From positions 310,001 through 374,000 of the forward strand of contig CP084614.1 of the NCBI GenBank assembly GCA_025917655.1: a DNA stretch of 64,000 nucleotides. The letters run 5' to 3'. The position numbers and the translations under genes were made by a program. The DNA comes from Chlorella sorokiniana. Lineage: Eukaryota > Chlorophyta > Trebouxiophyceae > Chlorellales > Chlorellaceae. The number at the start of each line of letters is the position of its first letter. Positions within the stretch are counted from its first letter, which is position 1. Shown here one piece after another: positions 1 through 64,000 of the stretch. The notes beneath the pieces are model-generated. The model searched no databases. It saw only the letters and a list, made by a program, of their open reading frames with translations, and had not been told where the DNA came from.

Positions 1-3000
1 GAGGGCGAGGTGGGACTCTGGCTGCCAGCAGGGCACCAGCAGCCCCGCAGCAGAGGCAGAAGCAGAGGCGGCGGCAGCACTGTGGCCGGCAGCCTGCCGC
101 TGGCTGGCGGCAAGCACGCTGGGGAGCCCCCTCGTCTTCCCGCGCCCCAAGCAGGCTGCTGCTGCGCACCAGGCAGCGACCCAAGTAGGGCGCAATCTCT
201 GTCATGTAGTCGACGTCCAAATCCACACCCGGGGCAGGCTCGCTGCTGGGCAGCACCGGCGGCGGCAGCGCCGTCACCGGCGGGATCGTGTGCGGCAGCG
301 GCGCGGCGTCGGGCGCCGCTGCGCACGGCGCAGGAACTGGGGCGGGGTTGGGGGCAGAGTGGCAGAGATGAGCGTGTTTGGAGGGAGATCCCGATAGAGG
401 CTGTAAGCAACCATACAGCAGGGACTGCCGCCAGCTGCTACAGCCAGCCGCAGCGCATGTTTTTTACGCAGGTGTTTGCCCACCTGTGGCAGCGAGTCGC
501 CCATTGAGTTTGCATCCTGCAGCCGCCCATCCCACGACTTGCTGCGCCGCACCAGCCAGTCTGGCAGCCCCCTGCGGCCGCTGCCGCCGCTGTCGTCCTC
601 GCTGCCGCTGCTGCTGCCGTCGTCGTCGCTGCTGCCGCCGTCGTCGTCGCTGCTGCCGCCGCCGCTTTCGCTGTCGCTGCCTAGCAGGCCGGAGGCGGTG
701 GTGCCGTCGCGGCGGGCGTGCCGCCGTCGCCGCCGCGTGCGCTGCCGCGTGCCGCTGCTGAGAACGACTGGCGCCGTGGCACCCTGCGCTGCAGCAGCAA
801 CAGCACATCTGCGGACGCCGCCCGCCGCACCTGCTGCGGCCGCTGTTCCGCTGCTGCAGCTGCGGCGGCAGCCTGGGCTTGGGCAAAGGCCTGCTGCGTG
901 GCCGCCTGCGACTGCAGCTCCCAGCTGCCGGCCCGCTGCGGCAGCACCGAAGGCTGCGTCGGGTGCCGCCGCCGCCGTAGGCGCCGGCGTTGGCATCGCT
1001 GCTCGAGTCGAACATGGGGTTGTCATGGCTGCTCACTGCGCTCATGCCACTGGGGAATGACAGCAGGCCGCCGCCGTGGCTGTACGGTGCCCCGGGGGCG
1101 CCGCCGGAGCCTTGATGTCGCAGAAGGGGGCCTGAGAGCCGGCCTTGCTGGGGCTGCTGTGAATGGACCCAGCTCGCTCTGCAAGAGGATGCGATGGGAA
1201 AGCGGGTGGCACATCAGCAGGCAGACGCCGCATCAGCCGGCCACCGAGTTGGGCACTTGCGCTCATGCCGAAGTCTTTGTCAATTGTGGCCTAGACCAAG
1301 GAAAATCCTCTGATCCTCACCTGAGCTGCCAGCTGGTGCTGCAAGGTAACCATTTCGGGGGCCCCGAACAGCTGGTGGGGGTGACGTCGCCGGGGACCAG
1401 CACAGCGTGCAGGTCGTGGCCGCCGCGACCAGCCTTGAGCGCTGTGCCCAGAGGCAGCAGGGCGGCCTTGCCGCCGCCGCTGGGGCTGCGCGGCGTGCTG
1501 CCCTTGCCATCCTCTGAAGCCTGCTCCGGCGGCGACGCCCCCCCATCCAAAAGCGTCTTGGCCTGCCCCCGCCGCCGCCGCCGCCGCCGCCGGCGCAGCA
1601 GCAGGGCGGCAGAGGCGGCGGCAAGGACCGAGGCCGAGACAACCGCCGCCACCACGCCCGCAATGACGCCCGTGCCGCTGCTCTTCTGGCTGCCGGTGCT
1701 GTTCTCGGTTGTGGCGGGGGGTGGCTGGGGAAGCTGCGGGGCAGAAGGGCTGCCGGTGGCCGGCGGCAGCCACACAACTGGCTCTGGGGCGGGCTCGCCA
1801 GCGGGGACCACCGACTGCCCTGGAGGCCAGCTGTCTGGGATGAAGGGGGCCAGCTCCTCGTCGCCCTCGCAGCAGTACACAGCCACCAGCCTGCGGTACA
1901 TGGACAGCCGTCGAGGAGCAAAGGTGAGGATCCAACGGCCTGTTCCTACCCAAGCACTGCATGTGCAGGTGGATAGGTGGATAGGGGTTCTGTTCTTTGG
2001 CAGCCCCCTGTCCTACCCACCGACGCACCCGCAGCTTTGACCCTGCCCATCGGTGGAAGGCACACAGGCCACCCCCGCCGGCAGGGACTGCGCCGCCTCT
2101 GCCGCCTCCACGTCGGGCCCCGCTGCCATGGCGGGCCAGGTCTCCGAGGCCTGCTGGGGGCCGACTGCCGCAGGCTGCATGCCCCACACCAGGCTGCCAT
2201 TGAGGAAGGCGGGGATTCGTGGGTTGGGCAGGGCCAGGCGCGGGATGATGGTGGTGTTTTCAGACTCGATCGGCAGTGTTGGGGTCTCCAGGTATGAAAA
2301 GTCCTGCAAGGGACCAAACGCAATGAAAGGTTTGGGTACAGAACGGGCAGGCAGCCTTGGAGGCTGCAGAAGGAGGGGTGGGGTGTGCAGGCAGCAGGCC
2401 AGCCAGGCCGGCGGCGGAACCGGGGGCGGGGGCGGGCCGTTGCGCAAGAGCAACGGCGGCCTGCCTGCGTGGCGTTGAACAGCGCACTGCCTTGCTTGGT
2501 GGTGAGGGTGACCAGGATGTCCATCACCTCCACGCCCCTGCAAGCAGCACCAGCGGCAGTGCGATTTGTTGCGGTGCAAGCAGCCGCTCAGCAAGCAGAC
2601 TATGCGACATGATGGAACACTGCAGAGTCCTCAGAACTGACCCAGTGGCGGTCTTTCGCATGTGGCACCTGCACATGCGCTGCCCTGCATACCCTGCCAA
2701 ATGCCGCAACAGCCACCCGCAGCCCCTCATGCTTCACCTGCCCAGGAAAAAAGCAGGCACGGCGTTGTCGCCCGTGGGCAGCAGCAGGCCCGCCTTGGAG
2801 TTGAGGCTGATGTTGAGCATGAAGGCAGCTCCCGCCACGTTTTGCAGCCCCGGAAGCACACGGATGTCCACGCTGTCGCAGCCTGGCAGCAGAGGAGAGG
2901 GAAGCTTGCAGAAAGGCAGACAGCCAAACGGGAGGCGGGGGCACCCTGCACCTCGCCGGCAAGCACCTCTTCATGCCCACAAACCTGTTGTGGCCCACTC

Positions 3001-4810
3001 GCACTGCACTTGGAAGTAGTTGGCTGGGGAGAGGTCTGCGACAAGCGGGCGCCATCCAGCGGACCTTGGAACCAGTACTCTACCGCCAGGCTGCTCATGC
3101 TCAGCGCGCTCGTGTTGCGCAGGTTGCGCAGCCTGCAGCAGCGGGTGGGGTGGGGGCCACAGCCTGAGCCGGCTGCAGTTCACCGGGCCGCAGTCTCCGC
3201 TGCCCCTGCAGAGCTGCAGCAGGTTGGTGTTGTTCTGCATATAGGTGGCGAGGCCACCGCAGCCTCCTCCTTCCCTGCGAGCAGCAAGCGTTGCCTGGCT
3301 GGGTCCCAGCTTCCCACCAGCTGCCTCCCTCACCTGACCAGGAACTGGGTGAAGGTGCCGGCAATGTCCTGCCCCACGTACTCGATGGGAGTGTACTCCA
3401 CCTGGGGGCAGTACAGAACGTACGCTGAAGCCGCGGTCCAAGACACGAGGTGCTGAGGAGGCGCTCGAGGGACCCCATCTTGCCACAAACCCCAGCACAC
3501 ATGCAGACGCGACGACAGTGAGGGGGTTGCGGTTGTCAGTTGGTGCTAGGCAGGGCGGCCTGCCCACCTGAACATCCTGAGCCCGAAGCAGGCTGGCGTT
3601 GGCGGGGAGGCGTTGGCGGGGGAGGGGCGCTGCGGCGCGGCCCTGCGGGCTGCACCCAGCTGCAGCGCAGGTTGTTGATGGCGACGTCTTGCAGCGCGCC
3701 CACATTGTAGGGGTTGGAGGCGTTGATGGGTCCTGCAGCGGAGGACACAGACAGGTGCGCATGAGAAACAATTCATTACGACGCTACAAAGGTGATCAAA
3801 GGCTGCTCTGATGCGAGGAGAAAGGATTGATGAGACCCCTTATTGATGCATGGTGAGTTGCACGGCGCGAGTGCAGGCCGCGCGCCAGATGGCAGGCACC
3901 CCAACTGGCGACTCGGCATCAATCCCCCCACCCTCCACTTGCACCGCCCTAACCCTCCTCTTGTACCGACCCGACCGCCTCACCGCTGCCCTTGGTCCCC
4001 AGGAAGCTGAAGAGCAGGCTGCTGCCAGCCGGCAGCGTGCGGTGTACATGTCGTTCGCCTCGCTTTCCAGCACCACGGTGGGCGAGTTGGGGGTGAGCAG
4101 CGCAATGGCAGGGTCAAAGATGTCCTGCACGACAGGGACAGAGGCGCATATCGCAAGTTGTTGGCAGGGGTGACGGGCCAAGCGCTTTGATCGCGTTGCA
4201 GGGCAGGAGACGCAGCCCCCAATGGCCAAGCGACCAGGCAGCAGGAAAGAAGCGGCATTCCTGCCGCCGGCCTGTAGCCCTGGGCTCACCTGCTGGCTCT
4301 TGATGCCTGAAGCATAGGGGAAGCGCCAGCCCAGGCGCCAGTCTTCGATTGAGTACTGCACGCATGCATGGAAGAGTCGGCACGGGATCATGCCAGTCAG
4401 ACGCAGGCAGGGCGTGGCATTCTGGTGGGAGACGGGCAGGCAGGCAGGCCTACTCAAGCCGGCACAGGCAGCGTAGCACATGCCAGTCCCCGCGAGAAGC
4501 ACACAGCAAGCGCGTTGCTCACGTTTTCGTTGTTCTGCAGAGCCATGCTTGCCACAAAGATGGGCACATTGGGGCTTGCGCTCTGCCCCTGGCTCAGGCT
4601 GACCTCGTAGCGAACAGAGAACGGGCACTGCGCTGCGGCAGCTGCCTGCTGGTCATCGGGTAGGGGAGCCTGCTGCTGCGGCGTTGCAGCCGGCTGAGCC
4701 GCTGCCAGCAGCGGCAGCAGCAGGGCGGCCAGCACTGACGCTCGCGACAGTCCCGCGCGCCTGTTGCCCCCGGACGGCGGCAGTCCCTTGGAAGGACCTG
4801 GCTCCTGCAT
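1..4810 (-). CDS. Secreted/single-pass membrane protein with CBM3-like (cellulose-binding) features, 3' end outside window
   Basis: The N-terminus reads MQEPGPSKGLPPSGGNRRAG and then a hydrophobic stretch (ASVLAALLLPLLAAAQPA) that looks like a signal peptide; an in-frame ATG at 4888 is an alternative start. Exons can be followed by GT-AG sites: VRYEVSLSQGQSASP (about 4523-4660), IEDWRLGWRFPYASG (4290-4355), DIFDPAIALLTPNSP (about 4010-4125), IEYVGQDIAGTFTQF (about 3340-3400), then LAVEYWFQG followed by FQVQCEWATTG (about 2990-3110). The YWF...C-W-A order recalls family 3 carbohydrate-binding modules, and the W-L-W-F exon recalls other wall-binding beta-sandwich domains. A single membrane helix (GVVAAVVSASVLAAASAALL) lies at about 1600-1680, followed by a poly-Arg stop-transfer and a Ser/Asp/Gly-rich cytoplasmic tail; no stop is seen before base 1. 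It probably faces the wall or extracellular space. The frame slips by one base before VADLSPANYF. The family call is by motif only. Confidence 0.5.
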
Positions 4811-5249
4811 GGGCCTGCCGCGCGGCCTGCTCTTGTGGCCCGCTGCAACAGGCCACGAGGCAGGGCTGTGGAGCTGGCTGTGCTGCAAAGCTGTAGCTAG
4901 GAGCAGCTGGTGAGTTGGTTTGCTGCAACCTCTGGCCGAGCCCGTCAGGGTGCTTAGACGCTGCCTGCTGCTTGCATGCCAGCCTCAGTGGCCTGCTGAG
5001 CGCATGCCCAGGCTGCGAGCGGGCCGCGAGCGCTCGATCCAGCCTCTGAAACGAGGCGTCCGCGTCGGTCCCTCGCTTTGGCTGGTGCTTGCTGAAGATC
5101 CGATGCTCGCCAGCTTTGCCACAGCTAGAGAGCGGGGCTGGGGGCACGAGCATGTGCCCAGTCCAGCTTTCCACCTGGCATGTAACACGGCTTCTCAGGC
5201 ATAGACGCCGCCTGCAGCCTCCTCCGCCCTCGTTTTACGCACCCGGAGT

Positions 5250-5257
5250 TATTTAAA
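5250..5257 (+). promoter_or_regulatory. TATA-like box TATTTAAA
   Basis: An AT-rich octamer stands out in the GC-rich 620-base gap between two divergent genes (starts at 4810 minus and 5431 plus). It lies 174 bases before the plus-strand ATG, so it fits a promoter with a 5' UTR of about 140 bases. Assignment to the plus-strand gene is inference. Confidence 0.3.
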
Positions 5258-5430
5258 GTCGTTGAAAAGCACGGATTGTCGCTTGGCGGCGCGCACGCAC
5301 AACGCGCGTTTTGCCCGCAGCTCGTGACTGCCACGACTAGGTTACCCTGTCGGGCCCTGCAGTCCTACTAGTGCCCCAGGCTTTCATTGCGACCTGCAGC
5401 GGGGCTCACCAGCCATCCAGGAGGCAGCCA

Positions 5431-6497
5431 ATGCGTTCACTCGCAGCAGCTCGCGTGCTACTCATTCTGGCCGTGCTGACCATAACCAGCACCAGCGCTA
5501 GGGCTGCCTTGCCTCGCGAGGCACTGCTCAGTGACGCAGCGCAAGCGGCGGCTGCTGGCAGCCGCCGGCAGCTGCGCACTGGCACGTCCCGTGGCCTGCT
5601 GCAGACGTGCACTTGCCCTGCGGCCGATGCAGCCATTAGTACCTGCTCCACGGTGGCGCAGAACGAGCAGGACAACCTGCTGCGGGCTGTGCTGCAGTAC
5701 TGCACCCGCACTGGCTGGGCGCCCGCCAACTGCTGCCCCCAGATGCCCATCAACGACCCCAAGTGGCCTCAGTGGGCCGCCTGCCTCTGGTGGGTGCTGA
5801 ACAGGGTGCTGAATAGGGTGCTCTTGAACACTTGCTGGGTGCTTGGCACACATGCTTGCACAAGGGAGTGATTTCTTCAGCCAGAAGTGCCTGCTGACCT
5901 CCCACACCGAAGCCACGCGTCCCGCTCCTCGCACGCAGCGCCCAGAACAACCCCAGCTTGACGTCTTTCGTGGACGGGCCGAAGATAGTGCAGACCTGCG
6001 GCTGCGGATGGTCGCAAGCCGCCAACACAAGCCCGGCACCCCAAGGCAATGCGGCATCAATCCTCGGCAGGTGCGGGGCTGAAGGTGCTATGTTGGGCAT
6101 CATGTTGGGGTGGTGGTGTCTCCCCCTCCGCAACCTTTCGGCTACCTCTACGAGAGGCGTCTCTACGAGAGGCGTCACTCAGCTATCTGAGGAAACCCTG
6201 TTCACCCTCCCCCGTGCAGCATCTCCAGCTTGCCATCGGAGTCCGGCACGGGAGGAGCGGCGGCGGGAACACGGGAGCAGGGGGCGGCGGCGGCTACGGC
6301 ACAGGCTCTGGCTCCGGTGGTGCCGGCCCCCGGGGCGCCACAGCCGAACAGGTGGTCAGGGACTTGACTGCCAGCTACCAGTCAGTGGGGCGCTGCCGCC
6401 GTTCAGCGGCGGCAGCAACTCCAGCAGCCAGCAGTCGTCTGCGGCCGCCAGCGCCAGCGCACAGGCTGGCGGCGGCGCAGGCAGCCAGCAGGGATAG
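5431..6497 (+). CDS. Small secreted cysteine-rich protein, lipid-transfer-protein-like cysteine spacing
   Basis: Starts MRSLAAARVLLILAVLTITS, a clear signal peptide. Exon 1 is 5431-5789 and exon 2 is 5939-6070; they join in frame (CLW/C then AQNNPSLTSF). The mature part carries CTCPAADAAISTC, VLQYC, ANCC, AACLC and IVQTCGC, that is C...C...CC...CxC...C.C, resembling the eight-cysteine motif of plant non-specific lipid transfer proteins, though spacing was not checked against a profile. The third exon begins near 6222 and is Gly/Ser-rich; one frame reads YGTGSGSGGAGPRGATAEQV and a shifted frame reads NSSSQQSSAAASASAQAGGG and stops at 6497. A one-base slip between them is likely; without it the stop could be at 6645 or earlier. 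A Ser/Ala tail could be a GPI or wall-linker region. Function unknown. Confidence 0.5.
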
Positions 6498-7097
6498 CTG
6501 CTTGCAGCACCAGCACCCACTCTTCCCACCCAGCCTGTGGGCAGATTGCCCCGGCAACCTGCAACCCCGGGTGAAGACTTGGCTGCCCTTGCTTACCCCC
6601 TTCCTCCTGCAAACCCTGCCTACTCTGCAGACACCTGGCCCCTAGCACCTGCTGCCCCCTCCCTTTGGCGGAGCGGGCCAATGCTGTTGCGCCAAACCCT
6701 CCCCAATCGTTCCCAGCAACCCACCGGTACTGCCTGCACCTGCACCGATTCCTCCCCGCTCCGTCCATGGCCCCAACCCGAAAGCCTCTCTGAACGACAC
6801 CTCCTGATAGCCTGCATTTGCTCCACTCAACCCATGCCGTTCATCCTCACGACCCCTGCTTGCTCGTCCCCATCCCCTTTGATGCCTGCTTGCATCCCCC
6901 AGTGCCGTCCAGGAGTATCCCGCTCAAGCGCTGCACTGTCTGCGCCCCTGGTCCCAGCCGACTCAGGGCTCAGGCCTGCAATTTCTTCATGTAATTGCTG
7001 GGTAGCAGCTGCGCATCAAAATTGAAACAGCGGAAAGACTGCAAAGCTCAGGAGCATTGCGGCAGCAGCGCCAGCAGACCAGCGCCAGGCGCGAAGA
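6498..7097. other. Intergenic gap between convergent genes
   Basis: Holds the 3' flanks of the cysteine-rich gene and of the ABC transporter, which face each other. It is C-rich and open in frame over parts but shows no domain and no good splice signals. I see no RNA gene or repeat in it. Confidence 0.4.
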
Positions 7098-10000
7098 TCA
7101 GTCCTGCGGCGGCGTGGCATCCGCGGCGCCGTCTGCGGCGCCTGGCAGCTGCGCCAGGGAGAGCATGGAGGCGGGGCGGGAGGCGGGGCGGGAGGTGGCG
7201 GTGGAGCCGGTGCCCACTGCGGCGGCCTCCTGCTGGCGCCGCCACATCTCGGCATACAGGCCGCCCAGCTCAATGAGCTCGTGGTGCGTGCCCTGCTCCA
7301 CAATCTGCGGTTGGTGGGGAAGAAAGAATTGGGAATGTCATAAACAGATTGCGGTTGGAGTGACAACCTGCTGCAAGCTTTGCCAGAAGGGGGTGGAGGC
7401 TGGGGGTGGCCATGCCAGGCTGTGCAGGGGGTGGGGGTGGCCTCAGGGCTCGAGAGCTCTGGCCCTCACATGCCAGGGCCAGGCGCCATTGGCGGCTGTC
7501 GCTGCAGCACATCCGCAGCCCCATGAGCTGACGTGCAAACGCCGGAGCCTGCAGCTCGCTGCTGCGGCCTCGCTCCCTCCCCCGGGGCCCTGTCTGCTGG
7601 CAAGGGCACCCCACCTCCAGCCGAAGGAAACGCCGCCCCACCCACCCACCCACAACAAGGAATGAACTACCCCACCCCACCGCCACAGCCGCCCACCTGC
7701 CCCTCCTTCAGCACGATGATGGCGTCGGCATCCATGATGGTGGACAGGCGGTGGGCCACAATTACCACGGTGCGGTCAGTGCGCCGCTCAGACAGGGAGG
7801 CCTGGGTGAGGGAGGGTGGGTGGGGCGGGGAGGGCAGTTTGTGAGAGGCGAGGCGGGCGACTAGAGGAGCGCGGCGCAAGCTGCTGAGGAGAGGTGGCGT
7901 AGCGGGCGGCTGGCGAAAGCCCCACTCGATGGCCCCCCACCCTACAAAAAAGAACACACACAAACACAACACACACACACACACGTGCGCACCTGGATCC
8001 TCTTCTCGGTGATGCTGTCCAGGGCCGAGGTGGCCTCATCCAGAATCAGGACCGGCGGGTTCTTCAGGATTGCGCGCGCAAACGCAACACGCTGCTTCTC
8101 GCCGCCGCTGCGAGGGTCGGGACGAGCGGGGAGGCGGGCCAGGTTGCGGGGGCGGCGGGGGCGCGGGACGGGCCGGAAGGGGCAGTACAGCGCAAGCACG
8201 CACGACTCTTGCAAGCCAGCTGCAGACTGCACAGCAAGATGCCGACGGCATGCGAGGGCCCAGGCTGGCCTGGGATTGCTCGGCAGAGGGCAACGTCACC
8301 CGAGCGCCGAGCAGCGCTACCTCTCTGGTCCTGCCGCCCAGTTCGCAACCGCCACCCACTGCCGCACCCCAGCAGCGCGCAGCACGGCCCCTGAGCACCC
8401 ACCTGAGGCGCAGCCCACGCTCCCCACCACTGTGTCGTACTTCAGCGGGAAGCGCTGCACGATGGTGTCATGGATGCAAGCAGCGCGGGCAGCCTCCTCC
8501 ACCTGTCGCAATGGGCAGCGGCACAGGGGATCAGCCCGGGAAAGCGGAGGGCCGTCAGCAAGCCAGGGTCTGTGGGCTGGCGCCGGCTGCCGTGCTCTCC
8601 CGACTCTCGGCTGCGCGTGGCTTCCCCTGCCCTTCCAATGCCGCTTACTGCTCGTTTCCCTTCCTGTATCGCGGGCAGGTCTCAGGCAGTACAGCCTCAG
8701 CAGCACAGCCGCCTCACCTCCTCGTCGCTGGCGTGGGGCTTGGCGTACCGGATGTTGTACCGGATGGTGTCGTTGAACAGGACCTGGGGGAAGGACGCAA
8801 GGAGGCAGGCATTGACCCGGCATGTTTGTTGTCACGGGCAAAAGAGCCTGTGTAACAGGGGGGGGCCGCACGCGGACTGCTCCCTGCCACAACCCAACAC
8901 TCTTCTTGCTCCACACTAACGGGGAATGCGGATATCGCCCCTCGTGCCCCCCAGCCCTGAGAGCCCTGGACCCACCCCTGCGCCTCTCTTTGCGCACAGC
9001 ACTTGGCGCATTTGCGCATACCCACACACACCCCTTTCTTCCTCAAGGGCAAGGCCCTTCAGCCCCCAGGGCGCACCGTGTCCTGCGGCACCGCCCCTTC
9101 ACCCTCCCAGGGCGCAGTAGGTCCTTGCCCCCCCCAGCGCGCACCGTGTCCTGCGGCAAACCCCCCCCACACACACCCCCCAGCGCGCACCGTGTCCTGC
9201 GGCACCACGCCGATCTGGGCGCGCAGCGAGGCCTGCGTCACCTCCGCGATGTTCTGGCCGTCGACGATGACCGCACCCGCCTGCGGGTCGTAGAAGCGGA
9301 AGAGCAGGCGCAGGATGGTGGACTTGCCCGAGCCGGTGGCGCCCACCAGCGCGACGGTGGAGCCGCCGGGGGCGGAGAAGGAGACGTGGCGCAGCACGGG
9401 GCGCCGTCGCTGTACTGCAGGGGGCAGGCGGTACGACATGGTGGGCGGGCTGGGTGAGCGACTCAAGGGGTTGCCCGTGCAGGCTGACGGCGCCTGGCAG
9501 CTGCTCTTGCTCTCGAGTTAAGCCTCCAGTGAAGCAGAAACACAGGGCTCGGCCCCATCTTCTCGTGGCTGCTCCCTGGCAGCGCTACGTCAGGCATGCC
9601 ATGTGTAGGCAAAGGGGGCCCGACCCTGCTGCTCCTCCTCGGCCCTTAGGGAGCAAACGAGGCGGCCGCCAGCCAAGGCAGCCACTGCACACCCTGCATC
9701 CGCATTCCACAAGCTGCCTGCCCATCCGAGCAGCTGCGGCTGCAGCGCAGCCCTGCCTGGGGCGCAGCAGTGGCGCGGCAAGGCGGGCGGGGTGCGACGG
9801 TACCGCTGCACGGCAGCTGCCGCGCACCTGGAAGCACACGTCGTGGAAGTGCACCGAGTGGTTGCTGGGCTGCAGGGGCTTGGCGTCGGGCTTGTCCTGC
9901 GTGGGGGCAGGGGGAGGGGGCGCAAGCAAGGCTGGGAAATGAGTCCCGCAGGCGGCGGCAGAGCCAGCTTGGTTCCTCTCTCTTTGCAGCATTGCCTTCA

Positions 10001-13000
10001 CTTCAGGACAGCCCCCCCCCCCCGCAGCGTCTACCAAGGCTTCCACCCGCCCTCCCTGCGCCCGACAGCAGCCCCACCTGCAGCGCGGGGTGCTGCCCCA
10101 GCAGGTCAAACATGTTCTCCATGTCCAGCACAGCCTGCTGGATCATGCGGTAGTCTGCGAGGGGAAGTGAGGGGAGCAGCCGGGGGAAGTGAGGAAGCGG
10201 CTGTGGCGGGCGGGGCCTTTGCTGGCCACCTGTGCCACGCTGCCGCTGCCGCTGCCCGAGGAGAAGAAAGGAGTCAGCCCCGCCCCCGCGCCCCCGCTTC
10301 CCCCAGCCTGTGCTCACATGTGCCAAAGAAGTTGAGGGGCCCGTACAGCTGCTGCATCAGCGTCACAAACAGCACGGCGTCGCCCACGGTCAGCGAACCG
10401 TCGGCGATGCCCTGCAGGCCGCGAGTGAGGGGCGTTGTGATGCGGGGGTGGTGCCAGGGCGGGGCCTGCTAAGGCTTGTCAGCAAGTCGCCCCCGGCGGA
10501 GCAGGCGCCCCTTGGAGCACAAAACAAGCGGAGGCCAGCGCGCAAGTGCAAAGCAAGCGGCGCCAGCGCGCAGGTGCAAACCAAGCGGCGGCAGCGCGCA
10601 AGCGGGCCATGGAGGCCAGGGCGGCGTGGCAGCGCTCCGCCGGCAAGGGGCGGCGGGCGGCGGCCGGCCGGGTGTGCTGGCCTCACCTTGGTGCACACCA
10701 GCAGCCCTGCCGCCATGCCTGTGTAGATGACGACCGACTGGGCCACATTCAGCAGGTTCATCGAGGCCTGGGGGTGCGGGTGGGGTTGTGGGCAATGATC
10801 GTAAGTGTATGGGGGTGGGTGGGTGGGGTTGTCGGCGAACATTGCAAGTGTGTGTGGGGGTGCGGGTGGGGTTGTGGGCAATGATCGTAAGTGTGTGTGC
10901 GTGTGTGTGTGTGTGTGTGATGGTGATGGGGGTGATGGGGGGAGGGGGGGCGCGCGCGCGCGAACATTGGAAGAGTGGGGGGGGATGGAGGGAGGGGCAG
11001 GCCCCCCCCGGGGATGAAGGGAGATGGTTTGTGGCGGCATGGGTGTCTCAGCTGTGTCAGCCGACGAGCAAGCAAAGGAAGCGTGCGGGGCAGGAGCAGG
11101 GACGGCCAGGAGGGCCGAAGATGCTGAAGTGCAGTGCGGGAGAGGTTGCGCCGTCGGGCGGCTGCGCAGGAAGCGGCAGAGGCGGCGGCGGCCGTCGTGC
11201 AACGCCAGAGGGGCCACGCTCACCGACAGCTTGTAGTCCTCTACTTGGTACGCATCTATGGCCTGCGAAACGATATTGTTCCGCATTAATGAATGGGGCG
11301 GAGCAGATAGCAGACAGGGACTGAAGGGGAGGGGGCAAGCGCTTGCTGTGCTGCACGCCGACGCCGCATCTAGTCAGCTCCCCCACACCCCACCACCAGC
11401 ACAGTCACTCCACCTGCCCACCACACACATCAACATCGACGGCCGCAACACCCTCACACCCCGCCACCACCACCCGCGCTGCATCACCCCGCCGCGCACA
11501 CAACAGCATCCACAGCCACAAACAACAGAAGCAACCCACGTCGGCAAAGTTGCGCCGCTCCAGCGCCTCGTTTCCAAACAGCTTCACTGTCTCGTAATTG
11601 AGCAGCGCATCGGTGGCCTTGGCCCCCTTGGCATTGTCCAGCCGGTTGAGCTCGCTGGGGGCGAGGGGGGGGGGGGCAGCCTCAGCGGCAAGTTGGGGGA
11701 GGAGAGCAGAGCAGGCAGGTGGTGGGCTGGGATGGCTGTGCATACATGCGTTGCAGGTATGTGGGGAGCGCAAACCGTGTACCAGCGCAAAGCAGCAGGG
11801 CGGGCAGGGGACACGGGGACACCAGCAGCCTTGATGCCCAGGAGCGGCTGCGTGAGCGGCGGCGGCCGTAGCAACTCGTGCACAGCGTGCGCTCACCGCC
11901 GGTACTTGCCGCGCCACTCGGTGAGGTAGATGGTCATCGGGATGTAGCCGCTGCTCGGCGGGGGGGCAGGGTTGAAAGCAGTAAAAGAGCGGCACGCTGA
12001 GGTGTGTATGATCATGCCGGAGGTCGCCGCCAGCGGCAGGAGGGCCTCTCCCGTGCCAGCCGTTTAATCAGCAGAACCAAAGTGCCGGTACCTGGGCTGG
12101 ACAGAAAGTGGGGCGATGCAGGCGACTGCATCGACGCCCCCGCTGCCCCTGCCCTCCCCACCCCTTCCCCTTCCACCCATCGCAAGGCCGCCGCGTCTGC
12201 TTGCGGCCACTGCAACACACACGGCCCCGCACGGAAAGCGGCAGCTTGCACAGCCCAGCAGTTCCCTCCCGTTCGCACCTGAGGGTGACGAACACAATCA
12301 CAGCAATCCAGGGCTGCAGCTTGAGGGCGATGTAGACGGAGGCGGCGGCGATGTCGAAGATGGCGGGGCCGATCTGGAACACCACCGTGCTCAGCATGGT
12401 CTGGATGGAGTTGGTGCCTGCAGAAAAGTTGGTTGCAGTAGGGCGGGGTGGGAGGGGTGGGGGTGGGGGCCTTTGGCAAGGGTGTGGACGTGCGTGTGCG
12501 GCGGGCGAGGGGGGCGCGCGCGCAGCGGATGGCTCCATCGAAGGCCCCCACCCCCCACCCACACCGCCGCCAGGCGCCACCTGGAGGCGCCGCCGCTCCT
12601 CACCCCGGTCCATCACGCGCAGCAGCTCCCCGTCTTGCGGTGCAAGTGGAAGTTGAGGTCCAGGCCTAGAACGTGGGAGAAGGTGTCCAGGGTGGCGCGA
12701 CTGGGGGGGGAGGGGGGGGAAGGGGAGGGGGATGTTGTGTGTGTGGTTCAAGTGTGCGTGTGGGTGGGTATGGGCGGGAGGTGGGTCTGATAGGAGGCTG
12801 GGTGACATAGAAGGCAGGAAGGGAGGGGGTGCGGTAGGGGAAAGCGGGGAGGACGGACAGCGCAGGGTGTGGCAGCGCCGTGGGCCGAGAGTGCAGCGAG
12901 CCAGGGCCCCGATGCAGCGCTGGCAGCCCTGGATGCTGGGTGCGCTCTGGAGCTGGCACGATAGAGATCGGCACCGGACAGTGGCCCTGCAGAAAGGATG

Positions 13001-15373
13001 GTACTGCGGCGGTACCGCACCGGTACGAGTTCTGGGCGATGGGGATCCACAGGTAGGAGCGCAGGTTGGAGACGAGGCCCACCGCGCCGCCGCCCGAGCC
13101 CCCTGGAAGAAGTAGGCAGCCATGTAGGCCAGCACCCAGGGCAGGAAGACCTGCGGGCAGTGGAGAGGGGCGAAGAAAGCCGATGCAGGACGGCAGCCAG
13201 AGCAGAGGCGTGTGTGTGCGGCAGCTGGTGGCGGCGGCAGGCGGTGCGGCGGGTGCAAGACGCGCAGACTGAACGCCAGGGCCCGCAGGGGCGGAGAAGA
13301 AAGGTGTGCAGGGGGGGGGGGGCGGCGCAGGAGAAGGTGCTGACAGCAGGGTCCTCCAAGGCAGGCGGCAGGCGGCCATGGCGGCGGCGGCGGCAGCGAC
13401 GGCGGCGGCGGCGCCTCTGCAAAGCTGAAGGTGCGGGGCGGGGTGCTGCCTGTGGGGTGAGTCATGGCCGAGGCGTAGGCAAACTCGTCCACAACCTGCG
13501 GGGGGCTGGATAGAATGAATACAACAAAGAACAAGGGACGAGAAGGGGGCGGGACGGTGCCCGACCGTGTACAATCAGGGGGTCGCCCCAGCAGGCACGT
13601 GCCGCCTGGATGGCACAGCAGCAGGCTTCCTGCTCCAGCCCGCAGGCGTGACGAGCTGGCCCTCATGTGCGCTGCCAAAGTGTGTTGGCGCTGCACAGGG
13701 TACCGGCACCTTCCTCGCACCTTCTTGTACAGTATGGGCACCAGCAGGTTGAGCAGGCGCATCACAACCACCAGCGCCACACACACCCAGGCCCGAACCT
13801 GCGGCACCACACGCAGGCAGGCAGGCGCGGCTTTCAGCTGAAGGCGGCCACGGCTGAGCCTGGGGGCAAGCATGCCAGCGCAGGGCAGCTAGGGCGTGTG
13901 AGGCAGAGCAAGAGCCGCCGCGGCGCTGCCGCTCAGTGGCCCAGGCAGAGGCAAGATGCACCTCCATGGCGTTAACCCGTCACCCATCGCAGCGTTCATG
14001 CCCACCCACCCACCCGCTGTTGCATGATATGCACCCACAAACACACTGCGGTGCCTGAAAGAAGAGGTGAGCCCCCCACCTGGAGCCAGAAGGAGTCGGG
14101 CCACATGTAGCGCGCCGCCACGCCCACCAGCGTCAGCCAGCTGCGCCGCTGCTTCTTGCCAGCCGCGGCGCCCCCGCCTCGACGTCAGGTATGCCGCCCA
14201 GCAGCGCCTCTCGCTCAAGGTCCTGTTCACCGCCGGTGGCAGGAGGCCTGAAGGGGGGGCAGCCAGGAAAAGGAAATTTGGACAGAGCAGCCAGGAAGCA
14301 TGCTGCAGGGCACACAGAGGAGGCGAGCGCAGCGGGCGATGGCCGGCGCTTGCTCCGCCGCAGCTGGCGGGCTGGGCCCGCACAGGTGCCCCCGCAAAAC
14401 CTCTGTGCAAGCGAGCCTGGTGGCACTGCTGCAACGAATTAAGGGCACTGCCAGGAGCGCGTGGATGGCGCTGCAGCCCCTCACTTGAGGTGCTCGCCCA
14501 GCAGCAGCAGCGCCGCGGCGGCCGCCATCACGCCGGCGGCGGCGACGCGGAAGCGGCGCTCGGCCGGGTCAACCCCATGCCGTGGACGTAAAACTGGACC
14601 TGCAGGGCGCAGCGACTGTCTCAGCACCAGGCACCGTCAATGCAGTGCATCCAGGGCTGACAGGTATGCACGGCTGGCGCAAGGCACGGCCCTGCTGGTT
14701 CCAGGGCAACCGGCGGAGCCAGGGAAGCGGCAGGCGGTGGCTGGCAGGCAGCAGCAGCATGCCTCCGAATACAGCCCGAAGGCGTAGAGCACGGCCGCCA
14801 GCCAGAGCAGCGGCTTGACGCGGGGCACGACGCCCAGGCGGCGGCAGTAGAAGAGGAGGCCCTGCGTGGGCAGAAGAAGGGGGTGCTCGGCCGAAAGACG
14901 GGGAGGCGGCAGCGGCAAGCGCAGGCGGCAGGTGAGCAGCTCAGGCTGCAGCTGGCAGCCGCTGGAAGACGAGCCGGCTGGCAGCTGGGCTGAAATGCAG
15001 GAGGCGCAGCTAAGAAAGCGGAGCTCACCAGGAACAGCGTCCAGGCCGTGATCAGCAGGGCCTCGCTGAAGTCGATGAACGGCGGCTGCGGCACCTGCGT
15101 CGTCGACCACAGCAGCGCGAAACCGTGCAGCGCCAGCAACACCCCCGCCGCTGCCACCTGCAGGTGCGCCGCGGAGGCGCTGGGCCGCGCCAGCAGGTAG
15201 GTGCGGCCCCGAGCTGCGAGTGACAGGCGCCGCGCATTCGTGGCCTGTGCGTAGCCAAAGGCCGCCGCCGCCACCGCCAGCACCACCGCTGCGCCGGTGT
15301 TAAAGAAGCATGGGTTCAACGTGGATGCCACCCAGGCCGACGTCCCTATCTTGCCACACCATGGGGCGGGCAT
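7098..15373 (-). CDS. ABC half-transporter, ABCB6/HMT1-type (subfamily B)
   Basis: An N-terminal membrane region (15029-15373, [20 protein letters not shown], then several hydrophobic helices) of the kind seen in ABCB6/HMT1 precedes a six-helix ABC membrane domain; landmarks are [20 protein letters not shown] (about 11545-11605) and [18 protein letters not shown]-type sequence near 11230. The nucleotide-binding domain has Walker [10 protein letters not shown] (about 9317-9343), signature SGGEKQRV (about 8083-8106), Walker [13 protein letters not shown] (about 8020-8055) and the H-loop [10 protein letters not shown] (about 7730-7765). The C-terminus ends at a TGA at 7098-7100. Family members export porphyrins, glutathione or phytochelatin-metal conjugates from mitochondria, vacuole or Golgi; which applies here cannot be told. 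At least 15 introns, several with CA/GT repeats. The conserved frame slips by one base near G runs at about 14575, 14165, 13095 and 12625. A possible GC donor ends the exon near 14770. Confidence 0.88.
9065..9205. repeat. Minisatellite repeating an exon end and splice donor
   Basis: The 20-mer gcgcaccgtgtcctgcggca occurs intact at about 9184 and with minor changes at about 9140 and 9070. On the minus strand the first copy is the end of the exon encoding GVVPQDT plus its donor; the others sit in the following intron of the ABC transporter. Confidence 0.75.
10767..10890. repeat. Intronic minisatellite, about 50-base GT-rich unit
   Basis: Units built on gtgcgggtggggttgtgggc and aatgatcgtaagtgt recur at about 10776, 10820 (divergent) and 10860 inside an intron of the ABC transporter. 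It merges into the (GT)n tract that follows. Confidence 0.65.
10891..10919. repeat. (GT)n microsatellite
   Basis: Simple GT repeat in an ABC-transporter intron; similar short CA/GT tracts occur at about 7960-7985, 16828-16845, 36748-36776 and 38274-38293, all within introns. Confidence 0.8.
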
Positions 15374-15622
15374 TTTGGCCCGCGATTATATGAGCCCACG
15401 ATCAGGTGGGTCAGGTGGGTCAGGGAAGCCTGGGATCTTGCTGTCAATTGTTGATGTGAGGCATTCCTGCGTATTATCGCACGCGGACAGCCCCAATGGC
15501 AGCAGGGAACCCTGCGGGAGAGGCAGCACGCCCCGCACGAGCCAGCCTGGACCTGCGAGTTGACTGCTTGCTCCTTTAGCATTCCCGCAGCTGGCATGAT
15601 CTCGCAATGCAATCATATCGTC
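15374..15622. promoter_or_regulatory. Short divergent promoter region
   Basis: Only 249 bases separate the start codons of the minus-strand ABC transporter and the plus-strand coiled-coil gene, so both 5' UTRs and promoters must share it. It contains a tandem gtcaggtggg pair near 15405-15422. No canonical TATA box is evident. Confidence 0.45.
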
Positions 15623-16140
15623 ATGTCAGACGCCATCACCGCTGTGCCGACAACCGAGCCGGTGCCGGACATCGACCAGGTCTTGGCAGAGTTTGAGGCT
15701 CGCTGCGACTTGTCTGATCCGCAGCAGCAGGACATGCTTGAAGCCATGAAGGAGCACACGCGCCGGCTACACCAGGTCCGGGGCGACTGGAACAAGCCAA
15801 ACAGCCGCCGCAACTGGAACGCGCCGCTGCCGCGTGAAAAGGCCACGGCGCCGCTGGCCATCGATGAGTACCGGTGAGTCGAACCACCATCGCAAGGGTT
15901 GTGTTAAGTTTTTGCATGCTGAACTACCAGAGGGCGTGGCTTGCAATGGAGGGGTCAGTTGTTGGCTTGGTCTGGCCAGGAGTGAACCGCGTCTGCCGCA
16001 CAATGCAGGCAGTACAAGGAGCACCTCCAGAAGGAGGCAGCCTGGAAGCAGCTGCAGCTGGAGCGGGGGCGCCGCTGCCCCAGCTGCAGTCGGCCTCGCA
16101 GGTGGACGCCAAGCAGCTTGCAGCAGAGGGCGGGGGATGA
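15623..16140 (+). CDS. Small coiled-coil protein of unknown function
   Basis: Start MSDAITAVPTTEPVPDIDQV; an upstream in-frame ATG at 15596 would add nine residues. Exon 1 (15623-15873) encodes EFEARCDLSDPQQQDMLEAM and a charged stretch ending AIDEYR; the donor is gtgagt. Exon 2 starts after a CAG near 16008 and continues in phase as QYKEHLQKEAAWKQLQLERG, a probable amphipathic helix. As written, that frame runs on into the antisense of the next gene. Restoring one G in the run at about 16070 gives LPQLQSASQVDAKQLAAEGG and a TGA at 16138-16140, which is the end used here. A TGTAA signal follows about 95 bases later. About 127 residues, soluble, no recognised domain. The 3' model is inference. 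Confidence 0.5.
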
Positions 16141-16233
16141 GCGGCTGCCGACCGGTGCCGTGCCGCTGATAGCTACAAGCGTTCACCTGAAGCGTGGCAT
16201 GTTTTACCAAGTGCGGGAATGGTTTGGGGAATA

Positions 16234-16238
16234 TGTAA
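16234..16238 (+). terminator. Putative poly(A) signal TGTAA
   Basis: The pentamer that directs polyadenylation in chlorophytes, in an AT-rich patch about 95 bases after the proposed stop of the small coiled-coil gene and before the convergent Cnx1E stop. Confidence 0.4.
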
Positions 16239-16354
16239 ATTACGTGTATAAACATGCATGCAGCCATCTAGCCACGCAGCCAGACGCTCGCCACAGCCGC
16301 GCCTTCTTTAGCAGCAGCCGAGCCTGCGGCCTTCCGTCGCGCATGCTGCGCCGG

Positions 16355-19300
16355 TCAAGGCAGCACCGTCATGGCGGGAACTTCAGGCAGCGGCATCTCC
16401 CCAAGGTCTCCCATCACCAGGGCAGACACGACCGTGCCAGCTGGCAGCACGCCGGACGCCTGCAGCAGGGGAGCGGCAGGAAGCAGCAGGGGGCACGGTG
16501 GCGGAGATTGCAAGGCGAGCAAGTGCAGAGCAGCGGCAGCAGCTACAGAGCAAGTGCGGTGAGCCGCAGGTGGAAGCGGGAGTGGCACAGCGGCACCACC
16601 GCGGCGTGTCTGCAGCAGCGCAAGCAGCAGCAGTGCCGGCTCCAAGCTGCAGCGCAAGCAGCCAGCAGCCAGCAGCCGTGCCTGCGGAATCTCCAGCAGC
16701 ACGTTGGCAGAGCGCAGCGACAGCACGCGGCTGCTGATCTGTCCGCCCGTGCTCGCCGCCACCAGCTCGCCGCAGCAGGCCCCGGGATCCGTCCCAGCTG
16801 CAGTTGAATGGGCAAAACTTGCGCGCGCGTGTGTGTGTGTGTGTTCTTGGTGGGTGGGTGGTGCAGTGTGTGTGTGGGGGGGGATGCAAGGCGAGCACAA
16901 GAACAGTAGGTTGACGAGTTCGCCGTCCAACCAATGCGGAAAACCGCTGCTGCCGCCCCCTGGGCGCCCTCTCGGCCCCTCCTGGCACCAGCCCGCCACC
17001 CATGCAAGCCCGGCCCCCACCTGGCCGTGCCCAGTGCGCGATGGCCCTGTGATACTCTGGCCGCTCCGGGTCCATCTTGATGTCCATGGCGGTACGCACG
17101 TGCACGCGGCGCAGGCGCGGCTCCTGAGGGAAGTTGGTATTGGGTTGAAAGTTGGTGAGCGCTGAGGAGGGAAGGATGTAAAAGCGGGCGGGTTTGCGGC
17201 GGGGCGTGGAGACTGGGGGGGGGGACGGGGAGCAGCGCGGGCGCTGCAGGAGCACGCGCTGCGCCACAGCCGAGGAAACGGGGACCGCAGGCGCGCCCCG
17301 TAGTGGCAGGCTGGCCTCCTCTGCGAGCTGCCAGAACAGGACATCGTCCCGGATGCTTGAGCTCGCCGCCTTCCCTGCTGCACAGCGGGCGCCGCGCTCA
17401 CCGGCCAGCCCTCCATCTTGCGCAGGCAGGGCAGCACCGCCAGGTGGAAGGTGACCAGCGAGCTGACGGGGTTGCCGGGCAGGCCGAAGACGAGTAGGGG
17501 GCGGCCGCGCTCGGGCGCAGCCACTTTGGCAAAGGTCAGCGGCTTGCCGGGCTTCATCTTGACCTGCCAGGGAGGCGGGCCGCGGGGAGAAGGCATTACT
17601 ACGATTTGCGATTGCGTGTGTGGGTATGCATTTGGTGGAGGCAGGGAGTGGGGGAGTGGTCGCCTGAGGGTTTGCGGCAGGGGTACTTGCGGTGGACAGG
17701 TGAGCGCCGCCTGCAGCCGCGCGCGGCCGCACCGCCACGTCAGCCGCCGCGGACGCTTGTACCGCCCCACCTTGCCGAAGTACACGGTGCCGCGCCGCTC
17801 CAGCAGCGGCTTGATGAAGTCCTTGTCCCCCATGGACACCCCGCCTGCCGCAGGCGCAAGCAGGCTTCAGGAACAGGGGCGGCAGGCGCGCAGAGGGAAG
17901 GGCGCAGCAGCATGGGACGCGGTGCAGTAGCGTCGCCCCTGCCCCGTCGCACGATCCGGTCGAAGGCCCGGCTGGAAGCCTCTGGCCCGCGGGAGCGCGG
18001 CTCGCATAAGAGCACGCTGTTCAGCACGCACGCAGCAGCCAGGCAGCAAGGCAAAGCTGAAGGGAGATTTTAGGGCAGCGGCAAGGGCTGCGGGACCGCC
18101 GCCGCCAAGGGCCTACCCGTGGTTATGAGCACATCCGCCCCCTCGGCGATGGCCCTGTCCAGGGCCGCCTCCACGTTGGCGGCGGTATCCCGCGCGATGC
18201 CCAGGTCTGTCACCGCCGCCCCGTGCCGGCCGCCGTTGCCAGCAGCATCGCGCGGTTGGCGTCTCTGCGACAAGGTGGGTGGGGTGGGGTGGGGTGGAGG
18301 TTGGGGGAGGGGGAGTGTGATAAGGGTGCAAATGGGTGGGTGGTTCACTTTGTGGCCTGAAGCAGAAGCTAGTGGCTGGCGGCGGCAGTAGCAAGCACAG
18401 CAGGTCAACGCTGCGGCTGCCCCCTCGGCATTCGCACTATGCCCCTGCCGGCCCCCACATGTCAGCAGGCTGATCGCTGCATGGCAGCTGGGGCCTGCGC
18501 ACAGCCGTGCGTTGGGCAACTTTGCCGCAGCGCGGCTAGGACAAGGGATAGTCTAGGCGGCGGCAGGACAGCAGGGCCGCCAGCGGGGGGCGACCAGAGG
18601 CGGCAGGCAGGTGGGAGCGGCGGCGGGGGTGCTGTACAATGCTATGCACTGCAGCACAGCATGCCATGCAGCACCACACCTGATCTGTCCCAGCTCCAGC
18701 TTGGGTGCGTCGGGCTCGCACACCTCGTCCCCAGTGGAAAGCACAGCCACGTGCGGCTTGCGGTGCACGCTGGCAAAAAGGAAGAAGGATCGCGGACGTG
18801 GGGCAGGGTTGGACAGGCAGGGGCGGCGCGGCCAACAGCCGGGGGCCAGGACGCAGCGCGCCTGTGCCCATCGGTGTCTGCTGGATGCAGGGAAGCCGCC
18901 CGTGCAGCCCCCATCTTGCCCCCGTGCACGCACAGCAGCCGCCTCGGCATCGCAGGCTGGCGGCGGGCGAGCCCAAGGCACGCCGCCAGGGTCCTCCGGC
19001 TGCGGCGACGCCCACACACCTGCGTGCTGCTTGGCAGCAGGCGGGTGCAGGCCATGGCACATGTGGGGCTCACCTGACTGTGGTGGCGCCCACTGTGGCC
19101 AGGATGCCCACCTCCGCGGCTCCAACCCGGTGCCCCGCCCGCAGCACCGTCTCCCCGCAGCCATGTCGCTGCCCACCTGCGGGGACACGCGCATGTGAAT
19201 GTGTATGTGTGTGTGATGGTGGTGATGGGCGAGTGGGGTGGGGGGGCGCGTCTATGTTTTTTGTGTGTTGAAGGGAGGGGAGGGCGAGGGGGTGAGAGTG

Positions 19301-20340
19301 GGGGCCTTGGCATGCACGGGGGAAGGCACGCGCTGCGAGCGCCATCAAGGCCACGAGGGAGCTGCAGGCCCGCCCGCCCGCCCGCCATCCCCCTCCCCCT
19401 GGCCATCCCCCCCCGGCGCCCCCTGCAAGCCGCACCTGCCGCACGTCGCAGCCCGGGGCGCCGCCTTTTGATGCGCACGCGCTTGGCGCCGCCGTCGGCC
19501 CGCCCCAAAACTCGGTGTCCTCGATTTGCACCACTGCGAGGCGGGTTGCATGCGGAAACGGTGGCGACCTCCTGCTGGGGAAAGCTCGGCTGCCGCTGCT
19601 GCCGGCGGGGCAGGCCAAGAAAGCAAGCCATGTCGGCGGCGGATGGCGCCGCTCTGCTCCGGCTGGCGCGGCCGGGACCCAGGGGCTGCCTGCCCCCCCC
19701 AGCTGTACGCATGCCAGGCGTGGCAGGAGGGCAGCCGTGCTGGTGCCCCAGCGCTGGCAGCGCTGCGCGGCGCGCCTGCGTCGGCGCCCTCAGGCAGCGG
19801 ACCGCCGGTACCGATGTACGCCACGCTGCCGGGGCTCAGCGTGGCGGGCGCCACCCCTGCAAACGCCTCAAACGCGACGTCGTACTCGCCGGGGCCGTCA
19901 GAGGAAACGACGGCGTACCCATCCTGTGAGAGGGAGGGCGGGCGAGGGCCACGATAGGCGACGGCCGACATGGCGGCGGCGGCGGCGGCAGGGGAGGGGG
20001 CAATGCTGCGGGGCGCCGCGGCATGGACAGCTCCCCTCACGCGCGTCGACCGCGCCCGTCAAACCTGCTGGTGCTGGTGCGTCGCAGCAGGGGATTGGTG
20101 CTGGTTAGGGCGCGAGCGCACCTTGATAGAGGCGCGGAAGCCAGGCACAGGCTCGGCTGCCGTCACTTCCTCGGCCAGAGTGTGGTCCAGCGCGCGCTGG
20201 AAGGGTACCCGCTGGCAGGGCAGCGGCTCCGTGTGTTGGAGAATCACTTCTTGGGCGTCCGGCACAGCCAGCATCGTGTAGAACGCCGATGGCGTGGCGG
20301 GGGCTCCTCCTTCCGGGGGTCCCATGCTGCTCAAGGCCAA
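16355..20340 (-). CDS. CNX1E: Molybdopterin molybdenumtransferase, Cnx1E/MoeA type
   Basis: Inserts molybdate into adenylated molybdopterin, the last step of molybdenum-cofactor synthesis in the cytosol. The N-terminus carries VPDAQEVILQHTEPLPCQRV and ALDHTLAEEVTAAEPVPGFR, typical of MoeA domains I/III. Then come DGYAVVSSDGPGEYDVAFEA (about 19860-19920), VVQIEDTEFWG (about 19520), VGILATVGATTVR (about 19080), VAVLSTGDEVCEPDAPKLEL (about 18690-18755), VLITTG and GVSMGDKDFIKPLLERRG split by an intron (about 18120 and 17830), KMKPGKPLTFAKV and GLPGNPVSSLVTFHLAVLP (about 17430-17560), and the C-terminal beta domain ending MPLPEVPAMTVLP. No MogA-like G domain follows, so E and G are separate genes. 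ATG at 20340 or 20325. The conserved KRVRIK segment near 19460 is in a shifted frame, implying two compensating indels. Confidence 0.92.
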
Positions 20341-21557
20341 TGGTGAGCTTGGGCGCGTCGATACTGATTCGAATATCGATGTGCCGCGAGAATTGACAGC
20401 AGCAAACCGGCGCTGCGAAAAAGAACCCTCTCCCGCTCAGCACGCAAGCCGTAAAGGTTGGTTCCCGAGAGCGCTTGAGTTCTCGCTGCCAATCATCGTG
20501 GATCCTTGAGCTGCCTTCAGCGCCTGCTGATGCCGGAGTGACTGGGCCACGTCAAACTCATTCAAGATTGAACTGGTGCTCCCAGGCGTTGGTTGCAGCT
20601 GCCGGCGACCCGGACAGAGATTCTATTCATGAGTTGCAGCGCCCGCCACAGCAACATTAAGCTCTCGGTCGCTGAAGAGCGGCGCCGCCGCTGCACCTCT
20701 GCAGCTGCCAGAGCCGCCGCTCCCTTGCTGCGGAGTGCAAACGCAAGATGAAGTGGCCCCAGTTACAATGCATGACAGTTGGCTGGAGCTCAAGGAGTTC
20801 CTGATGGTGTATTTCAAAGACGACAAGTCAAGTCAAATGCGGCGCGGCTGCAGAGCTGGTTGCGATTGTTGGTTGGATGCCTTCCAACACCGGCTTGATC
20901 AAGTTTTAGCCGATTGGTAACAGGTGGCAGCCATGCCGATGATGACTGGAGGCGCTCAAACAGCAATCTCTGCTTGAAGAGCCAGGAGATGCTGAACAGG
21001 GCATGCATCCAGGGTTGGTCCCCGCTCATCCAGAACTTGGCATAGCTGACAGCTGGCAAAAGCGGAGCCCACCAGGGCGCCTGGGGATCCCTGCTGCCTG
21101 GCGTGATGGGGATGCGCCAAAGCCAACCGATTAGCAGCTGATCGGGACGCGTTATCCTTTCAGCGCGTAATAAGCACATATCTCGAGATGGCTGGCTGCC
21201 CCTGCAGCCCGACCCGACATCCTGGCAGCCGGACCTCACCGAGGGTTTTGCCGCCGACAGCACTCCCGGGACGCGCTACAGCCGACGAAGATACCAAAAA
21301 TTATCAAGAACAACACTGGAATCGGAAATCGTTTGCGGAGACTGCTGCCCCCAGAGGTGCAGCACGCGCCATATTCCCGTCCCCAGGGACCCGAAGCAGT
21401 AGCTGCCGAAGTCAGTCAAGGCACCTTTATCATGGCAGACCAGCGCAGTTATTGAGCACCATCCAGCAAAACAGCTTGAAGAGCAACAAGGCTGGGGAGT
21501 TCCAGCTCGCCCAGCACTAGCCAGTGACCGGCCCCCGCACTCGCCTCGCCCGACGCG
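20341..21557. other. Intergenic region between divergent genes, no gene recognised
   Basis: About 1.2 kb between the Cnx1E start (minus) and the first FAS1 gene (plus). It is less GC-rich than the genes, and one minus-strand frame of 149 codons (20814-21263) has no recognisable domain or codon bias. No terminal repeats or transposase fragments seen. It should hold both promoters. Confidence 0.4.
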
Positions 21558-22892
21558 ATGCGAAGCAGACTTTCCGCCAGCCTTTTGCTGGCGGTGGGGC
21601 TCCTGCTCCTGGCCTCAGGTGCGTCGCCAGACGTGGCACTGACGGGCCTGGCCAGGACGCTCCCTGGCGGTGCCAGCGGCAGGCTCCTGCAAGCTATGCA
21701 GGTTGCCCTGGCCGGTCCCAAACCCACAGCTGGGCACCCAGCTCAGCATGTTGCATGCTTGTCTGCCCAACCTGCTGCCAAAGCCCACACTTCCCTGCCG
21801 GCCGCGCCCTTGCCCCCTCCATCTCCTCCGCAGCCCCCGTGCGCGCCGACGACGGAGCTGCTGGCGGCGAGGAGTGCGACAAGTTTGCCCCCAGCATCTA
21901 CGATGCAATCGTCAAGGCCAAACTGACCTACCTGCAGCGTGCCGTGGACGTGAGTGACGCTCGAGGGGGAGGGGGAGTTGCGTCACCCCAGCTGCCGTGC
22001 CAGCTGCTCCTTGATGCCTGTGCGGGGGGAGAATGGGGGAGGAGGGAAGGGGGGGGGGCGGGGGGCACACCAGCTGCCGTGCCAGCTGCTGCATGATGCC
22101 TGTGCGGCCAGGCTGGTGCTGCTGATGATGTCTGTTGCCAGGGTTCCGAGATGAGTTGTCTCTGACCCCCGCCCGCTGCAGGCTGCTGGGCTGACCGAGG
22201 TCCTGTCCAACTCCACCCTGCAAGCCACCCTGCTGGCGCCCAGCAGTGAGTCCCCCCCCACCCACACACACATCCCCACCCTCACCCCGTCCAAAGCTGC
22301 AGCTAGCTGAGCAAGCGGAAATGCAGTGCTGTGCCATACCCATACCCAGCGTACCCACCCGGTACCCAACTTCCATGCAAGCAACCCAACTGCGAGGCAA
22401 CTGTCTCCTTCAACGTGTGCTTCTGCACTCTGTCCTCATTCCCCCCCTCCCCCTTCCGCAGACAATGCTTTCCTTGACCTGTTCGATGACTGTGACGACG
22501 TGCTCAGCTTTGATGATGACGGCGAAGAGGAGAGACGCCGCAAGCTGCTGGACGACGATGACGGTGAGTAACCGCTGGGCTGCTGCGTCTTGCCCCGGCG
22601 GGGTGGATTGTGGCTTTGGCGGCATGCTTTGCTGCCCTCTTTGGTGGCCTGTGCGCCCATGCCTTGTGGGGAGGGGAGCTTGTGCGCAGTCTTCGCCGCC
22701 GCTGCCCCGCCCCCGCTGTCGCCTGCTGGCTCTCCCTTCCTACCTGTCACCTCTGGTTGTCTTTGGCTGCAGATGACGACGATGGTGCGCCGCGCCAGCG
22801 CTGCTGCCGAGACGCACAGATGCACAGGCAATGCAGCTGCCCATCACTTTTTCTTCCCCTTCTGTTCAATCGCTATCCTTCCATCTGTTGCA

Positions 22893-22929
<37 letters not shown>

Positions 22930-25240
22930 GTGAGCTGCCCATTGATGGGAAGCGGTGCCACCATTAACTGCTTCAAACAGCAGCATTGCTTCAGCGCCCA
23001 TTGATGGGAACTGGCGCTGACCTAACGAACCCCATGTATTGAGTGTGATTGCCTCCGCAGATGATGATGATGATGATGACGACAAGCCCCGCCCTGCGCC
23101 CTGCAATGCCGCCTGCCAGGCCAAGAAGCGCGCAGCCGAGCTGGCTCGCCGCCGCGCCATCATCTGCCAGCGCAACCCCAAGGCTGCCGGCTGCCCCAAG
23201 GCGCCCTCCAACCCGCCAAAGCGCGACGACGATGACGATGACGGTGCGCTGAAGCTGCTGCTGATATCTCACTGCTTCGTTGTTATGCTCTGCTGTTAGT
23301 GGCCTGCTGCGAGAAGGCTCTGTGGACACATCAACCATGCAATGCAGAACAGCGTTTGCCGTCTTCTGTCCCAGTTTCTGTGCTCACTGCAAGCTTCCGC
23401 TTTTTGCTCTGTGTGCAGACGATGATGATGATGATGATGGTGAGCTGCCCTTGCGGCCCGCATTGCTTTAAGCGGTGCCATCATTAACTGCTTCAACCAG
23501 CAGCATTGCTTCAGCGCCCATTGATGTGAACTCGCGCTGACCTAACGAACCCCATGTATTGAGTGTGATTGCCTCCGCAGATGATGATGATGATGATGAC
23601 GACAAGCCCCGCCCTGCGCCCTGCAATGCCGCCTGCCAGGCCAAGAAGCGCGCAGCCGAGCTGGCTCGCCGCCGCGCCATCATCTGCCAGCGCAACCCCA
23701 AGGCTGCCGGCTGCCCCAAGGCGCCCTCCAACCCGCCAAAGCGCGACGACGATGACGATGACGGTGAGACTGGCTGCCTCTCGCTTAAGATGCATTGTGT
23801 ATTGCTGCACTACCATGCCAAGTTGTAGCATTTGTTGATGCCGTGCAGGGAATGTGCCTTGCCTGCTTGCATTTTGCCCCATGTCCTTCCCTCTGGCCAC
23901 TGCTGCTGTTTGCCGCCCCCAGGTCGCTTGACTCTGATGCAATGCCAGCGGCTTACACGTCTCTCAAACTAATCGCAGATGATGATGACGATGATGATGA
24001 TGACGGCAAGCCCCGCCCCGCGCCCTGCAATGCCGCCTGCCAGGCCCGCAAGCGTGCTCAGGAGCTTGCCAAGAAGCGCGCGGAGGCTGCTAAGAAGCGC
24101 GCCGCCGCCCTGGCTGCCAAGAAGCGCGCGGAGGAGGCCGCCCGCAAGCGCGCCTTCTGCCGCCGCAACCCCGCGCCCGCCAGTGCCGCCGCGACGACGA
24201 CGACGACGACGACCGCCGCCGCCGCCTGCTCCAGGTTGGCGGCGACGACGACCGCTGCTTCAACACCCTGCTGAGCGACCGGGAGCTCCTGGCCAAGGTG
24301 AGCGTTCTGTCCTGACACCAAGCTTTGAGTGGGGGCATCCTCTCTGCCTGCTTGCATTTCGGCTATCACTTTCAACCCGCCACTGCTTGCTCAGTTGCAG
24401 CTGCCAGTGGCATGACACGCGCTGCCCCTGCCGTGTTTGAGGTGTCTGCCACAACCTGACCCCTATCAACTTTCTGTTTTTTTGTTTCTGTCTCTCCCAT
24501 CCTTCCAGATCCTTTCCTACCACGTGATCCCCGCCATTGAGCCCACCGCGGCCTGGCCCCGCACTGGCACCAGGGCTGTGGCGACCCTGTCTGGGGCCAC
24601 CCTCCAGGTCAGCACCAGCTGGCAGCATCCTTGCCAGGGGGTCCAGTCGCTTGTCCTTGGCATGCCGCATCTCTCCGGCAAGGCCCACCGGGGCCCAACC
24701 CTTCTTGCGTGCTCTCCCCAAGAGGCAACCTGGATTTAGCGTGCTGTTGGCAGCTGCCTGCTCTCCCATCATGCCTCCCCATGTTCCCTTCCCCTCCCCT
24801 CCTCACTCTCCTGCTCTGTCCCTCTCGTTTCCCTGCCCTCGGCATCAATGGAATCCGCAGCTCAAGATGGACGACCGCGGTGACCGCTTTGAGGACTTTG
24901 AGATTGAGACACCGGGTGATGATAATGACGACGACACTGAGATGGTGCTGGGCGACCTGGCAGCGGGCCAGGGCCTGGTGCACATCATTGACGAGGTGAG
25001 GTTACATGATATGAGGGGGCAGCCGGGGAAGCGGTGACTCCTGGGAATGTGGCTGTGTGTTTGTGCGAGGTGGGCTGAGTGGGGTGAGCTGTTGTTGCTG
25101 CAGCCTGCGCACAGCTGCAGGCGCATGCTGGCACAGGCGCATGCCCGGCAGTTGAACGCCCGTCGTGAGCTTCGCCTCGCTTGTTTGCTCACTGCTCCTG
25201 CAACCTCCCCATGATGCTTCAGGTGCTGATCCCAAACTGA
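21558..25240 (+). CDS. Fasciclin (FAS1) protein A with poly-Asp and Lys/Arg-rich insertion
   Basis: Signal peptide RLSASLLLAVGLLLLAS (exon 1, 21558-21618). FAS1 start in exons 21834-21949 and 22182-22245 (SIYDAIVKAKLTYLQRAVD, LTEVLSNSTLQATLLAPS), H1 motif NNAFLDLFDD in 22462-22563, then a long insertion before the H2 part ILSYHVIPAIEPTAAWP (24509-24607), the FEDFEIETPG exon (24861-24995) and HIIDEVLIPN ending at 25240. The insertion is made of phase-1 exons of 12, 36, 183, 21 and 183 bases (22773, 22894, 23061, 23419, 23581) plus 23979-24297. They encode pure Asp tracts or KPRPAPCNAACQAKKRAAEL-type basic, Cys-bearing segments flanked by Asp. FAS1 proteins mediate adhesion at the cell surface or wall; Asp tracts suggest cation binding (inference). 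A one-base slip near 24170 (AACCCC run) breaks the frame as written; the corrected frame reads RRRRLLQVGGDDDRCFNTLL. Confidence 0.82.
21985..22105. repeat. Intronic tandem repeat in FAS1 gene A
   Basis: The phrase cagctgccgtgccagctgct followed by a gatgcctgtgcgg-type segment appears twice (about 21989 and 22071), separated by a G-rich run. Both copies lie in the intron before the exon at 22182. Confidence 0.65.
22930..23763 (+). repeat. 520-base tandem duplication carrying a 183-base exon
   Basis: The exons at 23061-23243 and 23581-23763 are identical at the base level as far as I can read, and the intron before each is nearly identical back to about 22930 and 23440. The offset is exactly 520 bases. 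Because the exon is a multiple of three with phase-1 introns on both sides, duplication adds 61 codons without breaking the frame. Confidence 0.9.
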
Positions 25241-25491
25241 GCCTTGCGAGCCTGCTGTGGCTTGCTGCTGACGTAGCCTGAATTGGGCTGCCATCAAATC
25301 ATTTCAGCAAGGAGCTGTGAGAATGCCGCGCCTTAGCCTTCTGAAGGTTGTGAATGCCTTTGTCTTGATTTGTCCCACTATCCACATCCCTCGCCTTCCC
25401 CGCCTGCACTTTTGTCTGCCTTGACAACTGTAATATGCCGCCCTGCTGTTGAGTGCTGTCCTATCCATTCCATGTGCCACTAAGGAAAAGA

Positions 25492-25496
25492 TGTAA
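25492..25496 (+). terminator. Putative poly(A) signal TGTAA
   Basis: Chlorophyte-type signal about 250 bases after the stop of FAS1 gene A. Corresponding signals lie at 29628-29632 and 33384-33388 after genes B and C. Confidence 0.35.
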
Positions 25497-26477
25497 CAGC
25501 ATAGTCCAGCAGAGCAGCATGGTTTGCAGCAGCAAGCGCAGCGTTGCGGCAAGGTGTGCATGGCGGCTGAGGTGCACACGCAACAGGAGCAACTCAGGCA
25601 CCAGCTGAAATGATGTGATGCCAGGCCAAGAGAACCAGGTGTTGCCCCCTTCCCCGCGCGTTTCAGAGATGAGCTATGATAAGCTGCACTGCCACAGCCC
25701 GGAGGCACCGCCGCTGACGCGCTGTAGGTTGTTGTTGGAGGTATGGACAGGCATTGATAACACCGGTGGTATGAACGTTGGGGGTTGCACCACACCCCAA
25801 CAAAGTCCTGTTTCCTCAGCAGGTGCATGGCAGGGAAGCTGGAGCGCTGCACACTCGAGGAGGTGAAAGTGCGGCAGCACGAGAACATTTAGTGTTCAAT
25901 ATGCTTGCCACTGGCTGCAGCGGCCAGCATGCAGCCTGGCATCGGCTCCAACATCCCGTGGAGTTGTTTAACATGATCAGCTCTGTCAGGCAGTTGGCAG
26001 CTCAGCAGACGACGGGGGGATCGGCTGTACTACTGTGGGCAGGGCAGCAGGCTGTTGCCCAGCTCTCAGCAGCGGCAGAAACCGCCCAGATCGTGTCCAG
26101 GTGCCCATGGGTGCCTCATGACAGACTGGGGGAGGCTGCAGGCCTGCCTCGGCTACCGCAGGCGGCTACCGCAGGCGGCTACCGCTGCAGGCATGCGGGC
26201 CTGCATGCCTTGCTTGATGGAGGCAGGGCCAAGCCTTAAAATGACATTAGGCGCTGCTCCACAAACTCAACGGGGCAGGTGTGGGGTTAGTCGAGTCAAC
26301 AAAGGGTGTGTCCACCTTCAAAGATGCAGCGGACGGACTGCGCGTGATAGATGCCAGGATATTCAAAGGTTCTAGGGTTTGAAGCTGAGCCCACAGCTGC
26401 TCCACGAGCCGTAGCTGATAATGTTATCATGTTCATGAGAACACGGTAGTGCAACACGGTGTGTGCAACACGGGCTC

Positions 26478-26484
26478 TATAAAT
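26478..26484 (+). promoter_or_regulatory. TATA box TATAAAT of FAS1 gene B
   Basis: Lies 96 bases before the ATG in the sequence gggctctataaatcgcatg. The same box at the same distance is kept before gene C (30252-30258), so both copies retain a full promoter. Confidence 0.6.
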
Positions 26485-26573
26485 CGCATGATTGAGGTGT
26501 CCTCGCACACATCACTGTCCTTCATTGATCGTTCTCCATCCCTGGTCATCGCGCGATCCCCGACTGGCGCACT

Positions 26574-29340
26574 ATGCGCAGCAAAGTCTGTGCCAGCCTT
26601 GTGCTGGCGGCCGGGCTCCTGCTCCTGGCTTCTGGTGAGCACTTTGTGAGCATCGAAGTGCGCTGTGACGCCCGCTTCCAGCCTCAATGGCCAGCCGCGG
26701 GGTCATTGCCTCCGGCTGCCGCTGCCGGCTGCGGGCAGGTGCAACCGCCCTGTGCTGGTTGCGCCGAGTGCCAGGTCCCAAAGTCAGACTGGCAGACCAG
26801 CTTCTGGGCTTTCCCTGCACAGCAGCCACAACTGCCCCGCTATGTTTCCACAATGGAGGAAGGGGCTGGTCTCTTCCCCGTCTGCGGGCTGCTGTTTACC
26901 GCTGCAGTGCTGACGTTACTGCGCTGCTGAGCACCGTGGCAGTGCTAACCCCCCCCCTCCCCCGCAGCCCCGTGCGCGCCGATGACGGAGCTGCTGGCGG
27001 CGAGGAGTGTGACCAGTTTGCACCCAGCATCTACGACGCAATCGTGAAGGCCAAGCTGACCTATCTGCAGCGCGCCGTGGACGTGAGTGACGCACACAGG
27101 GGCTGGGCGGTGGTGCAGTGACAGGGGTGCAGTGAAGGTCCTGGCGGCTTACCGGCGCTTACCGGCGCCTTGCGCAGCTCCAAAAGGGCACTCATTGCAC
27201 AAGCTGACCAGCAGCGGCTATATGCAGCAACTACGTGGTTGCATGGCATGCCATGGTAGCTGCACCGCTGGCCCACTTGCGCGCTGCTGCACCAGACTCC
27301 CCTGCTAGGGTGCACCCAGCAACCACTGCTTAACCCCCTGCCTCGCTTTGCCTGCTTGTGCGCCTCCCACCTTGCAGGCTGCCGGGCTGACCGAGGTTCT
27401 GTCCAACTCCACCCTGGAAGCCACCCTGCTGGCGCCCAGCAGTGAGTGACCAGCCTCCATCCGGTCCCATGCACGCTTGTCGCATTGCCGAACATGCCAA
27501 AATTGCAGTTGCTCATGAGAGCACTGCCTCTTGCTCCCACCCAACTGCGTTCTCTGTCAGCAACTACGTCTCTCTTGCGTTTTCTTGCCCTGAACGCTTT
27601 GGATCGCCCCCTCTGCTCCCCACGCCTCTCCACAACAGCTGCCCCCTCCATCAACATTGCCCCCTCGCTGACGCACACCTGCCCTTGCCAACCGCAGACA
27701 GCGCTTTCCTGGAGCTGTTTGATGATGACTGCGACGGTGAGGATGATGATGATGATGATGATGATGGCGAGGAGGACAGTGTGCAGGGCCGTAAGCTGCT
27801 GGACGACGACGACGATGATGATGGTGAGGCTGCCTTATGCTGCTGGGCGTTGGTGATGCGGGGCCGAACAGCGGGCGGCTGCCTGGATTGCCACCTCCCT
27901 GGCGCGGGCGCTGTCTGGAGCAGCACGGCTAACTCCATGCCCCGTCCTCCCTGTGCTTTCCCACCTGCAGACGATGATGATGATGATGATGACGACGACG
28001 GTGCGCCCCTATGCCGCAAGGCCTGCCTGCATGTTGCAACAGCCACTCAGCCATGCCTGTTGGCCAGCCAACCTCTGATGCCTCCGCGCCCCACCCTCTC
28101 TGCAGACAAGGGATGCAACGCTGCCTGCCGCCGTAGGCGCCAGGCGGCCGCCGCAAGCGGGCCGCAGCTCGCCGTCGCGCCGCCCTCGCCCGCCAGCGCG
28201 CCCTCGCCCGTCGTCGCGCCGCCCTCGCCCGCAAGCGCGCCCTGGCCGCCCGCAGCGCGCCCAGGCGGCCGCCCGCAAGCGCGCCTTCTGCCGCCGCAAC
28301 CCCCGTGCCCGCCAGTGCCGCCGCCGCGCGACGACGACGACGACGACGACCGCCGCCGCCGCCTGCTCCAGGTTGGCGATGACGACAACAACAACTGCTT
28401 CAACAGCCTGCTGAGCAACAGGGAACTTCTGGCCGAGGTGAGAGCGTACCCCGACACCAAGCTTTGGGTTGGGGTAGTCTCTTTGCCTGCTCGCACTCCG
28501 GCTATCCACCATCCTGCCAGGGCACAGTTGCAGCTGTCCCTGCCGTGTTTTCGCTTTCTGCCACAACCTGACCCCTGTCAACCTCGTTCCTGGTCCCTCC
28601 CATCCTTCCAGATCCTTTCCTACCACGTGATCCCCGCCATTGAGCCCACCGCGGCCTGGCCCCGCAATGGCACCAGGGCTGTGGCGACACTGTCTGGGGC
28701 CACTCTCCAGGTCAGCACCAGCTGGCAGCAGCCTTGCCAGGGGGTCCAGTCGCTTGTCCTTGGCATGCCGCATCTCTCCAGCAAGGCATACCCGGTCACC
28801 CACCCTCCTTGCGTGCTCTCCCCAAGAGGCAACCTGGATTGAGCGCGCTTGCTGGCAGCCGCTGGCTCTTCCAACATCCCTCCCCACTTTCCCCTCCCCT
28901 CCCCTCCTCACCCTTCCGTTCCCTGCCCTCGGCATCAATGGAATCCGCAGCTCAAGATGGACGACCTGGATGACCGCGATGACGGCTTTGAGGACTTTGA
29001 GATTGAGACGCCGGGTGATGATGACGACGACGACGCCGAGATGGTGCTGGGCGACCTGGCAGCGGGCCAGGGCCTGGTGCACATCATTGACGAGGTGAGG
29101 TTATATGATATGAGGGGGGCAGCAGGGGAGCGGTGACTCCTGGGAATGTGGCTGTGTGTTTGTGTGAGGTGGGCTGAGTGGGGTGAGCTGTTGTTGCTGC
29201 AGCCTGCGCACACAGCTGCAGGCGCATGCTGACACTGGCGCATGCCCGGCAGATGAACGCCCGTTGTGAGCTTCGCCTTGCTTGTTTGCTCACTGCTCCT
29301 GCAACTCCCCATGGTACTTCAGGTGCTGATCCCGAACTGA
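26574..29340 (+). CDS. Fasciclin (FAS1) protein B with poly-Asp and Pro/Arg-rich insertion
   Basis: Nine exons: 26574-26634 (signal peptide KVCASLVLAAGLLLLAS), 26968-27082, 27378-27441, 27698-27823, 27971-28000, 28106-28437, 28612-28710, 28951-29094 and 29323-29340. FAS1 landmarks are SIYDAIVKAKLTYLQRAVD, NSAFLELFDDDCDG (H1), ILSYHVIPAIEP (H2) and HIIDEVLIPN. The insertion has two acidic exons (EDDDDDDDDGEED; a 30-base all-Asp exon) and exon 28106, which in the open frame begins GCNAACRRRRQAAAASGPQL, continues as Pro/Ala/Ser repeats such as PPSPASAPSP, and returns to DDDDDDDRRRRLLQVG. In gene C the equivalent exon favours a Lys/Arg/Ala frame instead. Exon 2 is one C short of genes A and C, so the frame is broken as written; probably an artefact. 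Likely a wall or surface protein. Confidence 0.8.
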
Positions 29341-30347
29341 GCCTTGCTGGTTTGGTTGCCGCGGCCGCTGCGCATCGAGTCCGCGGTTGTAGTCTGAACG
29401 TGCGCTGGCGCTTGGGCAAGACATCCAATCCCGCAATCACAGACCTTTATGATAATAATCAAGAAGAGTGCTTTGAATTCAATAAATTCAATAAGTGTGT
29501 GCCCTTCTTCCCGAAACGAGCAGTACTGCTTGAACTAGTCATGAAGCAACCCCCAACACCACTTCACCTCCGAACACTGCCCCTTTTGTGCGCCCCTGAT
29601 TAGAAGATTTCTGATTATTGATGCTGATGTAACCCTCCGACTAGTCAAGACAAAAGGCTCATGGGGAAGCCTCAAGGATTGGCTGTACTACTGTGGACAG
29701 GGCAGTAGGCTGTTGCCCAGCTATCAGCAGCGGCAGAAACCGCCCAGATCGTGTCCAGGTGCCCATGGGTGTCTCATGACAGGCGGGAGGCTGCATGTGA
29801 CAGCACGGCATTTCTGCCCTCCAGAACCTACATCAAGTGTAAGACATCAACAGTAGCCAAGCCGGAGGCACAGCCTCAGGCCTTGTCCCTGCCTGTGGCT
29901 GTGCTGCTAGACCGCTGCTGTTGCACTGCAGGCCTGCCTCGACTACCGCAGGCGGCTACCGCTGCAGGCATGCAGGCCTGCATGCCTTGCTTGATGGAGG
30001 CAGGGCCAAGCCTGAGAATCACATCAGGCGCTGCTCCACAAACTCAACGGGGCAGGTGTGGGGTTAGTTGAGTCAACAAAGGGTGTGTCCACCTTCAAAG
30101 ATGCAGCGGACGGACTGGCGTGATAGATGCCAGGATATTCAAATGTTCTAGGGGAAGCTACAGCCCACAGGTGCTCCACGAGCCGTAGCCGATAATGTTA
30201 TCATGTTCATGAGAACACGGTGGTGCAACACGGTGTGTGCAACACGGGCTCTATAAATCGCATGATTGAGGTGTCCTCGCACACATCACTATCCTTCATT
30301 GATCGTTCTCCATTCCTGGTCATCGCGCGATCTCCGACTGGCGCACT
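29341..30347. other. Spacer between FAS1 genes B and C
   Basis: The 3' flank of gene B, with TGTAA at 29628-29632, is AT-richer than the genes. From about 29676 it becomes the duplicated promoter region of gene C. No separate gene seen. Confidence 0.5.
30252..30258 (+). promoter_or_regulatory. TATA box TATAAAT of FAS1 gene C
   Basis: Placed 96 bases before the ATG in the same context as in gene B. Confidence 0.6.
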
Positions 30348-33097
30348 ATGCGCAGCAAAGTCTGTGCCAGCCTTGTGCTGGCTGCCGGGCTCCTTCTCCT
30401 GGCTTCTGGTGAGCACTTTGTGAGCATTGGGGTGCGGTGCGACGTCCGCTTCCAGCCTCAATTGCCAGCCGTGGGGGCCTTGCCGACGGCTGACGGCGGC
30501 AGGTGCAACCCATCCGGTGCCGGTTGTGCCGAGTGTCAGGTCCCCCTATCAGACTGACTGGCAGTCCAGCTTCCGGCCTTCCCCTGCACAGCAGCCAAAA
30601 CTGCCCCCGCTATGCTTCCACGGGAAGGGGCTGATCTCTTCCCCGTCAGCGGGCTGCTGCTCACCGCTGAAGGAATGGCTGCCGTTGCTGCGCTGCTGAC
30701 CAACTCCCACCCCACCCGCCCGCAGCCCCTGTGCGCGCCGATGACGGCGAGGAGTGCGACAAGTTTGCACCCAGCATCTACGACGCAATCGTGAAGGCCA
30801 AGCTGACCTATCTGCAGCGCGCCGTGGACGTGAGTGACGCACACAGGGGCTGGGCGGTGGTGCAGTGACAGGGGTGCAGTGAAGGTCCTGGCGGCTTACC
30901 GGCGCAGCTTCACAAGGGCACTCATTGCACAAGCTGAGCAGCAGCGGCTGTACACATCAACTACGTGGTTGCATGGCATGCCATGGCAGCTGCACCGCAG
31001 GGCCACCTGCGCTCTGCACCAGACTCCCCTGTTGGGCTGCACCCAGCAACCACCCGCCTACCCTCCTGCCTTGCTTTGTCTGCTTGTGCGTCTCCCGCTT
31101 TGCAGGCTGCTGGGCTGACCGAGGTTCTGTCCAACTCCACCCTGGAGGCCACCCTGCTGGCGCCCAGCAGTGAGTGACCAGCCGCCATCCGGTCCCCTTG
31201 CACCCTTGTTGCATTGCAGATGTCACAATTGCAACTGCTCATGGGAGCACTGCCTCCTGCCCCCACCCAACTCCGGTCTCTGTCAGCAACTACGTCTCTC
31301 TTGCGTTTTCTTGCCCTGAACGCTTTGGATCGCCCCCTCTCCTCCCCACGCCTCTCCACAACAGCTGCCCCCTCCATCAACATTGCCCCCTCGCTGACGC
31401 ACACCTGCCCTTGCCAACCGCAGACAGCGCTTTCCTGGAGCTGTTTGATGATGACTGCGACGGTGAGGATGATGATGACGATGATGATGATGGCGAGGAG
31501 GACGGTGTGCAGGGCCGCAAGCTGCTGGACGACGACGACGATGATGATGGTGAGGCTGCCTTATGCTCCTGGGCGTTGGTGATGCGGGGCCGAACAGCGG
31601 GCGGCTGCCTGGATTGCCACCTCCCTGGCGCGGGCGCTGTCTGGAGCAGCACGGCTAACTCCATGCCCCGTCTTCCCTGTGCTTTCCCACCTGCAGACGA
31701 TGATGATGATGATGACGATGACGGTGCGCCCCTATGATGCTGCAAGGCCTGCCTGCATTTTGCGAATTTTGGGTTATTCTGCAACAACTGCTCGGCCATG
31801 CCTGTTGGCCAGCCAACCCCTGATGCCTCTGCGCCCCGCCTTTCTGCAGACAAGGGTTGCAACGCTGCCTGCCGCCGTAGGCGCCAGGCGGCCGCCGCAA
31901 GCGGGCCGCAGCTCGCCGTCGCGCCGCCCTCGCCCGCAAGCGCGCCCTCGCCCGTCGTCGCGCCGCCCTCGCCCGCAAGCGCGCCCTGGCCGCCCGCAAG
32001 CGCGCCCAGGCGGCCGCCCGCAAGCGCGCTCTCTGCCGCCGGAACCCCGGCGCCCGCCAGTGCCGCCGCCGCGACGACGACGACGACGACAATGAGGAGG
32101 ACCGCCGCCGCCGCCTGCTCCAGGTTGGCGAAGACAACTGCTTCAACAGCCTGCTGAGCAACAGGGAACTTCTGGCCGAGGTGAGATTTTTGCACCGACA
32201 CCAAGCTTTGGGTGGGGGTAATCTCTTTGCCTGCTTGCATTTCGGCTGTCCATCATCCTGCCAGTGCACAGTTGCAGCTGCCCCTGCCGTGTTTTCGCTT
32301 TCTGCCACGACCTGACCCCTGTCAACCTCGTTCCTGGTCCCTCCCATCCTTCCAGATCCTTTCCTACCACGTGATCCCCGCCATTGAGCCCACTGCGGCC
32401 TGGCCCCGCAATGGCACCAGGGCTGTGGCGACCCTGTCTGGGGCCACCCTCCAGGTCAGCGCCAGCTGGCAGCAGCCTTCCCAGGGGGTCCAGTCGCTTG
32501 TCCTTGGCGTGCTGCATCTCTCCGGCAAGGCCCACCGGGTCCCCCACCCTCCTTGTGTGCTGTCCACAAGAGGCAACCTGGATTCAGCGCGCTGTTGGCA
32601 GCCGCCTGCTCTCCCATCATGCCTCCCCATGTTCCCTTCCCCTCCCCTCCTCACTCTCCCGCTCTGTCCCTCTCGTTCCCCTGCCCTCAACATCAATGGA
32701 ATCCGCAGCTCAAGATGGACGACCTGGATGACCGCGATGACGGCTTTGAGGACTTTGAGATTGAGACGCTGGGTGATGATGATGACGACGACGCCGAGAT
32801 GGTGCTGGGCGACCTGGCAGCGGGCCAGGGCCTGGTGCACATCATTGACGAGGTGAGGTTGTATGATATGAGGGGGGCAGCCGGGGAGCGGTGACTCCTG
32901 GGAATGTGGCTGTGTGTTTGTGTGAGGTGGGCTGAGTGGGGTGAGCCGCTGTTGCTGCAGCCTGCGCACAGCTGCAGGCGCATGCTGACACTGGCGCATG
33001 CCCGGCAGTTGAACGCCCGTCGTGAGCTTTGCCTCGCTTGTTTGCTCACTGCTCCTGCAACCTCCCCACGGTGCTTCAGGTGCTGATCCCGAACTGA
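30348..33097 (+). CDS. Fasciclin (FAS1) protein C with poly-Asp and Lys/Arg-rich insertion
   Basis: Nine exons matching gene B: 30348-30408, 30726-30829, 31106-31169, 31424-31549, 31697-31723, 31850-32180, 32356-32454, 32709-32852 and 33080-33097. The signal peptide is KVCASLVLAAGLLLLAS. Exon 2 joins in frame (APVRADDGEECDKFAPS), unlike gene B. Acidic exons encode EDDDDDDDDGEED and nine Asp. In exon 31850 one frame reads ARKRALAARKRAQAAARKRA then LCRRNPGARQCRRRDDDDDD, clearly homologous to the basic helix of gene A. Reaching it needs one base restored near 31900 (GCCGCC run); as written, the frame becomes Ser/Pro-rich and stops near 32155. The FAS1 H2 half (ILSYHVIPAIEP, FEDFEIETLG, HIIDEVLIPN) is intact. 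Confidence 0.8.
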
Positions 33098-33383
33098 GCC
33101 TTGCTGGTTTGGTTGCCGCGGCCGCTGCGCATCGAGTCCGCGGTTGTAGTCTGAACGTGCGCTGGCGCTTGGGCAAGACATCCAATCCCGCAATCACAAA
33201 CCTTTATGATGATAATCAAGAAGAGTGCTTTGAATTCAATAAATTCAATAAGTGTGTGCCCTTCTTCCCGAAACGAGCAGTACTGCTTGAACTAGTCATG
33301 AAGCATCCCCAACACCACTTCACCTATGAACACTGCCCCTTTTGTGCGCCCCTGATTAGAAGATTTCTGATTATTGATGCTGA

Positions 33384-33388
33384 TGTAA
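33384..33388 (+). terminator. Putative poly(A) signal TGTAA
   Basis: Lies 287 bases after the stop of FAS1 gene C, at the same place in the duplicated flank as the signal after gene B. Confidence 0.35.
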
Positions 33389-33590
33389 CCCCCGACTAGT
33401 CAAGACAAAAGGCTCATGGTGTGAGTGCCTGCTGCGATGCAGCCATGCAGCTGCCCGCTGGCCTGCCGCCCGCTGGTCATAGCCATGCTGACCACGGCCA
33501 GCGAAGTTTCTGCACCCCGCACGTGATTCCGTCACCGTTGCAATTTTATTTGCACCATCGAGGCGGCGGCAATTCTTCGCAGCTAAGCCC

Positions 33591-35056
33591 ATGACCGCTT
33601 GCGTGGTGCCGTTCAGTGCAGGACACCAGCGGGTCTGCAGACATTCAATACGATGCACGTTGCCGATCACGGCCCCCAGGTGCCGCAGGCCCACACTGCC
33701 CGCCCCGCCGCCAACGGCGGCAAAGGCAGGCCTCTGTTCGAGCTGGCAGGCCCAGCCATGCATCTTTTTACCCTGCCCTTTGTTCTTTGCTGAAGGACAT
33801 GCTCGGAGGCGGCTGCGCAAGCGCGCTCCGCACTGCGCCGGCTGCGTGACGCCGCGTCCGAGGGCGACGCGGCGTTGCTGGGGGCGCGTCGCCGCGCCGC
33901 CTCACCGTGCGCCTGCCGCTGCCGTCGCCGGAGGCTGGGGACGATGCGGTGCGGGCGTACAGCCAGGCGGACTGGCCTGGCGGCATCCTGCAGCGCTTCC
34001 GCCGCTTGCGGCCGCTCATTGAAGCCGGCTTCCTGGACGGTTACAGCCCAGAGGTGCTTCTCTTGGTTGTTGGTTGGGAGGGGCTGCACGGCTTGAGGGG
34101 AAGCACGCAGTGCAGCACCCAGCATGGCCGCACGCTCCCGCTGTGCATGCATCGCAACCGAGCTAAGCTGCACGGCTGGGTTGCGCCAAAAAGGCGCTCC
34201 CCTGTTCCGCTGCACGCAGTTTGTCGGGATGCTGGAGTCCCCGGCTGACGGCATCGGAGTGTGGCGAGCGGCGGGCGGCTCCCTCACCGTCGTCTGCCAG
34301 GCAAGCCGCTGCTGCTCCCCACGGCAGCGTGGGAGTGTCTGCGCTCCGGCCGCGCCTGCTGGCGCTGCACCTGCCTGCAGCGAACGCCGGACGATGGCAG
34401 GTGCTGCCGCTCCCACACACGCCGTCGTCCGCTCTCCTTCCTTCCCCGCTCGGGCTCTGCAGGTGGGCAACCTCAACTTTGCGCCCTTTGCCCGCCTGTG
34501 CGCGGGCGAGTTTGGGGCGGCTGTGCTGGAGCCACAGCACACGATTGTGGCGGTGAACCCAACCTGGACTAGCTCCGCGACATTGGGCAGGTGGGAGGGC
34601 ACCCACCGCATTGCACCGCATGGTGTACTGCCTGCCTGCCTGCGGGCTGCTGCCGACCGCCGCAACACATACTTCTGTTGTGGGGGGGGCTTGCTTCCCT
34701 CTGAGGCTGCATTACCGGGTCCGCCGCACGCCCCCGCAGCTGTGGGACAGGAAGCTGAGGGCGGCGGCAGCGGCACTCATCGACGACCCCAGCGCCTGGC
34801 TGCCGCTGTACCACCTGGGAGACGTGCGTACCGCCCGTGGAGGCACCGGCTTCCTGTACCGCTCCTGGCCCCACGGCTGGCAGCTGCACTCCACCTGCGG
34901 CCAGGGAGACGAGGAGGCGGCGGCGCTGGACGGCCCGCCGCTGCTGGTCACCCCGCACGGCCCAGCCGCGAGCAGGTAGCAGAGGCGCTGGATGCGGCGC
35001 TCGCGGAGCAGCGGGCGGCGGAGAGGGAGCGGCAGCCGCGGCGGTGGCGGTGGTAG
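33591..35056 (+). CDS. DUF1995-like protein, probably chloroplast-targeted
   Basis: The proposed first exon MTACVVPFSAGHQRVCRHSI is rich in Arg/Ser/Pro without acids, like a transit peptide. The main part reads ARSALRRLRDAASEGDAALL, RLTVRLPLPSPEAGDDAVRA, ADWPGGILQRFRRLRPLIEA (about 33900-34052), FVGMLESPADGIGVWRAA (34210-34300), VGNLNFAPFARLCAGEF with IVAVNPTWTSSA (34463-34580), then LWDRKLRAAAAALIDDPSAW, LYHLGD and GGTGFLYRSWPHGWQL (34741-34890). The NP-W...DIGQLW order and the C-terminal FLYRSWP-W recall DUF1995 proteins of algae and plants, whose role is not settled. One-base slips are implied near 33880, at about 34578 (before DIGQ) and at about 34965. The last restores SREQVAEALDAALAEQRAAE and the stop at 35054-35056; otherwise the stop is at 34979. 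Confidence 0.6.
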
Positions 35057-35258
35057 CCCTGTGCAGTGCACGGCGCCAGCGGGCGCTGCTCCTCTGCAGA
35101 GCTGCTCAACCACAGCTACCAGTGTCGTACCGCGGCCCCTTGATGCCTCACTTGCACCCTGCAGCCACCCTTCGCCCTCGCCTGACGCCGTCCTCGCTCA
35201 TCCACTGCTCTTATCTATCTTCACAACATCGTGCGTTTCATGGTATATGAGGTGTCGG

Positions 35259-35263
35259 TGTAA
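35259..35263 (+). terminator. Putative poly(A) signal TGTAA
   Basis: About 200 bases after the DUF1995-like stop, within the short gap before the convergent kinesin gene. Confidence 0.35.
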
Positions 35264-35511
35264 GGACTACGCATTCAGCAGTGCAGCTTCAAGTCTGGTT
35301 GGTACCATCATTGCACGCCTCCACACTCTCAAGGGAGCTTGACTGCTTTCACAGGCGTGCAGCCACACCACAAACCAGCAGGCTGCCGATGCTGGGGCCT
35401 GGCTCGTCAGAACAGGTGCAGCGGGGTAACGGGTGAGAAGGTGGGAACAACGTCGGCTGCAAGAAAATCCGCAGTACTGCCAGCCAGCTGGCGCCTTGCA
35501 CCCGTGTGCTG

Positions 35512-38500
35512 TCAGTGCGCGTTGGTGTCCCGCAGCGCGCCCGCGCCTTGCTGCCGCTCTGAGGCGTGACAGCCAGCTTGGCCCTGCCGGCGGCGCCCGC
35601 CAGCGGGGACGGGCCCGGCGTGGCGCGCTTGGCGCCCCCGGGTGCCCTCGCCCGCCTTTCGAACCGGCCCAAGCTCCACCGTTGACAACGAGAGAGTTGG
35701 AGGCAGACGGGTGAGGATGCTTCTGTGAGCTCAAGCCAGCCGGCGGCCAGGATGGCAGGTGCCATGCTGTGGCGCCGACAGCACCCTGTCCGCCCCCAGA
35801 CCCTACGCAAGCACACCTGGGCTGCCCGAGAGGCAAAGTTGAGCGAGCAGAGGGACTCCTGGGCAGATGCAGCCTGCATCGAACAATCGAGAAAAGCAGC
35901 GCACCCCGGTGGAGGGACTTGCACAGCAGCGGCGTGCGTCGCCGCTGGACGCAGGCAGGCCGCCGCCGACCGTGCTGGAGGGCTCCGCCGGCGCGCTGCC
36001 CCCAGCCACCCTGCTCAGCACCCACCTCTGGCGAGATGCAGCAGACCAGCAGCACCTTGCTGCTGCCGCACAGGCTGTCCTGCAGCACCTGCGCCAGGGT
36101 TCGGGGGGGCGGGGGGCAACCGCCCTCAGCACACCAGCTCATCACATTTGCAGGACTTGCAGTCGACCAGCAGAGGCCTGGCGTCCTTGGGACCCCCCCC
36201 CACCCCCATGGACCGTCCCGCTGTGCCGTCCCGCCCACCTGCGTCAGCTTGGAGTTGCGGTACGGCACGTGCCCGCCCCTGGCCTGCAGCGCCGCAATCA
36301 CATCCCCCAGCGCCGACAGCGAGCGGTTGATGGCCTGGGCCTCCTTCAGCTGCTGCCCGGACACCTCGCTCTTGGCGATGCGCTCTGAGCCTGCAGGGGG
36401 GGGGGGGGGGGTATAAGGGCGGGCTGAGAGGGCAGAGGGGGCTGGGCTGGGCGGGAGGAAGGGATGGAGGGAGGGCGGAGGGGATGTGAGGAAAGGGAGG
36501 TGGGCGCGCTTTGGGAGGGAAAGACGCAATGGCGTGGGAGGCGACTGGGGCGGCCCGGGAAGGCAGGGCAGGCCGGTAAGCAGGGGAGGGATGGAGGAAC
36601 GGGAGGGGCGAGAGGGCGTGTGGGTGAAAGTGGTGGGAGGGGAGGGTGCTGTGGAGGCAGGGCAAAGGCGCCAGGGCGCTTGCCGCCGCCCGCAGACTCC
36701 CGTGCAAGCCCCCTCCACCCCCACCCGCCGCCCCCACCTTACCACACACACACATACACACACACACACACACACCTGCCAGGTCGACAAGATGCAGCAC
36801 CGAGGTGCGGCCCTGCGCATCCGCCAGCCGCACCGACAGCAGGGCGTGGGAGCGGGAGGAGTGCGCGTTGAGCGAGGTGGCGGCGGTGGCGCGGTTGCCG
36901 CTGCCCTCTGCAGCAGTGGGCGGGACGTGGGTGGGGTGGATGAGTGTGGCGGGGGCGTGCATGTGTTCTTTCAAGGCGGGGTTGCAAGATGATGGGCAGT
37001 CGGGCAAACCCTGAACCCCTTTGCGGGGCAGTCAGCTTATGAGCAACATCGCCGGCTTCGGCAGCAGCGGCTTAAAGGAGGAGCCCAAGCAGCAGCAGCA
37101 AGCCGCCGCCCCACCTGTCAGCACGGAGAGGACGTCGCCCACGCTCGCCACCTGGCGCCAGCTCAGCCCGGCACCCGCTCCTGCCCCGCCGCCAGCTGCC
37201 CCGCCCCCATGGCCGACACGTCCAGCGACCGCTGCTGCTGCCCGGCGGCAGACGCGCGGGTGGGGCTCGCAAATGCGGAGGTGGCGGGGGCGGCGGCGGC
37301 GCCTCTGGCGCCAGCAGGTCGCGCAGGCCCTCATTGTACACTTCCAGCATGCTGCAGCGGCAGGGGATGGGAAGCGCGCGGTTGCTCTGATTAGTTTGTC
37401 TGAAACAATGAAACAAAAAATGAAAGGGGGAATGGCTTTAACATCTGAGCCCAGCCGCTGCAAAGCGAAGGAGCTGAAGGAAGACCCCCAGAGCAGGGCA
37501 GCCTCTGCCCCGAGCTTGAGAGCCTGCCCAGCAGCATCCGCACCGCACCCGTAGAATGGCCCTCCTATCCCCCAGCCACACACAGCCAGCCACACACATC
37601 CTGGCGCACCTGACGCTGATGGTGCGGCGGTGGCCGTCGGCTGCCTCTGCGTCGGTGATGGCGAAGAGCGCCTGCAGAGCGCGCACCGCCAGCCCGGGCG
37701 CTTCGGGAGGGCCCATCATCGTGTGCGTCTTGCCGCTGCCCGTCTGGCCGTAGGCAAGGATGCAGGCGTTGTAGCCATCGGCGCAGGACCTGAAGCAGGG
37801 AGCGGGGCGGGAGGGTGGGCTGCGGCGGGCGGTGCTGACAGGCGCGCGGGGACCTGCCGCAGTTGACAGGAGGGAGTGGGCACACGCGTCAGGGCTTGCG
37901 AGGAAGAGCTGTGGGTGGGGAGAGAGGGAGCGAGGGCAGGCAGGCGAGGCAGGCTACGCAGGGTGGAACACGGGCTGTGGGACCAGGGGTGCAAGGCCAG
38001 GGTGCAGGCGGCGGCAGCCAGGGTTTGCGAGGGCCGCGGCATGCACCGGAGCGCGGCAAACTGTACCACGCCTGTCCCGCCCTCAGCAAATCAACGACCG
38101 CGCGACTCTGGCAAGCTGCGTGTGGCCGAGAGGAACGGGCGCGCTGCGTGCGCAGCGTGCACAGCGTGCGCGGCGCACCTGATCAGCGGCGACACCTCGT
38201 CAAACACTTCCTCCTGCGGCAGTGAGCGGCGGCGGAGCGGCGGCGGAGGTGAGGAGCGGCGGCGTGTCTCACGTGTGTGTGTGTGTGTGTGTGGTTTGGG
38301 GGCGGCGGCGGGGGACCACCCGCCCCCGAGGCATCAAGCAGGCGACGTGCGGCGGCTTCCAGCCAGCCGAGCCTGCGTCGTTGCTGGATAGCAATGCCGA
38401 CGCTGGCATTGGGAAGGCCCCTTGCCCCTCCACTTTGCTCCTGAACTCAAACAAGCAGCTTGCGCCCCCGGCCCCGCTCCCACCTGGCTCGCTCCTCCGC

Positions 38501-40536
38501 CAAACACCGAGTCGAACTCAAACTCCTGCTGCCGCCGCTCCGAGGCGTGGACGCAGATGGAGCCCGGGTAGGGGAACGTCACAGCACAGGCGTCAGGGGC
38601 GCCATCCGCGTCAGCTGCAGCGCACGAATCGCCGCCCGCGCTGCAAGTGGAGTGGGGATGGAAGCTGCTGGGGCTGCGCACCAAGCGCATGTTGTGTTGT
38701 GCGCAGGCCATGGCAGCGCGCCAGCTCTCAGCGCAAGCCAGGAACGACATTGGCGGAGGTAGGTGCAGGCTGGCACCGTGCGACCCGCCCCATGTTCTGC
38801 CGCACAGCCCAGCACAGCGCAGGCAGCCGGGAGCCGGGCCCAGCAGCGCCGCCGCCGCAGCGCCGCCCCGCCCACCTCAGCGCGGGCGCACGCGGCAGCA
38901 CACCCGGATGTTGCCGCGCAGCACCTGCAGCTGCTCGTGCACCCTGCGCCGCTCCAGCCGCTCCTGCAGGGCGGGTTCGGTGAGAGGGTGGGGCGGCGGC
39001 GGGATGGGGGCGCAGCGCCCGCCACCCACCGACGTGACACAGGCACGGAACACCGCATAGCAGAGAGCGGGCAGCAGCCTCGGCACTGCAGCATTCTGTT
39101 CTGAACGTGAGGGGCGGCAGCAGTGAGATGCCAACAGCTGTGCCAGCTGGCGCCACCCCAGCACCTGCAGGAAGCGACGCTGGAAGTCCTCCGCCGCCAC
39201 CTGGGCGCGCTCCAGCCGCAACCGAGTCTCATTCAACTCCTGCGCAGGCGACGGCGGGGAGGAGGGGGAGGCGAATGTGGGTGCGAGCCAGAGGAGTGAG
39301 GCGGACCGAATGCGCCGGCAGAGAGGAGGGTGCCACGCCGGGAGCAGGCAGAAAGCGGAACGGTCGGACAGGAAGGATGGCTCGGAGGCAGCGCGCACAT
39401 GGGAGCGATGCCGGGCCCAGGCGAGAGGGTGGCAAAGGCGGGGTGGCGAGGCTGCAGCGCACCTGGGCCAGCGAGGCACGAGCAGCACGTAGCACCTCGG
39501 CCTCGGCGCCGGCGCCCGCAGCCTCCTCTGCCGCCGCCCCCAGCCGGCGCTGAAGCTCCTCGGCGTCGCCGCGGCTGGCCTGCAGCTGCCGCTGCAGCTC
39601 GGCGGCGGCCGCCTGCGCGGCTCCCAGCTGCTGCCGCAGCGCAGCGGCGGCCGTCGCTGCGCTCGCAGCGGTGGCCTCTGCGGCGGCACGCGCTGCCCCC
39701 GCATCGCTCGCCTCCAGCCGCAGAGCTGCCAGCTGCTCAGCGGCTGCCGCAAGCGCGGAGCGGTCAGCAGCGGCGGCTGCCGCCGCCGCCGCCTGCTTCC
39801 CATCGGCGGCTGCCGCGGCTGCGGCGGCCTGCGCGGCGGCGGCTGCGGCAGCGGCCTGCTGCGCAGCGGCCAGCGCTTGCCGGGCCGACTCCAGCTCCAG
39901 CTGCAGGCTGGCTTCCGCCTCCTCCAGCCGCTGCTTGTCTGCCTTGAGCGACTGCAGCTTGCGGATGGTGATGAGGAGCGCCTTGGCCGTCGCCTCCTTC
40001 GTCACCTGGCTCAGCTGGGCCTGCTGCGCCTCGCCGTCACCCACCCTGCACACGAGGCAGCGGGACGCGCGGGTGGGTGCGGTCACGGCTGTCAGCCTGC
40101 ATGCTGGTGAAGGACGGTTGTGGGCATGGCAGCAAAAACGGAGAAGTTCGGTGCTCACACGTAGGCGATGCCTGCGTCCAGCCCCTGCTGCGCCTTCTTC
40201 AGCAGCACGCCGAAACGGTCGAGCAGGCCACCCTCCTCGCCAGGGCCGCCGCCCCCAGCCTCCGAGGCATACAGCTTTTCCTCCAGCTCAGCGATGCGGG
40301 CCACCAGGCGGGGCACCTGCAGGGAAAAGAGCCGACGGAAGTGGAGGGGGTGGCGTGGGTGGGGAGTGGGGGGCAAGCCGGTCGCTCTGCGTGACAGGGG
40401 CCAACAGGCGGCGGCAGGTGGGGCGGCGCGTCACCAGCAGCTCCTCGTCGGCCGCCAGCATCCTGTCGGTGGACGCCGGGACAGCGCTACGAGGGACCGA
40501 GGACAACAAGTCGCTCAGGCGCTGCTGCTGTGCCAT
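35512..40536 (-). CDS. Kinesin-14 (C-terminal motor kinesin)
   Basis: Starts [21 protein letters not shown] coiled-coil stalk follows: [20 protein letters not shown] (about 40220-40315), then a long Ala/Gln/Glu helix with [20 protein letters not shown] (39470-40045), and [20 protein letters not shown] (39165-39240). The neck-motor junction is [17 protein letters not shown] (38875-38965), the arrangement of minus-end kinesin-14s. The motor has the P-loop [13 protein letters not shown] (about 37700-37770), switch [14 protein letters not shown] (about 36840-36880), switch [10 protein letters not shown] (about 36780-36800), [20 protein letters not shown] (36240-36330), [20 protein letters not shown] (36022-36090) and [13 protein letters not shown] (35815-35860). 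A short basic tail follows. Restoring bases at G/C runs gives ALRDTNAH and a stop at 35512; the uncorrected frame would continue to 35349 or 35267. No calponin-homology or MyTH4/FERM domain is seen. Expected roles are spindle or minus-end transport. Confidence 0.88.
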
Positions 40537-41159
40537 TGGAGCAATTTTGAGTGGGCACGGTTGGACAGGTCGACCAAACGCAAGTGTGTCATGCGTAATC
40601 GCGATGTCGAAGCTATTCTAGCGCAGACAGAGGCTCTGTCGACGGCAAAAGGTATCGACAGACCCTTGGTGGCACTGCGGTGTGCACGTCGCGCTGACCG
40701 TGCCGCGCATGCCACATTCTGAGCTTTGGTGGGCCGCTGCAACGCTGCTGCCATCCTTGTTGCCCTGCTCCTATCTGTGTTACTGGTGAAGGGCATTTCT
40801 GGGTTACTGGGGCTTGTACCCCCGTTGCGGCCATCTGCCGCTCCGTTGCACTGAGCCTGAAGGGGTGCGGGCGCACCATGAATAATAAGAAGCGTTGAAG
40901 ACTACATTGCGCAAACTCGCCGCCTCTGAAAGCGCAGTGGGCTGCTGCCGGCTTTCCCCTCTCTGCCAACTCCCGCCGCAAGCTCTCCCAGGCATCTAGG
41001 TGGGCCTCGTACAGTTGTCGAATATTGTTGAATTCTGCTTGTCGGCCCCGCGGGGCCACCACTACCACAACGGTTCAAACCGCTTCCCTGACAGTGCAGG
41101 CTGAGCAAGCAGCTGAGTCTGGCACCCTCACCGGCGCAGGCAATTGTTGTTGAGCCACG
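40537..41159. promoter_or_regulatory. Divergent promoter region
   Basis: 623 bases separate the starts of the kinesin gene (minus) and the GT49 gene (plus). Part of it is moderately AT-rich (about 40540-40900). No TATA box is obvious. Confidence 0.4.
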
Positions 41160-44100
41160 ATGGCGCCTCGATCGATGGGCGAGGGACTTGGAGGCGCCCT
41201 TGCCCCCAGCACCAGCGCGGGTCCTGGCCTCCACCGCCGCTCCGACCTGCAGCGCGCGGGCAGCGGCAGTGAGCAGCGCCGGCGGCACCAGCCCGGCTCC
41301 CCCTCTGCGCGAGGCGGCGGCAGGATGACGAGGGCACGCGGGGTGCTGGCGGACTCGCGCTGGCAGCTGCTGGGGTTGTTGGTCGCTGGTCTGCTGGTGG
41401 GTGCTGCAGGGAAGCTGACGTGCCAGCCATGCCAGTTGAAAGGTTGCACTGGCCGGCCTCCTGCCGTCTGTCTCCCCCGCGCCTTGACACAGCCCCATGG
41501 TCGCTGCTTCTCGGCTGGGATGCAGCGCCACCAGCCGGGCGCGGGGTGTTTCTCGTGGCCCGCAGCCCTGCTGAGGGAATCTTTGTTGCTGCCATGGGTT
41601 GGCCTGTCACGCGACCGCAGGCTTTCCACCCCACGCGGCCCCTCCCTCCGCTCCACTCCCTTCCCTGCAGCTGCACTCGATGACCGCCAAGCACACGCAG
41701 CCCTGGCTGGCGGCGACGTCTTCCAGCCTGGGGGCGGCGTGGCCATACGCGGCCTGCCCCTTGCCAACGGCGAGGGCGGCGCCGCTGGCGAGGCCTCCTC
41801 GCGATCGCGAGCGCTGGTCGAACAGCACGAGCCGGGCAGCGGCGGCGGCAGCAGCGGCGGCACGCTCGCCGCCCTCACCGCCGCCGCGGCCGGCTTGGTG
41901 GCGACGCGGCGCGGGCGCCGCCGCCCGCCCCCATCCCAAAGGCCTGGCTGGAGGTGGGCCCTGCTGCGGCTGCGCCCGGTGTGCTGTGCTTGGGTGCACT
42001 GCTGGCACCTGTGCTGACGTGTGTGGCCTGGGCAGGATGCAAGGCAGCCTATGCTTCTGAGCCGCTGAAAGAGCGTGCAGGGGGCGACTTGTGCTGTGCC
42101 CGCTATCACCGCTTGCATGGCATGCCCGCTGTGCGGCTTGCAGGGCGGCACGCTCGGCCAGTGGCCCAAACCGTACCGCAACAAGACACGACAGGTGGGG
42201 CTGGTGACACGGGCAGTACCATCAGGGGACCCCGCTGGCGCGGCTCCCGTCTCCGCCGCTGCAGCCGCTTACTGCCTGCACGCAGCTGTTTGGCGGTACC
42301 GCTTGTGCAGGTGGTGCCCAACTCTGTGTACCAGTGGCGCTGCACGCCCGACGCCGCCAACTTCACGCTGGCTGCCGCCACCCACAACCCCCTCCTCCAG
42401 TCCAGTGAGTGCAGCTCAGCTCTCTGGCCGCTGGGAGCCTGGGTTGTTTGGGGAGCAGACAGCGATTCCGCCTGTGAAGCCCTTGTTCACACGCGCACCA
42501 CCTCCCAGCCGGGCCCCCACCTCCGCGCTCGGGCGCCTCGTCCCATCGCTGTCCTCGCCCCAAGTGTGGGCTTTCACCCACCCCTCGTGCCGCCACTGTC
42601 TGACGCTGCGCCGCCTCGCCGTGCCGCAGCCGAGTGGCGGCAGAAGTACGGCGATGAGGTGTCGATGTACAAGTGGTGCCGAGAGGGCCTCCCCGAGGAG
42701 GTGCCGCAGCTGCAGCCGGTGCGCCGCATCTGTTACCCCACCCCCTGGCCGCTGGCGGCCGGCGGCGGTCCTGGCCCCATGCCGCCCTCCGCCGCCTTGC
42801 GCAGCTCCTTCACCTCGGCAGCTGCGCCAATCACTATGGGTTACACGCAGCACTGTGACAGGCGGTAACAGGCGGCCTGTCTCGCCCCCTGCCTTCAATA
42901 CTCCACTCTCGCTTGTGCTTGCTTGTTTCCTGCTGCAGCGCCCGGCTGGTTTGCCTCCCTTTGCCTGCCACCTTCCCCACCAAACCACACCCACATGCAC
43001 GCTCACCGCAGCCCTTCGACCCTCGCCCCCACCCCTCCTGCCAGGTGCTCAAGCTGCAGAGCGCCAAGCCGCGGCCCGAGCGCGGCCTCACGGTGGTGAC
43101 TCAGCTCAGCCTGGAGCGCTTCCAGATGCTGGACAACCAGTGCTCCACCTGGCCGCTGCAGGTGCCTGGGGCATGGGTGTGCCTAACAAGGGGGGCTTGA
43201 TCGCTGCAGGTGCCCGGGGTATGGGTGTGCCAAAAAGAAGGGGGCTCAACAAGAGGGGGAGCAAGGGGTGGGCATTTGCACGCGCGTTTGCATGTGGGGT
43301 GCCTGGGAGTGGGTGCAGTGGAGAGCATGGTTGACGCGTGCGGAGTCGGCAGGGGTGTGTTGGGCGAGCGGCGGATGCGGCGAGCTGCCCCGGAACAAGG
43401 GCGGTGCTTTGCAGCTCGCTCGATTGACGCCGCCTCTGCCCCGCCGCCTCGCCCCGCTCGCAGATTTCCGCCGTGCTCTACATCCCGCTGCTCAAGGGCC
43501 GCATCTTCTCCGCGGAGGAGCCGAGCTGGAACAAGAAGAGCCTGGATGTGGGCATCGCGGAGGTGCGCCGCTGCTGAGCTGGCGGTGCTGCCGCTGAGCT
43601 GGACGCGTTGGGCATGGCTCTGCCGCTGAGCAGCCTGCGCCTTGTATCCTTCTCCGACCAAGAACAGGCTCTGTGCGCGCCACACGCCTGCATGTGCACA
43701 CGCATCGCGCTGCTCCGCACATCACTGCTCATCGTACCGCACCGCACCGCCCCCTCGCATCCGCAGGCGCTCCAAGTTTTTCGAGGCGGTGGAGGCCTCC
43801 CCCTCCTCCTGCATCCTGGATCTGGAGGTGGTGGTGGAAGAGCGCTGCGACCGCTACTCGGCCATGCTCTACCCCGCCAACGCCGCCCGCAACCGCGCAC
43901 TCGTCAACGCCGCCACGGGTGGGTGGATTTGGGGGAAGGAGGGGGAGGGGCCTGCTGGGTGGCTTGCGCGCGTGGGGAGGGGTGGTGTGCGGGTGCCGGT
44001 TGACGTCAAGGACGACAGGTGCGGCGTGGGTGGATCTGGGGATCAGCGGCCCTCGTATGCGCATGCGCCCTCTCGCCCGAATGTCAACCCCTGGAACGCG

Positions 44101-47100
44101 CACCCTCGCAAGCTCCAAGCTTTCAGTCTGAACACGCCCATCCCTGCTCGCAAATTCCCCGAGGCTTTGCTGCGGCCTCATGGCCGGCGCATGAATCACG
44201 TGCAACTGTTGTCCTCCCCCTTGCCACCCCGTGCGCAGACGCGGTGCTGCTGGTGGACGTCGACTTTGCTGTCTCCCGCTCCCTGGCCGACCTGGTGCAG
44301 GGGCAGGCCAGCTACCAGCGCCTGCTGGGCATGCTGCACAGCAGGTGGGCGCCCCAGGGGGTGGGTGGTGGGGCAGGGGAGTTGGGGCTGGGGGAGGGTT
44401 GTGGGGCAGGGCAGCGGCAGGGACAGCGTGGAGGCGTGCAGCGCGAGGTGGCAGGGGCGCAGGGAGGCGACAGCGCCGAGCCTGACGCGCTGCTGCCGCT
44501 GCGTCCGCGCGCGGATCCCTGCTTGCCTGCCCGCCTGCCGTTGGGTGCCCCTCCCTTCCCCAGCCTCCGCCGCTGCCCCTCCCCAGCCTCCGCCGCTGCC
44601 CCCTCCCCGCCGCCCGCAGGAACGCGCTGGTGCTGCCGGCCTTTGAGACGCAGGATGACGGGGAGGCGGGGCGCCAGGTGGCGCTGGAGGCCGTGCGCCG
44701 CGGCAAGCCGTACGTCGTGCGCAAGTTCGAGTGAGGGCTGGGGCAGGGGGCATGAGCTGGTGCAGCCTGCGCCTGCGCCTGCCTGCCTGAGTGGAGCCCC
44801 TCCTTCCTTGCTCTCCGCAAGCCTCGGCGCCCTGCCGGCCCCGTGCTGCATGCCTGCGCGGTGTCGATGATAAAGCCCCTCTCACCCGTACCGCTGCTGT
44901 ACCGCAGGTGGAACGTGGTGTTTGGCTTCCACGTGCCGCAGTACCCGCAGGGCCACCAGGCCACCGACTACTGGCGCTGGATCAAGAGCCACGGCGCCTA
45001 CCCTGTGCAGTACCAGGTGCGGTACGGGTGTGTCAGCGAGGGTGGGTGCGAACATTTGTGCATGCTGCTGCCGCAGAGCAGCCTGGGGGAGAGGACCGCG
45101 GCGGGGCCGGGGGCGCGGTCTCGGTCAGGCGTGTCTTCCCCACTGCGTGGCTTTGCGGATGCATGGCAACTGCTTGGAACCCACTGAGCCTGTACCGCCC
45201 TTAGCTGTGTACTGCCTGTACCGCAGATCGGGTACGAGCCGTACATCCTGATGCACCGCGACTATGTGCCCTTCTATGACGAGCGTTTCCGGGGTTACTA
45301 CTGGTGGGAACCTGGCAGTACCTTTTAGTATCATCAATGCTCGCTGCACTACCAGATTTCTCAAGGGAACGAAAATCAAGCAGGGGTGCCAGGGAGGTGT
45401 GGGTTGCCCACGCGACAGCTCAGCATGCCCGCCCCTGCCCCCGCCCTCCTCGCCCCATCCCGCCGCCCCGCTCCCCTTCCGCTCCCCTCCGCAGGAACAA
45501 GGTGCAGCACCTGATGCACATCAGCCTGCAGAACGGGTTCAGCTTCCTGGTGCACCCCACCGCCTTTGTGGTGCACGTGCCTCACAAGAAACCCTCCACC
45601 AAGTGGCTCACCCGCAAGATGGGGCAGGTGGGGGCCGCCGTACCGCCTGCATGCGCGTGTGTACTGCCGGCGTGGGTGGCGGCTTGCGCGTGCGGGGTCG
45701 GCGACAGGCTGGAGCGAGCAAAGCTCGGCGCCGCCCGCCAGGCTGATGCGCCGCCCTGCCTGGTGCTGGGCACGCCTCTGCTGAGTCTGCTCCGGTGGCC
45801 CTGCACACTCCTCCTGTCTGCTGTCCTGCTGTCCTTTGGCGGCGCAGGCAGCCAGCCACAGCCTGGCTGGCGTTTTTTCCAGCCTGTTTGTTTCCAGTGC
45901 TGGCGGGCAGCCACAACCATGCCGCCACGGCTGCCACCAAGTGCTCTTTTCTGCTGTCCTGCTGGCTGCCCACGCCGCCACGGCTGCCGCCGACTGCTCC
46001 CCGCGCCTCCGCCCCTCGCAGAAGGAGAAGAACCACCTGCTGTTCGACAACGCGCTGTTCCACATGCGGCAGATGGACTTTGTGCCGGTCACCTCCTGGC
46101 CCGACAAGTGCACCCCTGGGGCCGCCCCGTGCTGCCTGGAGAGGGAGAGGCGCGCGAGGTGGCGGCGATGAAGGCCGCCGCGGAGCGTGCGGCCGCCGAG
46201 GCCGCGGAGCTGGCCCTGCGGCAGAACGTGGGTGCTGCCGAGGCGGCGGCGGCCGCCGCCGCCAAGCGCGCCACCGAGGCCGCTGAGGCGGAGGCCTGGA
46301 TGCGGCAGAATGCCGAGCTGGCCAAGGCGGCGGGCAAGCAGCGGCAGGATGCCACGCTGCAGGCGGACGAGTCGTTCCGCCAGCACCAAGCGCAGCTGGC
46401 GGCGGCGGCGGCCGCCGCCGCCGCTGGCGAGGCGGCCAGCGCCGCCGGTGAGCAGAGCCAGGCTGTGGCGGCCGCCATGCAGGCTGCTCAGGCGGCGGCA
46501 GGTGCGGCGGAAGCTGCGGCGGCGGCAGCCCAGCAGCAGCAGGCGGCAGCCGCCGCCGCCGCCCAGCAACAGCAAGCGCAGGTGGCCGCCGCCGCTGCGC
46601 AGCAGCAAGCGGTTGCTGCTGCGGCCGGTCTGCAGCAGGCTGGCGAGCAAGGGCAGCAGGAGCAGGCGGCTGGCACAGCCAAGCGGCTGCGCAGGAGCCT
46701 CAGCAGGCAGCGGCTGCACAGGAGCAGCAGCAGGCAGCGGCTGCCGCTGCCCAGGCCGGCCAGCAGGCGGCCACCGCGCAGCAGGCACAGCCGGCGCAGC
46801 TGGTGCAGCCTGCCGCCGACGACCCGAAAACCGTGCCGGCGCACGTAGAGCAGGCTCTGCCAGCGGCCCAACAAGCGGCTGAGGGGCAGGGCGCCGCGGC
46901 CGCACAAGCGGCAGCCGCGGCCGGGCAAGCGGCGGCCGTAAGCGAGCTCGCCAGCCCGAGGGATGAGCAGGCGGTTGCAGCCGCTGCGGCGCGTGCGGCT
47001 GAAGCGGCGCGGCAGCAGCGGGAGGTGGCTGAGGGGGCCGGGGTGGAGGCGGCGGAGGAGGAGGCGGCGGCGATGGACGGCGGCGACGCGGATGACGAGG

Positions 47101-47225
47101 CTGAGGCCGAGGAGCAGGACTTTCCAGATGAGGGGGAGGAGGAGGTTGATGACGGCGGCGAGGATGCCCCACATGACGGCGACAGTGCGGGCGCTGCCGC
47201 TGCCGAGGAGCGGCGACGGCGCTGA
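41160..47225 (+). CDS. GT49-family glycosyltransferase (LARGE/B4GAT1-like) with long Ala/Gln-rich tail
   Basis: Type II Golgi membrane topology: a basic N-terminus, then WQLLGLLVAGLLVGAAG. Exon 2 (from about 41671) joins in phase as ALDDRQAHAALAGGDVFQPG. The lumenal catalytic region includes GLTVVTQLSLERFQMLDNQC (43085-43140), ISAVLYIPLLKGRIFSAEEP (43464-43525), the DxD-bearing AVLLVDVDFAVSRSLADLVQ (44241-44300), NALVLPAFETQDDG (44621-44665), YEPYILMHRDYVPFYDERF (45235-45290), NKVQHLMHISLQNGFSFLVH (45496-45555), and AFVVHVPHKKPSTKWL. This matches Glyco_transf_49, which in animals adds glucuronate or xylose-glucuronate repeats; the algal substrate is unknown. From about 46140 a roughly 360-residue Ala/Gln/Glu helix-like tail follows, ending in an acidic stretch (EAEEQDFPDEGEEEVDDGGE) and a stop at 47223-47225. 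A one-base slip lies near 46672. Confidence 0.85.
43150..43250. repeat. Duplicated splice-donor repeat in the GT49 gene
   Basis: A unit of about 49 bases containing cgctgcaggtgcc(t/c)gggg and atgggtgtgcc occurs twice. The first copy holds the exon end encoding TWPLQ plus its donor; the second sits in the intron. Confidence 0.7.
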
Positions 47226-48099
47226 CGTGGCCCTGCCGCGCGCCTGTTCCTCTTCGACCCATCGCCTGGCCGCTGCGCGACTGCGGAGCCATTTGGCCTG
47301 GCTCCTAGGACCGACACACAGCCACCGCCGATACTGGCGCCCGACCGCCCTTTTGACCCTGCTTGCTCCCTCTTCAGCGCTTCCCAAGATTCGTAGCTGT
47401 GAGTGGTGCCGTGTCAGGCTTTTGATCAGCTAGACGCTCACGCTCACTGTCCGCCCAGTCAGGCACCCCCAAACAAAGGAGAGGGGAGCCCCCCCCGCCC
47501 GGCCCCCTCCCTCCTGAGCACCCTCCTATGCGGCGCTGCTACTCACTTGACACCCATTCAGTTTGGCAGGGCCCCGCGCCCTTCAACCGACAATTGTCTT
47601 GCCCAATCTATCAGGTCTTCTCTTCGACCTCCTGCACTGCCAACGATAGTGCTTTCGTTGCCACGCCCGCGTGCCAAGCGCGTCGCGCGGCCTCCAACGG
47701 CGGCGGCGCTCTCGATCAAACCGTCCTGGCTTGCCTTTCCAATCTGGATTTGCTAAATGTCTTTCCCAGGTGCATGTAGCCCTCATTTTTCCACTGTAAA
47801 AACTTCAACTCGCTGCCTGGTGGCGGTGATAGAGTATTTGCCGCAACCAAGTATCTCGAGGCCGTCGCGCCAGCGCGGCCGCCCACCTCAGCTTCTTCCA
47901 GCTTGTTGAGGGCGACGCTGCGGCCGCGATCAATAAATCGATGGATAACTCATCGTGTCCAATCAGCGATATGGGGAGCAGCGGGTCCCAGGCCAGCCTT
48001 CAGAACTTGCTGGCGCTAGATGGCTTCACCTGGTGAATCCGGTGGCTGCTTTCGTTCCGTCAAATCTTAAACTGGCTCCACCAGCCCCGAAAAGCGGCG
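47226..48099. other. Intergenic region, no gene recognised
   Basis: 3' flank of the GT49 gene (TGTAA at 47795-47799, rather far at 570 bases) and upstream region of the Agenet gene. A frame opening at 47955 runs into the Agenet region but does not read the domain frame. Confidence 0.4.
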
Positions 48100-50430
48100 A
48101 TGAAGCTCAAAGCCGGCGATCCAGTGGAGGTCAGGCTCGCAGTGCTGCCTATATTGCGTGTGGGCTGGCCTGCATGCCCAAACCTTCACCAGAAGCGGTC
48201 ACGCAGTGCACGAGGTTGCTCGCCTTTGAGCTGTCGACGGGCCTCATCCTGCGCCCGCCGCTTTGCAACGCCTGCGACCTGCGGCCCGACAGCGCTTGTT
48301 TGGCCCTGCCTTTGTCTGCTCAGGTGGCGGGCGACCCTACTGAGCCGGGCTGGGAAGGCTCATGGTGGACTGGGGTGGTGGTCAAACCCGAGAAGAGGGG
48401 GCTGGTGACTGTCAAGTATGACGAGGTGGGAGCGGGTGACACCTGTGCCGGCCGGGCGCCGCCCACTGGCAGGGCAGCAATGCTTGAGCTGATGCCTGGC
48501 CGCCTGCTGATGTCTGGCCAGGCCGGGCGCCCCAGATGGAAACCTGGACGGGCCCGCGCGCTCGCCTGTACCGCTCCCCACCAGGGTTTGGAAGGCCGCT
48601 GGAAAGGCCCCCGCCCACGCGCCAGCTGCTTCTCGTCCAGCCTGGATCCTTCACGCGGCTCTGTCGTCTTCCTTCCGACGTGCGCAGATGCTGGAGGAGG
48701 ACGGCGCGACGAAGCTGGTGGAAAGCGTGGCGGCTGCCCGCGTGCGCCCGCTGGCCGCCGACGACTCCCTGTCGCTGCCGCTGGGCCGGCGCTGGCCGGG
48801 GACGCGGTCGACTGCTGGCACGAGGACGGGTGGTGGGAGGTGGGTGAGCGCTGGGTGCTGACAGCTGGTGTCGAGGCACTTGCAGCGCACGTACTGCAGG
48901 GGCGACAGCCGACATGACCTGTACCTGACGCTGGCACGCTGCTTTGCCACAGCTCTTCCGCAACCCCTGGAAAAAACAATGCAGGGCTATGTGCACAAGG
49001 TGTATGACGACCACATCACCGTGTACTTTGCATGTGAGGTTCCTGCAGTACCGCCTGTGCGCCTGTCTGTACTGTCTGTACTGCGCGCAGAGTGCACCCT
49101 GGCTGTGGGGTTGAGCCGCGCCGCTTCTCCCGTGTTGCCCTGGTGACGCGGCTGGCAGCCGCACATTGCAGCCCTTCGCGTTGCAGCCACCTGGCTCGCC
49201 TGTGCAGCGCACCGAGCACTCGCTTGCGTCGAGTCGGCTTGTCCGCGCCGCCCGGCCCTCGTCGCCCCCGCCGCCGCCCCCCCACCAGCACCCCACCACC
49301 CTCACAATCGGCTGCTGTGTTGCAGTCACCGGCGAGGAATACACCGACATCTATCCGCCCAAGAAGCCGGCGCCAGACCCCGAGGCCCACCGCGTGCGCA
49401 CCGGCTGGGATTGGGACGCGGCGGCGGGGCGTGGCGCCGCCGCCCCAAACGCAGCTTCCTGGGCGCGGGCAACTTCCGCAACGTGGCCCCCGCCTCCGCC
49501 GCCGTGGCGCTCGCACAGCGGCGGGAGGCGGCGGCGGCGGCGGCCGCCAGTGCCAGCAGCAGCAGCGGCAACGACGAGGGCGGGGAGACGCTGCGGGCGA
49601 GGCGGCTAGGCCACGCTGCGGCCGCGCCCGCGCCAGCAGCCAAGCAGCCGGCCGCTACAGCCAAGCACGGGGCGCGGCAGAAGCAGCGGTGGGAGCCAGC
49701 AGCAGCGACGGCGAGGTGCCGCTTGCGGGGGGCGCGCGGTGGGAGCAGCGGCGGTGCGCAAGGAAGCTGCCAAACAGCCATCAACGGCACCCGCACCCGC
49801 TGCCAGGGCGCAGCAGGAGCAAGCAGCTGCTCCAAAGGCGAAGGGGCAGCCTCTGCCGGGGCCTCGGCCGCAGCAGCAGTCGCAGCCTGAAGCTGAATCG
49901 CAGCCTCGGCCTGCTGCCGCCGTCGAGCCACAACGCGCGCGGCACGGTTTCCGCCTGCGCCTGAGCCATCCCAGGCAGCAGCTGAGAGGCAGCCGCGGCA
50001 GCAACCGGAGCAGCAGGGCAACAAACTCTCACGGCGTCAGCAGCAGGAGCAGCAAGGAGCGGCGCCAGCGGGGCAGCAGCAGAAGGCTCCACCCGTGGAC
50101 ACCCTGCTCAAAAAGAGGGCCGCAGTGGCGGCGCTGCTTCAGGAGGACGACTTGCTGTTCCAGCGGCTGGATGCCGCGGCCAAGAAGCGGCGGCAGGACG
50201 TTCAGCAGCCGCAGCAGGGGCAGCAGCAGCAGGAGCGGGAGCAGCAGCGGGGACCACATCAACGGCAGCAGCAGGAGGAGGCAGGGGCCCAGCGAGGCCT
50301 GCCCGCTGCGCCTGCCAGCAAGGAAGGGGAGCTGCGGCCAAGGAGCAGCACGCCGCCAAGCGCAAGGGTGGGTGGCCCGCCGCCGCTGCCCTTCCCCTTC
50401 AAGCCGCAACGCCAGCTGGCGCCCTCCTGA
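48100..50430 (+). CDS. Agenet/Tudor-like domain region, probably the N-terminal half of an Agenet-RRM protein
   Basis: Short exon MKLKAGDPVEV (48100-48131), then AGDPTEPGWEGSWWTGVVVK with KRGLVTVKYDE (48325-48426), MLEEDGATKLVESVAAARVR (48687-48840) and, in a shifted frame, ALAGDAVDCWHEDGWWE; then GYVHKVYDDHITVYFA (48983-49031) and TGEEYTDIYPPKKPAPDPEA with RVRTGWDWD (49327-49420). These are two Agenet-like units (GD.VEV...W..GVV), a Tudor-relative fold that reads methylated histone or RNA-linked partners in plants. Next comes a low-complexity part: RPKRSFLGAGNFRNVAPASA, Ala/Gln/Lys-rich sequence, TLLKKRAAVAALLQEDDLLF. The exon ends KEQHAAKRK and splices in phase to the exon at 50542, so this is probably not a separate gene. 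If separate, a stop at 50430 closes it. One-base slips at G runs near 48790, 49430 and 50325. Confidence 0.6.
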
Positions 50431-50541
50431 TGTGCACCAGTATCGCATTAGAGCCCAGCTCAGCTGCCTGGGGCATACTGACAGCAGCCCCCTGTTCCAT
50501 GGTATGCCAGTAGTCATCACCGGCCTCGCGCGTTCCTGCAG

Positions 50542-53500
50542 GCAAAGGCAAGGATGGAGACAAGCTGCGGCGCCGGGCGCTGGCTGTGACGGCGGAGCGA
50601 GCGGGCAGCCTGAAGGCCGGCAAAGGCGGCTTTGTCATCCCCAGACGCGGGGACGGGGGGCAGACGGCATGCTTGACTCGCCCGCGTGGCGCCTTCGCCA
50701 CGCGGCGGCGACACCGCCGCTCGTTCAACGCCAGCAGCCGCAGCCGCGGCGGCAGCCTCCCAGCCCGGTGCGAAACGGCGGCGCCTGGACAGCCAGGCCT
50801 CCACGCCTCGCTCGGCGACCGCCGCCGCCGCCGCCTGCGCCGCGCAGCGCGGCTGGGAGGACGCCGCTGCGGCGCGCGCCGCCTGGGCCGCCTCGGCGGG
50901 GCGCCATCATACCCAAGGTCGGCCAGCAGATGGGGCGCCAGCAGCGCACGATCGCCATTTCCCCACAACTTTCTGTCTGGACAACCTGCCCGCCTGCATC
51001 GACACGCCCGCCCTTCGGGAGGCCCTGGAGGGGCTGGGGTTCCAAGGCCTGCGGGTGCGCCCTGCCGCCTGCAGCACCGTGCCCGGCAGCTTCCCGGCAG
51101 CTTCCTTCGCGCCTGGCCCCTCGCGCCGCCGCCCGCGTCCCCCTACCGCCGCGCAGGGGCATGCGTCCCTTTGCTCCACTCTTGCCTGCACCGTACGGCC
51201 ACCCTGCAATCTGAAGCGGGTCTGCCGCCGCTGAATGACGCCGCAAGCTGCCTTGCTGGCCCCCCGCCCCCGCCAGAGCGTGCAAGTCGTGTCGGTGCCG
51301 CTGGACACGGGCGATCGAGCGGGCGGCTACGCCGTGCTGGAGTTTGGATCCGCGGCGGCAGCGCAGCAGCACTACGACAGGCGCGCCTCCCTGCTGCGCC
51401 TGCCAGCGAGGCTGCTGTGCCCGCGGTGGAGAATGCGGTGCCTGCTGCTGCAAACCACTCAAGCTGCTGTTTCTGTGTGTCTTGGGGGAGGGAGCGGGCG
51501 GGGGCTGCCGGCATTGCTGGCGCGACACGGGCGGGAAGCACGGCTGCTGGGCCGCAGTGTGACGAGAGGCCCGCAGCTGCGGCATTGGGGGAGCTGCGGA
51601 GCGCCGGGTTGGTGTGCTGCGCTGGGCGTGCATCGAACCCGCTTCCAGCCCCCTCCCCGCCTCCCTTGCCCTGCAGGCTGCGCAGCCTGTGCCTGCTGAC
51701 GCCGACGTGTGCGGTACCGCGGCCCCTGGTCCTGCATGAACCCGGGACCAGGTGGGTGACCCCTCCCCTTCTGCCCCCGCCTGCTGTGCACGCCGTGCTC
51801 TTTCTCAGGGCCCCACCTACCGCCGCCCTTCTGCACGCTGCTGCTGCTGTGCTGCGCCACCCAGCAACGGCGGCAGATCCTGGCTTATGCTGTTCGTCGA
51901 TTTGCACGCGGCAACACAAGCCTGGCACTTCTTACGGGCGGGGCCCTGCTGCCGCCGCCGCCCGCAGGCCTGGGGAGTACGCTTGGGGACCGTCGCCGCG
52001 CCTGCCGGGCCACCTTCCCACCGACTTCCGCCCCAACCAGCACTTTGCCCAGCCCAACAGCATAGAGTTTGACCTGGCGCTCGACTGGCGCCGCGCGGGG
52101 GGTGGCGGCGGCCGCGAAGCGCGCGCTGTGCCTGGAGCAGGCGGCTGAGCTGGCGGCAAGGCTGGCAGACGCCGCGCGGGCGGCCAGCGACGCCCACGCC
52201 CAGCCCACAGACCCGGGCCTGCCCGACAGCTTGCTGTTGCCTGGAGAGGAGCGGCGAGGCTCGCGGGGGGGCCCGCAAAGCCGGCCGCGGCCAGCAACGG
52301 CGGCAGCGGGGGCAGGCGGGCTGGCCGCCGCCCACGTGCTGCGTGTGGCTGGGGGCGTTCCGTGCGCTGTAGGGGAGGAGGAGGTCAAGGAGGCCTTCAG
52401 CCAGTTTGGCTTCCCGCAGCAGGTGGCTTTGGGTGTGTGGGTGGGTGTGTCTGTGTGGGTGGCGGTGTGAGGAGGGCGGGCACGCCTGGAGCCCCCCAGC
52501 AGGCTCCCTTTCTAAGGTTCCCCCGCCGCGCACTCGCTGCGCACCTGCGCGCATGACTTAGCAGCCAATATTCTCATCAAGCCTCCCGCGGCGCCCTTCT
52601 AACTCTCACCTCGATCACTTTGGTTATCCCCCTCCCTCCCCCCCATTCCCTACCCAACCCCACCCCCTCCCAGGCCCACATTGTGCTGGACCCAGTCACA
52701 CGCCGCCCCTCCGGCCACGCCGTCCTGTGGATGGAGTCTCCGGAGCGAGCGGCCGCGCTGGTGCAGGTGCGTGCCACACCCTTGCGGCTGGCGTGCGGCG
52801 GGGAGGGCGGCTAAGCGGCGGCACGGGGCGCGGAGCAAGTGCTGTTTGGTGTAGCAAGCAGGAAATGAGGAGCAAGAGGGCGGGCCCGCGTCCACCCATC
52901 GCATACCGCACGTGGATTCCTGTCCGGTGCCCCCACCTGCACCGCCATTTCACACACGTACAGGCACGCCTCCCCAACACGCACGCACGTGTACTGCACC
53001 TCTGTACCGCAGAACCTGCAAGACATGGTCTACATGCTCAACGGCACCCCGCGCGGTGGAGGCCTCGCTGACGGTGCCAGGTCAGCGCAGCGCGCACGCC
53101 ACGCTCAGCATGCACGACGTGCCCAGCGAGCTTGGCAGGCGTGGCCAGGACCGCAGGGGCCCGCGTGCCGCCCCGGCTGCGGCCTGGCGTGTTGAAGCGG
53201 AGGCATCGGGCTGCCGCTGTGGCTGCAGCGCTGAGGGGCGGCACGCTGCACACATCACTCGACCCATCCATCCGCCCATCCACTTGCCCACCTATGCCTC
53301 CGCCCTTGTTGCTGCGCAGGGCCTCCCCGCGGCTCCCAGTCCACCTACGACCGAGCGCTGCGTGCCGTGTTTGGCGCCGACGACAGCGCGCTGCAAGGTG
53401 GGCGCCCGCAAGCCCCGCGCGGGCAGTCGCGCCACGCGGTCGGCCCTCCCCGTCGCTCTTTGTGCCGCTTACGCTCCGCTGGGAGGGGCACGCACACAAA

Positions 53501-54460
53501 CGCACGGCACCCGTTTCCGGGCGCCGCCGTCTTGCAGCTGCCGAGGCGAGCTCGTGATTGCATGCAACGCTGCAAAATACCGGCTGCTCACGCAGGCGAC
53601 GTCAAGTTTGTGGAAGTGCCCGATGAGCTGGCGCTGCAGCCGGGCGCCAAGCCCTGGGAGCTGGCGGTGGTGGCGCTGCGCCGCATGCTGCATGCGCACC
53701 GGAAGGAGCAGGTGTGTGTGGGGGGGTGCGGTGCTCAGCGGAGGGTCGAGGGGCGCCTTGAGGGCTTTGTTCAGCAGCCTTCAAGGAGCTAGAAGACGGT
53801 TGGGCGGCGTTGTTGTCCTGCGTGCTTGCCAGCGCCCTGCTTCGGAGGCCCCATCGTTTGATGCGCAGATGCGAGAAGCTGGGTGCGTGGGGAAAGGTGG
53901 AGGCAGCCGAGTGCTTCCCTGCCATCCATCACACCCGTTGATGGGCCCCACTGCCTGTCCCCCCCCATGTGCAGGCAGGCCTGAAGGCGGAGAAGCTGCG
54001 CCGCTTTGCGGAGTTGGATGCGCAGCACCAATGCCAGCTCAGCGACGAACGCATCAAGCTGGGGCGGCTGGCCGGGCTGCAGCTGGCGCCGGGGCCGGTG
54101 CGGCGACCGGGCGCCTGCGCTGCTGGGCCCGTCTGCTCTGCGGGCCGCCGCATCTGCTGCTCTGGCTGCGGCGGCAACGCGCGGCGGGTGCAGCTGGAGA
54201 GGCTACAGAAAACTGGGCGCCCCTGCGGGTTCCCCATCGACGCCTGCTTCCAACCCCGGTCCCCCCCGCCTCCCCCTCCCCCGCAGGACGGCAAGGAGCC
54301 GCTGCTCTCTTACCTCATGCAGCGCCACGGCATGCGGGGCAAGCTGTACAAGAACAAGGACGCAGCCGCGCTGGCTCGCACCGCCGCGTCCATGCAAGCC
54401 GCGCGCTCGGCGGCAGCGCGGGCGGGGGCTGGTGCAAGCGGCAGGCCGGCCCTAAGGTAG
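50542..54460 (+). CDS. RNA-binding protein region with RRM and NOPS-like segments, probably the C-terminal half of the Agenet gene
   Basis: Begins after a CAG at 50541 as GKGKDGDKLRRRALAVTAER; the preceding Agenet exon ends in matching phase. A basic, NLS-like AKRRRLDS follows (about 50775). First RRM: TTFCLDNLPACIDTPALREA (about 50965-51030) and VQVVSVPLDTGDRAGGYAVL with EFGSAAAAQQHYD (51280-51380). Then SLCLLTPTCAVPRPLVLHEP and HFAQPNSIEFDLALDWRRA (about 52040-52095), which resembles the NOPS element of DBHS proteins, and a helix KRALCLEQAAELAARLADAA. A second RRM-like unit has AHVLRVAGGVPCAVGEEEVK with EAFSQFGFPQQ (52335-52420), then AHIVLDPVTRRPSGHAVLWM (52674-52735) and LQDMVYMLNGTPR (53012-53055). 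The tail has RRMLHAHRKEQ, KAEKLRRFAELDAQHQCQLS and LLSYLMQRHGMRGKLYKNKD, ending at 54458-54460. TGTAA follows at 54547. A likely nuclear RNA-processing role is inference. The frame slips at the G6 run near 52100. Confidence 0.62.
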
Positions 54461-54546
54461 ACCCGCCCTGGGATAGCGCCAGCGGAGCATGTGTGTGACC
54501 AGTCTTTGTGTGAACTGCGCCACCTTGTACACATTGGCTTCGAAAT

Positions 54547-54551
54547 TGTAA
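54547..54551 (+). terminator. Putative poly(A) signal TGTAA
   Basis: Within an AT-rich stretch about 87 bases after the stop at 54460. Confidence 0.45.
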
Positions 54552-54747
54552 CAATATGCCACATCGCCGCTCGCATGGTGTCGTTGCGGCTGTGCTGCGA
54601 GCGGCAGGCGGCTGGCTGCTGTGGCGGTGTCATGGCCGCTTGGGTGGAGGGCAGGGACGGAATTGATTGTGAGCAGGCAGTGAAACGGGCGTAGCATGGA
54701 GAAGGACGCGTTGTCGCGAGGATTCTCGAGTTTTGCTCTCGTACCTG

Positions 54748-54808
54748 CTGGAATCACCTGGACTCTTCCAGCCAACATTGGGTGATCCCCCTTCCGAACG
54801 CTATTAAA
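54748..54808 (+). promoter_or_regulatory. Possible heat-shock-like element and TATA box
   Basis: ctggaa and ttccag form an inverted repeat at about 54748-54772, compatible with GAA/TTC units of a heat-shock element although their spacing is not canonical. TATTAAA at 54802-54808 is 79 bases before the ATG of the HSP20-like gene. The regulatory reading is inference from gene identity. Confidence 0.35.
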
Positions 54809-54886
54809 GGAGCGTTTGCACACCAAGCGATCACTCTTCCTCGCTTCTGTCTTTCCGCGCAGGGGAACACGCAACCATGTCGCTGC

Positions 54887-56372
54887 TTTTCATCCCGCAC
54901 AGCTTCGGGGGCTCTCCCTGGAGGACGTGTTCGACGATATGCTCAGCTGGGGCGATTTCGCACATCACCACCCCGCCATGTGGCGCGGCGTGCCCAGCTG
55001 CGGCCGCGCCGCAGCCTGCGGCCCTGCCCACTGCCGCGCCCCGCCGCCGCACGCGCCTGCCGCCGCCCGGCCCCGGCCGAGAGCCCTTCTCAGCCCGAGC
55101 TGCACCTCACCCGCACCTCAGACGGTGTGCTGGCGGAGTTTGCGCTGGGGCGGGAGTTCACCGAGGCCGACATCAGGTGAGAGGGCGGCTCCTGGTGCTC
55201 CCTGCTGCTCCTGGCTCCGGAAGGCGCCGGTACCTTCAGGCCGCATCCGCTGCACAGCCACGCAGCGCCAGCTGGCAGCCCCTCGTCTCTCCCTGCAGCC
55301 CTTCCCTCACTGTCTGGATCCTTGTCTGATCCTTGTATCGCACTTTCCTCCCTTCTGCTGCAGCCTCCAGCTGGACGGGCGGGAGCTGCAGCTGACCGCC
55401 TTCCAGCCCGGCACCGCCCTTCGCATCCGTGAGCGCCGCCGCCGCCGCTTGCATGTGCCGGTGCCTGCACGTTTGCAGCCCCTTACGTGGCCTTGGCAGC
55501 TTTGGGCGTCCACTGCCCGGCCTCTTGCCGTTGCCCGAACTCTCACCAGCGCTCCGTCTGGCTGCTATGCCCGCATGCCTGCCGTCGCTGCCCGCCAGCT
55601 ATGCCTGCCTGAGGGCACAGCATCAGCACCCTTGACCCCGCCACACGATGCTGTCTGTGCACCGCCCCAGCTGCCTCACCCGCCCCCATCCCTCCGCCCC
55701 CATCCCCTGCTGCAGAGCGCCCTGTTGTGTTCCGCCGCACTCTGGAGCTCGCACCCCACATCGACGCACAGCGCATCAATGCCACGCTGGAGGGCGGAGT
55801 GCTGACCCTGGTCTTCCCTTTCCTGGCCCACGGTCACGCAGCGGCCACCCAGCCGGGCAGCCAGGCCTGCAGCGGGCCGTGCAGCGGCGCCGCGGCCTGC
55901 GGCGGCGACGGCGAGCAGCTGGCGAGGCGCTGCCGCCGCGGCCCGCCCGGCCGCATGCACTGGGAGCGGCGGGCCAGCCGCAGCCCTCGGCGCTTCGCGG
56001 TGTGCTGGGATGATGACGCGGGCGTGTGTGGCGCTGCCTGCCGCCGCGCTCAGCGTGCACAGCGCTCGCCGCCCCGCCGCCACGCAAACGACGACGAGCG
56101 GGCCCATCCCAGCCCCCACCACCGCCCCTCCCGCCCCCACCCCTGCCCCCGCCGCCGCCGCCGACCCTGCGGGCAAGGGCAAGGCACCCGCCAGCGAGGA
56201 GCAGGCAGCTGAGCTGGAGCGCCGGGCCGCGGCGCAGCGAACCGCCGCCGGCAACGCCTCTGACGAGGATTGGGAGGCTGCCGACGGCGCTGTGGAGGAC
56301 TGCCCTCTGGAGGAGGAAGCAGAGCCGGAGGGAGCGGCAGAGGCTGGCAAGGCCGACCGCAGCAGCGAGTGA
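54887..56372 (+). CDS. HSP20/alpha-crystallin-like small heat-shock protein with extended acidic tail
   Basis: Starts MSLLFIPHSFGG, then (after one missing G in the run at about 54910) LSLEDVFDDMLSWGDFAHHH. The alpha-crystallin domain begins PSQPELHLTRTSDGVLAEFA (about 55090-55145), FTEADIR, splices to SLQLDGRELQLTAFQPGTAL (about 55363-55427), then to QRPVVFRRTLELAPHIDAQR and INATLEGGVLTLVFPF (55717-55830). The FRR.LEL...D...I.A.LE.GVL pattern is the hallmark of HSP20. Beyond it lies an unusual extension of about 170 residues: Pro/Ala-rich (PIPAPTTAPPAPTPAPAAAA), then Glu/Asp-rich (NASDEDWEAADGAVEDCPLE), ending with a stop at 56370-56372. No I-x-I motif is evident. TGTAA at 56742. Expected to be an ATP-independent holdase. 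An internal frame slip lies near 55880-56040. Confidence 0.68.
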
Positions 56373-56930
56373 GCGGCGGCGCGAGGCGGTGAGGTGGAAT
56401 GGCGGCGGCGACGGTTGCTGCCGCGGCGCACAGCCTCGCTTTGAGGCACACATCGAGAACGCATGAGCTGGCTCCTCGCCCGCTGTAGGCACGCTTTATA
56501 GCTGTTCAAGACCGTGAACCTCCAATTTGTTTCCTGCAATGGTGTTGTGTATCCCCTCTCTGAGCCCGTTCCCCAGGCACGCTTTTTCAGGTGCATACCT
56601 TTCAAGGCACGGCTGCTGCAGCGTGCATCCCCTGTACCTTGCCATCCCCACGTTGTACCATACCCCCATCAATCGGCTCGTTTCCTGCCATTCTACTCTA
56701 TTTACTGGGAGACCAACGCCCTGTCTGCATGTGTCTGCGGGTGTAAAGCCACCACTGTTCAAGCACCGGCGCGCTGAGGGCGCCAGGGGGTACAAACTCA
56801 GGGACAAAGGCGCGTGCAAGTGCAAGGCTCGAATGCCGCTGCTGGGAGCAGCGTGCCATCTGCTCTCATGAGCAGGCTGCAGCCGCCGTTGGGTAGCCTC
56901 CACCGTGGCTTGCTGAGCTTGCGCAGCCGG

Positions 56931-59900
56931 TCAAGCCACGCCCAGCGCGCTCAGCAGATCTGCAAGCTCAGCGGGCTCAGCAGGCCCAACAGAACGCTGC
57001 CCCTGCTGCAGCCCCTGCTGCGCCTGCTGTGCCAGCTGCAGCGGCTGCCCCCGTCGCTGGTCCACCGGCGTGTAGGGTGTCGCCATTGGCGGCGGCGCTG
57101 AGGCAGAGCTGCTGCGCATCAGCAGGTGCGGTGGCAGGGAGGGCTGAGGGCGGGGTGCCGCCACGGGCATGTGCTGTGCCGCAAGGTGGGGAAGTGCGTG
57201 CCTGGCGGCAACCGCTGGGTGGCACTGGACAGGGAGGGTCAGCAGGTGGGGGGCAGGGGCGCTACCGGCTGGGCGGCCAGTGGCTGGTACCGGCTGAATG
57301 GAGGTGCTGCCTGCAAGCCACCATCGTCGAACGGTGCGGGGCCCCGACCTCCATCTCGGCATGGGGCCTGCCGGGCTCTGCCACCAGAGCTGGGCACTCC
57401 TCCTCCTCCTCCTCCTCCTCCTGCTCTTCCGCCTCCTCACTGCCCTCCTGCTGCTCCTCCTCCTGCTCTGCCGCCTCCACACTGCCCTCCTCCTCCTCCT
57501 CCTCCTCTGCCGCCTCCTCACTGCCCTCCTCCTCCTCCTCCTCCTCCTCGCTTCCGCCTTGGCTGCCCTCCTCCCAGCCAGCCTCCTCACTCCCGCTCTC
57601 TTCCACGCCGCCCTCTGTGCTGCCGCCATTGCTCGTTTCTTCGCTCTCCTCGCTGCCGCCCACACTGTCGCTGTCAATCGACTGGTCTGACTCGGAAGCT
57701 TGCTCCTCGCCTTGCTCTGCTGCCAGCACCCCCAGCCGTACTTGTCCTGAGCCAGCGGCGGCGCCTGCTGGGGGCCAGCCCCACGCCATCCGCTGGTGCG
57801 CTGGCGTGCCAGCGCCTCTGCGCCTGGGCGGGCACCCCATTCGTGGTAGCTGGGCTGGCGGCGGCCGTCGGCATGACGCTCTTCGCTGTAGCCAGCCCTG
57901 AAGTCGCTGCGTCCAGCCCTGTAACCGCTCCTGCCGCCAGAGCCGCTGCTGCGGTAGCCGCCGCCGCCGCCGTGGGTCTCGTCGCTTCCATTGAACCTGC
58001 CATCGTTAGGCTGCAAGCGCTGCCCGGCATGGTAGGGCTGCCCATAGCCCTCTGTGCCATAGCGCCCTCCATTGTGATGGGAGGCCGAGTGCTCAGCAGG
58101 AGAAGCGGCCGTGCCCTCCTCGCCGGCCCAGCCACCCCCGCTGCTGCCATGTGCTTCTCCGCCTTCTGCTGTGGCGTTGGCAGCATCCTCCCATGTCAGC
58201 TCCCGCCCCACGGCGACGCCGAAGACGGCAGCGTCTCCGCTGCTGCCCTCGTTCCGGCGGCCGCTGCGGCCGCCACGTGCCCCTCGCCAGTCTGGCCTCC
58301 CTCCCGGCCGCCCCTCCAGTCTCCCCGCCCCGCTGGCTGCTGCTGCCAGTCACCACCGGGCTGGGCGGGGTATACCCCCCAATCATCCTCGGTATGTGCC
58401 CTGCCGCCGCTAGCCCATTCGGTCTGTTCAGGGGTGGCGGCGGCCAGGGCGGCCCGCTGCGCCTCCGCCTTCTCATGCAGCTTGACACGCGCCTGCAGGA
58501 GCGGCAGCCCACACAGAACAGGGTGGCTACCGGGCTGGGTCACACGTGGGCATGAAGTGAACTACGCAAATCACCATGCATGGAAGGCTGCGCCTGGAGC
58601 CTGCATGCCACCCACTGCTTGCCTACCTGCTTCCCCCACCCTCCAGCCCACCCCCACCCCACGCTGCCCTGCCGTTGTCAACAGCAGCAAGGTAGCAGGC
58701 CGCTCACCGCGTCTGGGTCCCCGCCCGCCGCCAGCAGGGCCCCCTCCACATCCATTGGAGCCAGCCCCAGCGCCGCCCCCTCCTGCAGCAGCTGCCGGGC
58801 CTGCCTGCAGGCAGGGCGGTGCATGTGGTGCGTCTGCTTGTTGGTGAGAGGCGGGGGGAGAGGAGTAACGCGAGGCCCGGTTCACAGTGGATGCGCTGCA
58901 CGACTTCTCAGCGATCGGGGCCTGCTGCTCTCTGCCGCTGCGCTGCAGGTGGGCCTGAGAGACCCCCTCTGCGGGGCAAAAGGGATGGGCTGCAGCAGCG
59001 GTGGGCTGTCCAGACGGCTCACTCTGACACATCCACCGGCCCCTCGTCGGGCGCTGCGCCCCCGCCGCCCAGCAGCAGGTTGGCGGCCATCTCGTTGCGG
59101 CCGCCCGCGGCGGCGGCGGCGGCGGCAGCCGCATCAGGATCAAAACCCATGGCAGCCATGGCCGCTGCGCATTGGGCCAGGCGGTGCCTGGTAGAACAGC
59201 GGTGCGAAAGTTGTGGGGCGCGTGAGATCAGATGCAGGCGTGGTGGGGCCACACGCGATGGCCACGGCTTGAAGGGTGTGTCAGCTGTGCATGCAGACCA
59301 TACGGCTGAGCGGTCCTGGTTTGCATCACCGTCTGGCACAGCCGAGCCGCCATGCAACCCAGCCCAATACCGACACAAAGCACCGCTGCGCCACTGCACA
59401 TATCCACAGATCACCCCCAGGCAGCTCACCCGCGCAGGAGGTCCAGAGCATCTCCCGACAGCTGCAGCGAGGCCTCACGCCGCGCCACCGCCTCGGCGCG
59501 CAAGCGTGCGCCCCGCGCCGCCACGACGGCCTCCGCCGCCGCCAGCTCCGCAGCGGTGGCTGCGGCGGAGAGAGGCTCGACGCTCGTCTGGCTGTACAGC
59601 AGGGACCGGGCTGCGCCGCCCCAGGCGCTGCCGCCATTAGGGGTGTGGGGAGACTGCCCAGCCTGCCACCCTGGCTGCCAGGCTGGCGGCGGATGCGTGT
59701 CAGGCTGGGTGTGAGCGCCGCCCGGCCCGTCTTCCTCCCAGCTTCTTTCTGCCAGGGACGAGCCTCCCTGGTGGCGTCTGCCACCCCTGTAGCCGCCCCC
59801 CGCCGCCGCCTTCACCGCCACCCGCACGCCAGCCTTCGTGCTGCCTTCTGTCAGCCCCAGGCCACGTGTGAGTGGCAGGGCGGGCTGGCTGAGCGGCGCG

Positions 59901-60780
59901 GACAGGGCGGGCCGGGCGGGGGTAGGTTCTGGCGGCGGAAGTGCAGCGGGCGGGGAGGGCGGCGGGCGGGCGGGCTTCACCGGATCTGCCTCCTCCACCA
60001 GCCCCACTGCAGGGCAGAAACACATATGAGGCGGGTCACAATCGCCCGCATTGGTTTCCTGTTTGATCAGGGTCGTGAGTTGATGAATCGAAGCGCATCC
60101 TCCACACTGGAAGCCCACAATTGACGACAGCAGGCAGAGCAGAGCTTTTCTTTTTGCACACAACGGCGGGTCCGCATGGGGCAGCAGCGGCGAGGGCAGC
60201 CCACCCTGGCAGGCGGGGCAGGCCTGGGGCGCCTTGCAGGCGCGGCTGCTGCGGGCCAGCATCTGGTGCGGGCGCGCGCGGATCTTGACCTGCGGGGCTC
60301 AGAGTGCAGAGGCTGTTTGATTCCAGCGACCGCAGTTGCGGATTTTACCTGCAGCAGGCGACCGCGGCGGCGGCAGGGCCCGCCCAGCTCGGGCCGGGGC
60401 TGGCGGGCAACACCCAAACGAGGCAATGGCCGCAGAGATTCATGGTCTGACTCTCGAGGCACAGGGTGCGAGCGTGATGAAGCATCCTGCTGCCGCAGCG
60501 AGGCGCTTCGCCGGCCGGGCGCAGGCGGCGGGCGGAGAGCGAGCGGCGCGCGGGCGCAGCACCCACCAGGGTCGCGTCCAAAGAGCGGCCTCCCAGGCCG
60601 CTGCCCTTAGTGCCCTTCAGGGCGCGCTCCAGGTGCAGCACCACGCATTCGGTGTGCAGCGCCAGCAGGCAGCCGCGGGAGCAGCGGGCTGCGCGGGGCA
60701 GAGCGGCGGGAAGGGCGGGCGCTCAAATGGCGTGCTTCATCCCGCGACAGGGCAGCCCCTGGTGGGCTCCAGGGCCACAT
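56931..60780 (-). CDS. UBA-like, Gly- and Glu-rich protein of unknown function
   Basis: Start uncertain; an ATG at 60780 (MWPWSPPGAALSRDEARHLS) is the best candidate. Exons encode GCLLALHTECVVLHLERALK with GTKGSGLGGRSLDATL (about 60575-60688), VKIRARPHQMLARSSRACKA with PQACPACQ (about 60210-60292), VGLVEEADPVKPARPPPSPP, an Arg/Ala helix AVVAARGARLRAEAVARREA (about 59470-59530), a UBA-like unit AAMAAMGFDPDAAAAAA...NEMAANLLLGG (about 59070-59170) and a second one LGLAPMDVEGALLAAGGDPD (about 58710-58775). Then come QARVKLHEKAEAQRAALAAA, a Gly/Ser/Tyr/Arg-rich region and a Glu-rich block (about 57390-57640), ending PAELADLLSALGVA with a stop at 56931. UBA domains bind ubiquitin; C-x2-C pairs hint at zinc binding. 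I cannot name the family. The frame slips near 57735 and again after 57400. Confidence 0.45.
57390..57560. repeat. (GAG/CTC)n-type trinucleotide repeat coding a Glu-rich tract
   Basis: On the minus strand, long GAG/GAA runs separated by GCG/AGC codons encode Glu clusters in the frame that also gives natural flanks (SEESEETSNGGSTEGGVEES). The frame that stays open through the whole exon reads Arg clusters instead. Confidence 0.7.
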
Positions 60781-61723
60781 CTGCCGTGCTCAGGCGTGGT
60801 TAGAGGGCCCTGGCAGCGACCTAGACGGCCACCTGCGACTGCTAGGATGTAAGGCGAGGCTGCAATGCCCACGGTGCCAGCCGCTTGCCTGCTATGTGGC
60901 CCTCCTCTTCTAGATCGAGTTGGCTTTGGCAGAGCTGGCAGGTGGCCTGCGCACCAGGCCTGCTGGGGCCCTGTCCACCACTAAGGGGGCCCTTGAGGAG
61001 CTGCATGACTACCCTTGGCGCGGCCCATGATGCATGAACCAGCTGAAAAATCGAGATGGAAAGGGAGAGGAGCGCCGCTATCTCATGTGCCACCCCGGCT
61101 GGCGCCAGCGTTGCGATTGGCGCTCACGTTTGCGCCTGCTCATGAAGCCCAAACAGGTGATTTCAATCATCATCTGCGCTACTGGCACGGGGAGGGTCTA
61201 GCTTTGGTACAGAACGCAATCCACTCCCAGCTGCACACATCAAGTGGTGTGGCTGAGGGCGGCACCGGGCGGCGCGCTGTGCTGCGTTCAGGGCTGGGAC
61301 GGGGAGTTGATGAGTCCCCGCAAGAAAAGTGCAGTCGTGTGTCAAATTGCCATTGTAGGTTTTTTCTGGTCCTCTGAAGGGGAGTACACCCGCGAGCAGG
61401 GCTCGCTAAAGACCGCAGCACTGGTCGCCGCGCGCGTGGGGCTGAGCAAGGGCCGCTGCACGCCTTTACAGTGCGCCAGAGGCTTCCAACAATCACGAAG
61501 CGCAGTGAGCTGTTCGTAGGCTAGGAGAACCAAGGCCATCCTCCTAGCTAGCAGGGTAAGCAGTTGTTCGCCGCGCACGCAGCTCAATTGTGAAGGCCTC
61601 AATCATTCATAGCATATCAGCACCGAACGGCCTCTCAGGCGAGCAGTGGTCCGGGCACCGAACGGGAGCACTGCTATTACTCCAAGCCCTGCGCTCACCC
61701 ACCTCCCGTTTGCATCTGGCAGG
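60781..61723. other. Intergenic region between divergent genes, no gene recognised
   Basis: Contains short open frames on both strands without domain features. One minus-strand frame (61004 to 60842) has a CxxC (CQLCQ) and could be an upstream exon of the UBA-like gene, but I found no convincing splice link. Confidence 0.35.
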
Positions 61724-62352
61724 ATGCCCGCCAGCAGAACCTCATCCGCCTCCTTGGCCCGGGGCCAGAGCACTGGTGGGCTGGCGCGCTTGGCGGGACA
61801 CCCCTTGCGAGCGGTCCATGTTGCCCTCCTCGCGTTCACCCTGCTCTGGCTGTGCCTGGGCGTCAGCAAGCTGTGGCTTGTCAGGCGCAGCCTGACTGTG
61901 ATAGTAGCGGGGGTGAGTGCTGCTGCTGCACCACACAGCGTGGCATCATGCGTGTGGTGGCACATCAAACGTTTTGGGCAGCATCAGGCGAGGGTGCCCT
62001 CATCAACCTGTCCCGCCAGCAGGGCCATCTCTTGGCGCTGATATGCAGCCTTCATGCCACAAATCTACTGTTGCAGGACGGAGCCACCTTCTCTGACGCT
62101 GCAGCAACACGATCGTCACAGCATGTCGACCGCCGCATGACGCTTGAAAGCCGCGCTGCCGCCACCGCCGACCAGCAGGATGATGCTGCGGCTGAGGGTT
62201 TGGTGGGCCGCAGCGAGAACGAGCAGTCTGTTGCAAACGAGCTAACCATCATCATGGCTGTGAAGCAGCGTGGAGGTAAGGACGGAGGGGAGCGAGGCCT
62301 CGCCAACGCCGCCGTTTCCTCCATCCTCAGCAGGGCACAGGATGTGCAGTGA
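61724..62352 (+). CDS. Small single-pass membrane protein of unknown function
   Basis: Exon 1 (61724-61912) starts MPASRTSSASLARGQSTGGL and carries a membrane helix, VHVALLAFTLLWLCLGV, followed by a basic SKLWLVRRSLTVIVAG. The donor gtgagt is in phase 0 with an acceptor at 62076, and exon 2 (62077-62352) continues DGATFSDAAATRSSQHVDRR, ADQQDDAAAEGLVGRSENEQ, NELTIIMAVKQRGGKDGGER and stops at 62350-62352. About 155 residues. A Ser/Arg-rich start before a helix could be an organelle-targeting or signal-anchor sequence. Both exons are in frame without correction. No domain recognised. Confidence 0.55.
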
Positions 62353-63213
62353 GGGCGCCGGAGCAGCAGCATATCCTCGCCAGCACAGTAGCGCTGCCGC
62401 CTCGGATTCCAAGACAACCCGCTTCTGATGCTACAACCGCGGCCTTCACCCCCGCTTTCCCTCTTCCCTTTGATGTCGTTCTTCTGCTGTCCATCAGGAT
62501 CCCCTCCTCGCCGGCTCTGCCTTCTCCACGGCATGCGCACTGTGCCGCTGCCCTCCGTAGCCTCTCTTTGATTTTGGGCCACGCTGTCGTCAATGACTAC
62601 TGTTGCTACTGGTCGCCTTCCTCAATCATTGCATGGACCTGTCGTTAGAATAGAACAGCCCAAGAACTTCGAAGGCTGCCATCTATCATCTTTGCCCTGC
62701 ACAGCTGCCTCTGCAGCTCCCGCCGTCGCCCATCACTGCATCTCCTGATGCATGTTCATACAAAGTCCACTGCGATTTTTTAGACGAGTTCTACGCTTCA
62801 TGCTCCCCCATTCCACGGGCTCCACCTGCCAATCAACACCCGCAAGCAGCTACGCACACCTGACCATAGCATCCTGCTGCCACCACGATACTAACACCTG
62901 CCAAGCAGTGCTGGCTAGCCCTGCAAGCTGGGCTGTCCTTTAGAAGTAGCATTGAAGCATCATTAAAGCATCAATGTAGCACCTTTTCCAACTTTTCATC
63001 GACCCACGGCCATGCTGTGGCACCCCGGCCGATGCACCCTCCAAAGCCGTGGGAGTGGTCGAGAACGTCAGCGCTCTTGCACATCATGCTGACAAGCACA
63101 GGAAAAGGGAGTAGGGTGGCAATGCGGCCAGCATGGCAATGCGGCCAGCATGGCATGCGGCAGGGCGCTGCGTGGCGCTCTTCACACGTCTGCCCCATGC
63201 GAGCGCTGCTGGA
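62353..63213. other. Intergenic region between convergent genes
   Basis: 3' flanks of the small membrane protein and the DNL zinc-finger gene. A 17-base unit (aatgcggccagcatggc) is repeated in tandem near 63121-63155. No gene recognised. Confidence 0.4.
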
Positions 63214-63959
63214 TCATTCATCCTCTAGATCAGCGTAGCGGATCTCCTCCACCAGCCCGGCTGCATCTGCCAGCTTGTGCCATGCCTGGCAGTGCTGGCA
63301 CTGGGCAATCACCTGGGGGGCAGGGCGGGGGCGGGTGTAGGTGAGGGCCCCGCTGTCGGGGGAGGGCGGCCTGCACGGACTCCTCAGCGGCACCGGGGCT
63401 GGCATTTGGATACGTAATGCTTGCTCTCAACAAGGGCAGCTCGATAGGCGTGGCAGCAGCTGCGCCTGGGGCTGCGCTGCCGGCCGCTCACCAGCCCTCG
63501 CTCCCATGCCACAGGGTTGACTAAGCGCTCGCTGCGCCCGCCGCAGCCGTTGCATGTGAACTGTACCAGCAGCGAACGGCGAGGCAGCTGCAGGTCTATC
63601 CTCACGGCTCCCTCATCGTCGCCGTCCTCGCTGGAGCCGCCACCGTCGGCTTGGCTGCTGCTGGCGTCGGATGACCTGCTTGCAGCCGTGGGCGCGTTGC
63701 CGGCCTCTGGCAGCGGCACAGGCTCCTCGTCTGCTGGTTTGCAACACAAACACACGGGAAGAGCCTTCAATGCATTTATCGGGGCTGAGATGGCATCAAA
63801 CAGTGCAGGGCGGCTTGAAACAACAGGGGCTGGCTGCGCGAGGCATGATCCCACGCTTGCTCCGATGTCGAGAGCTGTCAGGCCAGTGACGCGAGGCGAG
63901 CACCTGACGACAGCATCAGCGGCAGCGGCAACGCCGGCTCGGCATCCGATGCACGGCAT
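63214..63959 (-). CDS. DNL-type zinc-finger protein (Zim17/Tim15/HEP-like), probably organellar
   Basis: The C-terminal domain reads LLVQFTCNGCGGRSERLVNP, VAWERGL, then after an intron AQCQHCQAWHKLADAAGLVE and EIRYADLEDE, stopping at 63214. Two C-x2-C pairs (CNGC, CQHC), the Arg after the first pair and the H-x3-AD motif are the signature of DNL zinc fingers, which keep mitochondrial or chloroplast Hsp70 soluble and active. Upstream is an acidic, Ser-rich linker (ASRSSDASSSQADGGGSSED) and a 5' part beginning MPCIGCRAGVAAAADAVV (63959), followed by a probable intron. The Ala-rich N-terminus is compatible with organelle import. The first exon could instead lie further left in transcription order, beyond 64000. 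The finger itself is certain; the 5' end is not. Confidence 0.8.
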
Positions 63960-64000
63960 GTGGTCAGCTGCGCATGGTGCTGCTGTCTTGGTGTCCAGCT

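Follow-up and report, generated by a model that had tools for sequence, protein, structure and literature searches.

A tandem family of three FAS1 genes in Chlorella sorokiniana with acidic and basic blocks between the two halves of the fold

Within a window of 64,000 nucleotides of the Chlorella sorokiniana genome (contig CP084614.1, positions 310,001 to 374,000), we found three tandem genes at positions 21558–33097, with 13, 9, and 9 inferred exons, respectively, each containing a signal-like exon and one FAS1 domain (Table 1). The limits given in a preliminary description of this DNA proved exact, with the ATG of gene 1 at 21558 and the final base of the gene 3 stop codon at 33097, and a hydrophobic, signal-like N-terminal sequence is present in the family, as judged by eye. 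GT and CAG sites are homologous at every inferred junction, in models that were built by seeking such sites; under these exon models, an open frame from ATG to stop is absent from all three genes as assembled.

Table 1. Genes, exons, and candidate TATAAA motifs of the three-gene array (positions in the window)
Feature	Position	Strand	Description	Basis
Gene 1	21558..25240	+	13 inferred exons, ATG to stop; one-base frame break in exon 10	Splice-site model, exon frames
Gene 1 exons 2–3	21834..22245	+	N-terminal FAS1 half up to H1 (TLLAPS)	Exon model; Pfam PF02469 on gene 3 equivalent and on insert-free gene 1 core
Gene 1 exon 4	22462..22563	+	H1 end (NNAFLDLF) running into acidic block	
Gene 1 exon 5	22773..22784	+	12-base Asp microexon, phase 1-1; weakest exon call	
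Gene 1 exon 6	22894..22929	+	Asp exon, 12 codons, phase 1-1	
Gene 1 exon 7	23061..23243	+	Cassette: Asp8, basic Cys module, Asp6	
Gene 1 exon 8	23419..23439	+	Asp exon, phase 1-1	
Gene 1 exon 9	23581..23763	+	Copy of exon 7, 183/183 bases identical	
Gene 1 exon 10	23979..24297	+	Asp9, long basic module, (frame break), Asp7, start of YH-side helix	
Gene 1 exons 11–13	24509..25240	+	C-terminal FAS1 half (ILSYHVIP ... HIIDEVLIPN stop) and second, short acidic stretch	
Candidate TATAAA, gene 2	26478..26483	+	96 bases upstream of ATG	
Gene 2	26574..29340	+	9 inferred exons; one-base frame break in exon 2; compensating breaks within exon 6	
Gene 2 exon 4	27698..27823	+	H1 end and acidic block	
Gene 2 exon 5	27971..28000	+	Asp exon; length divisible by 3; phase 1-1 by comparison with gene 3	
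Gene 2 exon 6	28106..28437	+	CNAAC start, basic/Pro-Ser frames, Asp7, YH-side helix	
Candidate TATAAA, gene 3	30252..30257	+	96 bases upstream of ATG	
Gene 3	30348..33097	+	9 inferred exons; one-base frame break in exon 6, common to gene 2	
Gene 3 exon 4	31424..31549	+	H1 end and acidic block	
Gene 3 exon 5	31697..31723	+	Asp exon, phase 1-1	
Gene 3 exon 6	31850..32180	+	CNAAC start, basic helix (post-break frame), Asp6, YH-side helix	
Gene 3 exons 7–9	32356..33097	+	C-terminal FAS1 half	Pfam E 4.5e-11 with exon 6 end included

FAS1 is an old and widespread adhesion fold. All three genes carry the motifs APSNxAF (the FAS1 start), ILSYHVIP (YH), and HIIDEVLIPN (H2) in this order, with Asp and Lys/Arg/Ala/Cys blocks between them, and the order of the halves, tested with Pfam, upholds the earlier proposal of a tandem family with one FAS1 fold whose halves are separated by charge blocks. 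Scanning genes 1 and 3, we found that PF02469 (curated cut-off of 22 bits) matches the two halves of gene 3 separately, at E 4.3e-5 (24.2 bits) for the N-terminal half and 4.5e-11 (43.5 bits) for the C-terminal half. Minus the insert, the core scores 1.4e-19 (70.9 bits) for gene 3 and 9e-19 (68.3 bits) for gene 1; with the insert included and the frame break written as X, gene 3 matches at 6.5e-17, split into two stretches. All three inferred C-termini end in VLIPN-stop, indicating that a hydrophobic C-terminal tail, and with it a GPI-anchor signal, is absent.

To place the length of the insert, we compared it with FAS1 loci on prokaryotic contigs, where 335 relatives were confirmed, the best 80 kept, and 69 measured, the motif search having missed one or both spacing ends in the other 11. 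The H1–YH spacing is ~169 residues in gene 3 and ~293 in gene 1, versus 25–48 in the 69 measured loci (median 31, maximum 48), and the domain departs from the compact, usually contiguous FAS1 form. These spacings are the shortest per locus, at loci chosen by similarity to the insert-free core, so long prokaryotic inserts may be under-counted. Runs of at least five acidic residues between H1 and YH are absent from all 69, and on viral contigs 78 stretches fit the pattern, with no confirmed relative among them. The loop at the insertion site is already variable in other FAS1 proteins, as the 25–48 residues of the prokaryotic loci show, and because the insert sits in this length-variable loop, the FAS1 fold could remain intact.

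The insert that separates H1 from YH consists of Asp tracts and a Lys/Arg/Ala module with Cys on either side. The preliminary description had reported Asp runs of 7–12 residues; the runs are there, but their lengths were too low, the longest reaching 28, 21, and 15 residues in gene 1, 18 in gene 2, and 17 in gene 3 once spliced. Likewise, the module that it quoted, KPRPAPCNAACQAKKRAAEL, occurs in gene 1 (exons 7 and 9, with a variant in exon 10) but not in genes 2 and 3, whose basic module differs in sequence and has a basic frame that opens only after a one-base frame break. The module present in two identical copies in gene 1 has 47 residues, a pI of 11.3, four Cys, and a KR end beside the Asp tracts. 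The basic module retains CX3C and CX8C, between which single-sequence models predict a helix. All insert exons but the last begin and end in phase 1 (in gene 2, as judged from exon length), meaning that each could be added or skipped with the frame kept. The introns preceding the identical gene 1 exons 7 and 9 differ at 11 of 131 aligned bases.

Seven consecutive GAY codons are matched 29 times in the window (overlaps counted), always within the three genes, and 0 times in each of 100 shuffles; genome-wide, the array accounts for 29 of 69 matches and 13 of 27 distinct tracts, counted by eye. The reversed-pattern control for these tracts gave 1054 and 989 matches genome-wide, which read as CAG/TAG repeats and are of little help, so counts inside versus outside the genes were used instead. 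A splice acceptor followed immediately by a phase-1 Asp run occurs eight times in the genome, seven of them here (reversed control pattern, 11 genome-wide). A search for the basic module returned 12 matches in the genome, four of them in gene 1 and the remaining eight, at E 0.09 or worse, taken as chance. We rejected chance or a microsatellite-only origin of the tracts on frame, splice, and codon-position evidence.

The exon structure bears on whether the Asp and basic stretches could be intronic repeats or skipped exons, leaving an ordinary FAS1 as the mature protein. The high score of the gene 3 core without its insert and the preservation of frame on omission of phase 1-1 exons would suit such skipping, yet all the separate Asp exons have CAG directly before them and GTGAG or GTGCG directly after, with phase unchanged, and the last basic exon, which encodes part of a FAS1 helix as well, cannot be skipped as a whole. 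We consider this explanation very improbable.

Comparison of the copies by codon position indicates coding constraint. Between genes 2 and 3, 13 of the 16 differing sites in exons 1–5 and 7–9 are at third positions (p 1e-4), and in exon 6 none of 12 differences affects a second codon position of the basic frame (converted counts, some beside gaps). Between genes 1 and 3, exons 1–3 are 79%–95% identical and exon 4 is 76.5% identical, with introns 1–4 down to 43%–51%; 19 of 27 pooled differences are at third positions when exons 4, 10, and 12 are left out, and 33 of 58, as a raw count without a statistic, when exons 4 and 12 are added by hand. Gene 1 exon 12 versus gene 3 exon 8 lacks a third-position excess (3, 2, and 2 substitutions by codon position).

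These comparisons also bear on whether the array is decaying, the three genes being pseudogenes with expanding microsatellites. Frame breaks in all three genes, one common to genes 2 and 3, would be expected of decay, as would the GAT-rich tracts (77 GAT and 45 GAC in the counted Asp runs versus 13 GAT and 38 GAC in the counted FAS1 exons). Against decay, the differences between copies concentrate at third positions and spare the second position of the basic frame of exon 6, and homologous GT/CAG sites, sought when the models were built, lie at all inferred junctions. A single base is likewise missing from a short G/C run in one of eight histone H4 copies and one of six single-exon histone H3 copies of this assembly (2 of 14). 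This yardstick leaves out nine of the 15 H3 rows, which have introns or are partial or unresolved (one contains a stop), and one of the 10 H4 rows (42% identity, 55 residues). Because similar breaks occur in these histone copies, assembly error is the likelier, if unproved, source of the frame breaks, and we regard decay as improbable.

The best matches among solved structures are AstaP-pink1 (9e-17) and AstaP-orange1 (1.2e-8) of Scenedesmaceae (PDB 9wm8, 22iy, and 8c18), which are also green-algal proteins with a signal peptide and a single FAS1 domain. The three-gene family has the same layout, a signal peptide (by eye) and FAS1 with other domains absent from the Pfam matches, and AstaP-pink1 shares its acidic stretch before H2, but the charge-block insert is absent from the aligned part of both AstaPs. 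The family might comprise AstaP-like carotenoid binders, in which the FAS1 tunnel would hold a xanthophyll and the charged arm would keep the complex soluble in photooxidative stress. Of the 17 tunnel contacts named in the accessible text of PMC10147662, 14 could be mapped, and 12 of these are hydrophobic including Ala (10 excluding Ala). In the portions available of the respective papers, AstaP-pinks are described as acidic and ~30 residues shorter at the C-terminus than AstaP-orange1 (PMC7477208), and two Chlorella sorokiniana transcripts are called astaxanthin-binding fasciclins (PMC5915390), both of which fit a carotenoid binder.

AstaP-typical residues, however, are not kept: Trp79 is replaced by Ala and Gln56 by Lys, and the distinguishing positions 111 and 138 are Ala and Thr (numbering from PMC10147662, as far as its accessible text goes). 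The same text reports that the W79F and Q56T variants of AstaP-orange1 still bind, so only positions 111 and 138 weigh much against AstaP; AstaP-pink1 itself has Leu at 138. FAS1-core identity of the family is 35%–37% to pink1, 30%–31% to orange1, and 32%–35% to two same-genome paralogues. Both paralogues tested, one on C4 and the one on C3, also match AstaP first among solved structures, and the C3 paralogue, at 47% identity, is closer to pink1 than the three-gene family is. In Chlamydomonas and Chlorella variabilis, moreover, the orthologue genes are stress-induced, yet an aqueous carotenoprotein went undetected, according to the part of PMC8234090 available. Because the paralogues also match AstaP first and AstaP-typical residues are not kept, we did not file the family as AstaP, and carotenoid binding seems to us distinctly doubtful.

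Among green-lineage FAS1 proteins, fasciclin-like arabinogalactan proteins and Volvox algal-CAM are secreted or at the surface (PMC6032426, accessible portion). Regions rich in Pro, Ala, Ser, and Thr are found in these proteins, some of which are GPI-anchored or contain a pair of FAS1 domains, whereas the family here has one FAS1 domain, a charged in-fold insert, and no C-terminal anchor. A Pro/Ala/Ser/Thr-rich AGP region is absent in the basic frame; the net frame of gene 2 exon 6 as assembled reads PPSPASAPSP. Charged low-complexity helices or acidic tracts are known from ER/K single helices and acidic biomineral proteins, unlike which the Asp-only and basic blocks here are segregated and lie inside the FAS1 fold. 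Among the papers listed from the open-access PMC literature, in their accessible portions, we found no FAS1 protein whose domain is interrupted by Asp blocks that alternate with basic ones.

We tentatively favor, at a little less than an even chance, the reading that the three tandem duplicates are secreted single-FAS1 wall proteins with an electrostatic arm. The H1–YH loop would have grown by the addition and copying of phase 1-1 exon cassettes, probably also by GAT slippage, until Asp tracts and Cys-bracketed basic helices came to alternate along an arm. The FAS1 halves would fold together with the insert projecting from the surface, and the Asp tracts may partly neutralize the basic helices, within or between molecules. 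Such an arm, its length and charge set by cassette number, could serve as a multivalent electrostatic linker, sensitive to salt and pH, either anchoring the protein in the wall or coupling it to sister proteins and to wall polymers that bear charge. Several observations pull the other way: the exons are inferred, above all the 12-base exon, and frame breaks occur in all three genes; gene 1 exon 12 and gene 3 exon 8 differ without a third-position excess; and the AstaP-pinks, the nearest solved relatives, are suggested to reside in the ER or vacuole, not at the surface (PMC8234090, in the text available).

The same charge pattern might instead mark a buffer for calcium or metal cations, as the preliminary description suggested, or a mineral-interacting protein, its Asp tracts binding Ca2+ and its basic blocks binding anions or the wall. 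Runs of 17–28 consecutive Asp once spliced would serve this well, but basic residues in similar number would compete (13 K+R versus 14 D+E in the gene 1 exon 7 module, pI 5.3), and no calcium or mineral family appears among the Pfam matches of genes 1 and 3, where Fasciclin is accompanied only by sub-cut-off low-complexity matches (DNA_pol_phi, 0.0012; Nop53, 0.02; ANAPC15, 0.04; and weaker ones). This role strikes us as fairly unlikely. Antimicrobial peptide precursors pack their peptides between acidic spacers and are cut at dibasic sites, and by analogy the family could hide cationic four-Cys peptides to be released in the same way. The size, charge, and KR end of the basic module and its two identical copies in gene 1 resemble such a precursor, but peptide release would split the FAS1 fold, and we judge the idea extremely improbable.

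Returning to the wall-arm reading, a bolder form of it takes FAS1 as the frame for an exon-coded polyampholyte arm, in which each cassette would be one acid-tract/basic-helix unit and duplication or alternative splicing would tune length and charge, yielding a self-pairing electrostatic family of wall linkers. We think this unlikely, if conceivable; no self-pairing electrostatic FAS1 wall linkers were found in the accessible portions of the open-access PMC literature. If the favored reading is true, it would show how a folded domain acquires a tunable disordered arm through a charge-block insert on symmetric exons, and the insert, several times the usual loop length with segregated charge blocks, offers a testable design for electrostatic wall binding. 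The three genes form an unusual FAS1 variant family whose probably secreted products may cross-link the cell wall electrostatically, and they add a case close to the AstaP carotenoproteins, bearing on which FAS1 proteins bind carotenoids.

A family search of the same genome returned four other FAS1 matches above the cut-off, from all of which the charged insert is absent; the search missed the three genes themselves, so this census is incomplete and further exon-split FAS1 genes may be missed. On C4, FAS1 exons adjoin LysM exons, joined by nearness only, in two genes (~1.3196–1.3213 Mb and ~1.3218–1.3240 Mb) that resemble the three-gene family in their FAS1 domain but differ from it in running contiguously from H1 to YH, without an insert, and in having LysM exons beside the FAS1 exons. 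LysM binds glycans, and its adjacency is consistent with FAS1 proteins acting at a glucosamine-type wall, a wall chemistry that we assume here.

Genes 1–3 of the tandem family each encode one FAS1 domain opened between the conserved H1 and YH motifs by an insert of Asp tracts and a Lys/Arg/Ala module, and we hold this anatomy with moderate confidence. The genes lie at C6:310001-374000 of a 38.8-Mb, 15-contig assembly, where GC is 0.60–0.72 in 2-kb steps, and their exons were inferred from splice-site models. Intron features and gene style point to a green alga as the probable source. All three share one exon order: a signal-peptide-like first exon (MRSKVCASLVLAAGLLLLAS in genes 2 and 3), the FAS1 N half (exons 2–4), the insert exons, ILSYHVIP, an acidic exon, and VLIPN-stop. 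Every insert exon but the last is in phase 1 at both ends, as judged for gene 2 from exon length. For gene 3, Pfam Fasciclin matched the N half at 4.3e-5, the C half at 4.5e-11, and the complete reading, with X at the frame break, at 6.5e-17 in two stretches; no other family passed its cut-off in the gene 3 scan (DNA_pol_phi 0.0012, others weaker). TATAAA boxes at window 26478 and 30252 stand exactly 96 bases upstream of the gene 2 and gene 3 ATGs in stretches 97% identical to each other, and none occurs from window 21000 to the gene 1 ATG.

Coordinates of the tandem FAS1 genes (window) and of the comparison histones
Feature	Position	Strand	Description
Gene 1	21558-25240	+	13 exons, splice-site model
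Gene 2	26574-29340	+	9 exons, splice-site model
Gene 3	30348-33097	+	9 exons, splice-site model
Histone copies (H4, H3)	C11:1579633-1579934 and C11:1516708-1517070		one-base loss, otherwise intact

The insert spreads H1 and YH to about 169 residues apart in gene 3 and about 293 in gene 1, compared with 25–48 (median 31) in prokaryotic FAS1 loci, as obtained for 69 of 80 loci by a method biased to short spacings. A FAS1 family search of the genome, an incomplete census that did not recover genes 1–3 themselves, found four further FAS1 places over the cut-off (two on contig C4, one each on C2 and C3), none with an insert: H1 and YH are contiguous in both C4 matches and the C2 match, and only an intron is found in the C3 match. 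Of the 27 tracts of at least seven Asp codons in the whole genome, we count 13 within this 11.5 kb. After splicing, the Asp runs of gene 1 reach 28, 21, and 15, and the longest are 18 in gene 2 and 17 in gene 3. Between them sits the basic module, whose ends are conserved (CNAAC, then C(R/Q)RNPxxxxC; CX3C...CX8C) around a basic stretch of varying length. Single-sequence AlphaFold, a weak model here, placed a helix at residues 16–37 of a 60-residue gene 1 exon 7 piece (mean pLDDT 68) and at 4–54 of a 100-residue gene 3 piece (block pLDDT 86–93 over residues 11–60).

As assembled, none of the three genes is open end to end under the splice-site models. Gene 1 has a single frame break in exon 10 and gene 3 a single break in exon 6, and the basic modules of both exons are legible only with a frame change there; gene 2 has one break in exon 2 and further, net-compensated breaks in exon 6. 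One break is common to genes 2 and 3. These breaks may reflect assembly error, the likelier source, or real gene decay. Differences between copies carry a coding signature: the 16 between genes 2 and 3 (exons 1–5 and 7–9) comprise 2 at first, 1 at second, and 13 at third codon positions (p 1e-4), and 19 of 27 between genes 1 and 3 (exons 1, 2, 3, 11, and 13 pooled) are at third positions (p 9e-5). In the same order, exon 4 of genes 1 and 3 gave 6, 6, and 12, and exon 12, at 3, 2, and 2, runs counter to the trend. Of the histone copies counted in the same assembly (8 of H4 and 6 of single-exon H3), one of each kind has lost a single base in a short G/C run, which suggests residual assembly errors in such runs; such losses are therefore also present elsewhere in the assembly. 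Gene 2 exon 6 (window 28106-28437), as assembled, also has one end-to-end frame that reads PPSPASAPSP, wall-protein-like, in place of the basic helix.

The closest solved structures are AstaP-pink1 and AstaP-orange1, at 30–37% identity, and AstaP was also the first match for two paralogues tested from the same genome. AstaPs are described as FAS1 proteins that carry signal peptides, bind astaxanthin, and are induced by stress (PMC7477208; PMC10147662). Photooxidative stress is reported to induce AstaP-related genes in Chlorella variabilis and Chlamydomonas, with no aqueous carotenoprotein detected in those strains (PMC8234090); a study of singlet oxygen lists Chlamydomonas fasciclin-like FAS2 (PMC4067076), and a lutein-rich mutant is described as having raised FAS2 and FAS3 (PMC10625216). 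Carotenoid-tunnel contacts are hydrophobic, counting Ala, at 12 of 14 mappable positions. Positions 79, 111, and 138 lack the residues typical of AstaP. The family may function as AstaP does; its membership of that group is no more than a possibility.

If the FAS1 domain folds, the acid tracts and basic helices would project from it as an arm suited to binding charged wall polymers and partner molecules, a function in which we place low confidence. The cell surface is described as a common site of FAS1 action (PMC6032426), and, for some Chlorella, glucosamine is discussed as a component of the rigid wall (PMC5908957). The C4 paralogues adjoin LysM exons (Pfam 1.3e-9, 9.9e-14, and 3.8e-12): there, at about 4150–8500 of C4:1315500-1325400, two adjacent genes each appear to unite LysM with FAS1 (FAS1 of the first, 1.6e-22), the domains being joined by nearness only. 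On C3:4195500-4204500, a LysM-like stretch (about 5183–5258, - strand) adjoins the FAS1 gene at 14.8 bits, against a Pfam cut-off of 20.9.

Gene 1 also records recent copying. An exon-intron-exon unit at window 22926-23763 was recently duplicated within the gene (exons 6–7 and 8–9): exons 7 and 9 are identical over 183 bases, and the preceding introns show 11 differences in 131 aligned bases (p 5e-5), an exon identity that selection or local gene conversion could explain. Because introns 10–12 in its 3' part (window 24298-25240) are 82–93% identical to those of gene 3 (32181-33097) and introns 1–4 only 43–51%, gene 1 may be a mosaic produced by recent gene conversion or unequal crossing-over.
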